64,000 nucleotides of DNA from Faecalibacterium taiwanense (lineage in GTDB: Bacteria; Bacillota; Clostridia; Oscillospirales; Ruminococcaceae), in contig NZ_CP155552.1 of the NCBI RefSeq assembly GCF_036632915.2, positions 2,418,001 to 2,482,000 on the forward strand, in the 5' to 3' direction. Both the position numbers and the translations under genes were made by a program. Below, one piece after another: positions 1 to 64,000 of this stretch. Every line of letters begins with the position of its first letter. Position 1 is the stretch's first letter. The notes under the pieces are model-generated. The model was not told the DNA's origin, did no database searches, and worked only from the letters and a program-made list of their open reading frames with translations.

Positions 1-427
1 AGCTCATCATCATGAACTGGGGCACCATGTAGGCCTGCCAAGGCACTGCAATGGTGGCAATGTAGCCGAGGAAGAGCACGTTTTTGCCCTTGAACTGCAT
101 CTTTGCAAAGGCGTAGGCTGCAAAGGAGGAGGTAAACAGCTGCAACAGGGTGACCACCACGGTGATCTTGACCGTGTTTTTCACAAAGGTCAGCAGCGGG
201 ATCTGGGTCCAGATGTCCACATAGTTCTGCCAGCGGGGATTTTTGGGGATCCACTGGATGGGGAAGCCGAACACGTCCTTATTCAGCTTAAAGGAGGAGG
301 ACAGCATCCACAAAAAAGGCAGTAGCATACAAGCTGTGATGACGATGAGGAAGAAATAGATCAGGAACTTGGAGATGAAATTGCGGCGCTTCTGGGAAGC
401 GTGGTCTTTAATAACAGCGGTTGCCAT
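1..427 (-). CDS. Carbohydrate ABC transporter permease, MalG/UgpE type (partial)
   Basis: This is the inner-membrane permease subunit of a sugar ABC importer. It is cut by the left window edge, so only about 142 N-terminal residues are visible. The start ATG (425-427) has an AAGGAGGAAG site just upstream. The N terminus is basic, followed by a transmembrane helix at about residues 20-38 and a second around 82-100, as in MalG-type permeases. The conserved EAA loop would lie beyond the edge. It is the third gene of the minus-strand transporter operon, 17 bp after the first permease gene. The family call is strong; the substrate is inferred only from the neighbouring heparinase-like gene. Confidence 0.9.
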   Translation of the reverse strand, partial: MATAVIKDHASQKRRNFISKFLIYFFLIVITACMLLPFLWMLSSSFKLNKDVFGFPIQWIPKNPRWQNYVDIWTQIPLLTFVKNTVKITVVVTLLQLFTSSFAAYAFAKMQFKGKNVLFLGYIATIAVPWQAYMVPQFMMMS

Positions 428-444
428 GGTTTCTTCCTCCTTTC

Positions 445-1371
445 TCAGTTATCGCCCTTGGAGCCGCGGAACTGGATGATGGTAACGATCAGCACCAGTA
501 CGAACAGCACCATGGCAATGGCACTTGCGTAGCCGTATTTCGGGGTATTGACGAAGGCCACATTATAGATGTAGTACACCAGCGTCATGGTAGCAGTGCC
601 GGGGCCGCCCTGCGTGATCATGTACATCTGGTCGTAGACCTTGAAGCCGGAGATGGTGAGCATAATGACCACAAAGAAGGTGGTGGGGCGCAGCTGCGGC
701 AGGGTGATGTGCCAGAACTGCTGCCAGCGGTTTGCACCGTCCAGCTCGGCGGCTTCGTTCAGGTCCGGGTTGCAGCCCTGCAGGCCTGCCAGATAGATGA
801 CCATGTAGTAGCCCATGTTCTTCCACACGCTGAACAGGATGACCGTGATCATAGCGGTGTCCTTACCGGCAGCCCAGCGGGGCAGGTTTTCCACCGCCAC
901 GCCAAAGAACTGGTTCAGGATCATGTTGATGGGGCCCATGGAGGGGTTGAAGATCATGTTCCACACCGCTGCCACCGCCACCAGCGAAGCAACGTAAGGG
1001 AAGAACGCCACGGTGCGGAAGAAGTTGCGCAGCTTCACGTTCTGGTTCAGCAGCACAGCCATGGCCAGCGAGCAGGCCAGCGTCAGCGGCACCGTGCCAA
1101 TGACGTAGACGATGGTATTTTTCAGCGCCGCCTGAAAAATTTTATCGGTGGTAAAGAGTTTTACAAAGTTCTTCAGACCGATAAACTCGATGGCGTGGCG
1201 GCCGTCCCATGCGCAGAAAGCCAGCGCAATGGCAAACACCATGGGCACCAGCGTAAACACGCAGAAGCCAATGAAGTTTGGCGCAATGAAGGAATACGCG
1301 ATCAGGGAATCGCGGGTCGATTTTTTTAGCACTTTACGGGGAGTTTTATTCTGGACAGCAGCACTCGCCAT
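445..1371 (-). CDS. Carbohydrate ABC transporter permease, MalF/UgpA type
   Basis: A 308-residue inner-membrane permease that pairs with the MalG-type subunit downstream. I chose the ATG at 1371 because GGAAAGGAGG lies immediately upstream; the longer reading frame beginning at 1527 has no such site. About six membrane helices are visible. The EAA-type loop near residues 215-235 (NEAAELDGANRWQQFWHITLP) matches the ATPase-contacting motif of binding-protein-dependent sugar permeases. It lies about 180 bp downstream of the binding-protein gene and 17 bp before the second permease. No ATPase gene is visible; such systems often share an MsmX-type ATPase encoded elsewhere. Confidence 0.93.
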   Translation of the reverse strand: MASAAVQNKTPRKVLKKSTRDSLIAYSFIAPNFIGFCVFTLVPMVFAIALAFCAWDGRHAIEFIGLKNFVKLFTTDKIFQAALKNTIVYVIGTVPLTLACSLAMAVLLNQNVKLRNFFRTVAFFPYVASLVAVAAVWNMIFNPSMGPINMILNQFFGVAVENLPRWAAGKDTAMITVILFSVWKNMGYYMVIYLAGLQGCNPDLNEAAELDGANRWQQFWHITLPQLRPTTFFVVIMLTISGFKVYDQMYMITQGGPGTATMTLVYYIYNVAFVNTPKYGYASAIAMVLFVLVLIVTIIQFRGSKGDN

Positions 1372-1548
1372 AAAAGAGCCTCCTTTCCCGGAAGTATAAC
1401 AGTTTTTCCAAAAAATGAGCGGGGCGGGCGCTGTGCATACCCGCCCCGCTCGGACAGGGCTTTTTTCCGATGCTCGTCCATCGGAAAATGAATGGGGATT
1501 GAAAACAATGAAGAAGGAGAACCGCAAACCATTGCGGAAAACGCTTTA

Positions 1549-2868
1549 TCAGCCGAGAACTGCGGGAACCTGATCGTTCATGTTCTGGATGCCCTCGTCC
1601 ACGGTCTCGCTCATGGTCATAATGGCATCGTGCTCGGCGTTCAGAATGGTCTCGATATCAGATGCGTACTGGGTGTAGGGCATCTCCAGATAAACGTTGC
1701 TGGTGGTCAGTGCATCCACAGAGTTGCTGTCCTCGGGGAAGCCTTCGGTGGACTTGATGATCTCGGCGGTAGCAGCGGAGCCGCAGGCCGGGAAGGTGCC
1801 GGTCTTGGCAATGGCCTGTGCGCCCTCTTCAGAGACACACCAGTTGATGAAGTCGGCAGCGGCCTCTGCCTTGGGAGAATCGGCGTTGATGGCCAGGCTG
1901 GTCACAGTGCCCAGCGTAGAACCAGCCTCTGCACCAGCGGGGTGCGGATACTTGACGATGCCCCAGTTGAACTTGGTCTCAGCATCCTTCATGTAAGCTT
2001 CCAGCGTGGAAATGAACCAGCTGCCCATGTTGACCATTGCGCACTGCTGGTTCTCAAAGGCTGCGGAGTAGTGCAGAGAAGAGGTCTTGAGGTAGCCGTA
2101 GTCCATGCAGATGCCGTCCTTCTGCTGGGCAATGACCATATCGTAGGTGGGCTTCATGAAGTCGTATTTGCCGTCGATGATGGTGTTCTTGCCGTCCAGA
2201 ATGGAGAACAGAGAAGCGGCGGAGCGCCAGGTGTGGTAGTGGCAGCCATAGACCTTGGTGTCGCCGGAGCCGCTGGTCATCTTGCGTGCCAGAGCATCGT
2301 AATCTTCCATCGTCAGGTCATTGGAGGGATACTCCACACCGGCCTTATCGAACAGATCCTTGTTGTAGTACAGCACCCAGAAGTCGCTGCGGAAGGGCAC
2401 GGCGTAGAAGTTGCCGTCGTCGGTGGTCAGCTGCTCGATGGTGCCGTTGAAATCGCCAGTGTCGCGGGTCAGTACCTCGTTCAGGGGCTTGAGGTAGTCC
2501 AAATTGATCAGGTTTGCGTAGCCGGGGATATCCTTGATGGTCACGATATCCAGATCGGCGCTGCCAGCCAGCTGGGTGGCCAGAACGGTCATGTAATCGC
2601 TGGAGCCCAGATCCACCATCTCGATGGTCACGTCCTTGTGGCTTGCCATGTAGCCGTCGGCCATGGCCTGCCAGTAGGGGGTGGACTCCTTATCCCACAC
2701 CGACCACTGCAGGGTAACAGGGCCTGCGGCTGCGGAAGCAGCGGTGGAACCGGCAGTGGAGGAAGCAGCGGTGGAGCTTGCAGAAGAGCCGCCACAGGCG
2801 CTCAGGGCAGCAGCTGCGCCGCAGGCAGCGGCAGCGGTAAGGAACGAACGACGAGAGATCTTTTTCAT
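1549..2868 (-). CDS. Extracellular sugar-binding lipoprotein of ABC transporter
   Basis: A 439-residue substrate-binding lipoprotein for a polysaccharide-derived oligosaccharide. The start at 2868 has AAGGAGG upstream; the extension to 2964 would place sequence ahead of the signal peptide. The N terminus has a twin-arginine-like SRRSFL motif and a lipobox LSAC with the acylated Cys at residue 25, then an Ala/Ser-rich linker. The rest has the fold signature of family 1 extracellular solute-binding proteins. It is the first gene of the minus-strand transporter operon and is divergent from the sensor-kinase operon. The ligand is not determinable from sequence; context suggests a uronate-containing oligosaccharide. 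Confidence 0.93.
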   Translation of the reverse strand: MKKISRRSFLTAAAACGAAAALSACGGSSASSTAASSTAGSTAASAAAGPVTLQWSVWDKESTPYWQAMADGYMASHKDVTIEMVDLGSSDYMTVLATQLAGSADLDIVTIKDIPGYANLINLDYLKPLNEVLTRDTGDFNGTIEQLTTDDGNFYAVPFRSDFWVLYYNKDLFDKAGVEYPSNDLTMEDYDALARKMTSGSGDTKVYGCHYHTWRSAASLFSILDGKNTIIDGKYDFMKPTYDMVIAQQKDGICMDYGYLKTSSLHYSAAFENQQCAMVNMGSWFISTLEAYMKDAETKFNWGIVKYPHPAGAEAGSTLGTVTSLAINADSPKAEAAADFINWCVSEEGAQAIAKTGTFPACGSAATAEIIKSTEGFPEDSNSVDALTTSNVYLEMPYTQYASDIETILNAEHDAIMTMSETVDEGIQNMNDQVPAVLG

Positions 2869-3032
2869 AAGTGTGTCCTCCTTCAGGGCAGTGTGTTTGT
2901 TCTGTGCAGCGGCCTCCCCCGTGCCGGGGAGCCGCTCGCTTTTGTTGACACTAGGATACCGCACAAACGCAAAAACCGGAATGGAAAAATTCCGGGAAGA
3001 GTTGCAGTTTTTCTGTATCTTTTAAAAAAAGA

Positions 3033-3065
3033 TGTACTTTCTTACACTGGAGTCTGCACTTTCTT
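3033..3065. promoter_or_regulatory. Tandem AraC-type half-sites in divergent control region
   Basis: Two near-identical direct repeats, TGTACTTTCTT (3033-3043) and TGCACTTTCTT (3055-3065), are 22 bp apart start to start, about two helical turns. They sit between the divergent binding-protein and kinase genes. AraC-domain regulators bind such tandem half-sites, and the response regulator encoded at 5005 has that domain. The repeat is directly visible; binding is inferred. Confidence 0.55.
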
Positions 3066-3139
3066 GTTCTCTTGCACAGTTTGCATCCGTGACGAGAGAA
3101 AGAAGCATATAAAGTACACAATTCTCATGAAAAAAGCCG

Positions 3140-3168
3140 TTGACAAACCGCGCCGGAATCAGTACTGT
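3140..3168 (+). promoter_or_regulatory. Probable promoter of kinase/heparinase operon
   Basis: TTGACA (3140-3145), a 17-bp spacer and TACTGT (3163-3168) lie 44 bp ahead of the kinase start codon. A TATAAA a few bases later is too far from the -35 to be the better choice. The -10 is weak, which would suit a promoter that needs an activator bound at the repeats 75-107 bp upstream. Confidence 0.5.
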
Positions 3169-3212
3169 ATAAAGGAAAGAATGCAAACTGTCACCAGAAA
3201 GGAGGCACCGTT

Positions 3213-5030
3213 ATGAAGAGCAGCCACCGTTTCCCGCTGCGGCGGCAGATCGTGTGGGGAATGCGCTTTTTTACCTTTCTTACCTCTCTGGCCGTGGGCG
3301 CGGCGCTGTTCATTCTCTCCAACCAATATGTGCGTGCCAACTCCCTGCAGGCGGCAGAGTTCAACCTGCGGCTGGTGGCTACCTCCATCGAGACCAGTCT
3401 GGAAAGCGCCGATGCTCTTTTGAACTGGGCTTCCATTGACAGCACCGTGCGGCGGTACATCTCGCAGGAAAATATCAACGGCACCCAGACCATTGCCGCC
3501 TACGAAGCCATGCAGGAAAAATACTATTCCAGCACCCTGTACAGCCATATCCTCCGCTTTTTTGTTACCAATGAGAACGACCGGCATTTGCAGTTTGGCC
3601 CGCTGAACTCCTCGGCGGCGCTCAACCGCACCAGCGTAAAGCAGTTTCTCACCAAGGGGTACGGGATGCAGTTCGCCACCGACCCGCTGCTGCCCGGCAG
3701 TCCGAGCTGCATCGCCATCAGCCAGCCTGTCCGCTGCGGCAAGGGCACCTTGCACCGGGGCAGCACCTACCTTGCGCTGGATACCGCCATTATCACCGAC
3801 CCGGCAGCAGGTTACAGCCTGACCGACGGCAGCGCGTTGTACTGGGAGATGGGCAGCCGCCTGTGGCAGATCGAAAACGGCAGCCTGACCGAGATTGAAA
3901 ATCCGCTGCGGGAGGTGGACTACACCCTGCGCACCGGCAGCAATAACGGCGTGACAGAGCAGACCGCATGGCAGGGCAAGGTGCAGCTGGACGGCCAGAA
4001 GTATTATGTAGTCAAGGTAACACTGAACGGCCGCAGCGCGGCACTGGTACAGCTTTTGCCCGCAAATACCTTTTTGCTGCACTACGGCGTGTACCTGTGG
4101 CTGGTCGCCCTTGGCACTGCCATCATCTGGGGACTGAGCTTTTTGATGCAGCACTGGCTGGAGCGGGTCATCACCCGCCCGGTGGAGGCGCTGCAAAAGC
4201 GCATCGAAACCGTGGGCAGCGGCAACTTTGCCCCCGACCGCACGGTGGAGTGGAACAACGAGCTGGGCGACATCGGCCGGGGCATCAACCAGCTGGCTGA
4301 AAACGTGGACAGCCTGATGACCCGCCGGGTGGAGGACGAACGTCGCAAGCAGGAGCTGGAATACCGGATGCTGCAAAACGAGGTGAACCCGCACTTTATC
4401 TACAACACCCTCAACAGCATCCGCTGGATGGCTACCATCCAGCACGCGCCCGGCATTGCCGAGATGGTCACCGCCTTTGCACGGCTGACCAAAAGCATCT
4501 CCAAAGGCACCCAGAAGCTGGTGCCTTTGCAGGAGGAGCTGGCATTGCTCAACGATTACTTTACCATCCAGCAGTACCGCTACGGCGGCGACCTGGAGAT
4601 TGAGGTCTCCCGCATTGAAAGCGAGACCCTTTGCCGGGACTGCATGATTCCCCGGTTCACCTTGCAGCCGCTGGTGGAAAACGCCATCTTCCACGGGCTG
4701 GAACCCAAGGGCGGCCACGGCAGCGTGCTGCTGGATATCTCCACCGACCCGGATACCGGGGACGTATTGCTGCGCATTACCGATGACGGCGTGGGCATGC
4801 CGCCGGAGCAGGTAGCTCACCTTCTGGACGAGCCCGCCGAGGGTGCCGAAAAGGCTGAAAAGTTCCGTCATGTCGGCCTGTGGAACGTGAACCGCCGCAT
4901 CCGGTATTCCTTTGGCGAGGGTTACGGCCTGACCATTGAAAGTGAAGAGGACGTGGGCACCGAGGTCACCATCCGGCTGCCCTATCAACAGAAAGGAGAC
5001 ACCCATGCTGCGGATATTACTGGTGGATGA
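3213..5030 (+). CDS. Sensor histidine kinase, YesM/LytS type
   Basis: A 605-residue membrane sensor that phosphorylates the AraC-type regulator encoded next. A transmembrane helix (about residues 15-35) and a second one near 290-310 bracket a large extracellular sensor domain. A HAMP linker follows, then the His_kinase domain with the phospho-acceptor motif NPHFIYNTLNSIRW near residue 390, then a HATPase domain (LVENAIFHGL near 487, DDGVGM near 525). The start is preceded by AAGGAGG. The reading frame overlaps the regulator start by 26 bp, so the two are translationally coupled. The Yes-type pair next to an ABC sugar importer argues for sensing of an extracellular oligosaccharide. Confidence 0.95.
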   Translation: MKSSHRFPLRRQIVWGMRFFTFLTSLAVGAALFILSNQYVRANSLQAAEFNLRLVATSIETSLESADALLNWASIDSTVRRYISQENINGTQTIAAYEAMQEKYYSSTLYSHILRFFVTNENDRHLQFGPLNSSAALNRTSVKQFLTKGYGMQFATDPLLPGSPSCIAISQPVRCGKGTLHRGSTYLALDTAIITDPAAGYSLTDGSALYWEMGSRLWQIENGSLTEIENPLREVDYTLRTGSNNGVTEQTAWQGKVQLDGQKYYVVKVTLNGRSAALVQLLPANTFLLHYGVYLWLVALGTAIIWGLSFLMQHWLERVITRPVEALQKRIETVGSGNFAPDRTVEWNNELGDIGRGINQLAENVDSLMTRRVEDERRKQELEYRMLQNEVNPHFIYNTLNSIRWMATIQHAPGIAEMVTAFARLTKSISKGTQKLVPLQEELALLNDYFTIQQYRYGGDLEIEVSRIESETLCRDCMIPRFTLQPLVENAIFHGLEPKGGHGSVLLDISTDPDTGDVLLRITDDGVGMPPEQVAHLLDEPAEGAEKAEKFRHVGLWNVNRRIRYSFGEGYGLTIESEEDVGTEVTIRLPYQQKGDTHAADITGG

Positions 5031-6267
5031 TGAGCCGCTGGTGCTCATCGGCCTGCAGGGGATGCTGGAATGGGAAAAGCTGGGCTATACCGTCTGCGGC
5101 ACCGCCCGCAACGGAAAGCTGGCGCTGGAACTCATTGAGCGGGAGAAGCCGGATATCGTCATTGCCGACGTAAAAATGCCGGTGATGGACGGGCTTACCC
5201 TTGCCCGCACCTGCCGGGAGCGCAACGCCCTGCCCGCCTTTATCATGCTGACCAGCTTTGAAGAATTTGATTACATCAAGCAGGCCATGGGTGCCGGAGT
5301 GGTGGATTATCTGGTCAAGCTGGACCTGACCCCCGAAAACCTGCAAACCGCCCTTGCCAAGGCCGCCGAAAAGGTAAAAAAGGAGCGTGCTTTGCTGGGC
5401 GAATTGTCAGCACAGGAAAATCTTGCCGAGAGTGTGCGCAGCTATCAGGAGCGTTTTTTCGTGCGGTTGTACGCCGGGCTGTTCCCGGACGAAGCCGCAT
5501 TGGAGCAGCCTTTGCAGCACATGGAGCTGAACCTTGCAAGCGACGCCTACCTTGTAGCCAGCTGCGAGATCATCGCCAACACCGCCCTTACCCCCGCCCA
5601 GCAGCTGAAGCTGAGTTTTTCCTGCGGGCGGATGCTGGAGACCACCCTGCAAAACTACCTGCCCTGCTATGTGACCGGGGCGGATGCCATGCGCTGCAAT
5701 GTGCTTTTCTGCCTGACCGATGCCCAGTGCCAAAAATACCGGACGGTACTGCGCCCGCTGCTGGAACGCGCCAGCCAAATTCTATACAACTATTTCACGG
5801 TACGGCTGCTCTGGGCGGTAGGACGCCCCACCGGCTCCCTGCTGGGGCTGGCGCGCCGCTGCCGGGAAAACGCCCACCTACAGCCCCTGCTCACGGTGGA
5901 GCAGCCCATCCAGTTCGTGGAGGTCAACGAGGGCGACGCCACCGCCGGGAAGATGCAGGTGGTGGCACAGGTGCAGGAGTATGTTAAGAATCATCTTTCG
6001 GAAAAACTGACGCTGGCCGATGTGGCGGCTGTATTCAATTTTTCGCCCAACTACCTCAGCCAGCTGTTCGGCAAATACGGCGACAGCGGCTTTGTGGAGT
6101 ACATCACCGAGACCCGCATCGCTGCGGCAAAAGAGATGCTGGAACAGGGCGATTTGAAAGTATACGAGATCGCTGAGAAACTGGGGTACGAGAGCGCTTT
6201 CTATTTTTCCAAGGTATTCAAAAAGGTCACGGGGCTCAGCCCGCGGGAATACCAGCAAAGTATTTAA
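5005..6267 (+). CDS. Response regulator with AraC-type DNA-binding domain, YesN type
   Basis: A 420-residue transcription regulator. The N-terminal receiver domain has the acidic pair DDE near residues 8-10 and the phospho-accepting Asp near 54 (IVIADVKMPVMDG). A long middle region follows, then a C-terminal AraC-type double helix-turn-helix (about 322-418, ending GLSPREYQ). I chose the ATG at 5005 because AAAGGAG precedes it and the receiver domain starts there; the frame is open further upstream inside the kinase gene. It probably activates both divergent operons through the tandem repeats at 3033-3065. Confidence 0.95.
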   Translation: MLRILLVDDEPLVLIGLQGMLEWEKLGYTVCGTARNGKLALELIEREKPDIVIADVKMPVMDGLTLARTCRERNALPAFIMLTSFEEFDYIKQAMGAGVVDYLVKLDLTPENLQTALAKAAEKVKKERALLGELSAQENLAESVRSYQERFFVRLYAGLFPDEAALEQPLQHMELNLASDAYLVASCEIIANTALTPAQQLKLSFSCGRMLETTLQNYLPCYVTGADAMRCNVLFCLTDAQCQKYRTVLRPLLERASQILYNYFTVRLLWAVGRPTGSLLGLARRCRENAHLQPLLTVEQPIQFVEVNEGDATAGKMQVVAQVQEYVKNHLSEKLTLADVAAVFNFSPNYLSQLFGKYGDSGFVEYITETRIAAAKEMLEQGDLKVYEIAEKLGYESAFYFSKVFKKVTGLSPREYQQSI

Positions 6268-6281
6268 AATCGGAGGCTTTT

Positions 6282-8078
6282 ATGATACAGGAACAGCTTG
6301 CTCATCTGCCGGAATTTCTTCCCGATTACCGGCCCTTTCCCCCTGTCAAAGAGCACACCGCATGGCAGGGGCTGCCCCTGCGGGCAAAGCAGCGCTTTTT
6401 GCAGGCGGGGGAAGCCGCGCTGCAAACGCCCATTGCGCCCCTGCCGCTCTCGCTCTGGCTGGATTTCACCCACACTGGGCGGCGCACCCCATGGGAGACG
6501 GCTTACTTTTCCCGCCGGGCGCGGCTGTGCGCGCTGGTAAGTGCCGAGTGTGTGGAGCACAAAGGGCGCTTTCTGGATGAAATTGCCGATACCGTATGGG
6601 CGATCTGCGAGGAAAGTGCATGGCAGCTGCCCGCCCACAACAGTTATGTGCGAGACACCCCGCAGCTGCCCCTGCCGGACACCACCCGCCCCATCGTGGA
6701 TTTATTTGCCGCCGAGACCGGCGCGCTTCTGGCGCTGACCCGGTACTTACTGCCCGATGAGCTGGATACTGCCGCGCCGGGCATCACGGCGAGGATGGAG
6801 CGGGAGCTGGACGCCCGCATCCTGACGCCTTATTTTACAAGCCACTTCTGGTGGATGGGCAACGGCGAAGAGCCTATGTGTAACTGGACGAGCTGGTGCA
6901 CTCAGAATGTGCTGCTCACCGTTTTTCTGCTGCCCACCACCCAGCAGCAGCGAAAAGCTGCCGTCAAGCAGGCAGCCTACAGCCTCGACTGCTTTTTGAA
7001 GGACTACGGCGCGGACGGCTGCTGCAACGAGGGTGCGCAGTATTATCGCCACGCCGGACTGACCCTGTGGGGCTGTCTTGAAATTTTATCCAACGTTGCG
7101 CCGGAGGCCTTCCGCCCGCTATTCAGAGAAACAAAGATCAAAAATATCGCGGAGTACATCTGCAATGTCCATGTGGAAGGACCTTACTATCTGAACTTTG
7201 GCGATTGCAGCCCCCTGGCCGGGCGCTGCGGTGCACGGGAATACCGCTTTGGACAGGCCGTAGGCAGCGATGCTTTGCAGGCCCTTGCGGCGGCAGATTT
7301 CCGCGCCGATGCCGACCCCGACCATTTGCAGAACCCGGACGGCAGCACCCACATCAACCTGTGGTACCGGCTGACCACCGCCTTTGCCGAGCAGGAACTG
7401 ATGGAATACGCCGCAGTTCCCCAGCATCGTTCTGCAGTATGGTACCCCAGTGTAGGCATTTATGCCGCACGGCAGGGCAGCTGGGTGCTGGGTGCAAAGT
7501 TTGGCTCCAACGGCGACAGCCACAACCACAACGATACCGGCAGCATTACCGTGTACAAGGACGGAAGACCGTTTCTCATCGATATCGGAGTGGAGAGCTA
7601 CACCAAAAAGACCTTCAGCCCTCAGCGGTATGAGATCTGGACGATGCAGAGCGCATGGCACAACCTGCCCACCTTTGACGGCGTGCAGCAGCTGCCCGGC
7701 GCGGAATACGCTGCCCGGGAGGTGTGCACCGAGGAAAATAGCATCACCGGCGAACTGGCGGGCGCGTACCCGCCCATCCCGGGGCTTACCACCTACCGCC
7801 GCAGCGTATCTGTCAGCGAACAGGGCATCACCCTGCGGGACGAAACAGACTATCCCGGCACAGTAGACCTGACCCTGCTCACCGAGCAGCAACCCGTCCC
7901 CACTGCGGACGGCTTTGCGGTGGGCACACTGGGCGGCATCCGCTTTGACCCGGACGCCGCAACGGCTGCTGTTACGGCGGTGCCTATCACCGACCCGCGC
8001 CTGCGCACCGCATGGCCGGAAACGATCTATAAGATCACCCTGCATTTCCAAAAAATGCTGAAGCTCGAACTGTACTAA
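6282..8078 (+). CDS. Heparinase II/III-like polysaccharide lyase
   Basis: A 598-residue protein with an alpha-helical N-terminal half and a C-terminal Hepar_II_III domain. The best signature is SHNHNDTGSITVYKDGRPF near residue 415, the conserved His/Asn cluster of heparinase II/III-like enzymes, followed by LIDIGVESYT. The family eliminates uronic-acid linkages in heparin, heparan, alginate or related acidic polymers. No signal peptide is visible at the N terminus, so it probably acts in the cytoplasm on imported oligosaccharides. It starts 14 bp after the regulator gene. The exact substrate is unknown; host glycosaminoglycan is plausible in a gut organism but is inference. Confidence 0.85.
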   Translation: MIQEQLAHLPEFLPDYRPFPPVKEHTAWQGLPLRAKQRFLQAGEAALQTPIAPLPLSLWLDFTHTGRRTPWETAYFSRRARLCALVSAECVEHKGRFLDEIADTVWAICEESAWQLPAHNSYVRDTPQLPLPDTTRPIVDLFAAETGALLALTRYLLPDELDTAAPGITARMERELDARILTPYFTSHFWWMGNGEEPMCNWTSWCTQNVLLTVFLLPTTQQQRKAAVKQAAYSLDCFLKDYGADGCCNEGAQYYRHAGLTLWGCLEILSNVAPEAFRPLFRETKIKNIAEYICNVHVEGPYYLNFGDCSPLAGRCGAREYRFGQAVGSDALQALAAADFRADADPDHLQNPDGSTHINLWYRLTTAFAEQELMEYAAVPQHRSAVWYPSVGIYAARQGSWVLGAKFGSNGDSHNHNDTGSITVYKDGRPFLIDIGVESYTKKTFSPQRYEIWTMQSAWHNLPTFDGVQQLPGAEYAAREVCTEENSITGELAGAYPPIPGLTTYRRSVSVSEQGITLRDETDYPGTVDLTLLTEQQPVPTADGFAVGTLGGIRFDPDAATAAVTAVPITDPRLRTAWPETIYKITLHFQKMLKLELY

Positions 8079-8089
8079 GGAGAACTGCC

Positions 8090-8884
8090 ATGGAAACCAT
8101 CAAGCTGAAAATTCTGGACGAAGCCGGCCACACCCTGATGACCTGTGACGCTGACACCGCCGTATCCCTTGTTTACACCAACTGCTACAAGCCCGGCGAC
8201 CGGGTGGCGCTGGAGATCGACCATCCCGGGCAGTACTGCGTCATCCAGTTCGAGGACACCATGCCCGAAGCCCTTGTGTATGTGGTCAAGCGGGAGATCA
8301 ACTTCCACATTCCCTTCGGGGAGCAGGCCATCACCTACTCGCCCAAGAGCTTTGCGGGCAGCCGTCACGTTATCCGGGCACGGCTGGCACTGCCGGAAGA
8401 GATTGCCGCCCGGCGGAATCTGGCCTTCAACTGCTATGACGAGCATGGCGACACCGGTTTTTATCCCCACGCCAGCGCCAACGTAGAAACGCGCGGCGAG
8501 GCGGTGTTTGCCGCCCGCAACGCCATCGACGGCATTTTTGAGAACAGCGCCCACGGCGAGTATCCCTACCAGAGCTGGGGCATCAACCGCGACCCGAACG
8601 CAGCCCTGACGCTGGATTTTGGCCGGGAAGTACTGCTGGATGAGCTGCGCATCACCGAGCGGGCAGATTTCCCCCACGACAACTACTGGGTAAAGGCCAC
8701 GGTGGAATTTTCTGATGGCAGCCAGCTGGACATCCCGCTGGTGAAAAGCGCCAAACCCCAGAGCGTGGCCTTTGAGCCCAAGCGGGTGCGCAGCCTTGTG
8801 CTGAAGGATCTGATTCAGGCCGAGGGGACTTCCCCCTTCCCGGCGCTGACCCAAATCGAAGCCTTTGGCACCGAGGTGAAGTAA
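8090..8884 (+). CDS. Discoidin (F5/8 type C)-like carbohydrate-associated protein
   Basis: A 264-residue protein without a signal peptide. The first 120 residues are a beta-rich domain of unknown identity. The second half (about 125-255) resembles F5/8 type C domains: NAIDG near residue 145, a QSWG motif, LTLDFGREVLLDELRI, and a closing run of strands. AAGGAG precedes the start, 11 bp after the heparinase stop. It probably helps bind or position the same glycan, or is a small glycan-processing protein. The domain call is moderate; no catalytic residues can be named. Confidence 0.6.
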   Translation: METIKLKILDEAGHTLMTCDADTAVSLVYTNCYKPGDRVALEIDHPGQYCVIQFEDTMPEALVYVVKREINFHIPFGEQAITYSPKSFAGSRHVIRARLALPEEIAARRNLAFNCYDEHGDTGFYPHASANVETRGEAVFAARNAIDGIFENSAHGEYPYQSWGINRDPNAALTLDFGREVLLDELRITERADFPHDNYWVKATVEFSDGSQLDIPLVKSAKPQSVAFEPKRVRSLVLKDLIQAEGTSPFPALTQIEAFGTEVK

Positions 8885-8885
8885 A

Positions 8886-10289
8886 ATGAGCATCTACAAT
8901 GCCCTTTATGGGCGGGACGGCCACGGCGTAGGCCCAAACGAGCCGGAGAAAAAAGGCTTTGCACGCTTTTGCCAGATGGTCGGCCGCGACCTCGGCCAGC
9001 TGCTGGGCACGAACCTGATGGTCTGCGTGCTCTGCCTGCCTGCCGCACTGGGGGTCTCGCTGGGCGTAACCCTGCTCTCCCTGCCGCTGACGGTGGTGTG
9101 CAGTGCGGTCACCGGTCTGCTGACCGGCCCTGCCATGGTGCTGCTGGCAGACTGCGCTCTGCGCAGCTTGCAGAACGACCCCTCCCAGTGGCTGCCCCGG
9201 GCAAAGCAGACCCTAGCCGCCCATTGGAAAGCCGCCTGCGGCTTTGGCTGCATTGGCACGCTGGTGCTGGGGCTGCTGTGCTTTGTATCGGCCTTTGTGT
9301 TTGAAGCCGCCGCGCAGCAGGGGTATTACCCCGGGCTTGCCATTCTCGTTTTTCTGGCGCTGGATTTTCTGGTGCTGGCGGTTCTGGCTACGCTTTGCGC
9401 TGCCGTTCTGCCGCTGCAACTGCCCGCCCCGGACAGCTTGCTGCGCCGGGCGGGCAGGCTGCTGGCTGTCGCCCCGGCGCGCTGCGTCCTGGCAGGCGTT
9501 CTCATGCTGGCGGGCATCGGCGGCATGATCTTGCTGTTCCCGGTCAGCGTGTTCTGGGCGGTGCTGTTCGGCTTCTGGCTGCCGGGGCTGGCAGCGATGC
9601 AGACCCTGTTCCCGGTTTTGCGGCAGGAATACGGCGTAGAGGTGCGCAGCATCCCGCGCCCGGCAGCGCCGGATAAGCCCCTGACCGCACAGGAGCAGAA
9701 AAAGCGCTCCCGCGCCAACTGGTGGTATTACAACTGGGGCATCGTGGCGGTGGCGGCAATGGTCATTGTGGGCGTAGCGTATGTGGCGCACGGCCTGCTG
9801 ACTACCGTAGACCCGGACTACACCGTGGCGGTAGTCACGGCGGAGGCCCTGCCGGACGAGGCCGTGCAGCGCCTGCAGACTGCGCTGGCAGACTATGCGG
9901 AGGACGCCAACGGCGACGGGACTGTGGTGGTGCAGGTGAACAACTACACATGGAGCGCCGATGCCGCCCTGACCGACATGAACGGTCAGATGGCCGGTGC
10001 CACCCAGATGAACACCGACCTTGCCAACGGCGAGAGCAAAATCTGGATCTTGGATGACCCGGAGGGCTTCGAACAGGCCTATGGGGCACTGAGCGAAAAG
10101 CTGGGCGCGGAATGGCAGACAAAGCTTATCCCGTGGCGCAGCCAGCCCGCCCTTTCCGGGCTGGAACTGGGCAGCTACAACACTGCCGCCGATGGCAGCC
10201 AGACTGTTGATATCCAGAGCCGCTTTGCCGGGTACAGCGTGGCAGTGTTTGATGCTTCAGATGCGTTGTGGCAGGCGCTCAATTCGTAA
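8886..10289 (+). CDS. YesL-like DUF624 membrane protein with C-terminal extension
   Basis: A 467-residue protein. The first 235 residues carry about five hydrophobic segments with the DUF624/YesL pattern (start region with KKGFARFCQMVGRDLGQLLG). A further membrane helix lies near 290-310 (WYYNWGIVAVAAMVIVGVAY), followed by about 150 residues of probably extracellular domain with no recognised motif. YesL-family genes sit next to YesMN regulators and ABC sugar importers in other Firmicutes. The start directly follows the previous stop (one base), so it is the last gene of the operon. The C-terminal domain is longer than usual for the family. Confidence 0.7.
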   Translation: MSIYNALYGRDGHGVGPNEPEKKGFARFCQMVGRDLGQLLGTNLMVCVLCLPAALGVSLGVTLLSLPLTVVCSAVTGLLTGPAMVLLADCALRSLQNDPSQWLPRAKQTLAAHWKAACGFGCIGTLVLGLLCFVSAFVFEAAAQQGYYPGLAILVFLALDFLVLAVLATLCAAVLPLQLPAPDSLLRRAGRLLAVAPARCVLAGVLMLAGIGGMILLFPVSVFWAVLFGFWLPGLAAMQTLFPVLRQEYGVEVRSIPRPAAPDKPLTAQEQKKRSRANWWYYNWGIVAVAAMVIVGVAYVAHGLLTTVDPDYTVAVVTAEALPDEAVQRLQTALADYAEDANGDGTVVVQVNNYTWSADAALTDMNGQMAGATQMNTDLANGESKIWILDDPEGFEQAYGALSEKLGAEWQTKLIPWRSQPALSGLELGSYNTAADGSQTVDIQSRFAGYSVAVFDASDALWQALNS

Positions 10290-10364
10290 ACAGAAACGAC
10301 CGTCCGTTCTCTTTTTGTTTATGTGGTATTCTATACACAGAAAAATAGACGGAGGCATACCGCC

Positions 10365-10472
10365 ATGAATCCCCATACCACGCTGAATCTTGCCAAGATT
10401 GCTCTGTGCGCGGTGGAAACCGTACTGAGGAATACTTCGCCCGATGCAGAGGACTATCCCCCAGCCAGTTGA
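10365..10472 (+). CDS. Short ORF, possibly the 5' stub of a disrupted gene
   Basis: A 35-codon frame with GGAGG nine bases ahead of the ATG. It begins MNPHTTLNLAKIALCAVETV and ends ten codons after a TSPDAEDY stretch. Codon use matches the GC-rich chromosome up to about 10465, where AT-richer sequence begins. I read it as a chromosomal gene cut by the insertion of the adjacent mobile element, but a genuine small protein is possible. No homology is recognised. Confidence 0.4.
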   Translation: MNPHTTLNLAKIALCAVETVLRNTSPDAEDYPPAS

Positions 10473-11224
10473 ATAAAATAACAACGCTGCAAGTGCTTAT
10501 CGTCAGGCTGTTACAGATGCAGCAGCATAAAACGGACATCTCTTCAATAAAAAAGTCAAGTAGACTTCAATTTGAGCCAAATAGTAAGACTTCTTATGCT
10601 TTACCGTCATAAATTTTTCAAAATCATCTTGACGCACCTTGCGAAACATGATATTCTCTGTCACAAATCTCACTGATTTTGTGGATTGGTTTGAAACCAT
10701 CCACAAGATGTGGTCGTGTTCATTTTGAACACAGCCACAGAAAGTGGTTGGTTATCACCGTGAGACCCACCACTTCCGTGAGGAAAAGTCCACGAAGAAT
10801 TTACCGCCCCGCAACACACCCGATTCATTTTGCCGCCGATTCACCCGACAAAATCCATCGCTGCGCTGCGTGGGCGGTATTTTTCTTTTTCACAAATAAA
10901 ATCTTATGTAGTTGTTCAATCTTCCAAAATTTGTTTTTAGTTGTTGACTGTACAACTTCAAAGTGTTATTCTTGTGTTTGAAAGAAGTAGGACGTAGTGT
11001 CCGCGCTGTGCCCGGCTTTCTTCATACCGAACCTTGAATCCTTCATAAGCCGTCTGAACGTGATACTGCGCCACAACCTCACACTTTCTGTGGGCGAGCC
11101 GGACAACGCCGCTGCACAAACAGGGGCAGGAACTTCGTTCGGAGCAAACGGTGACCCCATTACATGAGCAGCGGAACTCTCTACTTATTTTTGCGTCTTA
11201 ACAATTCGGAAACATTTGTTGAAC
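10473..11224. other. Non-coding junction region with hairpins
   Basis: No convincing gene is seen in these 750 bases. Two hairpins are visible: an imperfect stem at 10679-10706 (TTGTGGAT against ATCCACAA) and AAGTGGT/ACCACTT at 10742-10775. A 56-codon frame from a GTG at 10997 to 11167 has no clear ribosome site and may be the tail of a lost element gene. The region probably holds the left end of the mobC element, but no terminal repeat could be recognised. Confidence 0.4.
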
Positions 11225-11431
11225 TTGTCGGGGCTAGGCCCCTCCATCTGCTATCGCAGACCGTTCTGCCGCTTAAAAGCCCCACTGGGGCTTTCATTGC
11301 TGCGCTGCGCTTCGCAAACGCGGTCCCACCCCAAACCCTGCTCATGGTTCGCACCTGACGGTGCGAACAGCAACGGCGTGTCGTGTTTTACATAACTTCA
11401 CCGAGGAGTTATCGAACAGACAGGAGGTACA
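11225..11431 (+). other. Candidate origin of transfer (hairpin cluster ahead of mobC)
   Basis: Several perfect inverted repeats are packed directly upstream of mobC and the relaxase gene. They are GGGGCTAGGCCCC (11230-11242), TCTGC/GCAGA (11247-11260), AAAGCCCC/GGGGCTTT (11276-11294), GTTCGCACC/GGTGCGAAC (11347-11368) and ATAACT/AGTTAT (11392-11412). Origins of transfer in mobilizable elements usually lie just ahead of mobC. The hairpins are seen; the function is inferred from position. Confidence 0.45.
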
Positions 11432-11866
11432 ATGAACAAAACGAATGTTCAATCGACCCCTAGCAATTCCCAGCACCACGACACGCCGAACAACAAAACG
11501 CACGTCATCAAGTTCCGTGTGACAACGGAGGAAAAAGCGTCACTGGAACTCACTTGCAAACTCCTGAATCTCTCCCTCTCCACTTTTATCCGCCGTGCCA
11601 TTCACAACGTCAAGATCGAGAAAACAGTCATCGTTGCTGGTGGCGGAGAAGAAACCCTGACCGCTGTTTCCACTTTGCTTGCCCAGTGCAGCAAGGTGGG
11701 CAGCAATCTCAACCAGCTTGCAAGGCACTTCAATTCCGGCGGTGCAGACACCGAGCAGATCCGGGCGAAACTCCTTGACGAACTTGCAGACCTGACTGCA
11801 TTCCGGCTGCACGCCGAGAAAGTTCTGGGTGAACTGTATGGCAACGCTCAAGCATATCGCCTCTAA
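11432..11866 (+). CDS. mobC: MobC-type relaxosome accessory protein
   Basis: A 144-residue protein that would help the relaxase load at the origin of transfer. After a disordered Asn/Thr-rich N terminus it has a ribbon-helix-helix-like segment (KFRVTTEEKASLELTCKLL, about 31-50). The MobC core with CSKVGSNLNQLARHFN lies near residue 90. ACAGGAGG precedes the ATG. It overlaps the relaxase start (11838) by 29 bp, the usual mobC-relaxase arrangement. It appears intact although its partner is destroyed. Confidence 0.85.
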   Translation: MNKTNVQSTPSNSQHHDTPNNKTHVIKFRVTTEEKASLELTCKLLNLSLSTFIRRAIHNVKIEKTVIVAGGGEETLTAVSTLLAQCSKVGSNLNQLARHFNSGGADTEQIRAKLLDELADLTAFRLHAEKVLGELYGNAQAYRL

Positions 11867-13025
11867 AAACTCGGACTACACCGCCATCGAAGCGTACCTC
11901 GTTTACCAGCACGATGAATTTTCCGGCAAGGTAATTCTGGACAAGCAAGGCCGCCCCATGCTGCGAGAATCGTACATCCTCGACACCCTTGAGTGTGGCG
12001 ATTTCTCGTTTGCAACAGCCTGTCTGCTGGCAAACCGCAAGTATGGTAAGAATACCCAGCATGGTGATATAGGCATGTCACCAGTCTTGTCTCCGCTTTA
12101 CAAATGGATTTTCCTAAAAAGACACGATTATCTGGCCGATATTATTTAATCGTTTTCATCATCTGTATTTGCGTTATCTGTGTCGATTTGCTGAAAGTTG
12201 GTATTTGTTCCCAGAACACTCCCTAGTACCGCTGCAACACCAACTACAGTAACTCCTGCTATCATCGCCATCTTAGTCAACCATTTTTTATTTTCAGAGT
12301 CTTTTTTATCCACAGCATTGGCAATATCTTTCATTTGTTCGATAATATATTTTCGCTCATCGAAAGATAAGGTATCTTTGTCTAATTCTGTTTGTAGTGC
12401 CATTATTATTGAGTTGTATGTTTCATATGTACTTCTTAGACTCTCGTTATCTGAATCTATAGCTCGATTCAGCAATTCCTTGTAATCAAGGAGAATTGTT
12501 TTAACTGTCCCAGAAAATTCAGGGAACTGCTCCAATGCTTTTTGGCAACTTCCGGCTCCATTTTATCTACCATCGACGCCAACTGAACAACATTTGCTTT
12601 CGTAAGATGTCTGAAATCATCTATACCTAGCTTTTTCAGAGCACGCTTTTCGCTTATCCGATAGTCCATTTCGTCATCCTCCACATATGCGACGGCCACT
12701 TTTGACCTAATAATAACATACTCCAAAAACATTTTCCATCCTAACTATTTATTTGACCTTAAACATTGTTATCCCAGCGTTTTAGCAACACCGTGCAGAG
12801 CTGACAGCGTACCGGGCGGCAGCAGCCTATTTCAAGGCAAACAACATTACCAAGCTGCCCAGCCCGAAAAAGCTGGAAGCCGAGTATGCGCAGTTGGCAT
12901 CCGAAAAGGCGAAGTTCTACGAGCAGTACAAGGAAGCCAAGGAAGAACTGCTCAAGCTGAAAACCGCAAAGCAGAATGTTGCGTCCTTTTTCCGGGAGGA
13001 AGAACAGGCGCAGCAGGAGAGATAA
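11838..13025 (+). pseudogene. Relaxase gene with its core replaced by an inserted segment
   Basis: Two separated pieces of one MobP/VirD2-type relaxase gene remain. The N-terminal piece (from ATG 11838, MATLKHIASKNSDYTAIEAY, to about 12072, KYGKNTQHGD) stops just before the HUH histidine region would begin. The C-terminal piece (about 12786-13025) encodes the typical relaxase tail with NVASFFREEEQ. About 715 bp of AT-rich unrelated DNA lies between, carrying a minus-strand gene. The frame from 11838 runs into this DNA and stops at 12149. Family relaxases are roughly 500 residues; only about 160 remain, without catalytic residues, so the element cannot nick its own origin. Confidence 0.8.
12146..12669 (-). 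pseudogene. Frameshifted single-pass membrane protein gene inside the relaxase
   Basis: Two minus-strand frames join into one protein of about 175 residues if a base is restored in the T5 run at 12539-12543 (A5 on the coding strand): frame one ends PEVAKK, frame two continues LEQFPEFSGTVKTILLDYKE. I place the start at ATG 12669 because GGAGG lies eight bases upstream. The N-terminal half is helical; a single hydrophobic helix lies near the C terminus (MAMIAGVTVVGVAAVLGSVL), followed by an Asp/Asn-rich tail. No family is recognised. The segment is clearly AT-richer than the relaxase around it, so it was acquired separately. Confidence 0.6.
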
Positions 13026-13037
13026 AGGAGTGTGCGT

Positions 13038-13921
13038 ATGATCAACTTGAAAATCGACCCGGAGTTTCAGTCCCAGATTTCCCCTCTGACCGATGATGAA
13101 TTCAAGCAGCTTGAAGAAAATATCCTGAAAGCGGGCAAGCTGCTCTCTCCTTTGATCGTGTGGAACAATACACTTGTTGACGGTCACAATCGTTATGCGA
13201 TTCTTCAGAAGCATCCCGAAATCTACTTTTCTACCATGCCGCTCCGCTTTGCAAATCGTGAGGAAGCTCTCGCTTGGATCTGCAAGAATCAGCTGGGGCG
13301 GCGCAATTTAACCCGGAGCAGAAGAAGTTCCTCATTGGAAAGCAGTACAGTGTGGAGCATCGAAAGCCCGGTGGAAACGGCAACAACCAGTATACGGTTA
13401 CTACCGAAGAACCTGTTCAGGAGGAATTGTGTCAAAATGACACAATTCCTCCCACTGCTACGGAAAACAGCGTCCGTAAGCAGATTGCGGAGCGGAACAA
13501 TGTCAGCGAATCCTACGTTGCCCGTTCTGAAAAGTTCATGCGGGGCGTGGAGATCATGGAGCAGATGATGCCCGGTACAAAAGAAAAGATCCTGTCCGGG
13601 CAATTCAAAGTCCGTGATGCCGATATGCACCGCCTCGCCAGAGCTGATTTTCCGAACCGCAAGCAGATCGTGCACGAGATTCTGCACCCGGAAGACCGTT
13701 CGGCTCCGCAGTCGAGCTACTCACACTACTCTGGAATCAACTACTCAGCGCTGGAAGTCGCTGTCCGGCGGATTCAGCAGGACTTTGATTTTTTGACGAG
13801 ATACTTGCCTAAGCTACCGGACGATTCCTACGCCAAAACTGAAACGCTAAAAATCCTCAAGCAACACAAAGCGTATATGGCACAGTTTGAAGAAATGCTG
13901 AACGATAAAGAAATCGCATAA
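13038..13921 (+). pseudogene. ParB-like DNA-binding protein gene, frameshifted
   Basis: AAAGGAG seven bases upstream marks ATG 13038. The N-terminal part has a ParB/Srx-like nuclease fold signature (PLIVWNNTLVDGHNRYAILQ, about residues 37-56). At 13312-13314 the frame shifts: the first frame reads NLTRSRR, whereas the next frame continues PEQKKFLIGKQYSVEHRKPG, as expected for this family. One C appears to be missing from a CCC run. The remaining 200 residues are intact and hold a helix-turn-helix-like stretch (AERNNVSESYVARSEKF). Such proteins accompany mobilizable elements in gut Clostridia. Confidence 0.75.
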
Positions 13922-14063
13922 CGACAGGCACTTGTAAGCCATCAACGAGCCACCAGCCGCAAGTGCAGGGCGGAAAACATCCGCGCTCTTGCGCCTGATA
14001 AAAATGGAACTTTGATTTTCTCGCCTGGCTTTGCCACGGTGGGACGATCAAAGGAGCGTGCGT

Positions 14064-14429
14064 TTGAACAAAAAGAAAAAGTCCACAAATACTTCCCCTT
14101 ATCCCGATGAAGTCATCGACCGTCTGGCGCGGGCATTCTACCCGGCCATCCTTGCCTGCTGGAACAGTGAGGAAGGTCAGCGGGAGTTTGCCGCGTGGCA
14201 GGCGGAACAGGCTCATATCTCTGGCAAAGAAAAACAGGAAGTTCCCGCTAGCAGAGTTCCCATAAAACAGTATTTGCAAAAGTTCCCTAAATGGGGAAGA
14301 TTTGGCGTGACTTCGGTCACGCCTTTTCTTTGCTTCCAGTTCATCCAGAGGATGTACCCCAGCCCATCGTACTTGATATGGATGTGCTGCACCCGCTTTC
14401 CGCTGGACTTATCCGGGGCATCCACATAG
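14064..14429 (+). CDS. Small conserved element protein of unknown function
   Basis: A TTG start with AAAGGAG seven bases upstream opens a 121-codon frame. The first 55 residues look like a real conserved small protein: a Lys-rich start, then PYPDEVIDRLARAFYPAILA and EEGQREFAAWQAEQ. The remainder reads through a strong terminator hairpin at 14304-14327 and into the antisense of the recombinase gene, so the natural stop has probably been lost. The function is unknown. It sits between the ParB-like gene and the convergent recombinase. Confidence 0.55.
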   Translation: MNKKKKSTNTSPYPDEVIDRLARAFYPAILACWNSEEGQREFAAWQAEQAHISGKEKQEVPASRVPIKQYLQKFPKWGRFGVTSVTPFLCFQFIQRMYPSPSYLIWMCCTRFPLDLSGAST

Positions 14430-15951
14430 ATAGCGGACACCAGTTCACGGAGAGCATAGGGGTGAGTTCTTCAATATGGACGTACTTGTGCGCTTTCTGG
14501 ACGAACTTTTCAATATTCTCGATTTGCTGTTCCTGTACTTCGATTTCCTGCTGGATAGAGAGGACGTCCTCTTCCAGCTGCTTCTGCTCGGCATCGTAAC
14601 TCTGGCTCATCATGTCAAAACGTTCATCGCTCAGCTTTCCACTGGCGTTGTCCTCGTAGATCTTCATGAACAGCCGTTTGAGATCTGCGATCCGCTTCTC
14701 ATTCCGGGCAAGCTGCTTCTTCAGGACGGTCAGCTTTTCGGTGCTTTCCACCCGAAGCTGCTCCTCCATGACCTTGCGGAAGTAGTCTTCATGGCAAAGG
14801 ATGTAGTCCGTTACCTGCTGGATATGGTTCAGCACACGGCCTTCCAGAACCTTTACCCGGATGAAGTGTCCCTTGCACTTGCTCCCGTTCTTCTTGTGCA
14901 GAGAGCAATCAAAGAAGTCTTGACTGAAGTCCCTGTTATTGGACGAACCATATTGCATCTTGGAACCGCAGTCAGCGCAGTAGACCATACCGGAGAAAAT
15001 GCTGCTCTTGCCTGTCCGGGTCATGCGGTGACGCTGGTTACGAATCTCCTGAACCTTTTCAAACACATCATCGTCAATAATGCGCTCATGTGTATCCGGG
15101 AAGATAGCCTGATTTTCCACAGGATTCAGATGTCTCTTTTTATCCCAGATAGAGTTAGTATAGGTCTTGAAATTGACTGTGCAGCCAGTGTACTCCCGGC
15201 GTTCCAGAATCAAACTTACTGCTCTTTTATCCCAGCGATAAGGGTCTTCCGGGGCAGGTGCGTTTGTACTCCGGCCATGGCTCAACTTGTAGGCGGTAGG
15301 GGTCAGAACCTTATCTTCCCACAGTTGGTTCGCAATTTGGGTCGGCCCACGGCCTTCCATGCACATGGAGAAGATGCGCTTCACGACCGCAGCCGCTTCC
15401 AGATCAACAAGCCAATGCTTCGGGTTCTCCGGGTCTTTTACATAGCCGTACGGCACATTGACCGTCAGCGGTACGCCACGCTCTCCCTTGGCCTTCTGAA
15501 CGGCCCGAATCTTGCGGCTGGTATCGCGGGCGTAAAACTCGTTGAACCAGTTCTTAATGCCCGCAAAATCGTTGTTTACGCTGTTCGGGTCAATGGTGTC
15601 GTAGTTGTCGTTAATGGCAATGTAGCGAACGCCATACTGGGGAAAGGTGAAGTTGGTGTACAGACCTGTCAAGGCAGAATTGCGCCCCAGTCGGGATAAA
15701 TCCTTCGTGATAACGATTCCTACACGCCCTGCTTCGATCTCGACCAGCATACTCTGAAAGCCGGGACGGTCATAGTTCGTGCCGGAGTAGCCATCATCCA
15801 CAAAGAACACCGGGTTCGGGAAGTAGTTCTTCTTGGCGTATTCCAGAAGGATGGCCTTCTGGTTCTCAATGGACAGGCTTTCGCCGAGCCGTGCGTCCTC
15901 TTGCGACAGTCGGCAGTAAAGTGCGGTGATTTTATTCGTTGCTCCAGACAT
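14213..15951 (-). pseudogene. Large serine recombinase, frameshifted near the C terminus
   Basis: A site-specific DNA integrase/excisionase of the large serine recombinase family, about 580 residues if repaired. I chose ATG 15951 (AAGGAGG upstream) over an in-frame ATG at 16038 that overlaps the previous stop. The resolvase domain has the catalytic Ser in YCRLSQEDARLGES and the motif DLSRLGRN. A recombinase domain, a zinc ribbon (CADCGSKM) and a coiled coil follow. At 14459-14462 one C is missing from the coding-strand CCCC run: the current frame drifts into nonsense, while the other frame gives SAIYVDAPDKSSGKR, the expected tail, and runs to 14213. The resolvase domain is intact, so some activity may remain. 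Confidence 0.85.
14304..14327 (+). terminator. Rho-independent terminator
   Basis: GGCGTGAC, a TTCG tetraloop, GTCACGCC and then TTTT form a textbook terminator on the plus strand. It ends the mobC-to-14064 transcription unit. Confidence 0.8.
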
Positions 15952-16034
15952 TGTTGTGTCCTCCTTACTCTGTGGAGCAACTGTCAGTACAGGATTGGTT
16001 ACCGGGTCAAGTATAGCAGAATTGGGCGCAGTTG

Positions 16035-16499
16035 TCATTCGTCTGCACCCTCATCTTCAAATTTTTGCTGGGCGTTCTTGGCAACAATGCGCTCCAGCTT
16101 CTTCAAAAAGGATTCCTTGCCCTCATAGCTGCCGGTCACGGTGTAGGTGGTGTGACCGACTTTCTCCGTGGTGGTCAGTTCTGGAATCCAGAAAGCGGAC
16201 AGGTTCTTGACATGGAGGTTGCCGTTCTCGTCCACATAAGAGCCGTGTTTCTTCTGCTCTTCGGTCAAGGGCTGCCGCTTGAAATAGATTTCATTTTCGG
16301 AGATGCTCACGGTTTCGCTGGCTTGCTCCTTCGGGGTGTCGTCATACAGCTGGGCAAAAAATGCCAGTGCATCCTCGGGTGAGTCTTCCTCCATGAGCTG
16401 CTCGAAAACTCGCTGCTCCTCTGCCGAGAGGTTGTTCCATGCGGCATCCAACTCCTGCTCGTTGGCCGCGTTGACAAAGGCTTCGATTTCTTTTTTCAT
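16035..16499 (-). CDS. Conserved element protein upstream of recombinase
   Basis: A 154-residue acidic protein without a membrane segment. ATG 16499 is preceded by AAAGGAGG. The first half is helical and Glu-rich (EIEAFVNAANEQELDAAWNN), the second half beta-rich with a GSYEGKESFLKKLERIVAKN stretch near the C terminus. Its stop overlaps an in-frame ATG of the recombinase frame (ATGA), so the two are probably co-translated. It could modulate the recombinase, but no family function is recognised. Confidence 0.7.
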   Translation of the reverse strand: MKKEIEAFVNAANEQELDAAWNNLSAEEQRVFEQLMEEDSPEDALAFFAQLYDDTPKEQASETVSISENEIYFKRQPLTEEQKKHGSYVDENGNLHVKNLSAFWIPELTTTEKVGHTTYTVTGSYEGKESFLKKLERIVAKNAQQKFEDEGADE

Positions 16500-16674
16500 G
16501 GTGCATCCTCCTTTGGCTGCGGAAAGCGGTTTTTCAAAAAGTATGGGTTTTCGTGAGAGCAAGAATCGTCCCGTGGCCACAAATTTTCAATACTTGAAAA
16601 TTCCTGCCCCTTTGGGACTGCTTCTTGTTGGGGCGTGCCTGCCCCAAACCCTGCCAGATAAAAGCAAAGGGGCA

Positions 16675-17091
16675 TTATCTGCCCCGATGCTTTTCCTTTC
16701 GCTTCTGCTGTTTCAGTTCAAACTGACGCTGCTTTTCTGCTTCGCGTTGTTTACGGCTAAGTGCTTTTCGCACCAGCTTATTTTCTTCTCGCTGCATTTG
16801 CAACGCCTGCTGTGACTTTGTACCGATTCCTGTGGCAACTGTTTCCTTTCGGATTTGTCGTTGCAATCGCTTTGGGTTCACAGACTCTTTCTTTACAACT
16901 GTCTCAACAGATGGACTGAAGCGCAGCCGACTGTAATTTTTGAGCAGATACTCCCAGACTTCATAGTCCTTTGGTTCTGGACCAAACACGACTTTACACA
17001 CTGAAAGCTTTCTTCTCTCAATACGTTCAAATACTCCGATCCAGAATGGATCCTCAAAAAATACAGTCAGCTTTGTAGAATCAATGTCCAT
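16675..17091 (-). CDS. YjdF family protein (DUF2992)
   Basis: A 138-residue protein. The first 90 residues match the YjdF/DUF2992 family: LTVFFEDPFWIGVFER at the start, then VCKVVFGPEPKDYEVWEYLL. The C-terminal 50 residues are highly basic and probably coiled coil. In other Firmicutes yjdF is controlled by a riboswitch that senses aromatic heterocycles; the long structured leader upstream here fits that. AGGAGGG precedes the start. It is the first gene of the minus-strand group before the 16499 gene and the recombinase. The biochemical function is not established. Confidence 0.85.
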   Translation of the reverse strand: MDIDSTKLTVFFEDPFWIGVFERIERRKLSVCKVVFGPEPKDYEVWEYLLKNYSRLRFSPSVETVVKKESVNPKRLQRQIRKETVATGIGTKSQQALQMQREENKLVRKALSRKQREAEKQRQFELKQQKRKEKHRGR

Positions 17092-17094
17092 AAC

Positions 17095-17230
17095 GAAACC
17101 CTCCTGAAATAAATCCTTACAGGAACGGACAACCCGGAGGGAAGGTTACTTACCTACACCGTGCGGTGTAGACGGCTGGGCTACCTACCAGCTCTGGCAT
17201 CTCTCAGAAAGAAATGCGTTGCGTTTTTAT
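17095..17230 (-). promoter_or_regulatory. Structured leader, candidate yjdF-type riboswitch
   Basis: Upstream of the YjdF-family gene the minus strand holds a gene-free leader of about 130 bases with several stems. CTACACCG/CGGTGTAG is a perfect hairpin around 17155-17173. GAGCTGG and CCAGC flank a GTAGGTAGCC block, and a CCTTCCCTCC stretch lies before the ribosome site. Family knowledge links yjdF genes to a riboswitch of similar size. I could not match the consensus by eye, so this is a candidate only. Confidence 0.45.
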
Positions 17231-17353
17231 CCTGCTTTTATTATATAAAGCACATCCCTGTGCATTATATCTGCCTTAATTGGTTTTCCAAGTGAAGTAT
17301 ACCACACTCGTGGTCAAATGACCACCCATATATACGAGAATTTGGCCGTTTTA

Positions 17354-17394
17354 CTGCGTACGTGCGTACCAACCTTCCGTACGCACGTACGCAG
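17354..17394. repeat. Perfect 16-bp inverted repeat
   Basis: CTGCGTACGTGCGTAC (17354-17369) and its exact reverse complement (17379-17394) flank the 9-base loop CAACCTTCC. There is no T-run, so it is not a terminator. It lies in an 800-bp gene-free stretch of the first element with two further hairpins. A protein-binding site, replication or transfer origin, or recombination site are all possible. Confidence 0.75.
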
Positions 17395-17620
17395 CGATTC
17401 GCCCGAAACGTACCTTATACAACCGTTCCCCTCGGAGAGCCCACGGCACTTTGCAGGCCGCAGGGATGAAAGTGTCATAGTGGGTTATTACACTTCCGCA
17501 GAAGTGCCTTTTCCTCGCCGCAAACAGCCGGGGTGCGCCTTTGTGGAGCTTTCTATGCGGCGAATCCACATCGTCCACAGGCGATGTGAGCAGGGATTCT
17601 AAGGGGCGCAGCACCTTTGG

Positions 17621-17670
17621 CACACGACTTTGGTACAAAGTCTAGTGTGTTACACCTTGCCAGAGGTGTA
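17621..17670. repeat. Pair of adjacent hairpins
   Basis: CACAC-GACTTTG, loop GTA, CAAAGTC-TA-GTGTG (17621-17649) is followed at once by TACACCT, loop TGCCAG, AGGTGTA (17651-17670). With the 17354 repeat they make a cluster of strong secondary structure in the 17.1-17.9 kb non-coding stretch. Nothing else recognisable lies in this stretch. Confidence 0.55.
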
Positions 17671-17864
17671 CACGTTCCTGAAATGCAAAAAGCCCCATAC
17701 CCAACACCTTGACGGTGCGGACATGGGACTTGATGCTTCCTCGGCCTAGCCGGGTACTCGTAACCAATCCTGACAGGCAGTTGCCGTGTCATTTCTCGAA
17801 AACTGTTTTACGAATACCCAGCACTGGGGAACTCCCTGCCTTACTTATCGTGTGTGGATTTTTG

Positions 17865-17897
17865 CAGGGTGCGTCCGGGTGGGCGCACCCTGTTTTT
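17865..17897 (+). terminator. Rho-independent terminator
   Basis: CAGGGTGCG (17865-17873), a ten-base loop, CGCACCCTG (17884-17892), then TTTTT. It points along the plus strand, although no plus-strand gene is recognised directly upstream. Confidence 0.65.
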
Positions 17898-17905
17898 GTT
17901 TGTGC

Positions 17906-18115
17906 TTATTTCTTCAGAATCCGCATTGCGTTCAGAACAGCGATGATCGTGACACCCACATCACCGAACACGGCTTCCCACATACCGGCCATGCCGAGTG
18001 CGCCCAGAACAAGGAACACGCTCTTGATGCCAAGAGCAATCACGATGTTCTGCATCACAATCCGTTTCGTAGCCTTTGCAACATCAATGCAATCGGCAGC
18101 CTTTTCACGGTTTTC
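17906..18115 (-). pseudogene. C-terminal fragment of a heavy-metal P-type ATPase
   Basis: About 70 codons encode the last two membrane helices of a CadA/ZntA-type metal-exporting ATPase: [20 protein letters not shown], then [18 protein letters not shown] before the stop. All catalytic domains are missing. The fragment abuts, tail to head, the truncated ABC permease on the other strand at about 18115. This marks a deletion or recombination joint between two elements. Confidence 0.8.
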
Positions 18116-18863
18116 TGATAAAGAGGGAAATTGGAACGGATTAAGTGTTTCTGATGTATTTGGCAATGAAGAAATCAAAATTGGCTATGTGGACGGTTGG
18201 CTTTCCACCAGCCGAAACATGGTGCGGGTTTTTGTCGCGCTTGCTCTTGCGGTTATCATCATGCTTGCTCCGATTTTCTCCGGCGAGTATGAAGGTGTTG
18301 ATAATATCATATTGACAAGCAAGTACGGTAAAACCAAATGCGCTACTGCAAAGGTGGTTGCAGGTATTATCACCGCCATTCTCACTACCACGCTGATTGC
18401 AGCATTTAACCTGCTTCTTGCTTTTGTTTTTTATGGAACAGAAGGGTTGGATTGCAGTATTCTATTTGCCCCCAGTGACTATGTGGAAGCGTTTATCCCT
18501 TTTAATATCACCTGCGGTACGCTGCTCAAATATCAAATTCTGCTGGCATTTACCTGTACGCTTAGCGTTACGGGAATTACACTGTTCCTATCTGCAATCA
18601 GTAAAAATCAGATTGTAGCTTTGGTTGCGGCGATGGCAATTTTTCTTTTTCCCGTTTTGCTGCCGATCACCGAAGTAAATCCATTGTTCCGATTGGTTGG
18701 ACTTCTTCCGATCTATCATGTACTAGCCATTTCGCTCCTGTCGGTGGAACAAATGAGTAACGGGATGCTGTATGCGATATGGGCAATCCCGGCAGCACTG
18801 CTCTTTTTGGGAGTTGGTGCAGGTATCTCTCGCCGTGTATTTGCAAAGCATCAAGTTTTATAA
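18115..18863 (+). pseudogene. 5'-truncated ABC-2 type transporter permease
   Basis: The frame has homology-like membrane character only from about 18118 to its stop at 18863; upstream it is open by chance through non-coding DNA and the antisense of the ATPase fragment. The remaining 245 residues contain about five helices (VRVFVALALAVIIMLAPIFS first) and a conserved EYEGVDNIILTSKYGKTK stretch typical of lantibiotic-immunity or drug-exporter permeases. The N-terminal part and the partner ATPase are absent, so it is a remnant. The AT-richer composition differs from the chromosome. Confidence 0.7.
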
Positions 18864-18906
18864 ATCATTCGCACAGAGCCGCTAACAGCAGATTTGCGCG
18901 AAATAA

Positions 18907-18952
18907 AAAACGGCGGCTTTAATACGAAATCAAAGCCGCCGTTTTCTTTTCG
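18907..18952 (+). terminator. Rho-independent terminator
   Basis: AAAACGGCGGCTTT and AAAGCCGCCGTTTT form a long stem around 18909-18948, followed by a T-rich stretch. It ends the permease remnant's transcript and may act in both directions. Confidence 0.75.
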
Positions 18953-19154
18953 AAAAATAAGAATACGGGGGTGTGTTAAAGTCGCCCTTTTTAAGGACAC
19001 GGCGGTATCTGGGAGGTATTGCCGTGTCCTTTTTGCTTTTTCGCAACGTCCATGATCTGCACCAGTTAAAAAAAGCGTAGCCCCTCCATCGGACTATCCC
19101 GGCTATGAGTATGAACACAGAAATCATGTAAATAGATTTTATAATTCTTCTGCT

Positions 19155-19184
19155 CCTGTCTGCGTTTTGCAGACAGGCGCTTTT
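19155..19184 (+). terminator. Leader hairpin with T-run
   Basis: CCTGTCTGC (19155-19163), loop GTTTT, GCAGACAGG (19169-19177) and a CTTTTTG run. It lies in the 18.95-19.40 kb stretch, ahead of a six-codon leader frame (ATG 19275, AAAGGAG upstream) and the sigma-like gene. This could be attenuation of the downstream operon. Confidence 0.5.
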
Positions 19185-19401
19185 TGTCGTTATCGGGGAT
19201 GTTTCTACTGTCCCCGCGCTCCGCCCTTTGCCTGATCCGGCCACCCACCCGATCAGGACGAAAGGAGCGCACAAATGAGCGACAGAAAAAAATAATTTTG
19301 ATTTTTCCCGGCAGAGCTGGCCAAAACAGCCTTCCGCAGAACGAGTAGTGGGCGAAAGGGGAAGAAAAGAACTGCCTCCCGGCACGAAGGGAGGTGAGAA
19401 C

Positions 19402-19827
19402 ATGAAACCTGATCGCCACGCCGAACACAAGCAGCACGCCTTTGACAGCTTTTGCAAAAAGGTCTTGAAGTGCGAGGCCTGCAATGGCTATCGAGAGATC
19501 AGCCGCAGGAAGAAGCACAGCATCCCTTTCAGCGAACTGCCGGAGGACGCAATGGAGCAGCTTGCGGCCTATGACCGTTATCCCTGGGAGTACAACACCT
19601 TCATTCTTGGCGGTGATGTGATCCTGATCGAAAACGATCTGCTGGCCGATGCGCTGAACGCCTTGCCTCAGGACAACCGGGATATCCTTCTGATGTACTG
19701 GTTCCTGGAAATGGCGGACCGTGAGATCGCGGAGCGTATGAACCTGGCCCGCAGGACGATCAACAACCGCAGGCTGAAATCCTATCGGCTGCTGAAAGAG
19801 CTGATGGGAGGTGATACGGATGCGTGA
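19402..19827 (+). CDS. Sigma-70 region 4-like conjugative-element regulator
   Basis: A 141-residue DNA-binding protein of the sigma-70-like family found in Tn916-type elements. The ATG at 19402 has GGGAGGTGAG upstream. Residues 75-141 form a region-4-like helix-turn-helix: ALNALPQDNRDILLMYWFLE, then DREIAERMNLARRTINNRRL. A Cys pair (CEACNG) lies near residue 25. It overlaps the next gene by 8 bp and probably controls excision or transfer genes. Confidence 0.8.
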   Translation: MKPDRHAEHKQHAFDSFCKKVLKCEACNGYREISRRKKHSIPFSELPEDAMEQLAAYDRYPWEYNTFILGGDVILIENDLLADALNALPQDNRDILLMYWFLEMADREIAERMNLARRTINNRRLKSYRLLKELMGGDTDA

Positions 19828-20062
19828 CACCGCAGCTTCCCGGAATAATCTTCTTCCTTATCCGGTCATTACCGCCGCTGTCCAGGGCGACCCTGACGCG
19901 GTAAACCGTGTGATCGGCCACTACTCCGGCTACATAGCGGCGCTTTCCACAAGGACAAGCTATGATCCTCAGGGCTGTCCTCATTCTCAGGTGGACGATG
20001 ATCTGCGCCGCAGACTGGAAACGAAGCTGATTATTGCGATTCTGGATTTTGACCTGACCTGA
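19820..20062 (+). CDS. Helix-turn-helix protein of conjugative transposons
   Basis: An 80-residue protein matching the small helix-turn-helix family that follows the sigma-like gene in Tn916-type elements (ITAAVQGDPDAVNRVIGHYS, then a Lys/Arg-rich helix and the tail ILDFDL). GGGAGG supports ATG 19820 over the GTG at 19811. Its frame overlaps the sigma-like gene, so translation is coupled. Confidence 0.75.
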   Translation: MRDTAASRNNLLPYPVITAAVQGDPDAVNRVIGHYSGYIAALSTRTSYDPQGCPHSQVDDDLRRRLETKLIIAILDFDLT

Positions 20063-20436
20063 TTCAGATGACCGCCGTGCGTTCCCCTTTCCGCATGGTG
20101 TGTTCCGCACCTTGACAAAGAAAGCCCGTTGGGAGGCCAGCGCCGCAGTATAAGGCAAACGGATACATTCCTGTTTGTGCCGAGCCATACGGTCGGTGCG
20201 CCATGACCTCCATGCGGAGAGAGCGAGAAACACCAGACCGCAAAGCAAGCGTGGCAGCTTGCGGGCGATGACACACGGGCAGGGTCAAAGATACTCGCGC
20301 ATTGAACGCCCAAAAAGCATTGTGCGCCGCACCCATCAGCATGGGCCGGGGTTAGACTCCCGTGGAGCTGTGCCAGCAGCCGTCCGTTTTGCCTCTTTCA
20401 TTGCTATCTTTATGCTTTATGAAAGGGGATTTTATC
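20063..20436. other. Non-coding region between regulator genes and tnpW
   Basis: No gene is seen. A TTGACA occurs at about 20113, but no well-placed -10 follows. The sequence is GC-rich with short palindromic stretches and probably contains the tnpW promoter or element control signals. Confidence 0.35.
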
Positions 20437-20622
20437 ATGCAAGATAAAGCTACAAATCCCGGCAAGACCAGCAGACCAGAGAAAAATCCTCTGGATGCAA
20501 AAACGACCTATCACATTGGCAATCGGTCGTTCGTTGTTGAGCCGGTTTTCAAAGAAGAAAGCCCGGATACCCTGGGTAGCGTTCTCCTTCGCCTGATGAA
20601 GTCCGAGAGTGAAAAGCTGTAA
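20437..20622 (+). CDS. tnpW: Transposon-encoded protein TnpW
   Basis: A 61-residue protein resembling TnpW of Tn4451-type mobilizable transposons: a basic disordered N terminus, then YHIGNRSFVVEPVFKEESPD and TLGSVLLRLMKSE. AAAGGGG precedes the ATG. It lies 98 bp ahead of the tnpX recombinase, as in that transposon family. The function of TnpW is not defined. Confidence 0.75.
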   Translation: MQDKATNPGKTSRPEKNPLDAKTTYHIGNRSFVVEPVFKEESPDTLGSVLLRLMKSESEKL

Positions 20623-20720
20623 ATAGCTTTCAAACCCGGCTGACAGAGGCAGCAAATGGCGGTATAATGTGTTCGTACAAGTATATTTGCTATTCGACTG
20701 CCTTGACGGAAGGAGGACTT

Positions 20721-22428
20721 ATGAAACAGTCGAATAACAAAAAATCCCGTGACGTGACCGCCTTTCTCTATGAAAGGCTTTCCCGTGACGATAATCTTGA
20801 AGGCGAAAGCTACAGCATCGGCAATCAAAAGAAACTGCTTGCCAAAGTCGCAAAGGAAAAGGGTTACACAAATCTGGTTCATTTTCTGGATGACGGCATT
20901 TCCGGCGTGACGATGGATCGCCCTGGTTTTGTAGAAATGATCTGCCAGTTGGAACAGGGAAAAGCCGCCGCCGTCTTTGTCAAAGACCTTTCCCGCCTGG
21001 GGCGAAACTACATTGAGGTCGGACGGCTGACGGAAGAATTTTTCCCGAACCATGATATCCGCTTGGTGGCCGTTTCGGATAACATCGACACGGCAGAGGG
21101 CGAAAATGAGCTTGCCCCGATCCGCAACCTGTTCAACGAGTGGTATGCCCGCGATATCAGCAAAAAGCGGCGCATCAGCAATAAGATCAAGGGCAATGCC
21201 GGTGAGCCGATGGGCCAGCCTCCCTATGGTTACATCAAGGACCCGAATGATCCGAAGCATTGGATCGTGGATGACGAGGCAGCCCAGGTTGTGCGCCGCG
21301 TTTACAGCATGACTTTGGAGGGTTCGGAACAGAGCAGATTGCCGCCCAGCTTGAAAAGGACGATGTCCTGACCCCGCGGGCCTACTGGCTCACGAAGGGC
21401 ATCAAACGCCCCGGCAAGGGCAAACAGCAGCCGCCTACCAAGTGGAACAGCTCCACAATAACCAAAATTCTCTCCCTGCAGGAATACTGTGGTGACATTC
21501 TCAATTTCAAAACTTATTCCAAATCCTACAAGAATAAGAAGCGAATCGACAATGACCGTGAGAATTGGGTGGTGTTCCAGGACGTCCATGAGGCGATCAT
21601 CGAGCGTGCTGTGTATGAGCAGGTGCAGCAGAAGCGGGGCAAAATCCGTAAGCGCCGCACCAACAATGGAGAACACAATATGTTTTCCGGCCTGCTGGTC
21701 TGCGCTGATTGCGGCAGCAACCTTCACTTTCATTTCAATCAGGGCAATCCGGAGATCAAGTATTTCAACTGCTCCAACTACAAGGGCAACCGCGGCACCT
21801 GTACTTCTACCCATTATGTCCGTGTGGACTTCCTGGAGGAAGTGGTGCTGGGAGAGATACGGCGCTTAACGAAATTCGCCAGCCTCTATGAGGATGAGTT
21901 TGTAAAAGCGGTGATCGGACATTCTCAGCAGGCGGAACAGACAGACCGCAAGCTGAAGGAAAAAGAGCTGAAAACGCTCCTTGCCCGTGACGAAGAATTG
22001 GACGGTCTCTTTGAGCGCATCTATGAGGACAATGTTTCCGGCAAGCTCTCCGATGACCGCTTCGCAAAAATGTCCCGGCGGTATGAGGACGAGCAAAAGG
22101 AGCTGTCGGAGAAAATAAAAAGCTCCGCTCCGAGATAGAGAAGCAGAGCAGCCGTTCCATGACAACGGATATGTTTATCGGTCTTGTTCGCAAGTACACC
22201 AGAGCGAGGAAACTGACGCCCCGGATGCTGAACGAACTGGTTGAGAAGATCGAAGTGTTTAATGCTGAGAAGATCGACGGCGTTTGGGAGCAGCGGCTTC
22301 GCATCCACTATAACTGCGTCGGAACGATCGAGATCCCAACGGTACTGCCCCTGCCGATCCCGGAAGTGTCCGTAAATACAAGAAAAGGCGTAGTCGTCAA
22401 CTACGCCCCCTGTGAACTCGCTGTATAA
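20721..22428 (+). pseudogene. tnpX: TnpX-type large serine recombinase with two frameshifts
   Basis: The gene would encode about 570 residues. ATG 20721 has GGAAGGAGG upstream. The resolvase domain is intact (YERLSRDDNLEGES, DLSRLGRNYIEVG). At 21321-21324 the frame shifts: EGSEQSR should read EGFGTEQIAAQL, restored by adding one T. The middle, with zinc ribbon CADCGSNLHFHF, is intact to 22117-22121, where one A is missing from an A5 run. The tail (about 85 codons, to 22428) is in the third frame. Either shift removes the DNA-binding C-terminal part, so the transposon is probably immobile unless these are sequencing errors. Confidence 0.88.
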
Positions 22429-22430
22429 AA

Positions 22431-22473
22431 GCGAGTGTTCTTACAGCTTTTCAAATGCTGTAAGAACACTCGC
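22431..22473 (-). terminator. Terminator of tRNA-Leu
   Basis: A perfect 17-bp stem, GCGAGTGTTCTTACAGC (22431-22447) against 22457-22473, with a nine-base loop, is followed on the minus strand by TTTTAT. It starts three bases after the tRNA 3' end and begins two bases beyond the tnpX stop. Confidence 0.9.
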
Positions 22474-22475
22474 CA

Positions 22476-22562
22476 TGGTGCGGATAAGAGGACTTGAACC
22501 TCCACCGAGTTGCCCCGATTAGAACCTGAATCTAACGCGTCTGCCAATTCCGCCATATCCGC
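22476..22562 (-). tRNA. tRNA-Leu (CAG)
   Basis: An 87-base class II tRNA including an encoded CCA. The acceptor GCGGATA pairs with TATCCGC. The anticodon stem TTAGA/TCTAA carries the loop TTCAGGT, so the anticodon is CAG. A long variable arm fits tRNA-Leu, and the T arm reads GGTTCAAGTCC. The Tn4451-like remnant ends next to it. Confidence 0.95.
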
Positions 22563-22606
22563 ATATTCTGTTGTATTCGTGAGCTGTGACGCTCGGAACG
22601 ATAGTT

Positions 22607-22634
22607 ATTATACCAGATATGGCAGAATTGTCAA
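22607..22634 (-). promoter_or_regulatory. Promoter of tRNA-Leu
   Basis: On the minus strand TTGACA (22629-22634), a 16-bp spacer and TATAAT (22607-22612) match the consensus. The -10 is 45 bp ahead of the tRNA 5' end. Confidence 0.85.
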
Positions 22635-22780
22635 GCATTTTTTCAAAAAAACTTTTTCCTCACTACAAAACGTCATACTTTCGCGAAAAAAGCCCTTTGC
22701 AGGCCGATTTTCCGGCGGTGCGGAGGGTCGGAGTTTCTTTGTTTTTTCTTCAGCAGGCAGCCGTTCCGGAGGCCAGAAGA

Positions 22781-24103
22781 TCAGACTTTGCCCCACACCA
22801 GCCACAGGTACGCATAGCCTGCCAGCACGGCAGCCAGCGTAAAGGGCACGCCGATGCGCAGGAAGTCGCGGGTGGTGACGGTCTCGCCGTTTTTGCGCAG
22901 AATGCCAATGGCCGCGATATTGGCCGAAGCACCGATGGGGATCAGGTTGCCGCCCAACGTTGCACCGGTGAGCAGGCCGAAGTAAAACACATAGGGTTCC
23001 ACGCCCACGCCATCGTTCATCAGGGCGGCGATGCTCTGCACCACCGGCAGCATGGCGGCCACGTAAGGGATGTTATCGATGAAGGCCGAAAGCACCACCG
23101 ACACCACCACCAGCAGGGTGAACAGCCGGAAAGGGCTTTCCCCTGCCACGGCATGGAACAGCCGGGCTGCTGCGTCGATAACACCCGCCGCGTGGATGCC
23201 CGCGATCACGATGAACAAGCCAAACAACAGCAGCAGGGTATCGCAGTCCAGCTCGCCCAGCACATGCGCCAGCGGCTTTGCCGACCCTGCCCGCAGGCAG
23301 GCGCGCGCCACGCCAAACAGGCACAGCCCCATGCACACAAGACCGCTGCGCAGCTCGTACACCGTGTGCAGCGGCCCGGCTGCAGGCTCCGGCAGGAAAG
23401 ATGCCGCAATGAGCAGACCCACCGTCAGCAGCATCAGGGCAGTGGGCACATCGTCCTCCACCTCAGTCTCCACCTTTGCGGCGATAGGCTGGGTCTCGCG
23501 GCGGAACAGCCACAGCAGCACTGCCAGCGAAGCAAGTGCGCCCAGCTCTACGCCCCAGAAGATGCCCGGACGGCCCCGCATCCAGAAGAAATCGAAGAAA
23601 TTCATGTCGGCAAAGCTGCCCAGCAGGATGCTGGTGGTGTCGCCCACCAGCGTGGCCGCGCCCTGCAGGTTAGAGGACACCGCAATGGCAATGAGCACCG
23701 GCACCGGCGAGATCTTCAGCTTACGGGCAATGGCAAGGCCCACCGGTGCCACCATGAGCACCGTGGCCACATTGTCCACAAAAGCACTGATGACACCGGC
23801 GAACAGCGCCAGCATACACACCGCCCACTTGACATCCGGCACACGGACGATAAGCATTTCCGCCAGGCGGGCAGGCATTTTGCTCTCGATGAACAGTGCC
23901 ACCGTACCCATGGTGCCCGCCATCATGAGCAGCACATTATAATCCACGGCCTGCAGCGCGGCGCGGAGTGAAAACTCGTAGACCCCTGCCTCGCCCAGCA
24001 CAATAAAGAGCACCGCACTGCACAGTGCCACCCACGGGCGGTACTGCTGCAGCCGCAGCATCAATACATAGGTAACAGCAAACAGGATCAGTGCAAGTAT
24101 CAT
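22781..24103 (-). CDS. ArsB/NhaD-family ion permease
   Basis: A 440-residue inner-membrane transporter with about eleven hydrophobic segments. Two internal repeats each carry the family's re-entrant motif: FVDNVATVLMVAP near residue 108 and FIDNIPYVAAMLPVV near 345, both typical of the ArsB/NhaD/SLC13 ion transporter superfamily. SSNLQGAATLVGD and GGNLIPIGASANI are the matching substrate-loop motifs. ATG 24103 overlaps the regulator stop (ATGA), so it is the third gene of the operon with the KdpDE-like pair. It is probably an anion or Na+/H+ transporter. The substrate is unknown; arsenite is not specifically supported. Confidence 0.85.
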   Translation of the reverse strand: MILALILFAVTYVLMLRLQQYRPWVALCSAVLFIVLGEAGVYEFSLRAALQAVDYNVLLMMAGTMGTVALFIESKMPARLAEMLIVRVPDVKWAVCMLALFAGVISAFVDNVATVLMVAPVGLAIARKLKISPVPVLIAIAVSSNLQGAATLVGDTTSILLGSFADMNFFDFFWMRGRPGIFWGVELGALASLAVLLWLFRRETQPIAAKVETEVEDDVPTALMLLTVGLLIAASFLPEPAAGPLHTVYELRSGLVCMGLCLFGVARACLRAGSAKPLAHVLGELDCDTLLLLFGLFIVIAGIHAAGVIDAAARLFHAVAGESPFRLFTLLVVVSVVLSAFIDNIPYVAAMLPVVQSIAALMNDGVGVEPYVFYFGLLTGATLGGNLIPIGASANIAAIGILRKNGETVTTRDFLRIGVPFTLAAVLAGYAYLWLVWGKV

Positions 24104-24834
24104 TCGTTGATCTCCCCGCTGCGGGCATCCTCGTCGATCATGCGGTAGCCCACGCCCAGCTCATTGAGGATATAGGCATTGCTGCCCGGACGGCTGCCCA
24201 GCTTTTTGCGGATATTGGCCATGTTCACCTGCAGCTTTTTGGTGCTGCCGATGTCGGTATCGCCCCAGATGGCCTTGACAATGGCCGCATAGGTCATCAC
24301 GCGGCCCGCATGCTGGGAAAGGAACGCCACGATGTTGTATTCGGTCTGGGTCAGCTTGATCTCCTGCTCGTCCACAAACACCTTACGGCGGTCATAGTTG
24401 ATGCGCATTCCCTGTGCGCGGAACTCACCCGCCGGGGCATTGCCGCCGTGCATGGCACTATAGCGGTTCAGCCGCAGGGCAGCGCGCACGCGGGCCAGCA
24501 GTTCGCCGGTGCTGAAGGGCTTGGTGATGTAATCATTGGCACCCAGATCCAGCGCTTCGATCTTATCCATCTCGTCGGTGCGGGCCGAGAGCACCACGAT
24601 GGGGGTCATATACTTCTGCCGCACGGTGCGGATGAATTCCAGCCCGTCCCGGTCCGGCAGGCCCAGATCCAGAATGACCAGATCCGGGTTGTGGGAGGCG
24701 AACAGGGTCAGGCCCATGGTACAGGTATGAGCCACCAGAGCCTGATAATCGTTGGTGGTGAGCAGCGTTTCGATAAAGCTGCAGATATTTGCCTCATCCT
24801 CTACGATCAGGACCTTGAATTTGTTATTGCTCAT
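24100..24834 (-). CDS. OmpR/KdpE-type response regulator
   Basis: A 244-residue regulator. The receiver domain has EDE near residues 12-14, the phospho-Asp in LVILDLGLPDRDG near 54, and a Lys near 104 (NDYITKPF). A winged-helix OmpR-type DNA-binding domain follows (about 140-235). ATG 24834 begins the canonical receiver domain; the longer open frame upstream lies inside the kinase gene. It overlaps the kinase gene by 11 bp and the permease by 4 bp. It is closest in appearance to KdpE, but no kdpFABC genes are nearby. Confidence 0.92.
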   Translation of the reverse strand: MSNNKFKVLIVEDEANICSFIETLLTTNDYQALVAHTCTMGLTLFASHNPDLVILDLGLPDRDGLEFIRTVRQKYMTPIVVLSARTDEMDKIEALDLGANDYITKPFSTGELLARVRAALRLNRYSAMHGGNAPAGEFRAQGMRINYDRRKVFVDEQEIKLTQTEYNIVAFLSQHAGRVMTYAAIVKAIWGDTDIGSTKKLQVNMANIRKKLGSRPGSNAYILNELGVGYRMIDEDARSGEINE

Positions 24835-25897
24835 CTTCTGCATCCTCCATTTCAATTTCTTCGGTCTCCAGCCAGAAGCGGATGGTCGTTCCCTCACCCA
24901 GACGGCTCTCGGCCTTGATCTCGCCGCCGTGCGCCTTGATGATGGCCGCACACACCGAAAGGCCGATGCCCATGCCGTGCTTGCGGCTGTCTGCCGGTAC
25001 ATCCGGGTCGGTGCCGGAGAACAGCGTTTTCAGCCGTTCTCTGGGGATGCCGCAGCCATCGTCCGTCACCTCGAACACCGCACGATTGCCCACCGTGAAC
25101 ACCTTCAAGGTCAGTTTTGTCATGCCCTCGGCGTGCAGAGCGGCATTTTCCAGCAGGTTCATCAGCACCTGCTGAATCAGCATGGAATCCATGGGGATCA
25201 CGATAAAGGCATCCGGCGTTTCCAACTCCACCGGGATCTCCGGGTAGCGCTTGCGGAACTTGACCAGCACCGTATCCAGCAGTTCGTCCAGCACAGTGGG
25301 GGTCTTTTGCACCGTCACCTTCTCGCTGTCGATGCGGGTGACGGAAAGCAGATTCTCCACCATGCGGGTCAGCCACTGGGCATCACTGCAGGCTTCGCCA
25401 AGCAGTTTAATGGTCTTTTCCTTATCCAGCGAGTCATAATTTTCGATCACAGTGGAGCAGGCACCGTAGATGGAGGTGAGCGGGGTGCGCAGATCGTGAG
25501 AAACCGCGCGCAGAAGGTTTGCACGCATCTTCTCCTTCTCGCTTTCCATACGCAGCTGTTCCTGCTTTTTGATGCGGGTGGTGAGGGTGCTGGTCATGAT
25601 GGACACCACCAGCATCACAAGGCCGGAGAACAGGTTTTCCGACAGGGTAAAGTTGAAGGCGAAATACGGTGAGAGGAAGGCAAAGTTCACAGCCAGCACG
25701 CTGATGAGCGAAGCCGCCACGCCCCACGCATAACCTTCTGTATACATAGAGGTGACGAATACCGCCAGCATAAAGATAAGCATTGCTACGCCCTCAATGC
25801 GGCCCATAACGGCCTGTGTAAGCATCACCATGGCATAGGCGGCGAACAGAGCCAGCAGCATTACGGTGGCATCCCGCACAAGCGTCTGTTTTTTCAT
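24824..25897 (-). CDS. Sensor histidine kinase, KdpD C-terminal type (DUF4118)
   Basis: A 357-residue membrane kinase. Four closely spaced helices (about residues 8-105) form a DUF4118-type membrane domain, followed by HisKA (AVSHDLRTPLTSIYG near 132) and HATPase (NLLENAALHA near 244, DDGCGIP near 272, GMGIGLSVC near 305). Compared with KdpD it lacks the N-terminal KdpD/USP domain of about 500 residues, as do the short KdpD-like kinases of Clostridia. ATG 25897 is preceded by GGGGAATG. It is the first gene of the kinase-regulator-permease operon, so the permease is the likely regulated output. Confidence 0.9.
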   Translation of the reverse strand: MKKQTLVRDATVMLLALFAAYAMVMLTQAVMGRIEGVAMLIFMLAVFVTSMYTEGYAWGVAASLISVLAVNFAFLSPYFAFNFTLSENLFSGLVMLVVSIMTSTLTTRIKKQEQLRMESEKEKMRANLLRAVSHDLRTPLTSIYGACSTVIENYDSLDKEKTIKLLGEACSDAQWLTRMVENLLSVTRIDSEKVTVQKTPTVLDELLDTVLVKFRKRYPEIPVELETPDAFIVIPMDSMLIQQVLMNLLENAALHAEGMTKLTLKVFTVGNRAVFEVTDDGCGIPRERLKTLFSGTDPDVPADSRKHGMGIGLSVCAAIIKAHGGEIKAESRLGEGTTIRFWLETEEIEMEDAEDEQ

Positions 25898-25997
25898 GCA
25901 CATTCCCCTTCCCAAATAATATATTCCGTTTCCCGCATTATACCATAGAAAAACTAAAGATACAGTAAAAATCCTTTGCCGTAAAGAGGGACGTGAT

Positions 25998-26026
25998 TTG
26001 ACACTCCCTCTCCCCCGTAGTAGAAT
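25998..26026 (+). promoter_or_regulatory. Promoter of threonine aldolase gene
   Basis: TTGACA (25998-26003), a 17-bp spacer and TAGAAT (26021-26026) lie 43 bp ahead of the start codon, in the divergent gap to the kinase gene. Confidence 0.75.
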
Positions 26027-26068
26027 AGCCCTATCAACACTTTATCTCACTGGATCAGGAGTAACGAT

Positions 26069-27091
26069 ATGCTGTATTTCGAGAACGACTACTGTGAGGG
26101 TGCACACCCTGCCATCCTGCAAAAGCTGGCCGAGACCAACTTTGAAAAGGTGCCCGGCTATGGCACCGACCCCTACTGCGCCAGCGCCAAAGCAAAGATC
26201 TGCGCTGCCTGCGGCTGTCCGGATGCAGACGTGACCTTCATCTCCGGCGGCACCCAGACCAACGCCATCGTCATTGCGTCCATGCTGCAGCGCTGGCAGG
26301 GCGTGATGGCTGCTGCCACCGGCCATGTGGCTGCACACGAAGCCGGTGCCATTGAGTATACCGGCCACAAGGTCATTGCCCTGCCCGCCCACGAGGGCAA
26401 GGTGAGCGCCGCCGATGTGCGCGACTGGTGCGCCACCTTCTATGCCGATGCCAACCACGACCACATGGTGTTCCCCGGCATGGTATATATCTCTCACCCG
26501 TCCGAGTACGGCACCCTGTACACCAAGGCTGAGCTGGAAGAGCTGCACGCTGTGTGTCAGGAGTACCACATGCCCCTGTTCATGGACGGCGCACGCCTGG
26601 GCTACGGTCTGATGGCCAAGGGCACCGATGTTACCCTGCAGGATATCGCCCGCCTGACCGATGTGTTCTACATCGGCGGCACCAAGGTGGGCGCGCTGTG
26701 CGGCGAGGCCGTGGTGTTCCCCCACGGCGCACCGGCCCACTTTATGACTATGGTCAAGCAACAGGGCGCGCTGCTTGCCAAGGGCCGTCTGATGGGCCTG
26801 CAGTTCGATGTGCTGTTCACCGACGATCTGTACACCCGCATCAGCCGGAACGCCATCGAAACCGCAGACCGTCTGAAGGAGGGCCTTGCTGCCAAGGGCT
26901 ACCGCTTCTATATGGAGTCGCCCACCAATCAGGTGTTCCCCATTCTGGAAAACAGCCAGCTGGAAGCGCTGGAGCCACTGGCAAAGTTCGGCTTCTGGGA
27001 GAAGTACGACGACACCCACACCGTGATGCGCATTGCCACCAGCTGGGCCACCCGCATGGAGGAGATCGAGCAGCTGATCGACCTGATGTGA
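26069..27091 (+). CDS. Low-specificity L-threonine aldolase-like PLP enzyme
   Basis: A 340-residue cytoplasmic enzyme of the beta-eliminating lyase/threonine aldolase family. It would split L-threonine or allo-threonine to glycine and acetaldehyde. It begins FENDYCEGAHPAIL. FISGGTQTNAIVIAS near residue 56 forms the PLP phosphate site, MDGARLGYGL near 170 provides the Asp that contacts the ring, and YIGGTKVGALCGEAV near 200 carries the Schiff-base Lys. Length and order match the family. It is a single-gene unit with its own promoter. Confidence 0.92.
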   Translation: MLYFENDYCEGAHPAILQKLAETNFEKVPGYGTDPYCASAKAKICAACGCPDADVTFISGGTQTNAIVIASMLQRWQGVMAAATGHVAAHEAGAIEYTGHKVIALPAHEGKVSAADVRDWCATFYADANHDHMVFPGMVYISHPSEYGTLYTKAELEELHAVCQEYHMPLFMDGARLGYGLMAKGTDVTLQDIARLTDVFYIGGTKVGALCGEAVVFPHGAPAHFMTMVKQQGALLAKGRLMGLQFDVLFTDDLYTRISRNAIETADRLKEGLAAKGYRFYMESPTNQVFPILENSQLEALEPLAKFGFWEKYDDTHTVMRIATSWATRMEEIEQLIDLM

Positions 27092-27132
27092 CCCTGCCGA
27101 AGATTTTCTGCCGGTTTTATGCGGGATACCAA

Positions 27133-27161
27133 TTGCAATTCCTTTCACAATGTGGTATCTT
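27133..27161 (+). promoter_or_regulatory. Promoter of PTS IIA gene
   Basis: TTGCAA (27133-27138), 17 bp and TATCTT (27156-27161). The leader of about 90 bases to the start codon is GC-rich and may fold. Confidence 0.6.
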
Positions 27162-27255
27162 TTGGGTAGACCAATGGGTTGGAGACGGTGGGCCTTGCAG
27201 GACAGCGTTCCGGCCAGCTGGCTCTATGAAATGATCGGAAAGAAGGTATTTTAAC

Positions 27256-27771
27256 ATGGGCTTTTTTGATAAGCTGTTCGGCGGCAAGACCGAGCAGGAA
27301 GAGACTGTCAAATTCTTCGGTCAGAGCAAGACCGTTCTGACCCCCATCCGCGGCAAGGTGCTGGCACAGGCCGACATCCCCGACGAGACCTTTGCACAGG
27401 GCATCCTTGGCCCCGGTTGCGGCATCGAGCCCACCGGCAAGACCGTGTATGCTCCGTTTGACGGCACCGTGGAACAGGTGGCTTCCACCCTGCACGCCGT
27501 GGGCCTGACCAGCGAGGACGGCATCGAGATCCTGATCCATGTTGGCATGGACACTGTGGAGATGCAGGGCAAGGGCTTCAAGGCACTGGTCAAGGTGGGC
27601 GATAAGGTCAAGGCCGGCACCCCGCTGCTGAAGGTGGATCTGGACGCCATCCGCGCCGCAGGCCATCCCACCGCTACCGCCATCATCGTGACCAACGGCG
27701 ATGACATGGGCGAGCTGAAGATGCTGGCCGAGGGCGATGTGCTGGCCGGCACCCCGCTGTTCAAGTTCTGA
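27256..27771 (+). CDS. PTS glucose-type EIIA protein
   Basis: A 171-residue cytoplasmic phosphocarrier of the sugar phosphotransferase system, as a stand-alone EIIA(Glc)-type protein. The phospho-accepting His lies in EILIHVGMDTVEM near residue 96, and the assisting His in STLHAVGLTSEDG near 80. GAAAGAAGG lies upstream of the ATG. No IIB/IIC genes are nearby, so it probably serves transporters encoded elsewhere. A terminator follows directly. Confidence 0.93.
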   Translation: MGFFDKLFGGKTEQEETVKFFGQSKTVLTPIRGKVLAQADIPDETFAQGILGPGCGIEPTGKTVYAPFDGTVEQVASTLHAVGLTSEDGIEILIHVGMDTVEMQGKGFKALVKVGDKVKAGTPLLKVDLDAIRAAGHPTATAIIVTNGDDMGELKMLAEGDVLAGTPLFKF

Positions 27772-27781
27772 TCGTAATCGT

Positions 27782-27821
27782 AAAAGGCGTGAGCTTCCAT
27801 TCGGAGGCCCACGCCTTTTTT
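27782..27821 (+). terminator. Rho-independent terminator of PTS IIA gene
   Basis: AAAAGGCGTG and CACGCCTTTTTT flank an inner stem-loop. It sits just beyond the stop codon and also touches the 3' end of the convergent small gene. Confidence 0.88.
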
Positions 27822-27822
27822 G

Positions 27823-27969
27823 TTATTCCTTTTCTTGTTTATATTTCAGCGCCTTCTGGGAGAAATGTCCATCGAAGAACTGGATGAAGGGGCCAAAGGC
27901 GATGATGATAACACCCACCACCATGCCGATGATGTGCCGTGCTGAGGGAGCCTGCCGGGTCTTGTTCAT
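27823..27969 (-). CDS. Small single-pass membrane protein
   Basis: A 48-residue protein with a basic N terminus (MNKTRQAPSARH), one hydrophobic helix (IIGMVVGVIIIAFGPFIQFF) and a Lys/Glu tail. AGAAGGAGAAAG lies ahead of the ATG. It is 58 bp downstream of the CobW gene in the same direction and probably shares its transcript. No function is recognised. Confidence 0.6.
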   Translation of the reverse strand: MNKTRQAPSARHIIGMVVGVIIIAFGPFIQFFDGHFSQKALKYKQEKE

Positions 27970-28027
27970 GGCCTTCTTCTCTTTCTCCTTCTGTTTTTCA
28001 CCATTCTGTTGTTTTTGTGTTGAAAAT

Positions 28028-28972
28028 TCAGGCCTTGAGCCGGGCTTCAATGGCCGCTTTGTCCAGTCCTTCGCCAATGACGATGAGCACATCCTGCCCC
28101 TGCGGGATGGGTTCCAGCGTTCTGCCGGCAGCGGTGGCGTTCAGCTCCAGCCAACCGGTGGTGCCCTGCGGGTCCGGTGCAAAGCCCTTCACCCGCAGCA
28201 CATGGCCGCAGGCGGCATCCGCAAACAGATGGTCGGCAGCGGCCTTCAGCTGCTGCAGCGTCAGGTGCTGCTCCAGAAAGCACAGAGAGCTGAAGGCTTC
28301 GTGCTCATCAAAATGCAGCTTTTCGCAGCTGGCCTGCCTGCAGCCGCAGGCCGCAATGGCGGCAAGGTCGGCATCGGTAAGCCGTGCCCAGTCCTTGGTG
28401 ATGATCTCTTCCGGCGCAAAGTGGCGGGAGCACTTGCAGCCCTCCAGCGCACGGGTCAGGTGGGCCACGGCGGCAGCGGTCTGCTGCTGCCCGGCCAGCT
28501 GGGTACGGCTGACCAGCACCCGGCCCGCGTTGGCTGTCTCGGATGCCAGCACGTACTCAGCCTGCGGCGAAAGCGTTTCCGGCAGCATGGCATCCACTAT
28601 GGCGATCACATTGCCGATGTGATACCAGCGGTCCAGCGGGTCGTCCCGCAGCACATCAAAAAACTCGTCCACATCAAAGATGCCGCTGGGTTCCACCACC
28701 ACCCGGTCAAACCCGCGCATGGCCATGGCAATGAGCTTGGTGCGCATCCGGCGCTGGTGGGTGTCGCAGTCGCATCCGCCGCTGATGGTCTCAAGGTCGC
28801 AGTTCGGGCCAAGAAGGTCCTGCACCAGCATGGCATCCACGTTCACTGCGCCGAAGTCGTTTTCCAGAATGCAGACATTGTGGCCCTGTGCCACCAGATA
28901 CCGGACATACCGACGCAGAAAGGTGGTTTTGCCTGCGCCCAGAAAGCCGGTGATAAGGTCTACCTGTACCAT
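28028..28972 (-). CDS. CobW/COG0523-family GTP-binding protein
   Basis: A 314-residue G3E-family GTPase, a group that delivers metal cofactors. Walker A is GFLGAGKTT at residues 9-17. The family's metal motif position reads SGGCDCDTHQ near 66 instead of the usual GGCxCC, so one Cys is replaced by Asp. Walker B-like VVVEPSGIFD lies near 93 and the guanine motif region SRTQLAG near 158. The C-terminal part contains extra Cys/His clusters (CKCSRHF, CGCRQASCEK) that may bind metal. The start has AGGAGGTG upstream. The client metal or protein is not indicated by the neighbours. Confidence 0.85.
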   Translation of the reverse strand: MVQVDLITGFLGAGKTTFLRRYVRYLVAQGHNVCILENDFGAVNVDAMLVQDLLGPNCDLETISGGCDCDTHQRRMRTKLIAMAMRGFDRVVVEPSGIFDVDEFFDVLRDDPLDRWYHIGNVIAIVDAMLPETLSPQAEYVLASETANAGRVLVSRTQLAGQQQTAAAVAHLTRALEGCKCSRHFAPEEIITKDWARLTDADLAAIAACGCRQASCEKLHFDEHEAFSSLCFLEQHLTLQQLKAAADHLFADAACGHVLRVKGFAPDPQGTTGWLELNATAAGRTLEPIPQGQDVLIVIGEGLDKAAIEARLKA

Positions 28973-29052
28973 AATAAAAAAGCACCTCCTGTGCTGTTGT
29001 TTGCCCGGTTCCAGTATACCGCAGCAAACTGTAATACGCCAGTGGCAGATGC

Positions 29053-29082
29053 AAAAAGCCCCGCATTTCTGCGGGACTTTTT
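29053..29082. terminator. Bidirectional terminator
   Basis: AAAAAGCCCCGC and GCGGGACTTTTT form a stem with T-runs on both strands. It lies between the CobW gene's promoter region and the EAL remnant. Confidence 0.8.
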
Positions 29083-29092
29083 ATGTTCGTAT

Positions 29093-29512
29093 TCAGCCGC
29101 TGTCGGATGCAGAGCTGTACTCGGCAATGACCTTGCGGGCGGCAGGTGCCATTTTGGCCGGTACGGCGGCAGGTTTTGCAAGGAAGTAGCCCTGCAGCGC
29201 ATCCGCGCCCAGCTCGATGACCTTGCGCAGCTCGGCGGCGGTCTCCACGCCCTCGGCAATGATCTGCATGCTGCGCGGGTGGGCGAAGGTCTCCAGCGAT
29301 TTGAAGAAGGTCAGCCGCTCGATTTCATACAGTGCGCCCTGCTCCTGCGCCAGCTTCATGATGGTAGCGGGTGAGCGCAGCGCTTCCATATCGGAGCGCA
29401 TCAGGGCTTCGTAGGCCATCACCTTGCGGGCGCTGCTGCCGCAGCCCACGCAGCCAAGGGCCAGCGCCGCGGCGCACAGCCCGGACACGACCGCTTTGAG
29501 ATATTTTTTCAT
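29093..29512 (-). pseudogene. Lipoprotein signal joined to an EAL domain lacking its core
   Basis: A 139-codon frame. Residues 1-28 are a lipoprotein signal peptide (lipobox LGCVGC). Residues 30-80 match the start of an EAL cyclic-di-GMP phosphodiesterase domain (VMAYEALMRSDMEALRSPAT), and 84-120 match its end (IIAEGVETAAELRKVIELGA, then LQGYFLAKP). About 140 central residues, including most metal-binding residues, are missing in frame. It cannot be an active phosphodiesterase. It may be a deletion remnant expressed by chance or a repurposed binding fragment. Confidence 0.65.
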
Positions 29513-29577
29513 CGATTTTCTCCCCTGAGGGCGCTCACGCAGCAGGACGTTCCGGCTACCATATCACCCGATTATAC

Positions 29578-30456
29578 CTAGTTTATCATACCATCTTTTT
29601 CCGGGTGCGTAACCAAAATCCGGCAAAAACCTTCACGATCACAAGAAAGCGGAAGAACTTTCCACCCATCGGAATAAAAAGCACAGCCCTTCCCATTGAC
29701 TGGGAAAAGCTGTGCTTTGCTGCTGTTATTCGTTTTTTTTGCCGGGACGGTGGACACAGTGATCTGCTCATAATCCGCACTGTGTGCAAGATAAACGCTC
29801 AGGTCACCGGTGTTGGTGGTCTCCATGCCGTCCAGCTTTGTGCAGGCGCAAAGGCCAAAGGCCAGCACATCCATGCCGGCAGCAGCGCCCTGCCAGAATT
29901 TATCCTCGCAGCCAGGCTTTGCCCAGCGCCGCGGCAGATACTGCACAAAGCCCACAGCCGTCAACAGTTCATCCGCCTCGGCCAGCTGGGCCTCGGCAGC
30001 GGCATCGTCCAGCATATCCCTGCCCGCGCAGCGCTGCAGGATGACATGGCACACCGGGCGGCGTGTGGCCTCCAGCACCGAGTGACGGAAGCCGTAGCGG
30101 GAGACGTTCTTTTTGCCGTACAGCAGGATAAAGCCCATGCTGTTGCGGCTGTCCGCCCGCAGGAAGCCATGGGTGATGTAGGGCATCTTCTGGCCTTCGG
30201 GCATCATGTCCAGATAGCCCACGGAGCCGTGGCGGGTGATGGTCTCATTGAAGAAGCGCTTGCCGTCGTTGCCAAAGATGGGCCAGATACCGCCGAAGGG
30301 GAAGGACGGACGGCTGTTGATGTCGGCTGCCTGACCTGCACGGGGGCCTGCCTCCATGGTAGCGCCTGCCCACATCATCATGCGGATGCCGGAGCCATCA
30401 CGGCCCATGGAAGAAACGTTGTTCACATCGGTGCGGGCCTTGTGGGCAGCTACCAT
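29578..30456 (-). pseudogene. Chimeric remnant: FAD-reductase piece fused to HemW-like piece
   Basis: This is an open frame of 292 codons without a clean start. Its first 85 residues match the middle of a flavoprotein fumarate/urocanate reductase (GRDGSGIRMMMWAGATMEAG, then GKRFFNETI). Residues 110-235 match the C-terminal part of a HemW/coproporphyrinogen-oxidase-like radical SAM protein (VGFVQYLPRRWAKPGCEDKF, NTGDLSVYLAHSADYEQI). The last 60 codons read through a minus-strand terminator at 29678-29718. No catalytic motif of either enzyme remains. I read it as debris from two genes joined by deletion. Confidence 0.6.
29678..29718 (-). terminator. Terminator inside the chimeric frame
   Basis: On the minus strand AAAGCACAGC pairs with GCTGTGC ahead of TTTTTAT. 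It indicates where the original transcript ended; the downstream 33 codons of the open frame are not natural coding sequence. Confidence 0.65.
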
Positions 30457-30495
30457 TTCAACGGCGAGTGGGTGTATATTTTTGATACAGTAAGA

Positions 30496-30537
30496 GGGGC
30501 TGCTGCACTTTCGGCTAAAACGATGTGCAGCAGCCCC
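30496..30537. repeat. 13-bp perfect hairpin
   Basis: GGGGCTGCTGCAC (30496-30508) and its exact complement (30525-30537) flank a 16-base loop. No good T-run follows on either strand. It lies between the chimeric remnant and the tRNA terminator. Confidence 0.6.
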
Positions 30538-30565
30538 TTCTTCGTATCGGATCCAGACAACAAAA

Positions 30566-30593
30566 AAGCGTTCTGAGAGATCTCAGAACGCTT
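30566..30593 (-). terminator. Terminator of initiator tRNA
   Basis: AAGCGTTCTGAGA and TCTCAGAACGCTT make a 13-bp stem, followed on the minus strand by TTTTTTG. It begins three bases after the tRNA. Confidence 0.9.
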
Positions 30594-30595
30594 GG

Positions 30596-30672
<77 letters not shown>

Positions 30673-30716
30673 ATATTTACTTTGTGCTCTCAGCGGTTCT
30701 CGCTGACTGCTCAAGT

Positions 30717-30745
30717 ATAATACCACAAGGGCGGGCGGATGTCAA
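30717..30745 (-). promoter_or_regulatory. Promoter of initiator tRNA
   Basis: On the minus strand TTGACA (30740-30745), a 17-bp GC-rich spacer and TATTAT (30717-30722) lie about 45 bp ahead of the tRNA. Confidence 0.85.
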
Positions 30746-30758
30746 GTATTTTTTTGAT

Positions 30759-31898
30759 TTATTTTTTCTTCTTTTTCCAAACCACGAACCCTGCGCAGGC
30801 GGCGGCTGCGATCACCACCACCGGCCATGCACCGGCAAGGGCAACGATGACCTGCTGCAGGCCACCCACAAAGTTCTGCCAGCCAGCGGAAAGGGCGCTG
30901 ACAAAGCGGCTGCCGAAGCCCTCGCTGGGCGGCGAGTAGGTGCTCACCTCGCTCAGGCTCACGTACACGGTGCACTCTTCCACCTGATCGTTGTACCAGT
31001 CCATCTGGCTCTGCCAGCTCTCGATCTGGCTCTGCACATCCGTCAGGCTGGACTCGATCTCAAGCAGGTCGGAGAGGTTGTCGGCCTGCTGCTGCAGCTG
31101 CTGCAGGCGGGTTCGCTGGTTCTTGAGATTCTCAAGCCGGGTCTCCACGTCCATGTACTGGGCGGTCACGTCGTCGGCCTGCTGGTTTTTGTAGGTCACG
31201 TTGCCTGCTTCGGCCACGGCGGCAAGAAAGTTCTCGTAGTTCTGCTGCGGCACCCGGTAGGTCAGGCTGACACTGCGGCTGTCACCGGCATCCGAGTATT
31301 CACTGCTGGATTCCAGATAGCCGCCCGCTTCAGCAAGGGCAGCATCCAGCGCGGCGCGGGCTGCGTCGTAGTCCTTGCTTTCCAGGCTGAGGTTCGCGGT
31401 GTAGATGATCTTTGCGTGGTCGGTGCTATGGGCCGCTGCTGCCGCGTCGTCCTCCGAATAAACAGCGGTGCCGTTGTCTGCGCCGCTTTCCAGCGCCATG
31501 GTGTTCAGACTGTAATCGGCTGCCATGGGGCTGTCCACAGCGGCGCGGTCCGCGCCGCCTGCCGCCATCGCCGCCGCAGTGCTGTCCGCAGAATAATAGA
31601 CCGCCGGGCTGCTGCTCTTTGCGCCAAGGCCGATTTGTCCGGTGGCAAAAGCACCATAGCCTACCACGCACACAGCAAGGCAGGCCGCCAGTGCGCCCAC
31701 CCGCTTTGCGGGGAAGCGGATCAGTTTCTTCTTCGGCTGCACCGGGGCGGACTGAGCCGGTACCGGTGCGGCGGTTTTCATCATGGGCTGGGCCTTTTCT
31801 TCTTCGGTCAACTGGTCGGTCATGGCCAGCAGCTTTGCCTTCAGATCGTCCGGGGCGTAGAGGTCGTCCGTCTCCATCTTGTACTCATACCACCTCAT
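30759..31898 (-). CDS. DUF4349 membrane protein, sigma-factor partner
   Basis: A 379-residue protein. The first 60 residues are cytoplasmic. A membrane helix lies near 67-88 (VGALAACLAVCVVGYGAFAT), a low-complexity extracellular linker follows, then the DUF4349 domain (about 140-340) with a coiled coil rich in Gln/Leu (NLKNQRTRLQQLQQQADNL). A C-terminal helix and a KKKKK tail close it. GGAGGAGAT precedes ATG 31898, inside the end of the sigma gene (14-bp overlap). The layout is that of a transmembrane anti-sigma partner or stress sensor; an anti-sigma role is inferred from position. Confidence 0.8.
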   Translation of the reverse strand: MRWYEYKMETDDLYAPDDLKAKLLAMTDQLTEEEKAQPMMKTAAPVPAQSAPVQPKKKLIRFPAKRVGALAACLAVCVVGYGAFATGQIGLGAKSSSPAVYYSADSTAAAMAAGGADRAAVDSPMAADYSLNTMALESGADNGTAVYSEDDAAAAAHSTDHAKIIYTANLSLESKDYDAARAALDAALAEAGGYLESSSEYSDAGDSRSVSLTYRVPQQNYENFLAAVAEAGNVTYKNQQADDVTAQYMDVETRLENLKNQRTRLQQLQQQADNLSDLLEIESSLTDVQSQIESWQSQMDWYNDQVEECTVYVSLSEVSTYSPPSEGFGSRFVSALSAGWQNFVGGLQQVIVALAGAWPVVVIAAAACAGFVVWKKKKK

Positions 31899-32376
31899 CT
31901 TCGATCTCCTCCTTCAGCATCGTATGTAACTGCGCCCGGGCACGCCGCAGCCAGCTCAGCACCGTGTTGGACGGTGCGCCCATCATCCGGCCGATTTCCG
32001 CCGCCGTGTACCCCTCGTAGTAATGCAGATAGATGGCATTGCGGTAGTTTTCCGGCAGGGCGCGCACTGCGTCCAGCACACTGCCGTCCTCAAACGCATC
32101 GGGCGCGGGCAGGTTCTCGTCCAGCTCGGTGTCCTTCTGATGGGCTGCGCGGGTCAGGTCCCGGCAGCGGTTGATGGCCACCCGCAGCAGCCACGCCTTG
32201 AGGTGCTCCTCACTCTCAAACGTACCATTATAATGCAGGAGCTTCTCGTAGACATCCTGCACCACGTCCTCGGCATCGGCTGTGCATCGGCTGTTGTGTA
32301 TGGCAGCGCGGTAAACAGCATCGCTGTATTTCTGCACTGCCAGCGTAAATACTTCGTTTCTGGTCAGCTGTCCCAT
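31885..32376 (-). CDS. ECF sigma factor, SigW-like
   Basis: A 163-residue RNA polymerase sigma factor. Region 2 is near residues 10-80 (DAVYRAAIHNSRCTADAEDV, then LKAWLLRVAINRCRDL) and region 4 near 105-155 (LPENYRNAIYLHYYEGYTAA, MGAPSNTVLSWLRRARAQL). I chose ATG 32376 because AAAGGAG is upstream and the sigma domain begins there. It is co-transcribed with the DUF4349 membrane protein, the classic sigma/anti-sigma pairing. The inducing stress is not indicated. Confidence 0.9.
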   Translation of the reverse strand: MGQLTRNEVFTLAVQKYSDAVYRAAIHNSRCTADAEDVVQDVYEKLLHYNGTFESEEHLKAWLLRVAINRCRDLTRAAHQKDTELDENLPAPDAFEDGSVLDAVRALPENYRNAIYLHYYEGYTAAEIGRMMGAPSNTVLSWLRRARAQLHTMLKEEIEDEVV

Positions 32377-32498
32377 AGTTTCAAGCTCTCCTTTACCGCC
32401 TGTACAGGGCTGGTGGAATTCGTGTTCCACGGGGGACATTCACCCTATACACGGCTGAACGCCCCCGAAGATTGCATTGCTGGAAAAATTTATGAAAA

Positions 32499-33074
32499 TC
32501 ACCTTTTATATACTCTCTGCAGCAGGGCCACCCGTTCTGCAAGGAAGGTCTCGGCCTTCGGATGGTGCAGCCAGCGCTTGTTCGCCGCTGTGCCAGCCAG
32601 CTTTCTGCCCAGCGCTGCCGGGTCGGTATCGGCCTGCATCACATCCTGCATGGTCAGCTGCAGCGTCAGCGCCGCAGGGGTGTCCGGCAGCGGCGGCAGC
32701 GGGTCCTCCCACACAAAGGGCGGCAGCAGCTGCACCGCCACCGTGGCGCGGGTGCACTCCTCGGTGAGCAGCAGGGCTGCAGGCGTGCCGTCCGGCTGGA
32801 CGTGCAGGGTGCTGTACAGCAGCTGCAGACTGCCCTCGGCCAGCAGGCGGATATCCCCCTCCCGCCCGGTAGGCGAAAGGCTCAAATATTCCCGCGCCTC
32901 GTCCAGATAGATGTGCCGGGCCGGTGCCTGCACGCGGGCATACAGCGCAGGCAGCGCAAAGCGGCCCGCTTTGTCCAGTGCGTGCTGCAAAAGCAGGTAG
33001 AACTCGGTCAGTGGGTAGGCCGGGTCCGGCTGCGGCATCCCGAAATCGGGGCGCGATACGTGTCCTCCACCCAT
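32499..33074 (-). CDS. Conserved hypothetical protein
   Basis: A 191-residue soluble protein with no signal peptide or membrane helix and no family that I recognise. AAGGAGG precedes ATG 33074; the longer open frame reaching 33254 overlaps the toxin/antisense locus and lacks a start site. Features are GMPQPDPAYPLTEFYLLLQH near the start and a Pro-rich LLPPFVWEDPLPPLPDTPAA stretch around residue 120. Its ribosome site overlaps the -35 of the divergent antisense promoter at 33086. Confidence 0.65.
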   Translation of the reverse strand: MGGGHVSRPDFGMPQPDPAYPLTEFYLLLQHALDKAGRFALPALYARVQAPARHIYLDEAREYLSLSPTGREGDIRLLAEGSLQLLYSTLHVQPDGTPAALLLTEECTRATVAVQLLPPFVWEDPLPPLPDTPAALTLQLTMQDVMQADTDPAALGRKLAGTAANKRWLHHPKAETFLAERVALLQRVYKR

Positions 33075-33085
33075 AGGGAACCTCC

Positions 33086-33113
33086 TTGACAAATAACGCT
33101 GATGCGGTATAAT
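33086..33113 (+). promoter_or_regulatory. Promoter of antisense RNA (first type I locus)
   Basis: TTGACA (33086-33091), 16 bp and TATAAT (33108-33113) match the consensus at all twelve positions. No plus-strand gene follows; it fires toward the 3' end of the small membrane-peptide gene at 33163-33336. Confidence 0.8.
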
Positions 33114-33119
33114 AAATAC

Positions 33120-33213
33120 AGAAGGGGCGCTGACTGCAAGGGTCAGCTTTCCATCCCGCTTGTCAAAAAGATTGACCGCACAGTTTGGAAGCAGGGCGGT
33201 CAATCTTTTTGTT
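33120..33213 (+). ncRNA. Candidate antitoxin RNA, RatA-like
   Basis: The transcript predicted from the 33086 promoter would be about 93 bases. It starts with a small hairpin (GCTGAC/GTCAGC) and ends at a perfect 15-bp terminator stem (AAAAAGATTGACCGC at 33165-33179, complement at 33196-33210). It is complementary to the 3' end of the toxin message, the overlap used by TxpA/RatA-type systems. There is no ribosome site or start codon in it. Confidence 0.65.
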
Positions 33214-33336
33214 ATCATCGTCTTTCTTCTGGGAAAACTTTGCCACGACCTCAATGGTCAGGCGGATCACATCCACGATCAGGCTCAACAGTGTGAGAAT
33301 GAACGTGAGCAATGCGAGAGTCTCCAAAAGAGTCAT
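33163..33336 (-). CDS. Small membrane toxin-like peptide, TxpA/holin-like
   Basis: A 57-residue peptide: a short MTLLETLAL start, one hydrophobic helix through about residue 32 (LTFILTLLSLIVDVIRL), then a charged tail with KKDDDNKK. GGAGGG lies upstream of ATG 33336. The stop codon lies within the T-run of the terminator that the message shares with the convergent antisense RNA. Hydrophobic helix plus basic tail, size and convergent antisense promoter match type I toxins such as TxpA and holin-like toxins. Toxicity is inferred. Confidence 0.7.
   Translation of the reverse strand: MTLLETLALLTFILTLLSLIVDVIRLTIEVVAKFSQKKDDDNKKIDRPASKLCGQSF
33165..33210. terminator. Shared bidirectional terminator of toxin and antisense RNA
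   Basis: A 15-bp perfect stem flanked by A5 and T5 runs gives a T-run on both strands. The loop is 16 bases. Confidence 0.85.
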
Positions 33337-33499
33337 CCGACATCCCTCCCTTCGCCTTCAAGGCTCCGGGCAGGGCACTTGCAAAAAAGTTTCCTCCCGG
33401 AACCTCTGCTTCATCCTAAGTAGAAAACTAGATAAGAAGAATCAGCGATAACGGGACAGAAAGCATGACCACCAACTTTGCAATCAGCGCCTTATTGAC

Positions 33500-33528
33500 A
33501 GTATATCACATTTCCCGACTCGACACAA
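33500..33528 (-). promoter_or_regulatory. Promoter of the small membrane peptide gene
   Basis: On the minus strand TTGTGT (33523-33528), 17 bp and TATACT (33500-33505). It leaves a leader of about 155 bases before the start codon. Long leaders are common in type I toxin messages. Confidence 0.6.
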
Positions 33529-33540
33529 TGTGTTTTGTCC

Positions 33541-33565
33541 CCCGGTCAGTGTGCCGGGAGTTTTT
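33541..33565 (+). terminator. Short terminator ahead of bioY
   Basis: CCCGG (33541-33545) and CCGGG (33554-33558), then AGTTTTT. It would stop plus-strand read-through before the bioY promoter. Confidence 0.5.
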
Positions 33566-33592
33566 ATTGTAAACCCCCTCGAAACTTTATTG

Positions 33593-33622
33593 TTGACCAT
33601 CTGTCTCCCGCTGCGCTATACT
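33593..33622 (+). promoter_or_regulatory. Promoter of bioY
   Basis: TTGACC (33593-33598), 18 bp and TATACT (33617-33622), 48 bp ahead of the start codon. No clear BirA operator is seen. Confidence 0.7.
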
Positions 33623-33669
33623 CGAGCACAGATGCCTTGTAAATTTTTAACAGAGGGGAATTCTATTCT

Positions 33670-34230
33670 ATGAAAAACAAAAAACTGACCACCTATCAGA
33701 TGGCTGTCACTGCGCTGATGGCCGCCGCGCTGTGCGTGCTTGGCCCGCTGAGCGTGCCCATCGGAGCCATTCCCATTTCGCTGTCAAACTTTGTCATCTG
33801 CCTGACCGCATGGCTGCTGGGGCCCAAGTTCGGCACCCTGAGCGTGGCGGTGTACCTTCTCATCGGCCTTGTGGGCGTGCCGGTGTTCTCCGGCTACGGC
33901 GCGGGCATTGCCAAGCTGGCAGGCCCCACCGGCGGCTATCTGGTGGGCTACCTGCTGCTGGCCTTCATCGGCGGTCTGTTCATCGAAAAGAGCAAGGGCC
34001 AGCCGGTGATTGCCGGCATCGGCCTTGTGCTGGGCGATGCCGCCTGCTACGTGCTGGGCACCGCATGGTTCGTGTTCCAGATGCAGTGCGAGCTGGGCTA
34101 TGCGCTTTCTGTGTGCGTGTACCCGTTCATTGCGCTGGACCTCGCCAAGATCGTGGTGAGCTGCATCGTGGGTGCACTGCTGCGCAAGCGTCTGGTACAG
34201 GCTGGCGTGCTGAAGCTGAAGGAAGCCTAA
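33670..34230 (+). CDS. bioY: Biotin transporter BioY
   Basis: A 186-residue integral membrane protein, the substrate-binding S component of an ECF-type biotin importer. Six helices are visible. The BioY core runs from ALCVLGPLSVPIGAIPISLS (residues 20-39) through GLVGVPVFSGYGAGIAKLAG to GPTGGYLVGY. Length and order match the family. The energizing EcfA/A'/T module is not in the window. It is monocistronic, ending at a shared terminator with argF. Confidence 0.95.
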   Translation: MKNKKLTTYQMAVTALMAAALCVLGPLSVPIGAIPISLSNFVICLTAWLLGPKFGTLSVAVYLLIGLVGVPVFSGYGAGIAKLAGPTGGYLVGYLLLAFIGGLFIEKSKGQPVIAGIGLVLGDAACYVLGTAWFVFQMQCELGYALSVCVYPFIALDLAKIVVSCIVGALLRKRLVQAGVLKLKEA

Positions 34231-34240
34231 CAGGCAAAGC

Positions 34241-34274
34241 AAAAGGGAGACTGCAAACGCAGCCTCCCTTTTTT
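34241..34274. terminator. Bidirectional terminator between bioY and argF
   Basis: AAAAGGGAG, A, CTGC, loop AAAC, GCAG, C, CTCCCTTTTTT. T-runs lie on both sides of the stem and serve the two convergent genes. Confidence 0.88.
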
Positions 34275-34286
34275 ATTTGTGATCCG

Positions 34287-35285
34287 TTATTTTACATAGC
34301 CAAGGGTCGCAGCCATCACGGCCTTGATGGTGTGCATCCGGTTCTCGGCTTCGTCGAACACGATGCTCTGGGGGCCTTCAAACACTTCATCGGTCACTTC
34401 CATGGCATCGCGGCCAAAGCGCTCGCCCATCTCCTTGCCCACGGTGGTCTTGTGGTCGTGGAAGGCGGGCAGGCAGTGCATGAACACAGCGTGCAGGCCT
34501 GCAATGTCCATCAGCTGCTGGTTGATCTGGTAGGCGGCAAGGTCGTTGATGCGCTCAGCCCACACCTCCACCGGCTCACCCATGGACACCCACACATCGG
34601 TGTACAGCACGTCGGCACCCTTGGCGGCCTTGGCGGGGTCCTCCTCAAAGGTGAGGGTGGCACCGGTCTCGGCAGCGATCTTCTGGCACTCGGCCACGAG
34701 GGCAGCGTCCGGCTGGTACTTCTTGGGTGCACAGGCGGTGAAGTTCAGGCCCATCTTGGCGCAGCCCACCATCAGGCTGTTGCCCATGTTGTAGCGGGCA
34801 TCGCCGAAGTAAACGAAGTTGATGCCCTTCAGGTGACCAAAGTGCTCCCGGATGGTGAGGAAGTCGGCCAGGATCTGGGTGGGATGGAACTCGTTGGTCA
34901 GGCCGTTCCACACCGGCACACCGGCGTAGTGGGCAAGGTCTTCCACGATCTGCTGGCCATAGCCGCGGTACTCGATGCCATCGAACATGCGGCCCAGCAC
35001 ACGGGCAGTGTCGGCGATGGACTCCTTCTTGCCGATCTGGCTGCCGGACGGGTCAAGGTAGGTCACTTCCATGCCCAGATCGTGGGCAGCGACCTCGAAG
35101 CTGCAACGGGTGCGGGTGGAGGTCTTTTCAAAGATCAGGGCGATGTTCTTGCCTGCCAGCTGGTCATTGTGGCGGATGCCGGCCTTCTTTTTTGCCTTCA
35201 GGTCTGCGGCAAGGTCCAGCAGTTCTTCGATCTCGGCAGGGGTGTAGTCCAATAGCTTCAAAAAGCTGCGGTTCTTCAGACTCAT
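34287..35285 (-). CDS. argF: Ornithine carbamoyltransferase
   Basis: A 332-residue cytoplasmic enzyme that makes citrulline from ornithine and carbamoyl phosphate. The carbamoyl-phosphate motif [11 protein letters not shown] is near residue 56; [11 protein letters not shown] near 133 and MHCLPAFHD near 272 (the catalytic Cys motif) are intact. Length matches the family. The start has GAGAGGGAAA upstream. No other arg genes are adjacent, so whether it works anabolically or in the arginine deiminase direction (ArcB) cannot be settled from context. Confidence 0.95.
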
Positions 35286-35315
35286 TGTATATTTCCCTCT
35301 CTATGCAAATTTCAT

Positions 35316-35329
35316 TGTATATTTATACT
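35316..35329. promoter_or_regulatory. Candidate ArgR box upstream of argF
   Basis: TGTATATTTATACT matches the palindromic ArgR pattern TGNATWWWWATNCA at all but the last position. It lies 31 bp upstream of the argF start in an AT-rich stretch shared with the divergent promoter at 35363. It could simply be AT-rich promoter sequence. Confidence 0.35.
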
Positions 35330-35362
35330 TATATTATATATTATACTGGGATTCTGAAAAAA

Positions 35363-35391
35363 TTGCAATACCCTGTCGGATATGCTATACT
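35363..35391 (+). promoter_or_regulatory. Promoter of Fst-like peptide gene
   Basis: TTGCAA (35363-35368), 17 bp and TATACT (35386-35391), 47 bp ahead of the start codon at 35439. Confidence 0.7.
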
Positions 35392-35438
35392 GGCTGTGCT
35401 GCCCTTCTCCATTCTGGCAACAGAAGGGGGTGGATACC

Positions 35439-35537
35439 GTGGACACCATTCTAACCAATTTTCTGGTGGCTGTCGCAGCACAGGTAGCTGCACACTTCCT
35501 GTGCAAGTGGCTTGAGAGTCACCGCAAGGGCAAGTAA
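35439..35537 (+). CDS. Fst/Ldr-like type I toxin peptide
   Basis: A 32-residue peptide starting at GTG 35439, with AAGGGGGTGG upstream. It has a hydrophobic helix (ILTNFLVAVAAQVAAHFL), then CKWLE and a basic SHRKGK tail. Fst of Enterococcus is 33 residues with the same plan. A terminator follows directly, and a convergent promoter produces an antisense RNA with matching repeats. Toxicity is inferred from architecture. Confidence 0.75.
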   Translation: MDTILTNFLVAVAAQVAAHFLCKWLESHRKGK

Positions 35538-35541
35538 GCAC

Positions 35542-35586
35542 AAAAAGAACCCTCTCGGAGCTGCAACTCTGAGAGGGCTCTTTTTT
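35542..35586. terminator. Shared bidirectional terminator of Fst-like locus
   Basis: AAAAAGAACCCTCTCGGAG, loop CTGCAA, CTCTGAGAGGGCTCTTTTTT. T-runs lie on both strands, with two mismatches in the stem. Confidence 0.88.
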
Positions 35587-35623
35587 GTGCGTGGATACAA
35601 TGGAATGTTCTAACCAACTTCCT
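35542..35623 (-). ncRNA. Candidate antitoxin RNA, par RNAII-like
   Basis: The transcript predicted from the 35630-35657 promoter is about 80 bases. It carries complements of both repeat blocks near its 5' end and shares the terminator with the peptide gene at its 3' end. The repeats would pair with the toxin's ribosome-site region and block translation. Confidence 0.7.
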
Positions 35624-35629
35624 ACCCTT

Positions 35630-35657
35630 AGTATATGCAATCCCACACAAAAGTCAA
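35630..35657 (-). promoter_or_regulatory. Promoter of antisense RNA (Fst-like locus)
   Basis: On the minus strand TTGACT (35652-35657), 16 bp and TATACT (35630-35635). No minus-strand gene follows before the shared terminator. Confidence 0.8.
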
Positions 35658-35674
35658 GATGCTATGAAAAAAGT

Positions 35675-36154
35675 TCACAGCTCCAGCTCTGCCTTCCGTC
35701 CGGTGGACTGATAGGCAGTCAGCTTCACGCCGGCCTTTTTGAACATGAACCGCGCCGCCACGCTGGAATCGCTGTCGTGGTACTTGTCGCCGTAGTACAC
35801 CACCTCGGCAATGCCCGACTGGATGATGGCCTTGGTGCACTCGTTGCAGGGGAACAGCGTCACGTACACCCGCGCACCTTTCAGGTTATTGTGGGCGCTG
35901 TTGAGGATGGCGTTCAGCTCGGCGTGGCACACGTACATATACTTGGTGTCCAGCGGTGCGCCCTCCCGCTCCCAGGGCATCTCGTCGTCGCTGCAGCCAA
36001 TGGGCATACCGTTGTAGCCCAAGGACAGAATTTTGTTTTCCGAGCTGACGATGCACGCGCCCACCTGACTGTTGGGGTCCTTGGAGCGCATGGCCGTGAG
36101 CAGCGCAATGCCCATGAAATATTCATCCCAGTTGATGTAATCCGTGCGTTTCAT
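35675..36154 (-). CDS. dCMP/cytidine deaminase family protein, ComEB-like
   Basis: A 159-residue zinc enzyme that deaminates dCMP to dUMP for thymidylate synthesis. The zinc ligands are HAELNAIL near residue 77 and [11 protein letters not shown] near 103. The start ([20 protein letters not shown]) and length match ComEB/dCMP deaminases. The start is preceded by AAGGAGCATACC. It is apparently monocistronic, downstream of the Fst-like locus on the other strand. Confidence 0.92.
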
Positions 36155-36302
36155 TTTGGTATGCTCCTTGTGCCTTTATTCTGCCTTTTATTATAGCGTA
36201 TCGCTGTGGATTTTACAATAAACTTTGGCACTGCCGTGCAACTTGCACAAAACCTTGCCCCGAAGTTTGGCGCTTGATTCGTCAGAATTTTCAAACGAAA
36301 TA

Positions 36303-36331
36303 TTTAAAAATCATTTTAAGTGTGGTATTAT
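36303..36331 (+). promoter_or_regulatory. Promoter of EF-G-like gene
   Basis: TTTAAA (36303-36308), 17 bp and TATTAT (36326-36331), 67 bp ahead of the start codon. Confidence 0.65.
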
Positions 36332-36397
36332 CTTTGTAAAATATGCCACAAAAGCGGAGAGAATGCTCCGTGCGGCGGAAATGAGGGAAAAACCGAT

Positions 36398-38482
36398 ATG
36401 AAATACGCAAGCAACAACATCCGCAATATCCTGATTGCCGGTCATGCCGGCAGCGGCAAGACCACGCTCACCGAGGCGCTGGTCTATTTTTCGGGCGCTG
36501 CCGAGCGTATGGGCCGGGTCGAGGACGGCACCACGATTTCGGACTTTGACCCCGAGGAAGCAAAGCGCAAGGCCAGCCTGTCTGCATCGGTCGTCCCCGT
36601 GGAGTACGAGGGCATCAAGTACAACCTGATCGATGCGCCGGGCCTGTTCGACTTCGAGGCCGGTGAGTACGAGGGCATCCGTGCCGCCGAGAGCGTGCTG
36701 GTGGTAGTGTCCGGCCGCAGCGGCGTGACTGTGGGCGCGGAAAAGGCGTTCCAGCTGGCCCGCAAGAATGGCAAGGCTACCATGGTGTTCGTCTCCAAGT
36801 GCGATCTGGAGAATGCCAACTACTTCAAGATCCTTGAGGATATGAAGATCAAGTTCGGCTCCACCGTCTGCCCCTGCGTGGTGCCCGCCAAGCTGGACGA
36901 CGGCACCCTCGTGTACATCAACCTGTTCAGCCAGAAGGCCTTCAAGTACGAGGGCGGCAAGCAGATCCAGGTGGACCTGCCGGACATCGGCCACCGTTTT
37001 CAGGGCCTGATCGAGGCCATGAGCGAAGCCATCGCCGAAACGGACGATGAGCTGATGGAAAAGTTCTTCGGCGGCGAAGCCTTCACCACCGAGGAGATCG
37101 TGGAAGGCATGCGCAAGGGCGTCAAGGACGGCCTGATCACCCCCGTGTTCTGCGGCAGCGCCGTGAACCAGCAGGCGCTGGATATGCTGCTGTTCAACAT
37201 GCACAAGCTGCTGCCCAGCCCGGAGCACGAAGCCAGCACGCTGGCCGAGGATGCCGCCGGCGAGCCGGTGGAACTGCACTGCACCGTGGACGAGCCTACC
37301 GCCGCCTACGTGTTCAAGACCGTGGCCGACCCATTCGTGGGCAAGCTGAGCTACCTGCGCGTGGTCAGCGGCAAGGTGACTGCAGGCGAACCCCTCACCA
37401 ACGCCCGCACCGGCGATGTGGAGAAGATCTCCAAGCCCCTCACCGTCATTGGCAAAAAGCAGGTGGACTCCGACGGCATCATTGCCGGTGACATCGGCGC
37501 AGTGGCAAAGCTGGTGAGCGCCAAGACCGGCGACACCCTGTGCGACGCTGAGCGCGTGGTCAAACTGCCCGCCCCCGTGTTCCCCAAGCCCAGCCTGTTC
37601 ATGGCCGTCACTGTGGCCAAGAAGGGCGACGAGGGCAAGATCAGCAGCGCGCTGGCCCGCCTGATGGAAGAAGACCCCACCCTGAGCTACGAGAACAACG
37701 CCGAGACCCATCAGCAGGTGATCGGCGGTCTGGGCGAGCAGCATCTGGACGTGGTGAAGGCCAAGCTCAAGAACAAGTTCGGCGTGGAGATCGGGCTGGA
37801 AGCACCCCGCATCGCCTACCGCGAGTCCATCCGCAAGGCCTGCCAGAAGCAGGGCCGTCATAAGAAGCAGACCGGCGGTCACGGCCAGTTCGGTGATGTT
37901 ATCATCAACTTCGAGCCCTGCGACAGCGAGCAGGTCGTGTTTGAGGAGAAGGTGTTCGGCGGCAGCGTGCCCAAGAACTTCTTCCCGGCTGTTGAAAAGG
38001 GCGTGCGCCTTGCCGCCGAAAAGGGCGTGCTGGCAGGCTACCCCGTAGTGGGCCTGAAAGCCACCCTGCTGGACGGCAGCTACCACCCGGTGGACAGCTC
38101 CGAGATGGCCTTTATTATGGCCGCAAAGCTGGCTTACAAGGCCGCTATGCCGGAGGCCGGCCCGGTCATTCTGGAACCCATCCACACCCTGAAGGCTCAT
38201 GTGCCAAACGACAACACCGGCGATATCATGGGCGATGTGACCAAGCGCCGCGGCCGCGTGCTGGGCATGGAGCCGGACGATGACGGCCTGCAGACCATCA
38301 TCGCTGAAGTGCCGCTGGCAGAGCTTGCAAACTTTACCACCTTCATCCGGCAGACCACGCAGGGCCGCGGCTGGTTCACCACCGAGTTTGCCCGCTACGA
38401 GGTTCTGCCCGAGATGCTGGTGCCTGCCGTTGTGGAGCAGGCCAAGAAGCTGGGCAATCTGGACGAGAGCGCAGACGATTGA
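36398..38482 (+). CDS. Elongation factor G-like GTPase (second EF-G)
   Basis: A 694-residue translational GTPase. The P-loop reads GHAGSGKTT (residues 15-23) instead of GHVDAGKTT of the main EF-G. DAPGLFDFEAG near 83 replaces the usual DTPGHVDF, and SKCDLENANY near 136 holds the guanine-base motif. Domains II-V follow, ending with FATYIR-like NFTTFIRQTTQGRGWFTTEF. These changes mark the EF-G-II/FusA2-like paralog class. I chose ATG 36398 because homology begins there. It stands alone, away from rpsL-rpsG-fusA-tuf, which also argues for the paralog. Confidence 0.9.
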   Translation: MKYASNNIRNILIAGHAGSGKTTLTEALVYFSGAAERMGRVEDGTTISDFDPEEAKRKASLSASVVPVEYEGIKYNLIDAPGLFDFEAGEYEGIRAAESVLVVVSGRSGVTVGAEKAFQLARKNGKATMVFVSKCDLENANYFKILEDMKIKFGSTVCPCVVPAKLDDGTLVYINLFSQKAFKYEGGKQIQVDLPDIGHRFQGLIEAMSEAIAETDDELMEKFFGGEAFTTEEIVEGMRKGVKDGLITPVFCGSAVNQQALDMLLFNMHKLLPSPEHEASTLAEDAAGEPVELHCTVDEPTAAYVFKTVADPFVGKLSYLRVVSGKVTAGEPLTNARTGDVEKISKPLTVIGKKQVDSDGIIAGDIGAVAKLVSAKTGDTLCDAERVVKLPAPVFPKPSLFMAVTVAKKGDEGKISSALARLMEEDPTLSYENNAETHQQVIGGLGEQHLDVVKAKLKNKFGVEIGLEAPRIAYRESIRKACQKQGRHKKQTGGHGQFGDVIINFEPCDSEQVVFEEKVFGGSVPKNFFPAVEKGVRLAAEKGVLAGYPVVGLKATLLDGSYHPVDSSEMAFIMAAKLAYKAAMPEAGPVILEPIHTLKAHVPNDNTGDIMGDVTKRRGRVLGMEPDDDGLQTIIAEVPLAELANFTTFIRQTTQGRGWFTTEFARYEVLPEMLVPAVVEQAKKLGNLDESADD

Positions 38483-38511
38483 TTCTCTAACTGAATAGGA
38501 CATTTTCCCGA

Positions 38512-38550
38512 CCCCCGTTGACACTTTTCCCTCTGTCAGCGGGGGTTTTT
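38512..38550 (+). terminator. Rho-independent terminator of EF-G-like gene
   Basis: CCCCCGTTGACA (38512-38523) pairs with TGTCAGCGGGGG (38534-38545), then TTTTT. Confidence 0.88.
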
Positions 38551-38726
38551 GTTGTTATTTTTCTCAGATCCTCTAAAATCTCTGCCATTTTTAGGCATCC
38601 TTCCAATCTTGTCTAAAATCCTTGATTTCTGTTGGGGGGGGTAGAATAAGGAATTGTGAATCTTTTTTGTCCACGATCCGCGCAGACAAGATCCACCCGC
38701 AAAAGTCGTATCAAGGAGGAATTTAT

Positions 38727-40223
38727 ATGAAAACGCGACTTATCAGCCTGCTGCTGGCATTCAGCATGGCACTGACATTTCTGCCTGTCGGGGCAGTCTC
38801 TGCATTTGCGGCGGAGACGGGCGATACATTTAACTTTAACGGTCTTACATACGAGATAACAAGTGACACAACCGCCAAAGTCAAAGGACCCGAAGCAACC
38901 ACCTTATTGACCCAAGTAACTATTCCAGAAAAAGCAACAAATTCCTTGAATGGAGAATCCTACACTGTAACAGCCATTGCGGATAAAGCTTTTCGCAACA
39001 CAAGATTTAACGGCGAAATCACATCCATCACACTTCCCGATAGTTTGAAGGAAATCGGTGATTTCGCTTTCTTTTCTTGCCTCAAACTCGAAGACATCAA
39101 TCTTCCCGATGGGCTTACTAAAATCGGGTATCAAGCTTTTCAGAACTGTTATAGTTTAACAGAAATCACCATTCCAAGCAGTGTAACTACTATGGGTTCA
39201 CATGTGTTCAACCGCTGTACCGGACTAAAAGAAGTTACCTTTGAAAAGAATTCGCAGCTAAGCGCGCTTCCTGATGCAACCTTTGCCAACTGTATAAGTC
39301 TGGAGTCTTTTACCCTTCCCAATGGATTCACTTCCATCGGCGAAAATGCTTTTTATAAATGCGGAAAACTCACCACATTAAACATCTCGGATGATGTTAC
39401 TGAAATCAAAAAAGATGCTTTTATTGATTGCGCAAAATTCAACACTATCAATTATGACGGTACCAAATACTCTTGGAACGCTCTACTAAAAAGCGGCAGC
39501 GTAGATAACACAGTTTTGGAAAAAATTCAAGCGGACGGCTTCACCGTGAATTACTGGGTACAGCCTTTGGTCGTCAGCGGCGGCATTTTCACAGTAGATG
39601 GCGATCCTGTAGTTGGCGATACAGCTATTGTGCCCGTCGGTGCTACAGTTGAAATCACTTTTGATCAGCAGTCTTTCGCTGACAGTGGTCTCTCTTTTGG
39701 TAGTTGGGAGATTGATGGTTTAAGCAATTCAGAATACTACAAAAATAAAGAAAGCTTCACCTTTACTATGCCTAAGAATCGCGTAGCAGTCACAGCTTCA
39801 ACAATGGATATTCCCAGCGCCCCCACGATCGACGACGCCCCTGTTGACCCTGCCATCAGCACTGCGGTAACGATCATTGGCGGTGCACTGCTGGTGGGCG
39901 GGCTGCATCAGCTGGGCACCGAGCTGTGGCTGATCCATCATCTGCCCAAGGGTACCGCCATCCCGGAAACTCGCATCGAACTGGCCGAAGTGCTCTGGAA
40001 GGATGCCGGACAGCCTGCTCCTGCTGCCGAAGCCGCTTATACCGATATCGACACCGACGACACCGATGCGCAGCAGGCTGCACAGTGGGCAATTGAAAAC
40101 GAGCTGATGACGCTGCGCAGCAGTGAGCATCCGGACAAATTCGACCCCCATGTGCCGGTCTCCACCGTAAAAGCCATTCGCGCGTGGAAAAAGGCACAGC
40201 AGATGAAACCGTCTACCAAGTAA
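38727..40223 (+). CDS. Secreted leucine-rich-repeat (BspA-like) surface protein
   Basis: A 498-residue exported protein. ATG 38727 has AAGGAGG upstream and a signal peptide (MKTRLISLLLAFSMALTFLP, cleavage after about residue 30). Residues 75-270 hold about seven LRR_5 repeats of the form ITLPDSLKEIGDFAFFSC. A beta-domain follows (about 280-365), then a linker, a hydrophobic stretch and a GC-rich C-terminal domain (about 375-498) ending TVKAIRAWKKAQQ. The LRR part is AT-rich and the C-terminal part GC-rich, a sharp change at about 39.8 kb that points to domain exchange. It is probably cell-surface adhesion; the partner is unknown. Confidence 0.85.
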   Translation: MKTRLISLLLAFSMALTFLPVGAVSAFAAETGDTFNFNGLTYEITSDTTAKVKGPEATTLLTQVTIPEKATNSLNGESYTVTAIADKAFRNTRFNGEITSITLPDSLKEIGDFAFFSCLKLEDINLPDGLTKIGYQAFQNCYSLTEITIPSSVTTMGSHVFNRCTGLKEVTFEKNSQLSALPDATFANCISLESFTLPNGFTSIGENAFYKCGKLTTLNISDDVTEIKKDAFIDCAKFNTINYDGTKYSWNALLKSGSVDNTVLEKIQADGFTVNYWVQPLVVSGGIFTVDGDPVVGDTAIVPVGATVEITFDQQSFADSGLSFGSWEIDGLSNSEYYKNKESFTFTMPKNRVAVTASTMDIPSAPTIDDAPVDPAISTAVTIIGGALLVGGLHQLGTELWLIHHLPKGTAIPETRIELAEVLWKDAGQPAPAAEAAYTDIDTDDTDAQQAAQWAIENELMTLRSSEHPDKFDPHVPVSTVKAIRAWKKAQQMKPSTK

Positions 40224-40240
40224 CACCCAATGGAATCAAA

Positions 40241-40274
40241 ACAGCCCGTTCTCCTTTTTTGAAGAGCGGGCTGT
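40241..40274 (+). terminator. Rho-independent terminator of LRR gene
   Basis: ACAGCCCGTTCT pairs with AGAGCGGGCTGT around a short loop, then TCCGTTATTT. Confidence 0.75.
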
Positions 40275-40327
40275 TCCGTTATTTGCTCCAGCCGACACAT
40301 TTTTCTGCCCTACCGCCGCCTTTTTTG

Positions 40328-40356
40328 TTGACAAAGCAGCCGCCTGCTATTATAAT
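40328..40356 (+). promoter_or_regulatory. Consensus promoter of greA-lysS
   Basis: TTGACA (40328-40333), exactly 17 bp, TATAAT (40351-40356): a perfect consensus, fitting a highly expressed operon. It is 75 bp ahead of the greA start. Confidence 0.9.
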
Positions 40357-40430
40357 AATGTAGTCAAAATGGCATTCTTGTGCGGCTTTGCGGCTGCACA
40401 GCACAAATAGAGACAAGGAGAGATTCTCAA

Positions 40431-40916
40431 ATGGCACAAGAGATCAAGATGTCCGCTGCCGGTCTGAAGGCAATGCAGGAGGAACTGGAATACCTCAAAA
40501 CGGTGCGCCGCAAGGAGCTGGCCGAAGAGATCAAGGAAGCACGCAGCCACGGCGACCTTTCCGAGAACAGCGAGTACGACGAGGCCAAGAATACGCAGGG
40601 TCTGGTGGAGAACCGCATCACCGAACTGGAGCAGATGATCAAGAACGCCGTCATCATTGATGAGAGCGAGCTGAGCGTGGACAATGTCTCTGTGGGCACC
40701 CACGTCACCATCCTCATGACCGGCGAGGACGAGAACGAGGAGTACGACATTGTGGGCCGCACCGAAGCCGACCCCCTGAACGGCAAGATCAGCGACGAAA
40801 GCCCCGTGGGCCACGCTCTGCTGGGCAAGGCTGTGGGCGACAAGGCCGAAGTGCTGCTGCCCACCGGCCACACCGTGGAGTACACCGTGCTGAACATTAC
40901 CCACGCTGCAGGCTGA
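40431..40916 (+). CDS. greA: Transcription elongation factor GreA
   Basis: A 161-residue factor that stimulates transcript cleavage by stalled RNA polymerase. The N-terminal coiled coil carries the acidic tip (SHGDLSENSEYDEAK, residues 39-53), and the C-terminal FKBP-like domain ends with YTVLNITHA. AAGGAGAG precedes ATG 40431; the longer frame has no start site. It is followed 25 bp later by lysS, a common pairing in Firmicutes. Confidence 0.96.
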   Translation: MAQEIKMSAAGLKAMQEELEYLKTVRRKELAEEIKEARSHGDLSENSEYDEAKNTQGLVENRITELEQMIKNAVIIDESELSVDNVSVGTHVTILMTGEDENEEYDIVGRTEADPLNGKISDESPVGHALLGKAVGDKAEVLLPTGHTVEYTVLNITHAAG

Positions 40917-40941
40917 GCAGGCCAAACGAATAGGAGAAACC

Positions 40942-42453
40942 ATGGAAGAACAAAAGAAGAACCCGGCGCAGGGCCTGTCCGAGAGCGAGCAGGTGCAGGT
41001 GCGCCGCCAGAAACTGGCCGACCTGCAGGCTGCAGGCCACGACCCCTTCACCCTGACCAAGTACCCGCAGGATTCCTACTCTGCCGATCTGAAGGCCGAG
41101 TTTGCCGACCTGCCCAACGAGACCGACAGCGGCAAGACCGTGGCGCTGGCTGGCCGTATGATGTCCAAGCGCGTAATGGGCAAGGCAAGCTTTGCCCACC
41201 TGCGGGACGATAAGGGCGACATTCAGCTGTACGTCCGCCGCGATGAGCTGGGCGAAGAGCCTTACGCCGCCTTCAAGAAGCTGGACGTGGGCGATATCAT
41301 CGGCGTGAAGGGCGAGGTGTTCCGCACCAAGACCGGCGAACTGAGCGTGCGCGCCACCGAGCTGACCCTGCTGGCCAAGAGCCTGCGCCCCCTGCCTGAG
41401 AAGTTCCACGGCCTGACCGACACCGAGATGCGTTACCGTCAGCGCTACGTGGACCTGATCGCCAACCCCGAGGTGAAGGACACCTTCGTGAAGCGCAGCC
41501 AGATCCTGAAGGAGATCCGCGCCTATCTGGACGAGAAGGGCTTCCTGGAGGTGGACACCCCCATCCTGACCCCCTTCGAGATCGGCGCCTCTGCACGCCC
41601 CTTCTACACCCATCACAACAGCCTGAACATGGACATGGTGCTGCGCATTGAGACCGAGCTGTACCTCAAGCGCCTGATCGTGGGCGGCATGGACCGCGTG
41701 TACGAGGTGGGCCGCATCTTCCGCAACGAGGGCATGGACCCCAAGCACAACCCGGAATTCACCAGCATCGAGCTGTATCAGGCCTTCACCGACTTCCACG
41801 GCATGATGGATCTGGTGGAGGAGCTGTACAAGCGCCTTGCCCAGAAGATCTGCGGCAGCATGGTCATCCCCTATCAGGGCAAGCAGATCGACATGGGCCA
41901 CTGGGAGCGCCTGACCATGGTGGAAGCCGTGAAGAAGTATTCCGGCGTGGACTTCAACGACTGGAAGTCCGACGAGGATGCCATCGCCGCCGCCAAGGAG
42001 CACCACGTGGAGCTGCCCGAGGTGCCCACCAAGGGTTCCATTCTGGCCGAGTTCTTTGATGCCTTCGTGGAGGACAAGCTCATCCAGCCCACCTTCATCT
42101 ACGATTACCCCGTGGAGATCAGCCCGCTGGCAAAGCGCAAGCCGGACGACCCCGCCTTCACCGAGCGCTTTGAGTATTTCATCGACTGCACCGAGTACGG
42201 CAACGCCTTCAGCGAGCTGAACGACCCCATCGACCAGAAGGGCCGCTTCGAGCGTCAGGTAGCCGAGCGCAAGGCCATCGAGCCCGACTGCAAGGCACAG
42301 GTGGACTACGACTACGTGAATGCGCTGGAGTACGGCCTGCCCCCCACGGGCGGTCTGGGCTTCGGCGTGGACCGTCTGGTGATGCTGCTCACCGACAGCG
42401 CCTCCATCCGCGATGTGCTGCTGTTCCCCACGATGCGCCCGGAATCTAACTGA
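40942..42453 (+). CDS. lysS: Lysyl-tRNA synthetase, class II
   Basis: A 503-residue aminoacyl-tRNA synthetase. An OB-fold anticodon-binding domain (about 50-170, LAGRMMSKRVMGKASFAHLR) precedes the class II core: motif 1 around 180-215, motif 2 FRNEGMDPKHNPEFTSIELYQ near 256, and motif 3 GLGFGVDRLVMLLTD near 470. AGGAGAAACC precedes the start. No terminator is visible after the stop; the mobile region begins within the next 300 bp. Confidence 0.96.
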   Translation: MEEQKKNPAQGLSESEQVQVRRQKLADLQAAGHDPFTLTKYPQDSYSADLKAEFADLPNETDSGKTVALAGRMMSKRVMGKASFAHLRDDKGDIQLYVRRDELGEEPYAAFKKLDVGDIIGVKGEVFRTKTGELSVRATELTLLAKSLRPLPEKFHGLTDTEMRYRQRYVDLIANPEVKDTFVKRSQILKEIRAYLDEKGFLEVDTPILTPFEIGASARPFYTHHNSLNMDMVLRIETELYLKRLIVGGMDRVYEVGRIFRNEGMDPKHNPEFTSIELYQAFTDFHGMMDLVEELYKRLAQKICGSMVIPYQGKQIDMGHWERLTMVEAVKKYSGVDFNDWKSDEDAIAAAKEHHVELPEVPTKGSILAEFFDAFVEDKLIQPTFIYDYPVEISPLAKRKPDDPAFTERFEYFIDCTEYGNAFSELNDPIDQKGRFERQVAERKAIEPDCKAQVDYDYVNALEYGLPPTGGLGFGVDRLVMLLTDSASIRDVLLFPTMRPESN

Positions 42454-42743
42454 GCTACGTGGTAATCTTTGTGTCTCCGACAATGAAATACATCGCGGAT
42501 TCCGACACGGAAAGTGTCAGAAAGCTGACATCCTTGACGGATTTCCGCATGGACTGACGGAGATGCAAAAAAATCCCTGTTAGTACAGACAGATTTTTAC
42601 TTCTGGCTACCAGCAGAGAACTGTAAACGAGAAAACAGCCGAGAGGACATTTCACCATCAGCGATTGCTGAACGTGAGGTGTCCTCTTTCTATATCCTGA
42701 TAATGCAATTATACCATTACCCTTGACAAAGGAGAAGAATGTC
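42454..42743. other. Non-coding junction after lysS
   Basis: No gene is seen. An imperfect 14-bp inverted repeat (AGAGGACATTTCAC at 42642-42655 against 42674-42687) with T/C-rich flank could terminate lysS. The left end of the conjugative element probably lies in this stretch, but no attachment repeat was recognised. Confidence 0.4.
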
Positions 42744-42974
42744 ATGGAACATAAAGCTGCTTCGTTTGAAGTTCCCGAACTGGAAAAAATTCTGGCCAAG
42801 AAGAAAAAGAGATACGTTGGCTACGAGGAAGGAATGGTTCTCTATTCGATGGGCAAGATTTCGTTCCGAAAGCTGGCGCAGGACGCTCATGCACTACTCC
42901 GCATAAAAAAGATAGCGATTGTTGATTTGGACATGCTGGACGATTATCTGGAACAGCATCGCAGCAACAACTGA
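42744..42974 (+). CDS. Small DUF6462-like element protein
   Basis: A 76-residue protein with AAAGGAG nine bases before ATG 42744. It is basic in the middle (KILAKKKKRYVGYEEGMVLY) and has an excisionase-like helix-turn-helix pattern (FRKLAQDAHALLRIKKIAIV, then LDDYLEQH). Genes of this type often open conjugative elements in gut Clostridia. It is probably a DNA-binding regulator. Confidence 0.6.
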   Translation: MEHKAASFEVPELEKILAKKKKRYVGYEEGMVLYSMGKISFRKLAQDAHALLRIKKIAIVDLDMLDDYLEQHRSNN

Positions 42975-43150
42975 ATCAGAGTTTTCTTACATAGCGCACT
43001 TTTCATCCGAAGGTGCGCTTTTTCTTTTACTCTATAGCAAACCAACTTTTTAATGCAACAGCAACAACGTTGGTTTGCATATCGCAGATATGCTGTTGCG
43101 ATTGCGCTAATTTCTAGCCTTGCGATAAAATAGTCAAAGGAGGTTTCCAC

Positions 43151-43195
43151 ATGAACAAGCACTCACAGTTGAAAATTCGAGGACACACCAAATGA
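43151..43195 (+). CDS. 14-codon leader frame ahead of repA
   Basis: AAAGGAGG precedes ATG 43151. The frame encodes MNKHSQLKIRGHTK, and its TGA overlaps the repA ATG (ATGA). It is probably a translational coupler for repA and not a functional peptide. Confidence 0.45.
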   Translation: MNKHSQLKIRGHTK

Positions 43196-44058
43196 CGCTC
43201 GACTATTTCTATGGGCAGTCGGGTGAGCTGTTTTCCTACTTCCGCATCCCCAAGGCATTGTTTCAGGACAGCCGTTTCCGGCAGCTTTCCACAGATGCCC
43301 GGACGCTGTACGGTATCCTGCTCGACCGCATGAGCCTGTCGGTCAAGAACGGCTAGATGGACAAGCAGGGACGGGTGTATATCATCTACACCGTCCGGGA
43401 AGTGCAGGAATCGCTCTGCTGCGCCGAACACAAGGCGGTCAAGCTGTTCCGGGAACTGGAGCAAATCGACCTGATCGAGCGCAAGCGGCGCGGTCTGGGC
43501 AGACCCAGCCTGATTTACGTCAAAGACTTCACCACAGGGCTGTCAAAAACGCACAATCTGAATTGTGCAAACAGCAATTCAGGCGTTGCCCAAAGCGCAG
43601 TTCAGGAGCGGCCAAAACCGCAAGCAAATAAGACTGATAAGAATAAGACAGAGATGAATAAACCTGATCCTATCCACTCAGGGGATATTCGGGAGCAACT
43701 TGAGGATTATTTTTATCAGGCGTTGGAGGTCGAACTGCTGCTTCGGCTTTTCCCGGATGATGAGGACACCATCTATCAGATCGTGGATTTGCTGGTGGAC
43801 ACCTGTGCCACCAAGCGAAGGATGCTCCGAATCGCCGGGGATGATAAGCCTGCCGAGGTGGTGCGCAGTCGGCTGAAAAAGCTGAATGCCGACCACATCC
43901 GCTTTGTGCTGAACAGCCTTGCCGAAAATGCGACCCCCGTGCGGAACATGAAACAGTATCTTCTGGCATCGCTCTACAATGCGCCCACGACCATGAATCT
44001 ACACTATCAGAACTTAACGAACCATGACTTTGCGCACGGTTCCCGGAAGGCGGGGTGA
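43192..44058 (+). pseudogene. repA: RepA-type replication initiator with an amber codon
   Basis: The frame begins MTLDYFYGQSGELFSYFRIP, the RepA_N winged-helix domain of conjugative elements, and reads on through VREVQESLCCAEHKAVKLFR to its end at 44058 (288 codons). Codon 55 is TAG (43354-43356), where the family has Trp in NGWMDKQGRVYIIYT, so one G-to-A change explains it. Translation could restart at the ATG directly after the stop (43357), giving 233 residues without half of the winged helix. The stop interrupts the DNA-binding domain, so replication function is doubtful. Confidence 0.8.
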
Positions 44059-44890
44059 TGTTATCGCAAAGAAAGCAACGATTATCGCAGTCACGAACCA
44101 GAAAGGCGGTGTCGGAAAAAGCACCACCTGTGAAAATCTGGGCATTGGGCTGGCAATGGAGGGCAAGAAAGTTCTGCTGGTGGACACCGACCCGCAGGGC
44201 AGTCTTACCATCAGCATGGGCTGGCAGCAGCCGGACGAACTGCCCACCACACTGTCTACGCTGATGCAAAAGGCAATGAACGACCAGCCCATCCAGCCCG
44301 GTGAGGGCATCCTGCATCATGCAGAGGGCGTAGACCTTATCCCTGCCAACATCGAATTGGCGGGACTGGAAGTGGCTCTTGTAAACAGTATGAACCGTGA
44401 GAAAATGCTCAAACAGGTGCTGGACGGAGCAAAACGGGAGTACGATTATATCCTGCTGGACTGTATGCCCTCTCTGGGGATGCTCACTATTAACGCTTTG
44501 GCGGCGGCTGACACCACGCTGATTCCCGTTCAGGCACAATACCTGTCCGCCAAAGGTCTGGAACAGCTTTTGCGGACTGTCGGCAAGGTGCGGCGGCAGA
44601 TCAACCCGAAATTAAAAATCGAGGGTATCCTGCTCACCATGACGGACAGCCGCACAAATTACGGAAAGCAGATTGACACCCTGATACGCCAAGCATACGG
44701 CAGTAAAATCAAAGTGTTCGACCAGACCATTCCCCGGTCTGTCCGTGCCGCCGAAACCAGTGCCGCAGGCAAGAGCATTTTCCAGCACGACCCCAAGGGC
44801 AAGGTGGCAGAAGCCTACCAATCTTTAGCGAGGGAGGTGTTGGCGGATGCCGAAAAACGGATTAAACGTAGCTCTGAAAGGGCTAGATGA
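44024..44890 (+). CDS. parA: ParA-type partition ATPase
   Basis: A 288-residue deviant Walker ATPase for element partition. The signature KGGVGKSTTCENL is near residues 27-39, the Walker B-like VLLVDTDPQGS near 50, and DYILLDCMPSLG near 142. The start is uncertain: ATG 44024 overlaps repA and has no clear ribosome site, while the conserved part starts around residue 15. It overlaps parB by 44 bp. Confidence 0.92.
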   Translation: MTLRTVPGRRGDVIAKKATIIAVTNQKGGVGKSTTCENLGIGLAMEGKKVLLVDTDPQGSLTISMGWQQPDELPTTLSTLMQKAMNDQPIQPGEGILHHAEGVDLIPANIELAGLEVALVNSMNREKMLKQVLDGAKREYDYILLDCMPSLGMLTINALAAADTTLIPVQAQYLSAKGLEQLLRTVGKVRRQINPKLKIEGILLTMTDSRTNYGKQIDTLIRQAYGSKIKVFDQTIPRSVRAAETSAAGKSIFQHDPKGKVAEAYQSLAREVLADAEKRIKRSSERAR

Positions 44891-45791
44891 CCTGTTCAGT
44901 TCGGAGGAAACCCGGCAGGAGGAACAGCGAGAACAGGTACAGCAGATTCCCGTCAACGAGTTGTTTCCGTTCAAGAACCACCCGTTCAAGGTGCTGGACG
45001 ATGATGCAATGACCCGGACGGTGGAAAGCATTTCGCAGTTTGGTGTCCTTGCGCCGCTGATTGCCCGCCCCAGACCAGAGGGCGGCTATGAGATTATCTC
45101 CGGGCATCGCCGGAAACACGCTGCGGAACTTGCGCATCTGGATACCTTGCCTGTCATTGTACGCAATATGGAGGATGATGCAGCCACGATACTGATGGTC
45201 GATTCCAATTTGCAGCGAGAACACATCCTGCCCAGCGAACGGGCGTTCGCGTATAAAATGAAGCTGGATGCGATAAAAAATCAAGGTGCTAGGTCGGATT
45301 TAACTTCATCCCAAGTTGGGATGAAGTTGCAAGCACTCGATATCGTCGGTCAGGAAGCAGGAGACAGCCGTAATCAAGTCCACCGTTTTATCCGCCTGAC
45401 AAACCTTGTTCCTGAACTGCTGGACATGGTAGACGAGAAGAAAATCTCGTTTAATCCTGCGGTTGAATTATCTTATCTGGATGAAAATCAGCAACGGGAT
45501 TTTCTTGAAGCCATGAACGACACGCAGAATGCCCCCTCTCTTTCACAGGCACAGCAGCTGAAAAAGCTGGCACAGCAGGGCGAGTTCAGTTACGATGCAG
45601 TCTACGACATTATGAACGAGGAAAAGAAAAGCGAACTAGACACCGTGACCATCAAAAACGAGACCCTGCGGAAATACTTTCCGCGCAACTACACGCCTCG
45701 GCAGATGGAAAGCATCATCATCAAGCTCCTCGACCAGTGGCAGATGAAAAAGCAGCAGGCAAAACAGAAGAAACAGGAAGAAGCGCGTTGA
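44847..45791 (+). CDS. parB: ParB-type partition protein
   Basis: A 314-residue protein with the ParB N-terminal nuclease-fold domain (PFKNHPFKVLDDDAMTRTVE, ISGHRRKHAAELAHL near 87, LQREHILPSERAFAY near 120). A central helix-turn-helix (SRNQVHRFIRLTNLVPELLD) and a C-terminal basic dimerization tail follow. GGGAGGTG lies upstream of the start. It acts with parA on centromere-like sites of the element. Confidence 0.93.
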   Translation: MPKNGLNVALKGLDDLFSSEETRQEEQREQVQQIPVNELFPFKNHPFKVLDDDAMTRTVESISQFGVLAPLIARPRPEGGYEIISGHRRKHAAELAHLDTLPVIVRNMEDDAATILMVDSNLQREHILPSERAFAYKMKLDAIKNQGARSDLTSSQVGMKLQALDIVGQEAGDSRNQVHRFIRLTNLVPELLDMVDEKKISFNPAVELSYLDENQQRDFLEAMNDTQNAPSLSQAQQLKKLAQQGEFSYDAVYDIMNEEKKSELDTVTIKNETLRKYFPRNYTPRQMESIIIKLLDQWQMKKQQAKQKKQEEAR

Positions 45792-45858
45792 GCGCAGACT
45801 GAACCAAGAGACCCAATTCGGGTCTTTTTATTTTTCAAAAATAACGGAGGAAACGCCT

Positions 45859-46329
45859 ATGAATAAGACGATAGATTTCAAGACCGCAAAGACCATCGAC
45901 ACCATGAGAAAGAAGATCGACCACATCGACGACGCAGTGACTGGCTTCTTTTCGTTCATGCACATGGCAATGCAGAACGAGCTTGCCAGCACGGATGTCT
46001 ATTTCGCCGCTGTGTCACCCGTTCTGGATTTGACCGTGATCCAGCCGGAGGAGGCTCCGCACATCCTGCCCTGCTTTGACGAGGACGATGCCGGCTACGG
46101 CATCTCCAAGGAGGAGCCGCTGGGTTTCCGCTATAACCCGAAGCAGGTCATCAAGCTGATGGGCAAGCGGTATCTGACCGGGTCGGTGATTTTCCACCGC
46201 TATACGGACGATGGCAAGTTCGCACCCCTGACCATGAGCGATATGTTTGCCATCCAGAAGTATCTGGAAACCGCCAGTGTCACGCTGATGGTCGATGAGG
46301 ATGCGCTGACCTGCATCTGCATCGACTGA
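45859..46329 (+). CDS. Conserved conjugative-element protein, DUF6329-like
   Basis: A 156-residue acidic protein with CGGAGGAAACG upstream. There is no membrane segment. The N terminus is helical (AKTIDTMRKKIDHIDDAVTG), then it is beta-rich with FRYNPKQVIKLMGKRYLTGS. It lies between parB and the DUF3846 gene, an order usual in Tn1549-like elements of gut Clostridia. The function is unknown. Confidence 0.6.
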   Translation: MNKTIDFKTAKTIDTMRKKIDHIDDAVTGFFSFMHMAMQNELASTDVYFAAVSPVLDLTVIQPEEAPHILPCFDEDDAGYGISKEEPLGFRYNPKQVIKLMGKRYLTGSVIFHRYTDDGKFAPLTMSDMFAIQKYLETASVTLMVDEDALTCICID

Positions 46330-46340
46330 GGGGAAGCGGA

Positions 46341-46781
46341 ATGGAAGAAAACACTCTTTCTGTCCTGCAAATCGCGCCGGGGCAGTACCCGAAACAGGTC
46401 GAGATTGACAACGATCTGAAAGCATTGCAGCAGGCAGTCGGTGGCAGCATCGGTGCCAGCTACCCGTTTAGCGACCCGGTTGCCATCGTCTACAACGATG
46501 ATGGCAAGCTGATGGGTTTGCCCCTGAACCGCGCCCTGCGGGATGAGCATGGCGAAGCCTACGATGTGGTTGCCGGAACCTTTCTGGTGGTCGGTCTGGG
46601 TGAGGAAGATTTTGCATCCCTCACCCCGGAATTGGCTGAAAAGTTTGAGAAGAAATTTCACCAGCCCGAAGATTTTATCCGGCTGGGACATCGGATGATG
46701 GTCATTCGTGTACCCGATGAGGCAGTCCGCCCTGAGAAAAACAAAGCTGCGCCATCGAAGAATGCAGGTCTTGACCGCTGA
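46341..46781 (+). CDS. DUF3846 domain protein
   Basis: A 146-residue protein. The DUF3846 domain (about 5-110) is recognised by LQIAPGQYPKQVEIDNDLKA and GTFLVVGLGEEDFASLTPEL. The function is unknown, but it is common in integrative elements and some phages. AGGGGAAGCGGA precedes the ATG, 11 bp after the previous stop. Confidence 0.75.
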   Translation: MEENTLSVLQIAPGQYPKQVEIDNDLKALQQAVGGSIGASYPFSDPVAIVYNDDGKLMGLPLNRALRDEHGEAYDVVAGTFLVVGLGEEDFASLTPELAEKFEKKFHQPEDFIRLGHRMMVIRVPDEAVRPEKNKAAPSKNAGLDR

Positions 46782-46811
46782 TTCCTATTTTCTGCACAGG
46801 GGGTGATGCAA

Positions 46812-47270
46812 ATGCAGGAAGAAATCGAGCAGAAATCATTCAACATTATGATCTCCACCACAAAGCTGTCCGCCCGGACACTCCTGCGGGCGGTAAAGGC
46901 AGCGCTTCGGCTGTACCAATCCAAGGCATCCCAAGGCAAGCAGAGCGTCCGTACCCTTCTGCGGCAAAACCGGGGCGTATCCAGCGTGGAGATCAGCAAG
47001 ACCGGCATCCGTGGCTTGGAACGCTATGCCAAAAAGTACGGCATCGACTATGCCATCCGCAAAGACACCTCCGAAGTGCCGCCCCGGTATCTGGTCTTTT
47101 TCAAAGCCCCGGATGCAGAAGCATTTCAATCGGCGTTCAAGGAGTATTCGGCATCTCTGCTGAACAAGGATAAACGCCCCTCGGTTCTGGCACGATTGCA
47201 GGAGTTGGTGCAGGCGGCGGCAGAACTCCCCGGCAAAGTCCGGCACAAGGAACAGGAGCGTGGACTGTGA
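46812..47270 (+). CDS. PcfB-like protein (DUF3801)
   Basis: A 152-residue protein of the PcfB/DUF3801 family, which associates with the coupling protein and relaxosome in conjugation. ATG 46812 follows AGGGGGTG; an upstream GTG at 46803 is possible. Markers are KLSARTLLRAVKAALRLYQS and GIRGLERYAKKYGIDYAIRK. It ends in a 4-bp overlap with the VirD4 gene. Confidence 0.8.
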   Translation: MQEEIEQKSFNIMISTTKLSARTLLRAVKAALRLYQSKASQGKQSVRTLLRQNRGVSSVEISKTGIRGLERYAKKYGIDYAIRKDTSEVPPRYLVFFKAPDAEAFQSAFKEYSASLLNKDKRPSVLARLQELVQAAAELPGKVRHKEQERGL

Positions 47271-49033
47271 CCATGAAAAAGCTGACAAAGCTGCTGGCGC
47301 TCTATCTGCCCTATCTTCTGCTGGGGCTGGTGGCAACCAACTTTGGCGAGGCGTGGCGGCTTGCCGAGGGCAAGGAGCTGGGTGAACGCATTATGTCCAT
47401 AATGGGCACCATCCCGGTGGCGTTTGCAAACCCTCTGCCCAGCCTGCATCCGCTGGATTTGCTGGTGGGTTTGTGCTGCGGCGCAGGGTTACGGCTTGCA
47501 GTCTATTTGCGTGGAAAAAACGCCAAAAAGTACCGCCATGGCATGGAGTACGGCTCTGCCCGGTGGGGCAATGCCAAGGACATTGAGCCGTTCATGGCTC
47601 CTAAGTTTGCCGACAACATCATCCTGACTAAAACAGAACGGTTGATGATGTCCAACCGCCCGCCTGACCCCAAGAACGCCCGAAACAAAAACGTGCTGGT
47701 AGTGGGCGGTTCCGGCAGCGGTAAGACGCGGTTTTGGCTGAAACCGAATCTGCTTCAGTGCCACAGCTCCTATGTCGTCACCGATCCGAAAGGTAGTATC
47801 GTGGTCGAGTGCGGGAACGCACTTCTGAAAAACGGCTACAAGCTGAAAATCCTGAATACCATTAACTTCAAAAAGTCGATGCACTACAATCCCTTCGCCT
47901 ATGTCCACAGCGAAAAGGACATTCTGAAGCTGGTTACGACCCTGATGACCAACACCAAGGGCGAAGGGTCCGGCGGGGACCCCTTCTGGGAGAAAAGTGA
48001 ACGTCTTTTGCTGACCGCCCTGATCGCCTATCTGCATTATGAAGCCCCGGTGGAGGAGCAAAACTTCGCTACTCTGCTGGAAATGCTCAACACCATGCAG
48101 GTGTTGGAGGACGACGAGGAATACCAGAACCCGGTGGATCTGCTGTTTGAAGAACTGGCAAAAAAGAAGCCCAACAGCTTTGCCGGTCGGCAGTACAAAC
48201 TTTACAAGCTGGCTGCCGGAAAGACCGCAAAATCCATCCTGATTTCCTGCGGTGCCCGGCTTGCGCCCTTCGACATCCAAGAATTGCGTGACCTCACCAT
48301 GTACGATGAGCTGCAACTGGACACGTTGGGTGATAAGAAAACGGCGCTGTTCCTCATCATGTCGGACACGGATTCCACCTTCAACTTCCTCATCAGCATG
48401 GTCTACACCCAGCTTTTCAATCTGCTGTGCGATAAAGCAGATGATGTGTACGGCGGCAAGCTGCCCGTCCATGTGCGGTGCCTGATCGACGAGTGTGCCA
48501 ACATCGGGCAGATTCCCAATCTGGAAAAGCTGGTGGCCACCATCCGCAGCCGTGAGATCTCCGCCTGTCTTGTTTTGCAGGCGAAAAGCCAGCTAAAGGC
48601 TATCTACAAGGACAATGCGGATACCATCATTGGCAACATGGACAGTCAGATTTTTCTCGGCGGCTCGGAACCCGGTACACTGAAAGACCTGTCCGAAATT
48701 CTGGGAAAAGAAACGATTGATTCTTTTAACACTTCGGACACGCGCGGTAATTCGCCATCCTACGGAACATCGTTCCAAAAACTTGGTCACGAATTATTGA
48801 GCCGGGACGAGCTGGCGGTGTTGGACGGCGGCAAGTGTATTTTGCAGCTGCGTGGTGTCAGACCGTTTCTTTCTGACAAGTACGACCTGACCCAGCACCC
48901 TAACTACAAGCTGACCTCGGATTACGACCCCAAAAACACCTTCGATATTGAAAAATATCTGAACCGAAAAGAAAAAATCAATCCCAATGATGAATTTGTT
49001 GTGATTGACGCTGATTCGCTTCCGTCTGCCTGA
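47267..49033 (+). CDS. VirD4/TraG-type conjugation coupling protein
   Basis: A 588-residue ATPase that links the relaxosome to the type IV secretion channel. Two membrane helices lie at about 8-25 and 55-80. Walker A is GGSGSGKTR near 146, and Walker B LIDECANIGQIPNLEKLV near 406. The TraG core is complete and ends near QHPNYKLTSDYDPKNTFDIE. It starts at GTG 47267 with AGGAGCG upstream. The remaining secretion genes are missing after the truncated Maff2 gene. Confidence 0.94.
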   Translation: MTMKKLTKLLALYLPYLLLGLVATNFGEAWRLAEGKELGERIMSIMGTIPVAFANPLPSLHPLDLLVGLCCGAGLRLAVYLRGKNAKKYRHGMEYGSARWGNAKDIEPFMAPKFADNIILTKTERLMMSNRPPDPKNARNKNVLVVGGSGSGKTRFWLKPNLLQCHSSYVVTDPKGSIVVECGNALLKNGYKLKILNTINFKKSMHYNPFAYVHSEKDILKLVTTLMTNTKGEGSGGDPFWEKSERLLLTALIAYLHYEAPVEEQNFATLLEMLNTMQVLEDDEEYQNPVDLLFEELAKKKPNSFAGRQYKLYKLAAGKTAKSILISCGARLAPFDIQELRDLTMYDELQLDTLGDKKTALFLIMSDTDSTFNFLISMVYTQLFNLLCDKADDVYGGKLPVHVRCLIDECANIGQIPNLEKLVATIRSREISACLVLQAKSQLKAIYKDNADTIIGNMDSQIFLGGSEPGTLKDLSEILGKETIDSFNTSDTRGNSPSYGTSFQKLGHELLSRDELAVLDGGKCILQLRGVRPFLSDKYDLTQHPNYKLTSDYDPKNTFDIEKYLNRKEKINPNDEFVVIDADSLPSA

Positions 49034-49167
49034 CCCGGTAGGCGGTTTTATTTTTGATCGGAGAGGTACACCAGCAAGCCAACTTCCGCCGCAGTTTGCG
49101 GCTTCAATATGCAGCTTCAGGTGTGTACGGACGGTCTACAACTTTCATTTATAAAGGAGAAACGACT

Positions 49168-49326
49168 ATGGAATTCTTTAACTCTGCTATCGAAGTCCTC
49201 CAGACCCTCGTTGTTGCCCTCGGTGCCGGTCTCGGCGTGTGGGGTGCTATCAATCTGCTGGAGGGCTATGGTAACGACAACCCCGGCTCCAAGTCTCAGG
49301 GCATGAAGCAGTTCATGGCTAATTAA
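49168..49326 (+). pseudogene. Maff2-type conjugation membrane protein, 3'-truncated
   Basis: AAAGGAG precedes ATG 49168. The 52 codons match Maff2 proteins (FFNSAIEVLQTLVVALGAGL, LLEGYGNDNPGSKSQGMKQF), but the family continues with a glycine-rich second helix where this frame stops after MAN. The joint is at about 49317-49320 and marks where the resistance unit replaced the rest of the transfer operon. Confidence 0.75.
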
Positions 49327-49388
49327 AGGGAACAAAAAGAAAGGAAAAGCCAATCCAGACGGTATCAGCGGCAGGCTACAAGAATAAA

Positions 49389-49417
49389 TTGTGATTTCAC
49401 AAGATTGGTGCTATAAT
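49389..49417 (+). promoter_or_regulatory. Promoter overlapped by a palindromic operator
   Basis: TTGTGA (49389-49394), 17 bp and TATAAT (49412-49417). The -35 is half of the perfect palindrome TTGTGATTTCACAA (49389-49402). The next gene encodes a helix-turn-helix protein, so autorepression is likely. Confidence 0.65.
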
Positions 49418-49480
49418 AAGAGAAAAGTTCCTGCCGGGGCAGCCGCTCCGGTGGTATGGATAGAAAGGCAGGAAAACAAT

Positions 49481-49753
49481 ATGCACATCAGCTATAAACC
49501 ACTCTGGCACACACTGTTAGAGCGTGATATGAGAAAAGAGGATTTAAGGCTTGCCGCTGGTATGACAACAAATATGATTGCCAACATGAGCAAAGAGGGA
49601 AAGCACATCAGCATGGATACATTAGCCCGTATCTGCGAAACGCTGAATTGTGAGATTACCGATGTGATTGAGTTAGTACCAGACGAGCCTGCTTCCACAG
49701 GAGGTAAGGAACATGAGCGAATTGAAACCAAGAATAAAAGAAAATGGAATTGA
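49481..49753 (+). CDS. Small XRE-type helix-turn-helix regulator
   Basis: A 90-residue Cro/C1-type repressor-like protein (WHTLLERDMRKEDLRLAAGM, then ISMDTLARICETLNCEITDV). AAGGCAGGAAAAC lies ahead of the ATG. It overlaps tnpV by 41 bp. The palindrome over its promoter is the likely operator. Confidence 0.85.
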   Translation: MHISYKPLWHTLLERDMRKEDLRLAAGMTTNMIANMSKEGKHISMDTLARICETLNCEITDVIELVPDEPASTGGKEHERIETKNKRKWN

Positions 49754-50090
49754 TTATATCCTTGTTGGAGATTACTACATCCCGGACTTGAAGTTGCCGG
49801 AGGAACACCGCCCCATCGGAAAGTACGGACGGATGCACCGGGAATATTTAAGAGAAGTCTGCCCAGCCAGATTACACACATTGACCCTGACCGGGGAATT
49901 GTGGACATATCTTGCAGACCTGAACGAACAGGCACAGAAACGGTTAGACACCATCATGGAGCAGATGAAAGCTGCCGAGGGCGTGACCGAGGAATTGAAG
50001 CGTACCCGTCAAATGGAATGGGTGCAGCGTTGCAATAACATTCACAACCGGGCAGAAGAAATTGTTTTACATGAGATGATTTATTCATAA
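49713..50090 (+). CDS. tnpV: Transposon-encoded protein TnpV
   Basis: A 125-residue protein of the TnpV family from Tn4451-like transposons (YILVGDYYIPDLKLPEEHRP, GKYGRMHREYLREVCPARLH). ACAGGAGG lies ahead of the ATG inside the regulator gene. The function is undefined. It precedes the lincosamide-resistance gene, so the two probably moved together. Confidence 0.75.
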   Translation: MSELKPRIKENGIDYILVGDYYIPDLKLPEEHRPIGKYGRMHREYLREVCPARLHTLTLTGELWTYLADLNEQAQKRLDTIMEQMKAAEGVTEELKRTRQMEWVQRCNNIHNRAEEIVLHEMIYS

Positions 50091-50141
50091 CGGTATGGTA
50101 GAATGATTATTACAAATTAGAAGTTGTAAAGGAGACTTTGT

Positions 50142-50633
50142 ATGGGTAGAAAAGAAATAACAACAAAAGAAGATTTAATGAAAGTAATAGAATTATTCGA
50201 AAATACTGGAATTACATACTGGTTGGATGGCGGATGGGGTGTAGATATTTTAGCTGGTAAACAAACAAGAATTCATAGAGATATAGATATAAATTTTGAT
50301 GCTCAACATACGGAAAAATTGTTAAATGTGCTTTTGAATCTGGGCTATAAAATTGATACAGACTGGAAACCGGTTAGAATAGAGTTATATAGTGATGAAC
50401 TTGGTTACTTAGACATTCACCCGTTCGTTTTAAGTGAGGACGGAACTTCAAAACAAGCTGATTTAGAGGGTGGCTGGTATGAGTTTGAAAAAGATTACTT
50501 TGGTAGTGCTTTTTTTGAAGGAAAAACAATTCCTTGTATATCCTTAAAAGGCCAAAGAGTTTTCCATTCAGGTTATGAATTAAGAGATAAAGATAAGCAT
50601 GATATTTCAATTCTTGAAAGTTTATCAAAATAA
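50142..50633 (+). CDS. Lincosamide nucleotidyltransferase, Lnu(A)/(C)-like
   Basis: A 163-residue enzyme that inactivates lincomycin and clindamycin by adding a nucleotide. The nucleotidyltransferase motif is YWLDGGWGVDILAGKQTR (residues 26-43), followed by the metal-binding DIDINFDAQHTEK. Later motifs YLDIHPF and FHSGYE match Lnu proteins. It is very AT-rich compared with the flanks. AAAGGAG precedes the start, 51 bp after tnpV. The exact lnu class needs a database comparison. Confidence 0.88.
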   Translation: MGRKEITTKEDLMKVIELFENTGITYWLDGGWGVDILAGKQTRIHRDIDINFDAQHTEKLLNVLLNLGYKIDTDWKPVRIELYSDELGYLDIHPFVLSEDGTSKQADLEGGWYEFEKDYFGSAFFEGKTIPCISLKGQRVFHSGYELRDKDKHDISILESLSK

Positions 50634-50751
50634 CATTGCTGTAATTTCTAAGATAAATTCCACTTTATCGCTTTGAAATTTTAACTGAATAAGTATAGCA
50701 CCAACCGCTGCTACATGGAAGCAAACACAACCATGCAACAGCGGTTTTTCT

Positions 50752-51558
50752 TTACCGTTTTTTCCTTTGACTGATAGGAGTTCCTGTTTTCTTTGATTTT
50801 TGTAGAATCCGAATGAGCCAGCGAAATTCTTCGTCTGACAGATTTTTATAGTTGATGCCGAGCTGCTTGCAGTAAAGGACAACCAGCTTTTCATCCCGAC
50901 TGCCCTTGAAATTTTCAACCGCTTCCAAATTTTCTTTCAATTCATCGGCAACGGTGGTCTGGGGCGCACTCTCGCTGTCCTTTTTGTGGGCTTCCCGAAT
51001 ATCCCGGATAATGAGATTGAGGTCATCAAGAACCATGTGGCTGAAATATTCATCATCGCTGATATGGGCGGCTTGCAGCACTTTCAAATGCGGGTCGTCT
51101 TCGCCGGGGCGATACCGTTCAATGATTTCATGCCGGACAGTATCGACAAGGGCGTTGAGGTTTTGAATCTGCATGGTGGCAATCCCATCTACATAAATCT
51201 CAATGTCCGCAAGAAACTTGATAAAGTCCTTATGAGTGGCAAGCTCACAGAGCAGACGGTTGTTAATCCGACCGCCTTTCAGAAGTGCCACCATCTCATC
51301 ATTCAAATGCAGCTCTGTTAGTGGCGTGTTGATCTGCTCCCGGTTCTCTGTCCGGCACAGCAGATAATCAACGGAAACCCCATAGAAGTCTGCCAGCGTG
51401 ATAAGGTTGCCATGATTGATTTCCTTATAATCCTCTTTTTCATAACTGCCAAGAGCTGATTTGGAAATGCCCGTCAGCTCTGATAATTCTTCCAGATTTA
51501 AGCCTTTGTCCTTGCGGAGTTCCCAAAGGCGTTCCTGTATGCTTGTCGCTCCTTTCAT
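50752..51558 (-). CDS. XRE-type regulator with long C-terminal domain
   Basis: A 268-residue protein. Residues 8-70 form a Cro/C1 helix-turn-helix (LWELRKDKGLNLEELSELTG, SKSALGSYEKEDYKEINHGN). About 200 helical residues of unknown function follow, with FLADIEIYVDGIATMQIQNL. GAAAGGAGCG precedes ATG 51558. It is divergent from the mobilizable element genes that start at 52042 and probably controls them. Confidence 0.85.
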   Translation of the reverse strand: MKGATSIQERLWELRKDKGLNLEELSELTGISKSALGSYEKEDYKEINHGNLITLADFYGVSVDYLLCRTENREQINTPLTELHLNDEMVALLKGGRINNRLLCELATHKDFIKFLADIEIYVDGIATMQIQNLNALVDTVRHEIIERYRPGEDDPHLKVLQAAHISDDEYFSHMVLDDLNLIIRDIREAHKKDSESAPQTTVADELKENLEAVENFKGSRDEKLVVLYCKQLGINYKNLSDEEFRWLIRILQKSKKTGTPISQRKKR

Positions 51559-52041
51559 GGGCGCACGCTCCTTTCCGGCGGTTTCATTACTGCCGCTTAA
51601 CTGGATTATATCATACTTTCCGCAATCGTGGAAATTTCTGATTTTTACCCTTAATTCCTACTTTGTGGACATACGGCACAGGGCACAAAAATGTTCTATG
51701 ATACAGGTAGTTCATCGATGGATTATTCCAATCGAATGACCAGCCTGTGTGGGATATGCTTCCCCGGCGATGTAGCGCCATGACTTTTGGCAGGGATATG
51801 GAGGAACCCTGACCGAAACGAGCGTACCAAAGGGAGCAATACGCCGCTGTGAGATTCAGGGGAGGAACGACACCGGGGAGAACTGGCGAACTGATACCGA
51901 AATGATACCGAAACACGACAATCTGATAGGGGGATAGTCTACCCTATTGCTGATACTTCTGGAGATTTTAGACGGCTCTATGACCGTAATTTTGCCGAAA
52001 ATCGCCCCGAAACTATACACTAAAACGGGAGGAAACGCAAT
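51559..52041. other. Divergent non-coding control region
   Basis: No gene is recognised. The repeat-like phrases CTGATACCGAAATGATACCG (51893-51912 region) contain the doubled unit GATACCGAAA. The region should carry the promoters of the XRE gene and of the 52042 operon and may bind the XRE protein. Confidence 0.4.
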
Positions 52042-52230
52042 ATGCCGAGAATGAGCAAAAAGAGGAAGCATGAGCTTTCTTTTTACCTCAATGACCGGGG
52101 GCGTGTCACTTACAACGAATTATGCCGGAAATGCAAGCATGGGTGCAAGCAGAGCTTCCGGGCGGTTGTGGTTGACTGCCCCCGTTATTTATCCAAAAGA
52201 GCAAAGAAAAAGGAGGAACACACCGAATGA
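52042..52230 (+). CDS. Small Cys-rich element protein
   Basis: A 62-residue basic protein with AAACGGGAGGAAACG upstream. Four Cys (CRKCKHGC near residue 28, then DCPRY) could bind zinc. It overlaps the next gene by 4 bp (ATGA). It is often seen at the start of such mobilizable elements; the function is unknown. Confidence 0.65.
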   Translation: MPRMSKKRKHELSFYLNDRGRVTYNELCRKCKHGCKQSFRAVVVDCPRYLSKRAKKKEEHTE

Positions 52231-52568
52231 ATTTTGAATTTATGACGATAGGCACACCGTTGCCGCCCTGTATGCCCTTTCCCAGAGCGTTGACAGGATT
52301 TCCAGTCAGCAGCACCGCAAAGGTCATGTACTGCCGGATGTTGGACGCTATGCTATCCAACGGACAGGAGGACGAGAACGGAATCCTGTTTATCTGCTTC
52401 CCTGTCACAGCCATTGCCGCAGTCCTGTCCCGCAGCCCCATGACGGTCAAGCGTTCTCTGAATGAACTGGAAACCGCCGGACTGATCATGCGAGTGCGTC
52501 AGGGCGTTGGAGAACCAAACAGGATTTATGTGCTGATACCGGGAAAGGAGGACGCTGCCCTTGCCTGA
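52227..52568 (+). CDS. Winged-helix replication-initiator-like protein
   Basis: A 113-residue protein. Residues 27-100 resemble the RepA_N winged helix (STAKVMYCRMLDAML, then SRSPMTVKRSLNELETAGLI), but the protein is much shorter than full initiators. It overlaps its neighbours on both sides by a few bases. It probably works with the primase/VapE genes at 60.2-62.2 kb in element replication, from which it is now separated by the lsa/IS91 insertion. Confidence 0.7.
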   Translation: MNFEFMTIGTPLPPCMPFPRALTGFPVSSTAKVMYCRMLDAMLSNGQEDENGILFICFPVTAIAAVLSRSPMTVKRSLNELETAGLIMRVRQGVGEPNRIYVLIPGKEDAALA

Positions 52569-52857
52569 TACCTCAAAGCTGGAAAAGCTCAACCGAGAGT
52601 TGGAAAAGAGTGAAAAGAAACTGCGGAAAGCCATCAATGATGAAAAGGCATTGCAGCACCAGCTAAAGCAGCTTACCCGAAAAGAACGGACACACCGGCT
52701 CTGTACTCGTGGCGGTATGCTGGAAAGTTTTCTGCAAGAGCCGGAACGCCTGACAGATGATGATGTCATGCTGTTGTTGACACTCATTTTTCACAGGCAG
52801 GACACGCAGGAACTATTGAAGAAACTGCTGGAACGTGAGAAGCCGGAAACCCCTTAG
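52561..52857 (+). CDS. DUF3847 protein
   Basis: A 98-residue helical, highly charged protein with a TTG start at 52561 and GGGAAAGGAGG upstream. A coiled coil covers residues 5-45 (LEKLNRELEKSEKKLRKAIN). The family lies directly ahead of MobA/MobL relaxases in mobilizable elements and is thought to be a relaxosome accessory. Here the relaxase is 5.7 kb away because of the insertion. Confidence 0.75.
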   Translation: MPDTSKLEKLNRELEKSEKKLRKAINDEKALQHQLKQLTRKERTHRLCTRGGMLESFLQEPERLTDDDVMLLLTLIFHRQDTQELLKKLLEREKPETP

Positions 52858-53209
52858 TTTACTAAGGGCGCAATTATACACCACCCAAAGGTTGGTGCAT
52901 TGCGTTCTCCGAAGGCTCCTTGCCGGAGGGCTGTGATTTTTCGCAGTCATGGTCTGCTCCAAATCATACAGGGGACGCTACGCTTCCCCTGCGCTGGCTA
53001 CCGCCAGCTACCCTTTTGTGGACTTGTCATCTGGGGACACCTTGCGTTGCAAGCTGTTCCCAGCCGACAAGTTTCATAAAATATGCTATCTTTTCGATAG
53101 GCAATAAAGTATAATAAAGTCAGCAATAAATCGGAATTTTACGGTCAGTAAGGAATGCGTAAAGTTATATGATTGTATTATAAGCGATTTGTTAAATTTT
53201 TATAACCAC
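52858..53209. other. Non-coding left flank of the lsa insertion
   Basis: No gene is seen. The first 230 bases hold short GC-rich inverted repeats (for example GGGGACGC/GCTTCCCC near 52973-52990) and look like element DNA. From about 53080 the sequence becomes AT-rich and belongs to the lsa unit. The joint is not marked by any recognisable repeat. Confidence 0.4.
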
Positions 53210-53238
53210 TTGTATTTGCCTGCGATTTATGGTATAAT
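53210..53238 (+). promoter_or_regulatory. Promoter of the lsa-type gene
   Basis: TTGTAT (53210-53215), 17 bp and TATAAT (53233-53238). It leaves a leader of about 360 bases before the ABC-F start codon. Confidence 0.65.
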
Positions 53239-53266
53239 ATTTTGAAATTTAGAAAGAGGTGGGAAG

Positions 53267-53603
53267 ATGATTAACTTTTCTTGCAAATAAAATCAAAATA
53301 TGCGGTAGTGCTATACTTTGGCATTATTGTGTCTATTGCAAGAAAGTTATATGTCTATCTTACTCAATATAGTGCTGTTGCCACTTTTGCTTAGTGGTGT
53401 TATTTTATGCTATGACGAGCTGCAAGGATAAACTTTCTTGTGGCTCTTATTTTGTTTTGGAGGTGCTTTATGAATAGTGCAGAACAGATAGTTACACATG
53501 ATTCACTCCGTATAGTGTCGGTTCCTTTTGGTGAAATCTATACGTAGTAAACATTCACCGAACCGACTTTGTATCGTATGACATGCAAAGGAGGATAATA
53601 TTT
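53267..53603 (+). promoter_or_regulatory. Leader with short ORFs and attenuator-like hairpin
   Basis: Three short frames precede the resistance gene: seven codons (53267-53290), 26 codons (53351-53431), and 25 codons (53470-53547, GGAGG seven bases upstream). The third frame overlaps a hairpin in which GTCGGTTC and GGTGAA (53517-53535, separated by CTTTT) pair with TTCACC-GAACCGAC (53554-53567). The hairpin ends 16 bases before the gene's AAGGAGG. Ribosome stalling on a leader peptide could change this fold and raise expression, as known for several ABC-F and Erm genes. Confidence 0.55.
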
Positions 53604-55064
53604 ATGTCAATGATTAAAATTGAAAACCTTACGTTTTCATATCCGACAAGTTATGATAATGTTTTTGAAAATGTCAGTTTCCAGGTTGATACCGATTGGA
53701 AGCTTGGTTTTGTGGGCAGAAACGGACGAGGTAAAACAACCTTTCTGAATCTTCTGCTTGGGAAATATGAGTATAGTGGAAAAATCCTATCATCCGTACA
53801 GTTTGATTATTTTCCTTATCCCGTTTCAGATAAGAATCGTATTACAGAGGATATATTGCAGGAGATTTGCCCACTTGCGGAAGAATGGGAACTTATGCGA
53901 GAACTTTCTTATCTTGATGTTGATGTCGATGTGCTTTGGCGACCTTTTGAAACACTTTCCAACGGAGAGCAGACAAAGGTTTTGATTGCCGCTCTTTTTC
54001 TTAATGAAGGGCATTTCCTACTGATTGATGAACCTACCAACCATTTGGATGCCAAAGCGAGAAAAAGTGTGGCGGCATATCTGAAAAAGAAAAAGGGATT
54101 CATCTTAGTTTCTCACGATCGTCGCTTTCTTGACGATTGTGTTGACTATATTCTATCGATTAACCGAGCGAATATCGAAGTGCAAAGAGGAAACTTTTCA
54201 TCATGGATGTCAAATTTTGAGCGACAGCAAGAATTTGAACTGGCTCAGAACGAACGTTTGCAAAAGGACATCAGACGATTACAGCAGTCGGCAAAACGCG
54301 CTGCAGTATGGTCTGAACGTGTAGAAGCTTCCAAAATTGGGGCAGCAGATAAAGGTTATGTCGGTCATAAAGCCGCCAAAATGATGAAGCGTTCAAAATC
54401 TATAGAAGCGAGACAACAACAGACAATCGAACAAAAATCAGCATTGCTGAAAAATATGGAAACCGCAGAAGCCCTCAAGATACAACCGCTTAATTACCAT
54501 ACAGATTTGCTTGCATCATTATCGAATGTAGTAGTTTATTATGATGGCATTTCAGTTTGTGAACCCGTTTCGTTTGAAATAAGACAGGGAGAACGCATTG
54601 TGCTTGATGGAAAGAACGGCAGTGGCAAAAGTAGCCTGTTAAAGTTGGTAGTCGGGCAGTCCATAGATTATACGGGTACAGTAACACTTGGCTCTGGGCT
54701 TGTAATTTCTTATGTGCCACAGGATACATCGTATTTATGTGGAACCCTTTCCGAGTTTGCAGAAGAAAACAACCTTGATGAAAGTTTGTTCAAGGCAATT
54801 CTTAGGAAAATGGACTTTGAGCGTGTACAGTTTGAAAAGGATATTAAAGACTTTTCTGGCGGGCAAAAGAAGAAAGTCCTAATTGCGAAAAGCCTTTGTG
54901 AAAAGGCACACTTGTATGTATGGGATGAACCGCTCAACTTTATTGATGTGTACTCACGTATGCAGATTGAACAACTCATAACGGAGTTTGCCCCGACCAT
55001 GCTCCTGGTAGAACATGACAGTGTTTTTCGAGATACTGTGGCAAGTAAAATTGTGAATATCTAA
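53604..55064 (+). CDS. ABC-F ribosomal protection protein, Lsa type
   Basis: A 486-residue cytoplasmic twin-ATPase that displaces lincosamides, streptogramin A and pleuromutilins from the ribosome. First domain: Walker A GRNGRGKTT near residue 40, signature LSNGEQTK near 122. Second domain: Walker A GKNGSGKSS near 340, signature FSGGQKKK near 425. The linker between them (about 190-260) is the antibiotic-resistance interdomain region. The start (MSMIKIENLTFSYP) is typical of Lsa/Eat-type proteins. There are no membrane helices. ATG 53604 has AAGGAGG upstream. AT-rich and clearly acquired. The exact lsa class needs comparison. Confidence 0.88.
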   Translation: MSMIKIENLTFSYPTSYDNVFENVSFQVDTDWKLGFVGRNGRGKTTFLNLLLGKYEYSGKILSSVQFDYFPYPVSDKNRITEDILQEICPLAEEWELMRELSYLDVDVDVLWRPFETLSNGEQTKVLIAALFLNEGHFLLIDEPTNHLDAKARKSVAAYLKKKKGFILVSHDRRFLDDCVDYILSINRANIEVQRGNFSSWMSNFERQQEFELAQNERLQKDIRRLQQSAKRAAVWSERVEASKIGAADKGYVGHKAAKMMKRSKSIEARQQQTIEQKSALLKNMETAEALKIQPLNYHTDLLASLSNVVVYYDGISVCEPVSFEIRQGERIVLDGKNGSGKSSLLKLVVGQSIDYTGTVTLGSGLVISYVPQDTSYLCGTLSEFAEENNLDESLFKAILRKMDFERVQFEKDIKDFSGGQKKKVLIAKSLCEKAHLYVWDEPLNFIDVYSRMQIEQLITEFAPTMLLVEHDSVFRDTVASKIVNI

Positions 55065-55185
55065 ATTGGTTCTTCCGCAATTTTACGTTTTTCGCTTTAA
55101 TAAAAATGGAGAATGCTGATTTACACTGGCATTCCAGTATTGAAAAATTACAAAATACGGATAATTGCGTAAGAACCTCTAAATT
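55060..55185. mobile_element. MITE with 8-bp target duplication (ISL3-like ends)
   Basis: A 110-bp segment (55068-55177) is bounded by inverted repeats GGTTCTTCCGCAATT and AATTGCGTAAGAACC, matching at 14 of 15 positions. It is flanked by a perfect 8-bp direct repeat TCTAAATT (55060-55067 and 55178-55185). It contains no gene. The left copy of the duplication includes the lsa stop codon. Eight-base duplications and GG-starting ends fit the ISL3 family. Confidence 0.8.
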
Positions 55186-55517
55186 AAAATAATTGTATGG
55201 GTTAATTCCAGCTTTACAGAGACTCAAATTCCAGTTTGTAGAATTAAGAAAATCGTTAAGGAAAGAATCGAAGGTGGTGCAAACGAAAAAGCAGTATTGA
55301 GACTTTTCATTAACTGCCCTTTCGTTTGCATCAATTTCGATTTTTTCTGGTTGAACAAAGCGCGTCAACTCTATATGGACTTTTAATTCTGACACTCTAT
55401 TTATAATAGGATAGCATGTACACATAGAAACACATAGAATTTATAATTCAGTCCTGTATTATGACACCAGAAATAAGCCTCCCTAAGGAAGCTAAAAAAA
55501 TATACAGTTATGATACG
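55186..55517. other. Non-coding AT-rich stretch before the IS91-like element
   Basis: No gene is recognised. AATTCCAGTTTGT at 55227-55239 recurs at 58373-58385, on the far side of the IS91-like element and kinase gene. It may mark the ends of a DNA block that moved as a unit. Confidence 0.4.
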
Positions 55518-56693
55518 TTAACAGAGCATATGTGGTTTTGGTTTTATAAAATGTTGTTCTGTAGGCAGAGGAATAATCTTACCACCACAGGAAGAGCACT
55601 TGCATATATCTTTATTATAAAGAAGACGGATAATGGCAGGTGCATCCATATCTTTCAGCTTGGAAATATATTTTTTGCAACCAAGGATGTTTCTGCATAG
55701 GGTAATCTTTTTCTTCTTATTTCTGGATGAAAGAAGACCATAGTGCCTGATACGTACAAAACGTTTTGGAGGAACATGCATTAAAAATCGACGGATAAAT
55801 TCCTCGCCGGATATGGTGATCTCTTTCCAAAGCCCTTGGTTTTTGTAATCTTTAGCAGAAAATGTAACTGTAGATTCTGTCATGTCTTTGATACGGTAGT
55901 TGCTGATAGCAATCCGGTGGGTGTATTTTCCAAGGTATCTGATGACAGATTCGGCACCGTCAAATGGTTTCTTGCAATAAGGAATCCATTCCTTTGCATA
56001 GCAGGTATTTAACAATTCCTTGAAAGTATAGTGATTTTTGTAAGGTGCAGCCGATCCATGAAATTCAAGCCTGTCATTTTCCCAGAGCTGCTTAAGTTCA
56101 GCCATGTATTTTCCACGAAATGTTTTTGAGATTACCTTAATCGGAAGGAAAAAATCTTTCCCATTGTCTTTCCAATGATTTTTCACATCCAGCCCTCCAC
56201 CAAGAACAATCGCATGGATATGAGGATGAAAGTTCATGGTACTTCCCCATGTATGGAGGATACAAATATAGCCGATATCAGTCCCAAGATATTTACTGTC
56301 AGCAGCAAGTTCACTGAGAGTATCTGAAGCCGCATGATAAAGAGCAGCGTATAAGAATTTCTGGTTGCTGTAGATAATGGGATTGAGTTCTTCCGGAACT
56401 GTAAAAACCACATGGAAATAAGGAGCATCTAAGATATCCTCCCGCCGTGCATCTACCCATTTTTCTTTTGGAAACTCCTGACACATAGGACAGCATCTGT
56501 CACGGCAGGAGTTATAGTGGACTGATATGCAGCCGCAGTCCTCGCATACGCTTACATTCACACCAAAGGCGCCGGTTTTGCAATTCATGATGTGATAAGC
56601 GGCCTTTCGCTGAGCGGGAGAAATACTATGTGTGGATTCAAAAGATGAATAAAAACGATGAAAAACATCCTGAATCGTACAATCCTTACTCAT
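55518..56693 (-). CDS. IS91-family transposase
   Basis: A 391-residue rolling-circle (HUH, Y1) transposase. An N-terminal zinc-binding domain has CEDCG and CRDRCCPMCQEF (near residues 51-76). The HUH motif FHPHIHAIVLGGG lies near 155, and the catalytic Tyr region IRYLGKYTHRIAISNYRI near 245. A C-terminal zinc pair (CKCSSCGG) follows. It is full length and looks intact. The start overlaps the stop of the upstream tyrosine recombinase by 4 bp (ATGA), the usual pairing in this IS91 subgroup. Confidence 0.92.
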   Translation of the reverse strand: MSKDCTIQDVFHRFYSSFESTHSISPAQRKAAYHIMNCKTGAFGVNVSVCEDCGCISVHYNSCRDRCCPMCQEFPKEKWVDARREDILDAPYFHVVFTVPEELNPIIYSNQKFLYAALYHAASDTLSELAADSKYLGTDIGYICILHTWGSTMNFHPHIHAIVLGGGLDVKNHWKDNGKDFFLPIKVISKTFRGKYMAELKQLWENDRLEFHGSAAPYKNHYTFKELLNTCYAKEWIPYCKKPFDGAESVIRYLGKYTHRIAISNYRIKDMTESTVTFSAKDYKNQGLWKEITISGEEFIRRFLMHVPPKRFVRIRHYGLLSSRNKKKKITLCRNILGCKKYISKLKDMDAPAIIRLLYNKDICKCSSCGGKIIPLPTEQHFIKPKPHMLC

Positions 56694-57537
56694 GATTCAC
56701 CACCTTCCGGGTTGTCGAACGGGCTGCGGATACCAAGAAGTGTCTTGTTGCTCACATGAAGGTAAACATCTGTAGAGCGAGGATCAACATGTCCCAGAAG
56801 TGACTGGATATATTTTATATCTGTGCCACTTTCGAATAAGTGGCTGGCAAAACTATGACGGCACGCATGAGAGGAAACATGACGGGTAATGCCGGCGAGT
56901 TTAGCACTTTTCTTAAAGAACTGGTTAACACCGGTTATATCAAGATATCCACCGGTCCAGGAACTTGGAAAAAGGATATCTTTAGGGCGACCACATTTGT
57001 ACCAATACTCAGTGAGAAGGTCTAAATTTTTTGAGACAGAATCGTATACCTGTCAATTCTGCCTTTGGTTTCACGAACATGAATTGTCATGTTGGTACGG
57101 GAAATGTCATCATAATGGAGATGAACGACCTCCGATACACGTAATCCAGAAGAATACATAGTTGCAATAATCGCTTTATGTTTCAGATTCGGAGTGGCAT
57201 CAATGATTGCATTTATTTCATCGCGGGACAGAACAGCAGGAAGATTGCGCTCTCTTTTCATAGCTGGAACAGTGTCATCATCCCAGACAGTCTTCAGCAC
57301 CTTTTTATATAAGAACTTTATTGCAGACCGATAGTGATTGTGAGTTTCAGGAGACCTTCCTTCCAGACGTTTGGCTGTAAGAAAACTTTCCGCATCTTCA
57401 AGCGTAAGATCAGAAACGTTTTTTCCAATCCAACGAAGGAAGTAACTGACATCAGAGCAATACAGTTGAATAGTTCTTTCACGCAGGTTACGTTTTTCCG
57501 CTTCATTGCGGATAGATTCAAAAATATCTTTATACAT
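56690..57537 (-). pseudogene. Tyrosine recombinase of the IS91-like element, frameshifted
   Basis: A phage-integrase-type recombinase of about 282 residues if repaired. The N-terminal SAM-like domain and start of the catalytic domain (TMYSSGLRVSEVVHLHYDDI, catalytic Arg) are in the first frame, which stops at 57022. In the next frame the protein continues NLDLLTEYWYKCGRPKD and reaches the HxxR/catalytic tail (SSHACRHSFASHLFESGTDI, then LGHVDPRSTDVYLHV). One A is missing from the run at 57027-57032. The catalytic His, Arg and Tyr lie beyond the shift, so the product is inactive. It is upstream of and coupled to the transposase. Confidence 0.85.
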
Positions 57538-57814
57538 AATAAAACCTCCAGAATAAGTAGTGTTAATAATTACATCTACCTATTCGGAGGTGCATTAGCG
57601 TCATAATTCCGATTGCGGAAGAGACTGGAAAATGTTATTCTTATCATAGGCAGTGGAGCTTTCTTAGTTCAGTTGTTTCGTGTGGTAACTTAACAATAAC
57701 GGATTATGAAAAGTAATTCCACTGCTTTTTAATAAAAATAAAACTGCGCCACAGCCTTGGCAGGCCATCGCGCAGCGATTTTGTTCAATCGTAATTTGTG
57801 GAGGTAAAATATAG

Positions 57815-58360
57815 ATGAATCAAGGTAAAATTATTGTAATCACAGGTGCGCCGGGGACAGGAAAAACTACAACGGCATCTGCTGTTGCAAAAGAATCAGA
57901 TTTGGAAAAGTCTGTGCATATGCACACAGATGACTTTTATCATTATTTGAGTAAAGGGGCAATACCACCGCATTTGCCAGAATCAAATGAGCAAAATTTG
58001 ATTGTCATTGAAGCGTTTTTAGAAGCTGCGAAGCGATATGCTCGTGGTGGATATGATGTAATTGTTGACGGTATTATCGGACCGTGGTTTTTAAAGCCGT
58101 GGCAAAGTCTTGTTCGGGAACATTATGAGGTGCATTATATTATTTTAAGGGCAAGTAAGGAAGAAACCTTGAAGCGAGCTGTTGAACGCTCAAAGTTAGA
58201 CCGAAAGACAAATATCGAATTGGTAGAAACCATGTGGGAGCAATTTTGCAATCTGGGAATATATGAATCGAATGTTATAGATACGACCACTTATTCCATT
58301 CAAGAAACTGTTTCCGCAGTACAAGAAAAAATCGCAAGTAGGGCAGCGTTGTTGTCTTAG
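57815..58360 (+). CDS. P-loop kinase-like protein (AAA_33/zeta-like)
   Basis: A 181-residue ATP-binding protein. Walker A is GAPGTGKTTT near residues 10-19. MHTDDFYHYL near 36, DVIVDGIIGPWF near 85 and an arginine-rich lid (LKRAVERSKLDRKTN near 118) give the pattern of small-molecule kinases such as chloramphenicol phosphotransferase and zeta-type kinases. GGAGG precedes the ATG. It sits in the AT-rich resistance block, so an antibiotic-modifying role is possible but unproven. No partner antitoxin gene is adjacent. Confidence 0.7.
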   Translation: MNQGKIIVITGAPGTGKTTTASAVAKESDLEKSVHMHTDDFYHYLSKGAIPPHLPESNEQNLIVIEAFLEAAKRYARGGYDVIVDGIIGPWFLKPWQSLVREHYEVHYIILRASKEETLKRAVERSKLDRKTNIELVETMWEQFCNLGIYESNVIDTTTYSIQETVSAVQEKIASRAALLS

Positions 58361-58506
58361 ATTGTTTTGGTGCAATTCCAGTTTGTTAGCTTTACATCGG
58401 GTCAACTTGTCCCGAACTTTTACAACTAAATACCCGCCGCTCACACAGTGGCACACCGAGCAGGAAATCTGAAAAAGGTCTCCTGCTTTTTTTCTGCCCA
58501 AAATGA

Positions 58507-58523
58507 GGTGGTAAAACGCCACC
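58507..58523 (+). other. Candidate nic/oriT hairpin ahead of mobA
   Basis: GGTGG-TAAAACG-CCACC lies 34 bp upstream of the relaxase start codon. Small GC hairpins at this position mark the nick region in many MobA/MobL-type elements. The function is inferred from position. Confidence 0.4.
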
Positions 58524-58556
58524 CCATCCACCAATTAGCGAAAGGAGGGACACGAA

Positions 58557-60137
58557 ATGCCTTGTCCACACAACGAAATCACGATTGTTCAGCGCAGCCA
58601 GCGGCAGTCTGCGGTTGCCGCCGCTGCTTACCAAAGCGGCGAAAAGCTGTTCTGTGAATACGACCAGCAAGTAAAGCACTACCCGGAAAAGCGTGGTATC
58701 GTCCACAATGAAATCCTGCTCCCGGCAAATGCTCCACAGGAATATGCAGACCGCAATACTTTATGGAATGCCGCCGAAGCGGTGGAAAAGCAATGGAACT
58801 CCCAGCTTGCAAGGCGGTGGGTGCTTACCATTCCCAGAGAGATACCGCCCGACCAGTACGCTGTCCTTGTACGGGAGTTTTGTGAACAGCAGTTTGTTTC
58901 CAAAGGCATGATTGCTGATTTTGCCATCCATGACCCCCATCCGCCGGGACACAATCCCCACGCCCATGTCCTGCTGACCATGCGGGCAATGGATGAACAT
59001 GGAAAATGGCTTCCCAAGAGCCGCAAGGTTTATGACCTTGACGAGAATGGGGAACGGATAAAGCTGCCGTCCGGCAGGTGGAAAAGCCACAAGGAGGATA
59101 CGGTGGACTGGAACGACCAGAAGTATTGTGAAATCTGGCGGCATGAATGGGAGGTTATCCAGAACCGCTATCTGGACGCCAATGACCGCCCGGAGCGTGT
59201 GGACTTGCGTTCCTATGCCAGACAGGGGCTTGATATAGTCCCCACTGTCCATGAGGGGACTGCTGTCCGGCAGATGGAAAAGCGAGGTATCCAGACGAAT
59301 ATCGGCAACCTGAACCGGGAAATCAGAGCCGCCAACCGCCTGATGAAGTCCATCCGGCAGCTTATCCAAAACCTCAAAGGCTGGATTACCGAGCTGGGAG
59401 AAAAACGGAAGGAGCTGCTTGCACAAAAGGCGGCGGAGGAAGCGACACTTCTTCCCAATCTGCTGATGAAGTATATGGAGATACGAAAGGAAGAACGGAA
59501 GGACTGGACAAGGGCTGGACAGAACCGGGGAACTTCACAGGACTTAAAGGCAGTCAGCGAAGCCCTGTCCTATCTCCGGCAAAAGGGGCTTTCCACTGTG
59601 GAGGACTTAGAAGCGTTTCTGGAATCTTCCGGGAAATCAGCCGCAGATTACCGCAATCAGATGAAGCCAAAGGAAGCCCGGAGCAAAGTGATTGACGGGA
59701 TTCTTGCCAGCCGGACAGACTGCAAGGAATGTAAGGCTGTCTATGAGAAGTACCAGAAGATATTTTTTAAGAAAATAAAGGGGAAATTCAAACAGGAACA
59801 CCCGGAGGTTGCCCGGTATGAGAAAGCCGCTGACTACCTTGCCAAGCACCCGGACGATAAGGATAAAACGAAAAATGAGTTGCAACAGGAGCAGGAAACG
59901 CTTCTCAGCGAAATCGCAGAGCTGAAAGTACCACTGACCGAGGTACAGGAGGATTTGAAGAAGCTGCGGGACATCCGCTACTGGGTACGGAAAGCCACAC
60001 CCGGCACAGAGGAAAGCAAAGAGCCGCCCAAGAAGCAGCCCATCAAAGAAGTCTTGCAGGATAAGACTGACGAGAAAAAAGCACAAAGAACCGCCCCGGC
60101 ACAGGAGAAACACAGACAACAGGATATGGAACTTTAA
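58557..60137 (+). CDS. MobA/MobL-family relaxase
   Basis: A 526-residue DNA-nicking relaxase that starts mobilization transfer. The N-terminal 230 residues form the HUH nuclease: IVQRSQRQSAVAAAAYQSGE holds the likely catalytic Tyr region, and PPGHNPHAHVLLTMRAMD near residue 140 is the metal-binding His triad. The C-terminal half is a long coiled coil with a TDCKECKAVYEKYQK motif. GAAAGGAGGG precedes the start. The gene is intact and belongs to the same element as the 52042-52857 genes. Confidence 0.93.
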   Translation: MPCPHNEITIVQRSQRQSAVAAAAYQSGEKLFCEYDQQVKHYPEKRGIVHNEILLPANAPQEYADRNTLWNAAEAVEKQWNSQLARRWVLTIPREIPPDQYAVLVREFCEQQFVSKGMIADFAIHDPHPPGHNPHAHVLLTMRAMDEHGKWLPKSRKVYDLDENGERIKLPSGRWKSHKEDTVDWNDQKYCEIWRHEWEVIQNRYLDANDRPERVDLRSYARQGLDIVPTVHEGTAVRQMEKRGIQTNIGNLNREIRAANRLMKSIRQLIQNLKGWITELGEKRKELLAQKAAEEATLLPNLLMKYMEIRKEERKDWTRAGQNRGTSQDLKAVSEALSYLRQKGLSTVEDLEAFLESSGKSAADYRNQMKPKEARSKVIDGILASRTDCKECKAVYEKYQKIFFKKIKGKFKQEHPEVARYEKAADYLAKHPDDKDKTKNELQQEQETLLSEIAELKVPLTEVQEDLKKLRDIRYWVRKATPGTEESKEPPKKQPIKEVLQDKTDEKKAQRTAPAQEKHRQQDMEL

Positions 60138-60202
60138 CAGGCACTTGCCATTTTCAATTAGAGAATGTCAGGTGCTTTTCTTATTTTCAAGGAGGGATAG
60201 AT

Positions 60203-60847
60203 TTGAATGTATTCGAAGCTGTGAAGCAGTCCGTCACAACAAGACAGGCTGCGGAGTATTATGGAATCCATGTAGGTCGGAACGGGATGGCTTGCTGCCC
60301 GTTCCATAACGATAAAACCCCAAGCATGAAGCTGGATCGGCGTTACCATTGCTTCGGCTGCGGTGCGGATGGGGATGTGATTGATTTTGCCGCCGCCCTG
60401 TATGGGCTGGGAAAGAAAGAAGCCGCCGTACAGCTGGCACAGGACTTCGGGCTTTCCTATGAGGACTGGAAACCGCCGGGAAAGGTAAAAAAGCCCAAGA
60501 CCCGGCAGAAATCCCCGGAGGAACAGTTTCAGGAAGCAAAGAATCGCTGCTTCCGTATTCTTGCCGATTATCTCCATCTGCTGATGGCATGGAGAACGGA
60601 CTACGCCCCGCACTCCCCGGAGGAAGCCTTTCATCCCCGGTTTGTGGAAGCCTTACAGAAGCAAGCCCAAGTGGAATATCTGCTGGATGTGCTGCTGTTC
60701 GGGGAAACAGAGGAAAAAGCGGATTTGATTACGGACTACGGAAAGGATGTGATACAGCTTGAACAGCGAATGGCAGAACTTGCAGCCGCAGACGCAGCAA
60801 GAACTAAAAAACACTATGAACGCCATGCAGCCGCCCCAGAGCGTTGA
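60203..60847 (+). CDS. DNA primase-like protein with CHC2 zinc finger
   Basis: A 214-residue protein with a TTG start at 60203 and AAGGAGGG upstream. The CHC2 finger reads CCPFHNDKTPSM near residue 31 and YHCFGCGADGDVIDF near 51, as in bacterial primases. The catalytic TOPRIM domain is absent; the rest is helical. It overlaps the VapE-type gene by 89 bp. It is probably a priming or loading factor for element replication. Confidence 0.88.
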   Translation: MNVFEAVKQSVTTRQAAEYYGIHVGRNGMACCPFHNDKTPSMKLDRRYHCFGCGADGDVIDFAAALYGLGKKEAAVQLAQDFGLSYEDWKPPGKVKKPKTRQKSPEEQFQEAKNRCFRILADYLHLLMAWRTDYAPHSPEEAFHPRFVEALQKQAQVEYLLDVLLFGETEEKADLITDYGKDVIQLEQRMAELAAADAARTKKHYERHAAAPER

Positions 60848-62153
60848 GGAAATCAAGGCGGGGCTGGAAACCACCGAGAAAGGCGGTGTCCGTCAGAGCA
60901 TACGGAACTGCCTGACCGTATTCCAACGTGACCCTCTGCTTTCAGGGGCTATCGCATACAACATCCTGACTGACCGCAAGGACATCATAAAGCCCATCGG
61001 TTTTCACAGAGAAAGCACCGCCCTGAACGATACGGACATGAAGTATCTGCTTCTTTATCTGGAAGAAACCTACGGGCTTACCAATGAGAAAAAGATTGAT
61101 AACGCCATCGGGATTGTGGCGAATGAAAACAAGTACCATCCCATCCGGGACTATCTCAATACCCTTGTGTGGGACGGGACAGAGCGAATCCGCTTCTGCC
61201 TGCGGCACTTTCTGGGGGCTGACGCAGACGATTACACCTATGAAGCGTTGAAGCTGTTCCTGCTGGGTGCAATCTCACGAGCCTTTCAGCCGGGGTGCAA
61301 GTTTGAAATCATGCTCTGTCTGGTAGGCGGTCAGGGGGCTGGAAAGTCCACCTTCTTCCGGCTGCTGGCAGTCCGGGACGAGTGGTTCTCCGATGATTTG
61401 CGGAAGCTGGACGATGACAATGTGTACCGCAAGCTGCAAGGTCACTGGATTATTGAAATGTCGGAAATGATGGCAACCGCCAACGCCAAGAGCATTGAGG
61501 AAATCAAGTCATTTTTAAGCCGGCAGAAAGAGGTCTACAAGATACCTTATGAAACCCACCCGGCAGACCGCCCCCGTCAGTGCGTGTTTGGCGGCACTTC
61601 CAATGCCCTTGACTTCCTGCCCCTTGACCGTTCCGGCAACCGCCGCTTTATCCCGGTCATGGTGTACCCGGAGCAGGCGGAAGTTCACATTTTGGAGGAT
61701 GAAGCCGCTTCCAGAGCCTATATCGGGCAGATGTGGGCGGAAGCGATGGAGATTTATAAAAGCGGCAGGTTCAAGCTGGCTTTCAGCCCCGCCATGCAGC
61801 GGTATCTCAAAGAACACCAGCGGGATTTTATGCCGGAGGACACCAAAGCCGGGATGATACAGGCGTATCTTGATAAATACACCGGGAGCATGGTCTGCTC
61901 CAAGCAGCTCTATAAGGAAGCCTTGAACCATGCTTTTGACGAGCCGAAGCAATGGGAAATCCGGGAAATCAACGAGATTATGAACCAGTGCATTTCCAGC
62001 TGGCGGTACTTCCCAAACCCAAGAATGTTTTCCGAATATGGCAGACAAAAGGGCTGGGAGCGTGAAAACCCGGCAACGGACTCCGGCAACCCGTCTGAAA
62101 AAACGATGGACGGTTTTGTGGAGGTCACAGAACAGATGGAGCTTCCATTCTGA
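60759..62153 (+). CDS. VapE-type P-loop replication helicase
   Basis: A 464-residue protein from a TTG at 60759 (GAAAGGATGTG upstream). The virulence-associated E domain has Walker A VGGQGAGKSTFFR near residue 193, Walker B-like HWIIEMSEM near 231, and the arginine-finger region LPLDRSGNRRFIPV near 293. Such proteins are superfamily 3-like helicases used by phages and integrative elements. It acts with the CHC2 protein and the winged-helix protein at 52227. Confidence 0.9.
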   Translation: MNSEWQNLQPQTQQELKNTMNAMQPPQSVEEIKAGLETTEKGGVRQSIRNCLTVFQRDPLLSGAIAYNILTDRKDIIKPIGFHRESTALNDTDMKYLLLYLEETYGLTNEKKIDNAIGIVANENKYHPIRDYLNTLVWDGTERIRFCLRHFLGADADDYTYEALKLFLLGAISRAFQPGCKFEIMLCLVGGQGAGKSTFFRLLAVRDEWFSDDLRKLDDDNVYRKLQGHWIIEMSEMMATANAKSIEEIKSFLSRQKEVYKIPYETHPADRPRQCVFGGTSNALDFLPLDRSGNRRFIPVMVYPEQAEVHILEDEAASRAYIGQMWAEAMEIYKSGRFKLAFSPAMQRYLKEHQRDFMPEDTKAGMIQAYLDKYTGSMVCSKQLYKEALNHAFDEPKQWEIREINEIMNQCISSWRYFPNPRMFSEYGRQKGWERENPATDSGNPSEKTMDGFVEVTEQMELPF

Positions 62154-62394
62154 AAAGGACAGCCCGTTGCACCCCCTGTTGTTATCCCGTTGCCGAGCCG
62201 GTTGCCGGGAAAAACCCCTTATTTCCGGGCTTTTCTCCCTTATAACAACCAAAACAACAAAAAAATAAAAGAAAAGTATAAATAGTAACCATCGCCAGAT
62301 TGAGATTGTTTGCAAGGTCTTTTGAAGTCCGTTGCCGGACTTCGTTGCCGACACCCTCTGTCTGGCTATTTTCATGTATGGAGGATAACTGCCT

Positions 62395-62592
62395 ATGGCA
62401 AAAAACAAAACAGAGATTCATGTGACCACTGTATTTGACGGGGAGCTTGACGCCACTGATGTGTTCGTCAGCCTGATTTCCCAGAAATACGGAAAGACAA
62501 ATGCAAAAGAATATCTTGCTAAAAAGAAAGATATAGGCTATAATGAAGATGAGGTTCAAAAGAGCCAGATACCGTCTGGATTGTGTGGGTAA
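62395..62592 (+). CDS. Small protein ahead of the recombinase
   Basis: A 65-residue protein (KTEIHVTTVFDGELDATDVF, then SLISQKYGKTNAKEYLAKKK) with ATGGAGGATAA upstream. Its stop touches the recombinase start, so translation is coupled. It occupies the place that TnpW has ahead of TnpX in the 20-kb remnant but has no obvious sequence likeness to it. The function is unknown. Confidence 0.6.
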   Translation: MAKNKTEIHVTTVFDGELDATDVFVSLISQKYGKTNAKEYLAKKKDIGYNEDEVQKSQIPSGLCG

Positions 62593-64000
62593 ATGGCTAT
62601 GATGAACGAAATGGAATACAGAACAATCGGTTCGGCACTTGCCGGGGGTTATCGTGCGGCGGTCTATTGCAGGCTGTCAAAGGACGATGACCTGCAAGGC
62701 GAAAGTGCCAGTATCGCAAACCAGCGTGATATGCTGGAAAAATACTGCGAAAAGCAGGGATGGGAGGTTGTGGCAGTCTATCAGGACGATGGCTTCACAG
62801 GTCTTAACATGGAGCGTCCTGACCTACAGAGAATGTTGAGAGCCATTGAGCGCAGGCAGATCAACCTTGTCATCACGAAAGACCTCAGCCGACTGGGGCG
62901 TAATTATCTGCAAACCGGGCATTTGATTGAGGACTTTTTCCCAAGAAACGGTGTCCGCTATATCGCCATGAATGACGGCATCGACACCCTGCGGGATAAC
63001 AACGACATTGCCCCGTTCAAGAATATCCTGAACGAGATGTACAGCAAGGATATTTCCAAGAAAGTCCATTCCTCTTATCTTCTGAAAGCGCAGAAAGGAC
63101 AGTTTACCGGGTGTCTTGCCCCGTTTGGGTATCGGAAAGACCCGGAGGACAAAAACCATCTGCTCATTGACGAGGAAACCGCCCCGATTGTGCGGCTGAT
63201 TTTCGGATATGCCCTGAACGGTCATGGTCCGAACTATATCCGCAGACGGCTGGAGAAAGAAAAAATCCCCTGCCCTACATGGTGGAACCGGGAACGGGGG
63301 CTTCGCAATACCCGCACCAAATGGGAAAAGAAAGACCCAGAAAACGGGCGGTATATGTGGGACTTCTCCGTTATCAAAGACCTTTTGATGAATCCCGTCT
63401 ACACCGGGGCGATTGCTTCCCAGAAAAAGGACTACCGCTTCAAAATCGGCACGATTGGGGAAAAGAAGCCGGAGGACTGGATTGTGGTGGAGGGACAGCA
63501 TGAACCGCTGATTGACAGCATGAGCTTTGACATTGTGCAGAACAAGCTGAAATCCCGCCAGCGTCCGGGGCAGACCAATGAAATCAGCCTGTTTGCCGGA
63601 CTGTTAAAATGCGGCGAGTGTGGGAAGTCGCTGACGGTACGCTACACAAACGCTAAACATCCCCAGCGGATTTACTCCTGCAAGACCTACAATGCCTTTG
63701 GAAAGAACCACTGCACCCAGCACCGGATTGATTATGACACCCTTTACAGCCATGTGCTGCGGAAAATCCGGGAATGTGCCAGAGCTGCCCTGATGGACGG
63801 GGAAGCGGTTGCCGACCGCCTGACCAATACCTGTGAAGCCGAGCAGCGGGAACAGCGGGAAGCAATGGAACGCTCCCTTACAAGGGACGAGGAACGGATT
63901 GAGGTTCTGGACAAAATGGTCATGCGGCTTTATGAGGATATGATTGCAGGGCGTATCAGTGAGCAGAATTTCAACACCATGCTGGAAAAGACACAGACCG
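62593..64000 (+). CDS. Large serine recombinase (partial, runs off window)
   Basis: The first 469 residues of an integrase/excisionase. Resolvase domain: catalytic Ser in YCRLSKDDDLQGESA near residue 31, DLSRLGRNYLQTG near 98. The recombinase domain (YGYRKDPEDKNHLLIDEET-like region near 178) and zinc ribbon CGECGKSLTVRY near 338 follow, then the coiled coil. It is open to the window edge. ATG 62593 directly follows the previous stop. It is the likely mobility gene of the 52042-64000 element and differs from the other two serine recombinases in the window. Confidence 0.93.
   Translation, partial: MAMMNEMEYRTIGSALAGGYRAAVYCRLSKDDDLQGESASIANQRDMLEKYCEKQGWEVVAVYQDDGFTGLNMERPDLQRMLRAIERRQINLVITKDLSRLGRNYLQTGHLIEDFFPRNGVRYIAMNDGIDTLRDNNDIAPFKNILNEMYSKDISKKVHSSYLLKAQKGQFTGCLAPFGYRKDPEDKNHLLIDEETAPIVRLIFGYALNGHGPNYIRRRLEKEKIPCPTWWNRERGLRNTRTKWEKKDPENGRYMWDFSVIKDLLMNPVYTGAIASQKKDYRFKIGTIGEKKPEDWIVVEGQHEPLIDSMSFDIVQNKLKSRQRPGQTNEISLFAGLLKCGECGKSLTVRYTNAKHPQRIYSCKTYNAFGKNHCTQHRIDYDTLYSHVLRKIRECARAALMDGEAVADRLTNTCEAEQREQREAMERSLTRDEERIEVLDKMVMRLYEDMIAGRISEQNFNTMLEKTQT

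Follow-up and report, generated by a model that had tools for sequence, protein, structure and literature searches.

The window, a 64,000-nucleotide stretch of Faecalibacterium taiwanense DNA, contains next to argF a small cassette that, judged by its sequence, is very probably a type I toxin-antitoxin system working like the enterococcal par locus. Three observations carry this reading: the anatomy of the locus, its recurrence, and the matching of the repeats at each locus with their own partner. Its relatives number well over a hundred and come from bacteria of the gut, from plasmids and from phage sequences.

Anatomy of the cassette

The cassette is flanked by argF and by a second minus-strand gene, which we take to be deoxycytidylate-deaminase-like. 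The features, numbered from the first base of the window, are as follows.

34287-35285, minus strand: argF, one flank of the cassette
35363..35391, plus strand: toxin-mRNA promoter, TTGCAA-17-TATACT with extended -10 TGCTATACTGG, matching the consensus at 9/12
35399..35438, plus strand: leader, in which a hairpin (CCCTTCT...AGAAGGG) may cover the Shine-Dalgarno
35424-35429, plus strand: Shine-Dalgarno AAGGGG, nine bases ahead of the GTG
35430-35443, plus strand: repeat block 1, toxin copy GTGGATACCGTGGA, after the Shine-Dalgarno and spanning the start codon
35439..35537, plus strand: 32-residue toxin gene with GTG start, encoding a hydrophobic stretch, KWLE and a basic tail
35449-35464, plus strand: repeat block 2, toxin copy TTCTAACCAATTTTCT, about codons 4-9
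35542..35585, both strands: shared bidirectional terminator, a 44-base inverted repeat flanked by an A-run and a T-run
35540..35624, minus strand: predicted antitoxin RNA of ~80-85 nt, its ends placed from the promoter and terminator positions
35591-35604, minus strand: repeat block 1, antisense-RNA copy GTGGATACAATGGA
35608-35623, minus strand: repeat block 2, antisense-RNA copy TTCTAACCAACTTCCT, near the expected 5' end of the RNA
35630..35657, minus strand: antitoxin promoter, TTGACT-16-TATACT, 10/12 consensus, convergent
35675-36154, minus strand: the presumed deaminase-like gene, other flank of the cassette

The earlier note had described a 32-residue gene, a convergent promoter, a shared terminator and a pair of repeats kept in order, and both the coordinates and the fold scores agree with that description. 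The copies of block 1 are 86% identical at a spacing of 161 and those of block 2 are 88% identical at a spacing of 159, with their order kept, and the terminator arms (35542-35563 and 35564-35585) are 86% complementary. The longest reading of the toxin frame in the ORF listing is a 51-residue ORF at 35382-35537. Compared with dinucleotide shuffles, the folding of the sense strand (35398-35587) gave z = -5.0 and that of the antisense strand (35623-35535) z = -7.7. The repeat score of the window's own pair is 30, which was reached by 0 of 500 shuffles (p 0.002). The 64-kb window has 45 small ORFs of about 24-46 codons whose Shine-Dalgarno matches at 5 of 6 positions or better; a single one of them, the cassette locus, has an antisense promoter scoring 10/12 or more in range, and it also has the repeats. 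Promoter-like sites in the 801 bases scanned numbered five vs 0.6 expected, three of them falling outside the cassette reading. The layout around 35439-35657 is not due to chance. The relatives likewise have a near-consensus antisense promoter at a similar distance from the toxin stop codon, and many genus loci also share an extended -10 with the pattern TGNTATACTG, mostly beside a weak -35.

Pairing of the Shine-Dalgarno in the window leader was 0.86 vs 0.61 in shuffled sequence. For a 5' stem hiding the Shine-Dalgarno, the values against shuffled upstream sequence were 0.72 vs 0.67 in the genus and 0.58 vs 0.58 in the family; such folds are present, at levels not above the shuffles. No Rfam model matched the cassette locus at gathering level, and weak matches to His_leader and a microRNA model lay over the terminator hairpin. 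Elsewhere in the window, a yjdF (azaaromatic) riboswitch was identified at 17109-17240 on the minus strand (Rfam RF01764, 58.7 bits).

Both strands of the cassette are predicted to be transcribed. The sense RNA would encode a 32-residue peptide with a single helix, probably located in the membrane, and the strong convergent promoter would yield a short antisense RNA ending in the common terminator. The two RNAs would be complementary at the terminator and at both repeat blocks, and pairing of the blocks would mask the bases that follow the Shine-Dalgarno, the GTG itself and roughly codons 4-9, and thereby block translation. Upon loss of the cassette or reduced synthesis of the antitoxin, the putatively toxic peptide would be made.

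Matching of the repeats across relatives

In the repeat test, the toxin start region was aligned with the antisense 5' region and scored against shuffles, with p<0.01 taken as a pass. The first set comprised 76 distinct hits, from which two lying inside long unrelated frames (L056 and L024) and four without a usable start (L090, L113, L018 and L128) were dropped. Of the 70 loci that were left, 55 have a strong antisense promoter and 15 do not. All 55 promoter-bearing loci passed the repeat test (33/33 in Faecalibacterium and 22/22 elsewhere in the family), and a locus's own pair came out on top of its group at 28 of 33 genus loci and at 21 of 22 family loci; the remaining six are near-copies of each other. 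The sequence of the repeats varies among loci, so both copies change together. Of all the evidence, this own-pair matching speaks most strongly for an action of the antisense RNA on the toxin start.

A further 91 hits comprised 59 with a strong antisense promoter and 32 without. The repeat test was passed by 57 of the 59, and the two failures (L240 and L194) have short, probably misplaced starts; two loci without a strong antisense promoter, L243 and L217, also passed (p 0.002 and 0.006 respectively). A third group was chosen by toxin sequence alone from the best 80 of 208 loci, of which 7 duplicates, 2 cut loci and 1 without the motif were left out; in the resulting 70, which include some close relatives, the test was passed by 58. 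A promoter of at least 10/12 was present at 30/70 of these sequence-picked loci from the best 80 of 208, compared with 0/70 unrelated segments. Upstream control segments passed the repeat test in 4/67 cases, which makes it somewhat lenient at p<0.01. The earlier note's proposal of a par/RNAII-like layout is strongly supported across relatives by these passes (55/55, 57/59 and, within the best 80 of 208, 58/70).

Six of the 12 failures among the 70 sequence-picked loci (best 80 of 208) are of the Selenomonas type, in which the peptide is kept (L259, L273, L293, L321, L323 and L325, the last failing narrowly at p 0.022). Four other Selenomonas-type loci (L270, L299, L303 and L317) passed. Regulation in the repeat-failing Selenomonas-type members may be different. 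A few extra residues stand between the helix and the WL motif at L114, L115 and L130, where repeats and promoter are present.

Predicted RNA duplexes gave the same kind of comparison in energy terms. Over 112 loci, all preselected by the promoter rule and 57 also by the repeat test, the mean was -38.1 kcal/mol for own pairs vs -18.8 for cross pairs, and the own duplex was the strongest at 86 of the 112. At the window locus the own duplex reached -43.1 vs -36.5 for the best cross duplex. The strongest cross-duplexes averaged -26.4 within genomes (66 pairs) vs -25.6 between genomes (462 pairs); in the three identity bands open to testing, the difference fell short of significance. Predicted cross-talk among copies that share a genome is thus not weaker than among copies of different genomes, which leaves selection for their mutual insulation unsupported.

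The peptide and known type I systems

The par locus (fst/RNAII) of Enterococcus faecalis pAD1 and of its chromosomal homologues, as described by Weaver (2020; PMC7472228), has convergent promoters with a bidirectional terminator, two repeat blocks placed at the toxin start and in the antisense part, and a GUG-initiated peptide of about 33 residues in which a tryptophan lies between the helix and the charged tail; each of these is matched by sequence in the window cassette. Unlike par, the window cassette has a toxin that is unmatched by Fst models and lacks the P/D/S/TXXXG motif, and its terminator loop shows no U-turn by eye. The same paper places the helix motif in the majority of Fst toxins and describes the U-turn of the terminator loop as not universal. 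The window peptide reads AVAAQ in place of the motif, and no YUNR was seen by eye in its terminator loop, CTGCAA. Among the relatives, the motif occurs within the first 25 residues in 45/112 and the U-turn in 23/112 toxin-strand loops.

The toxin consensus, SVAAxVxxYYICKWLD, leads into a charged tail of mainly basic residues; the C-terminal part of the window peptide reads ...CKWLESHRKGK, its tryptophan standing between hydrophobic helix and charged tail. The tryptophan column is invariant in two alignments (A1, 18 rows; A3, 45 rows) and at least 90% conserved in a third (A2, 49 rows). Over 425 genus pairs pN/pS was 0.39 in a 16-codon core and 0.69 in the N-terminal codons, and a second estimate for the toxin was 0.32; these figures lean towards purifying selection because the loci were chosen by protein similarity and the pairs are near saturation.

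Searches of the window peptide against Pfam and NCBIfam returned nothing at E<=10 (the HMMER filters drop many weak matches), and a profile search of PDB chains likewise gave no match at E<=10. Fst_toxin (PF13955) was above its cut-off in 0/31 genus genomes and 0/299 phylum genomes. The comparison with the Fst/Ldr family that the earlier note had proposed therefore found the window peptide itself unmatched, with weak similarities among 45 wider members: 6 matched the NCBIfam Fst model NF033608 (best E 0.0014, cut-off not given) and 8 the Ldr model PF13940 (best E 0.042). The control of Ldr loci is closer to that of hok/sok (PMC7472228). In genome G818, three loci (L251-L253) matched Fst_toxin with 28.1, 27.1 and 24.6 bits, below the Pfam cut-off of 36; they share the repeat plan of the cassette (p 0.002 each), and one Fst_toxin-like locus of this genome lies ~500 bases from L205, a member of the window's family whose repeats were seen by eye. 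The term 'Fst-like' used in the earlier note thus holds for the cassette plan and fails for the toxin sequence. By its sequence, the predicted toxin is a separate clade, of the Fst kind in layout and outside the curated Fst family.

The type I toxins of Clostridium difficile are small single-helix peptides opposed by a convergent antisense RNA (PMC6563280), like the pair predicted here. They differ from the window cassette in their size of 50-53 residues and in an extended region of complementarity, and sequence matches to them are weak. In a rival mechanism of this or the TxpA/BsrG type, the antisense RNA would overlap the toxin mRNA extensively at its 3' end and act through RNA degradation, and the repeats would be incidental. 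In its favour, the NCBIfam model CD_typeI_toxin (NF047374) matches 22/45 wider members at E<=1 (best E 3.5e-4). Against it, the 60-bit equivalog cut-off of that model was exceeded in 0/31 genus genomes, and when ten members were scored singly, two matched it (16.8 and 15.1 bits vs the cut-off of 60) and none matched Fst. The overlap expected between the two RNAs here extends little beyond the terminator, and the repeats follow each locus's own toxin start, which makes such a mechanism very improbable and favours the par-like one.

Genomic setting and distribution

The position of the cassette between argF and the presumed deaminase gene would suit a regulatory RNA pair for either gene, domesticated at this site. 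The site itself argues against this. From 31 genus genomes 30 deaminase loci were taken, 27 of them readable through to argF, and the cassette is intact at 1/27 readable sites, that of the window. At 18 sites the gap between argF and the deaminase gene is just 80-124 bases, including a cassette-free gap of 102 bases in the same-species genome G061. In addition, the window's own genome carries two further cassettes elsewhere (L002 and L003), both passing the promoter and repeat tests. Regulation of argF or the deaminase gene is consequently highly unlikely, and the addiction cassette remains the preferred reading. The cassette is accessory at the argF site; the earlier note's placement 'in core chromosome' was right for the flanking genes and not for the cassette.

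Traces of loss and replacement were found at the site. In G029 (L018), the first half of the toxin has been lost with its start, and the terminator, the antisense promoter and, by eye, the antisense-side repeat are kept, and the site in G005 resembles a deletion scar by eye. In G022, G011 and G015 the site is occupied by a different, mutually similar insert resembling a small RNA or peptide gene, and other inserts are present in G020, G016 and G019; apparently, it is receptive to elements of this kind. The G022 insert (L064:2176-2313) contains a hydrophobic and charged ORF of 45 residues, which we take to be TxpA-like and which matched no Pfam family over the cut-off. Similar stretches are present in L068 (G011) and, by eye, in L070 (G015), and the ORF listing shows no equivalent ORF in the L068 insert. 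A rearranged remnant was noted in G028 (L131/L029, contig C44 near 58200), ~8 kb from the deaminase gene, in which the first half of a family toxin is followed by an inverted stretch that by eye is almost the same as the antisense part of the window locus. The earlier note had named in advance, as an observation that would count against its reading, the loss of frame and repeats in relatives that keep the intergenic region. Such loss is seen at the argF site; it leaves the reading standing, as the genus retains both the frame and the repeats at 32 further loci.

Within the genus, matches at E<=0.01 were found in 10/31 genomes by the genus alignment search. Ten of the matches are in genome G011, where nine were analysed and all nine passed. 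In evenly drawn, overlapping samples that included the window's own genus, matches within the cut-offs applied were present in 14/126 genera of the family sample (21/247 genomes), 8/148 genera of the order sample (16/295 genomes) and 10/267 genera of the phylum sample (14/398 genomes). Genome G742 has four cassettes inside 1.3 kb, and 4/4 pass. A scan of named genomes (best 80 of 208 loci) adds Blautia, Butyrivibrio, Selenomonas, Phascolarctobacterium and others.

Mobile elements also carry the cassette. IMG/VR contigs contributed 32 loci, and proviral host flanks may be part of these contigs. At E<=1, the window peptide had tblastn matches on 233 plasmid records, of which 197 are from Enterococcus (weak matches), with no annotated gene under the plasmid matches among the 20 listed (the gene table being incomplete). 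One relative, on the Enterococcus faecium plasmid NZ_CP096212.1 (L243:1495-1605), has repeats at p 0.002 and no annotated gene. The cassette and its repeats were also found on two small plasmids of uncultured bacteria, on a plasmid of oral Mogibacterium and on an inovirus from rodent faeces. Its presence at accessory sites, on plasmids and on phage contigs fits a selfish or stabilising element better than a regulator of argF. Another role for the peptide, secreted or signalling and under antisense control by happenstance, is the least probable alternative: the window peptide, whose toxicity is a prediction, is unmatched by any toxin model, yet carriage on phage contigs and plasmids, and the decay in G029 with the toxin start destroyed and the antisense side left, fit an addiction toxin.

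With confidence only slightly above even, we favour a broader picture, in which a par-type clade would extend across the Bacillota outside the curated toxin families. In it, the toxin start and the 5' end of the antisense RNA would change in step, giving every locus a recognition code of its own, and a single genome with its plasmids and phages could harbour several cassettes with no cross-protection between them.

A review (PMC6563280) reports a survey in which, apart from new candidates and the C. difficile systems, known type I toxins had homologues in no more than two Clostridium species; commensal Clostridia are nevertheless named among the holders of Fst by Weaver (2020; PMC7472228). Among titles and the openings of abstracts, no paper on such cassettes in Faecalibacterium was found; some members may have been listed earlier (Weaver, 2009; Fozo, 2010; Kwong, 2010). 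The weakly matching Enterococcus plasmid records, 197 in number, suggest one more maintenance element to annotate, and more than 100 natural repeat pairs form a data set on the specificity of antisense RNAs. If the reading is true, type I addiction cassettes would be recurrent in Faecalibacterium (10/31 genomes) and across gut Clostridia.
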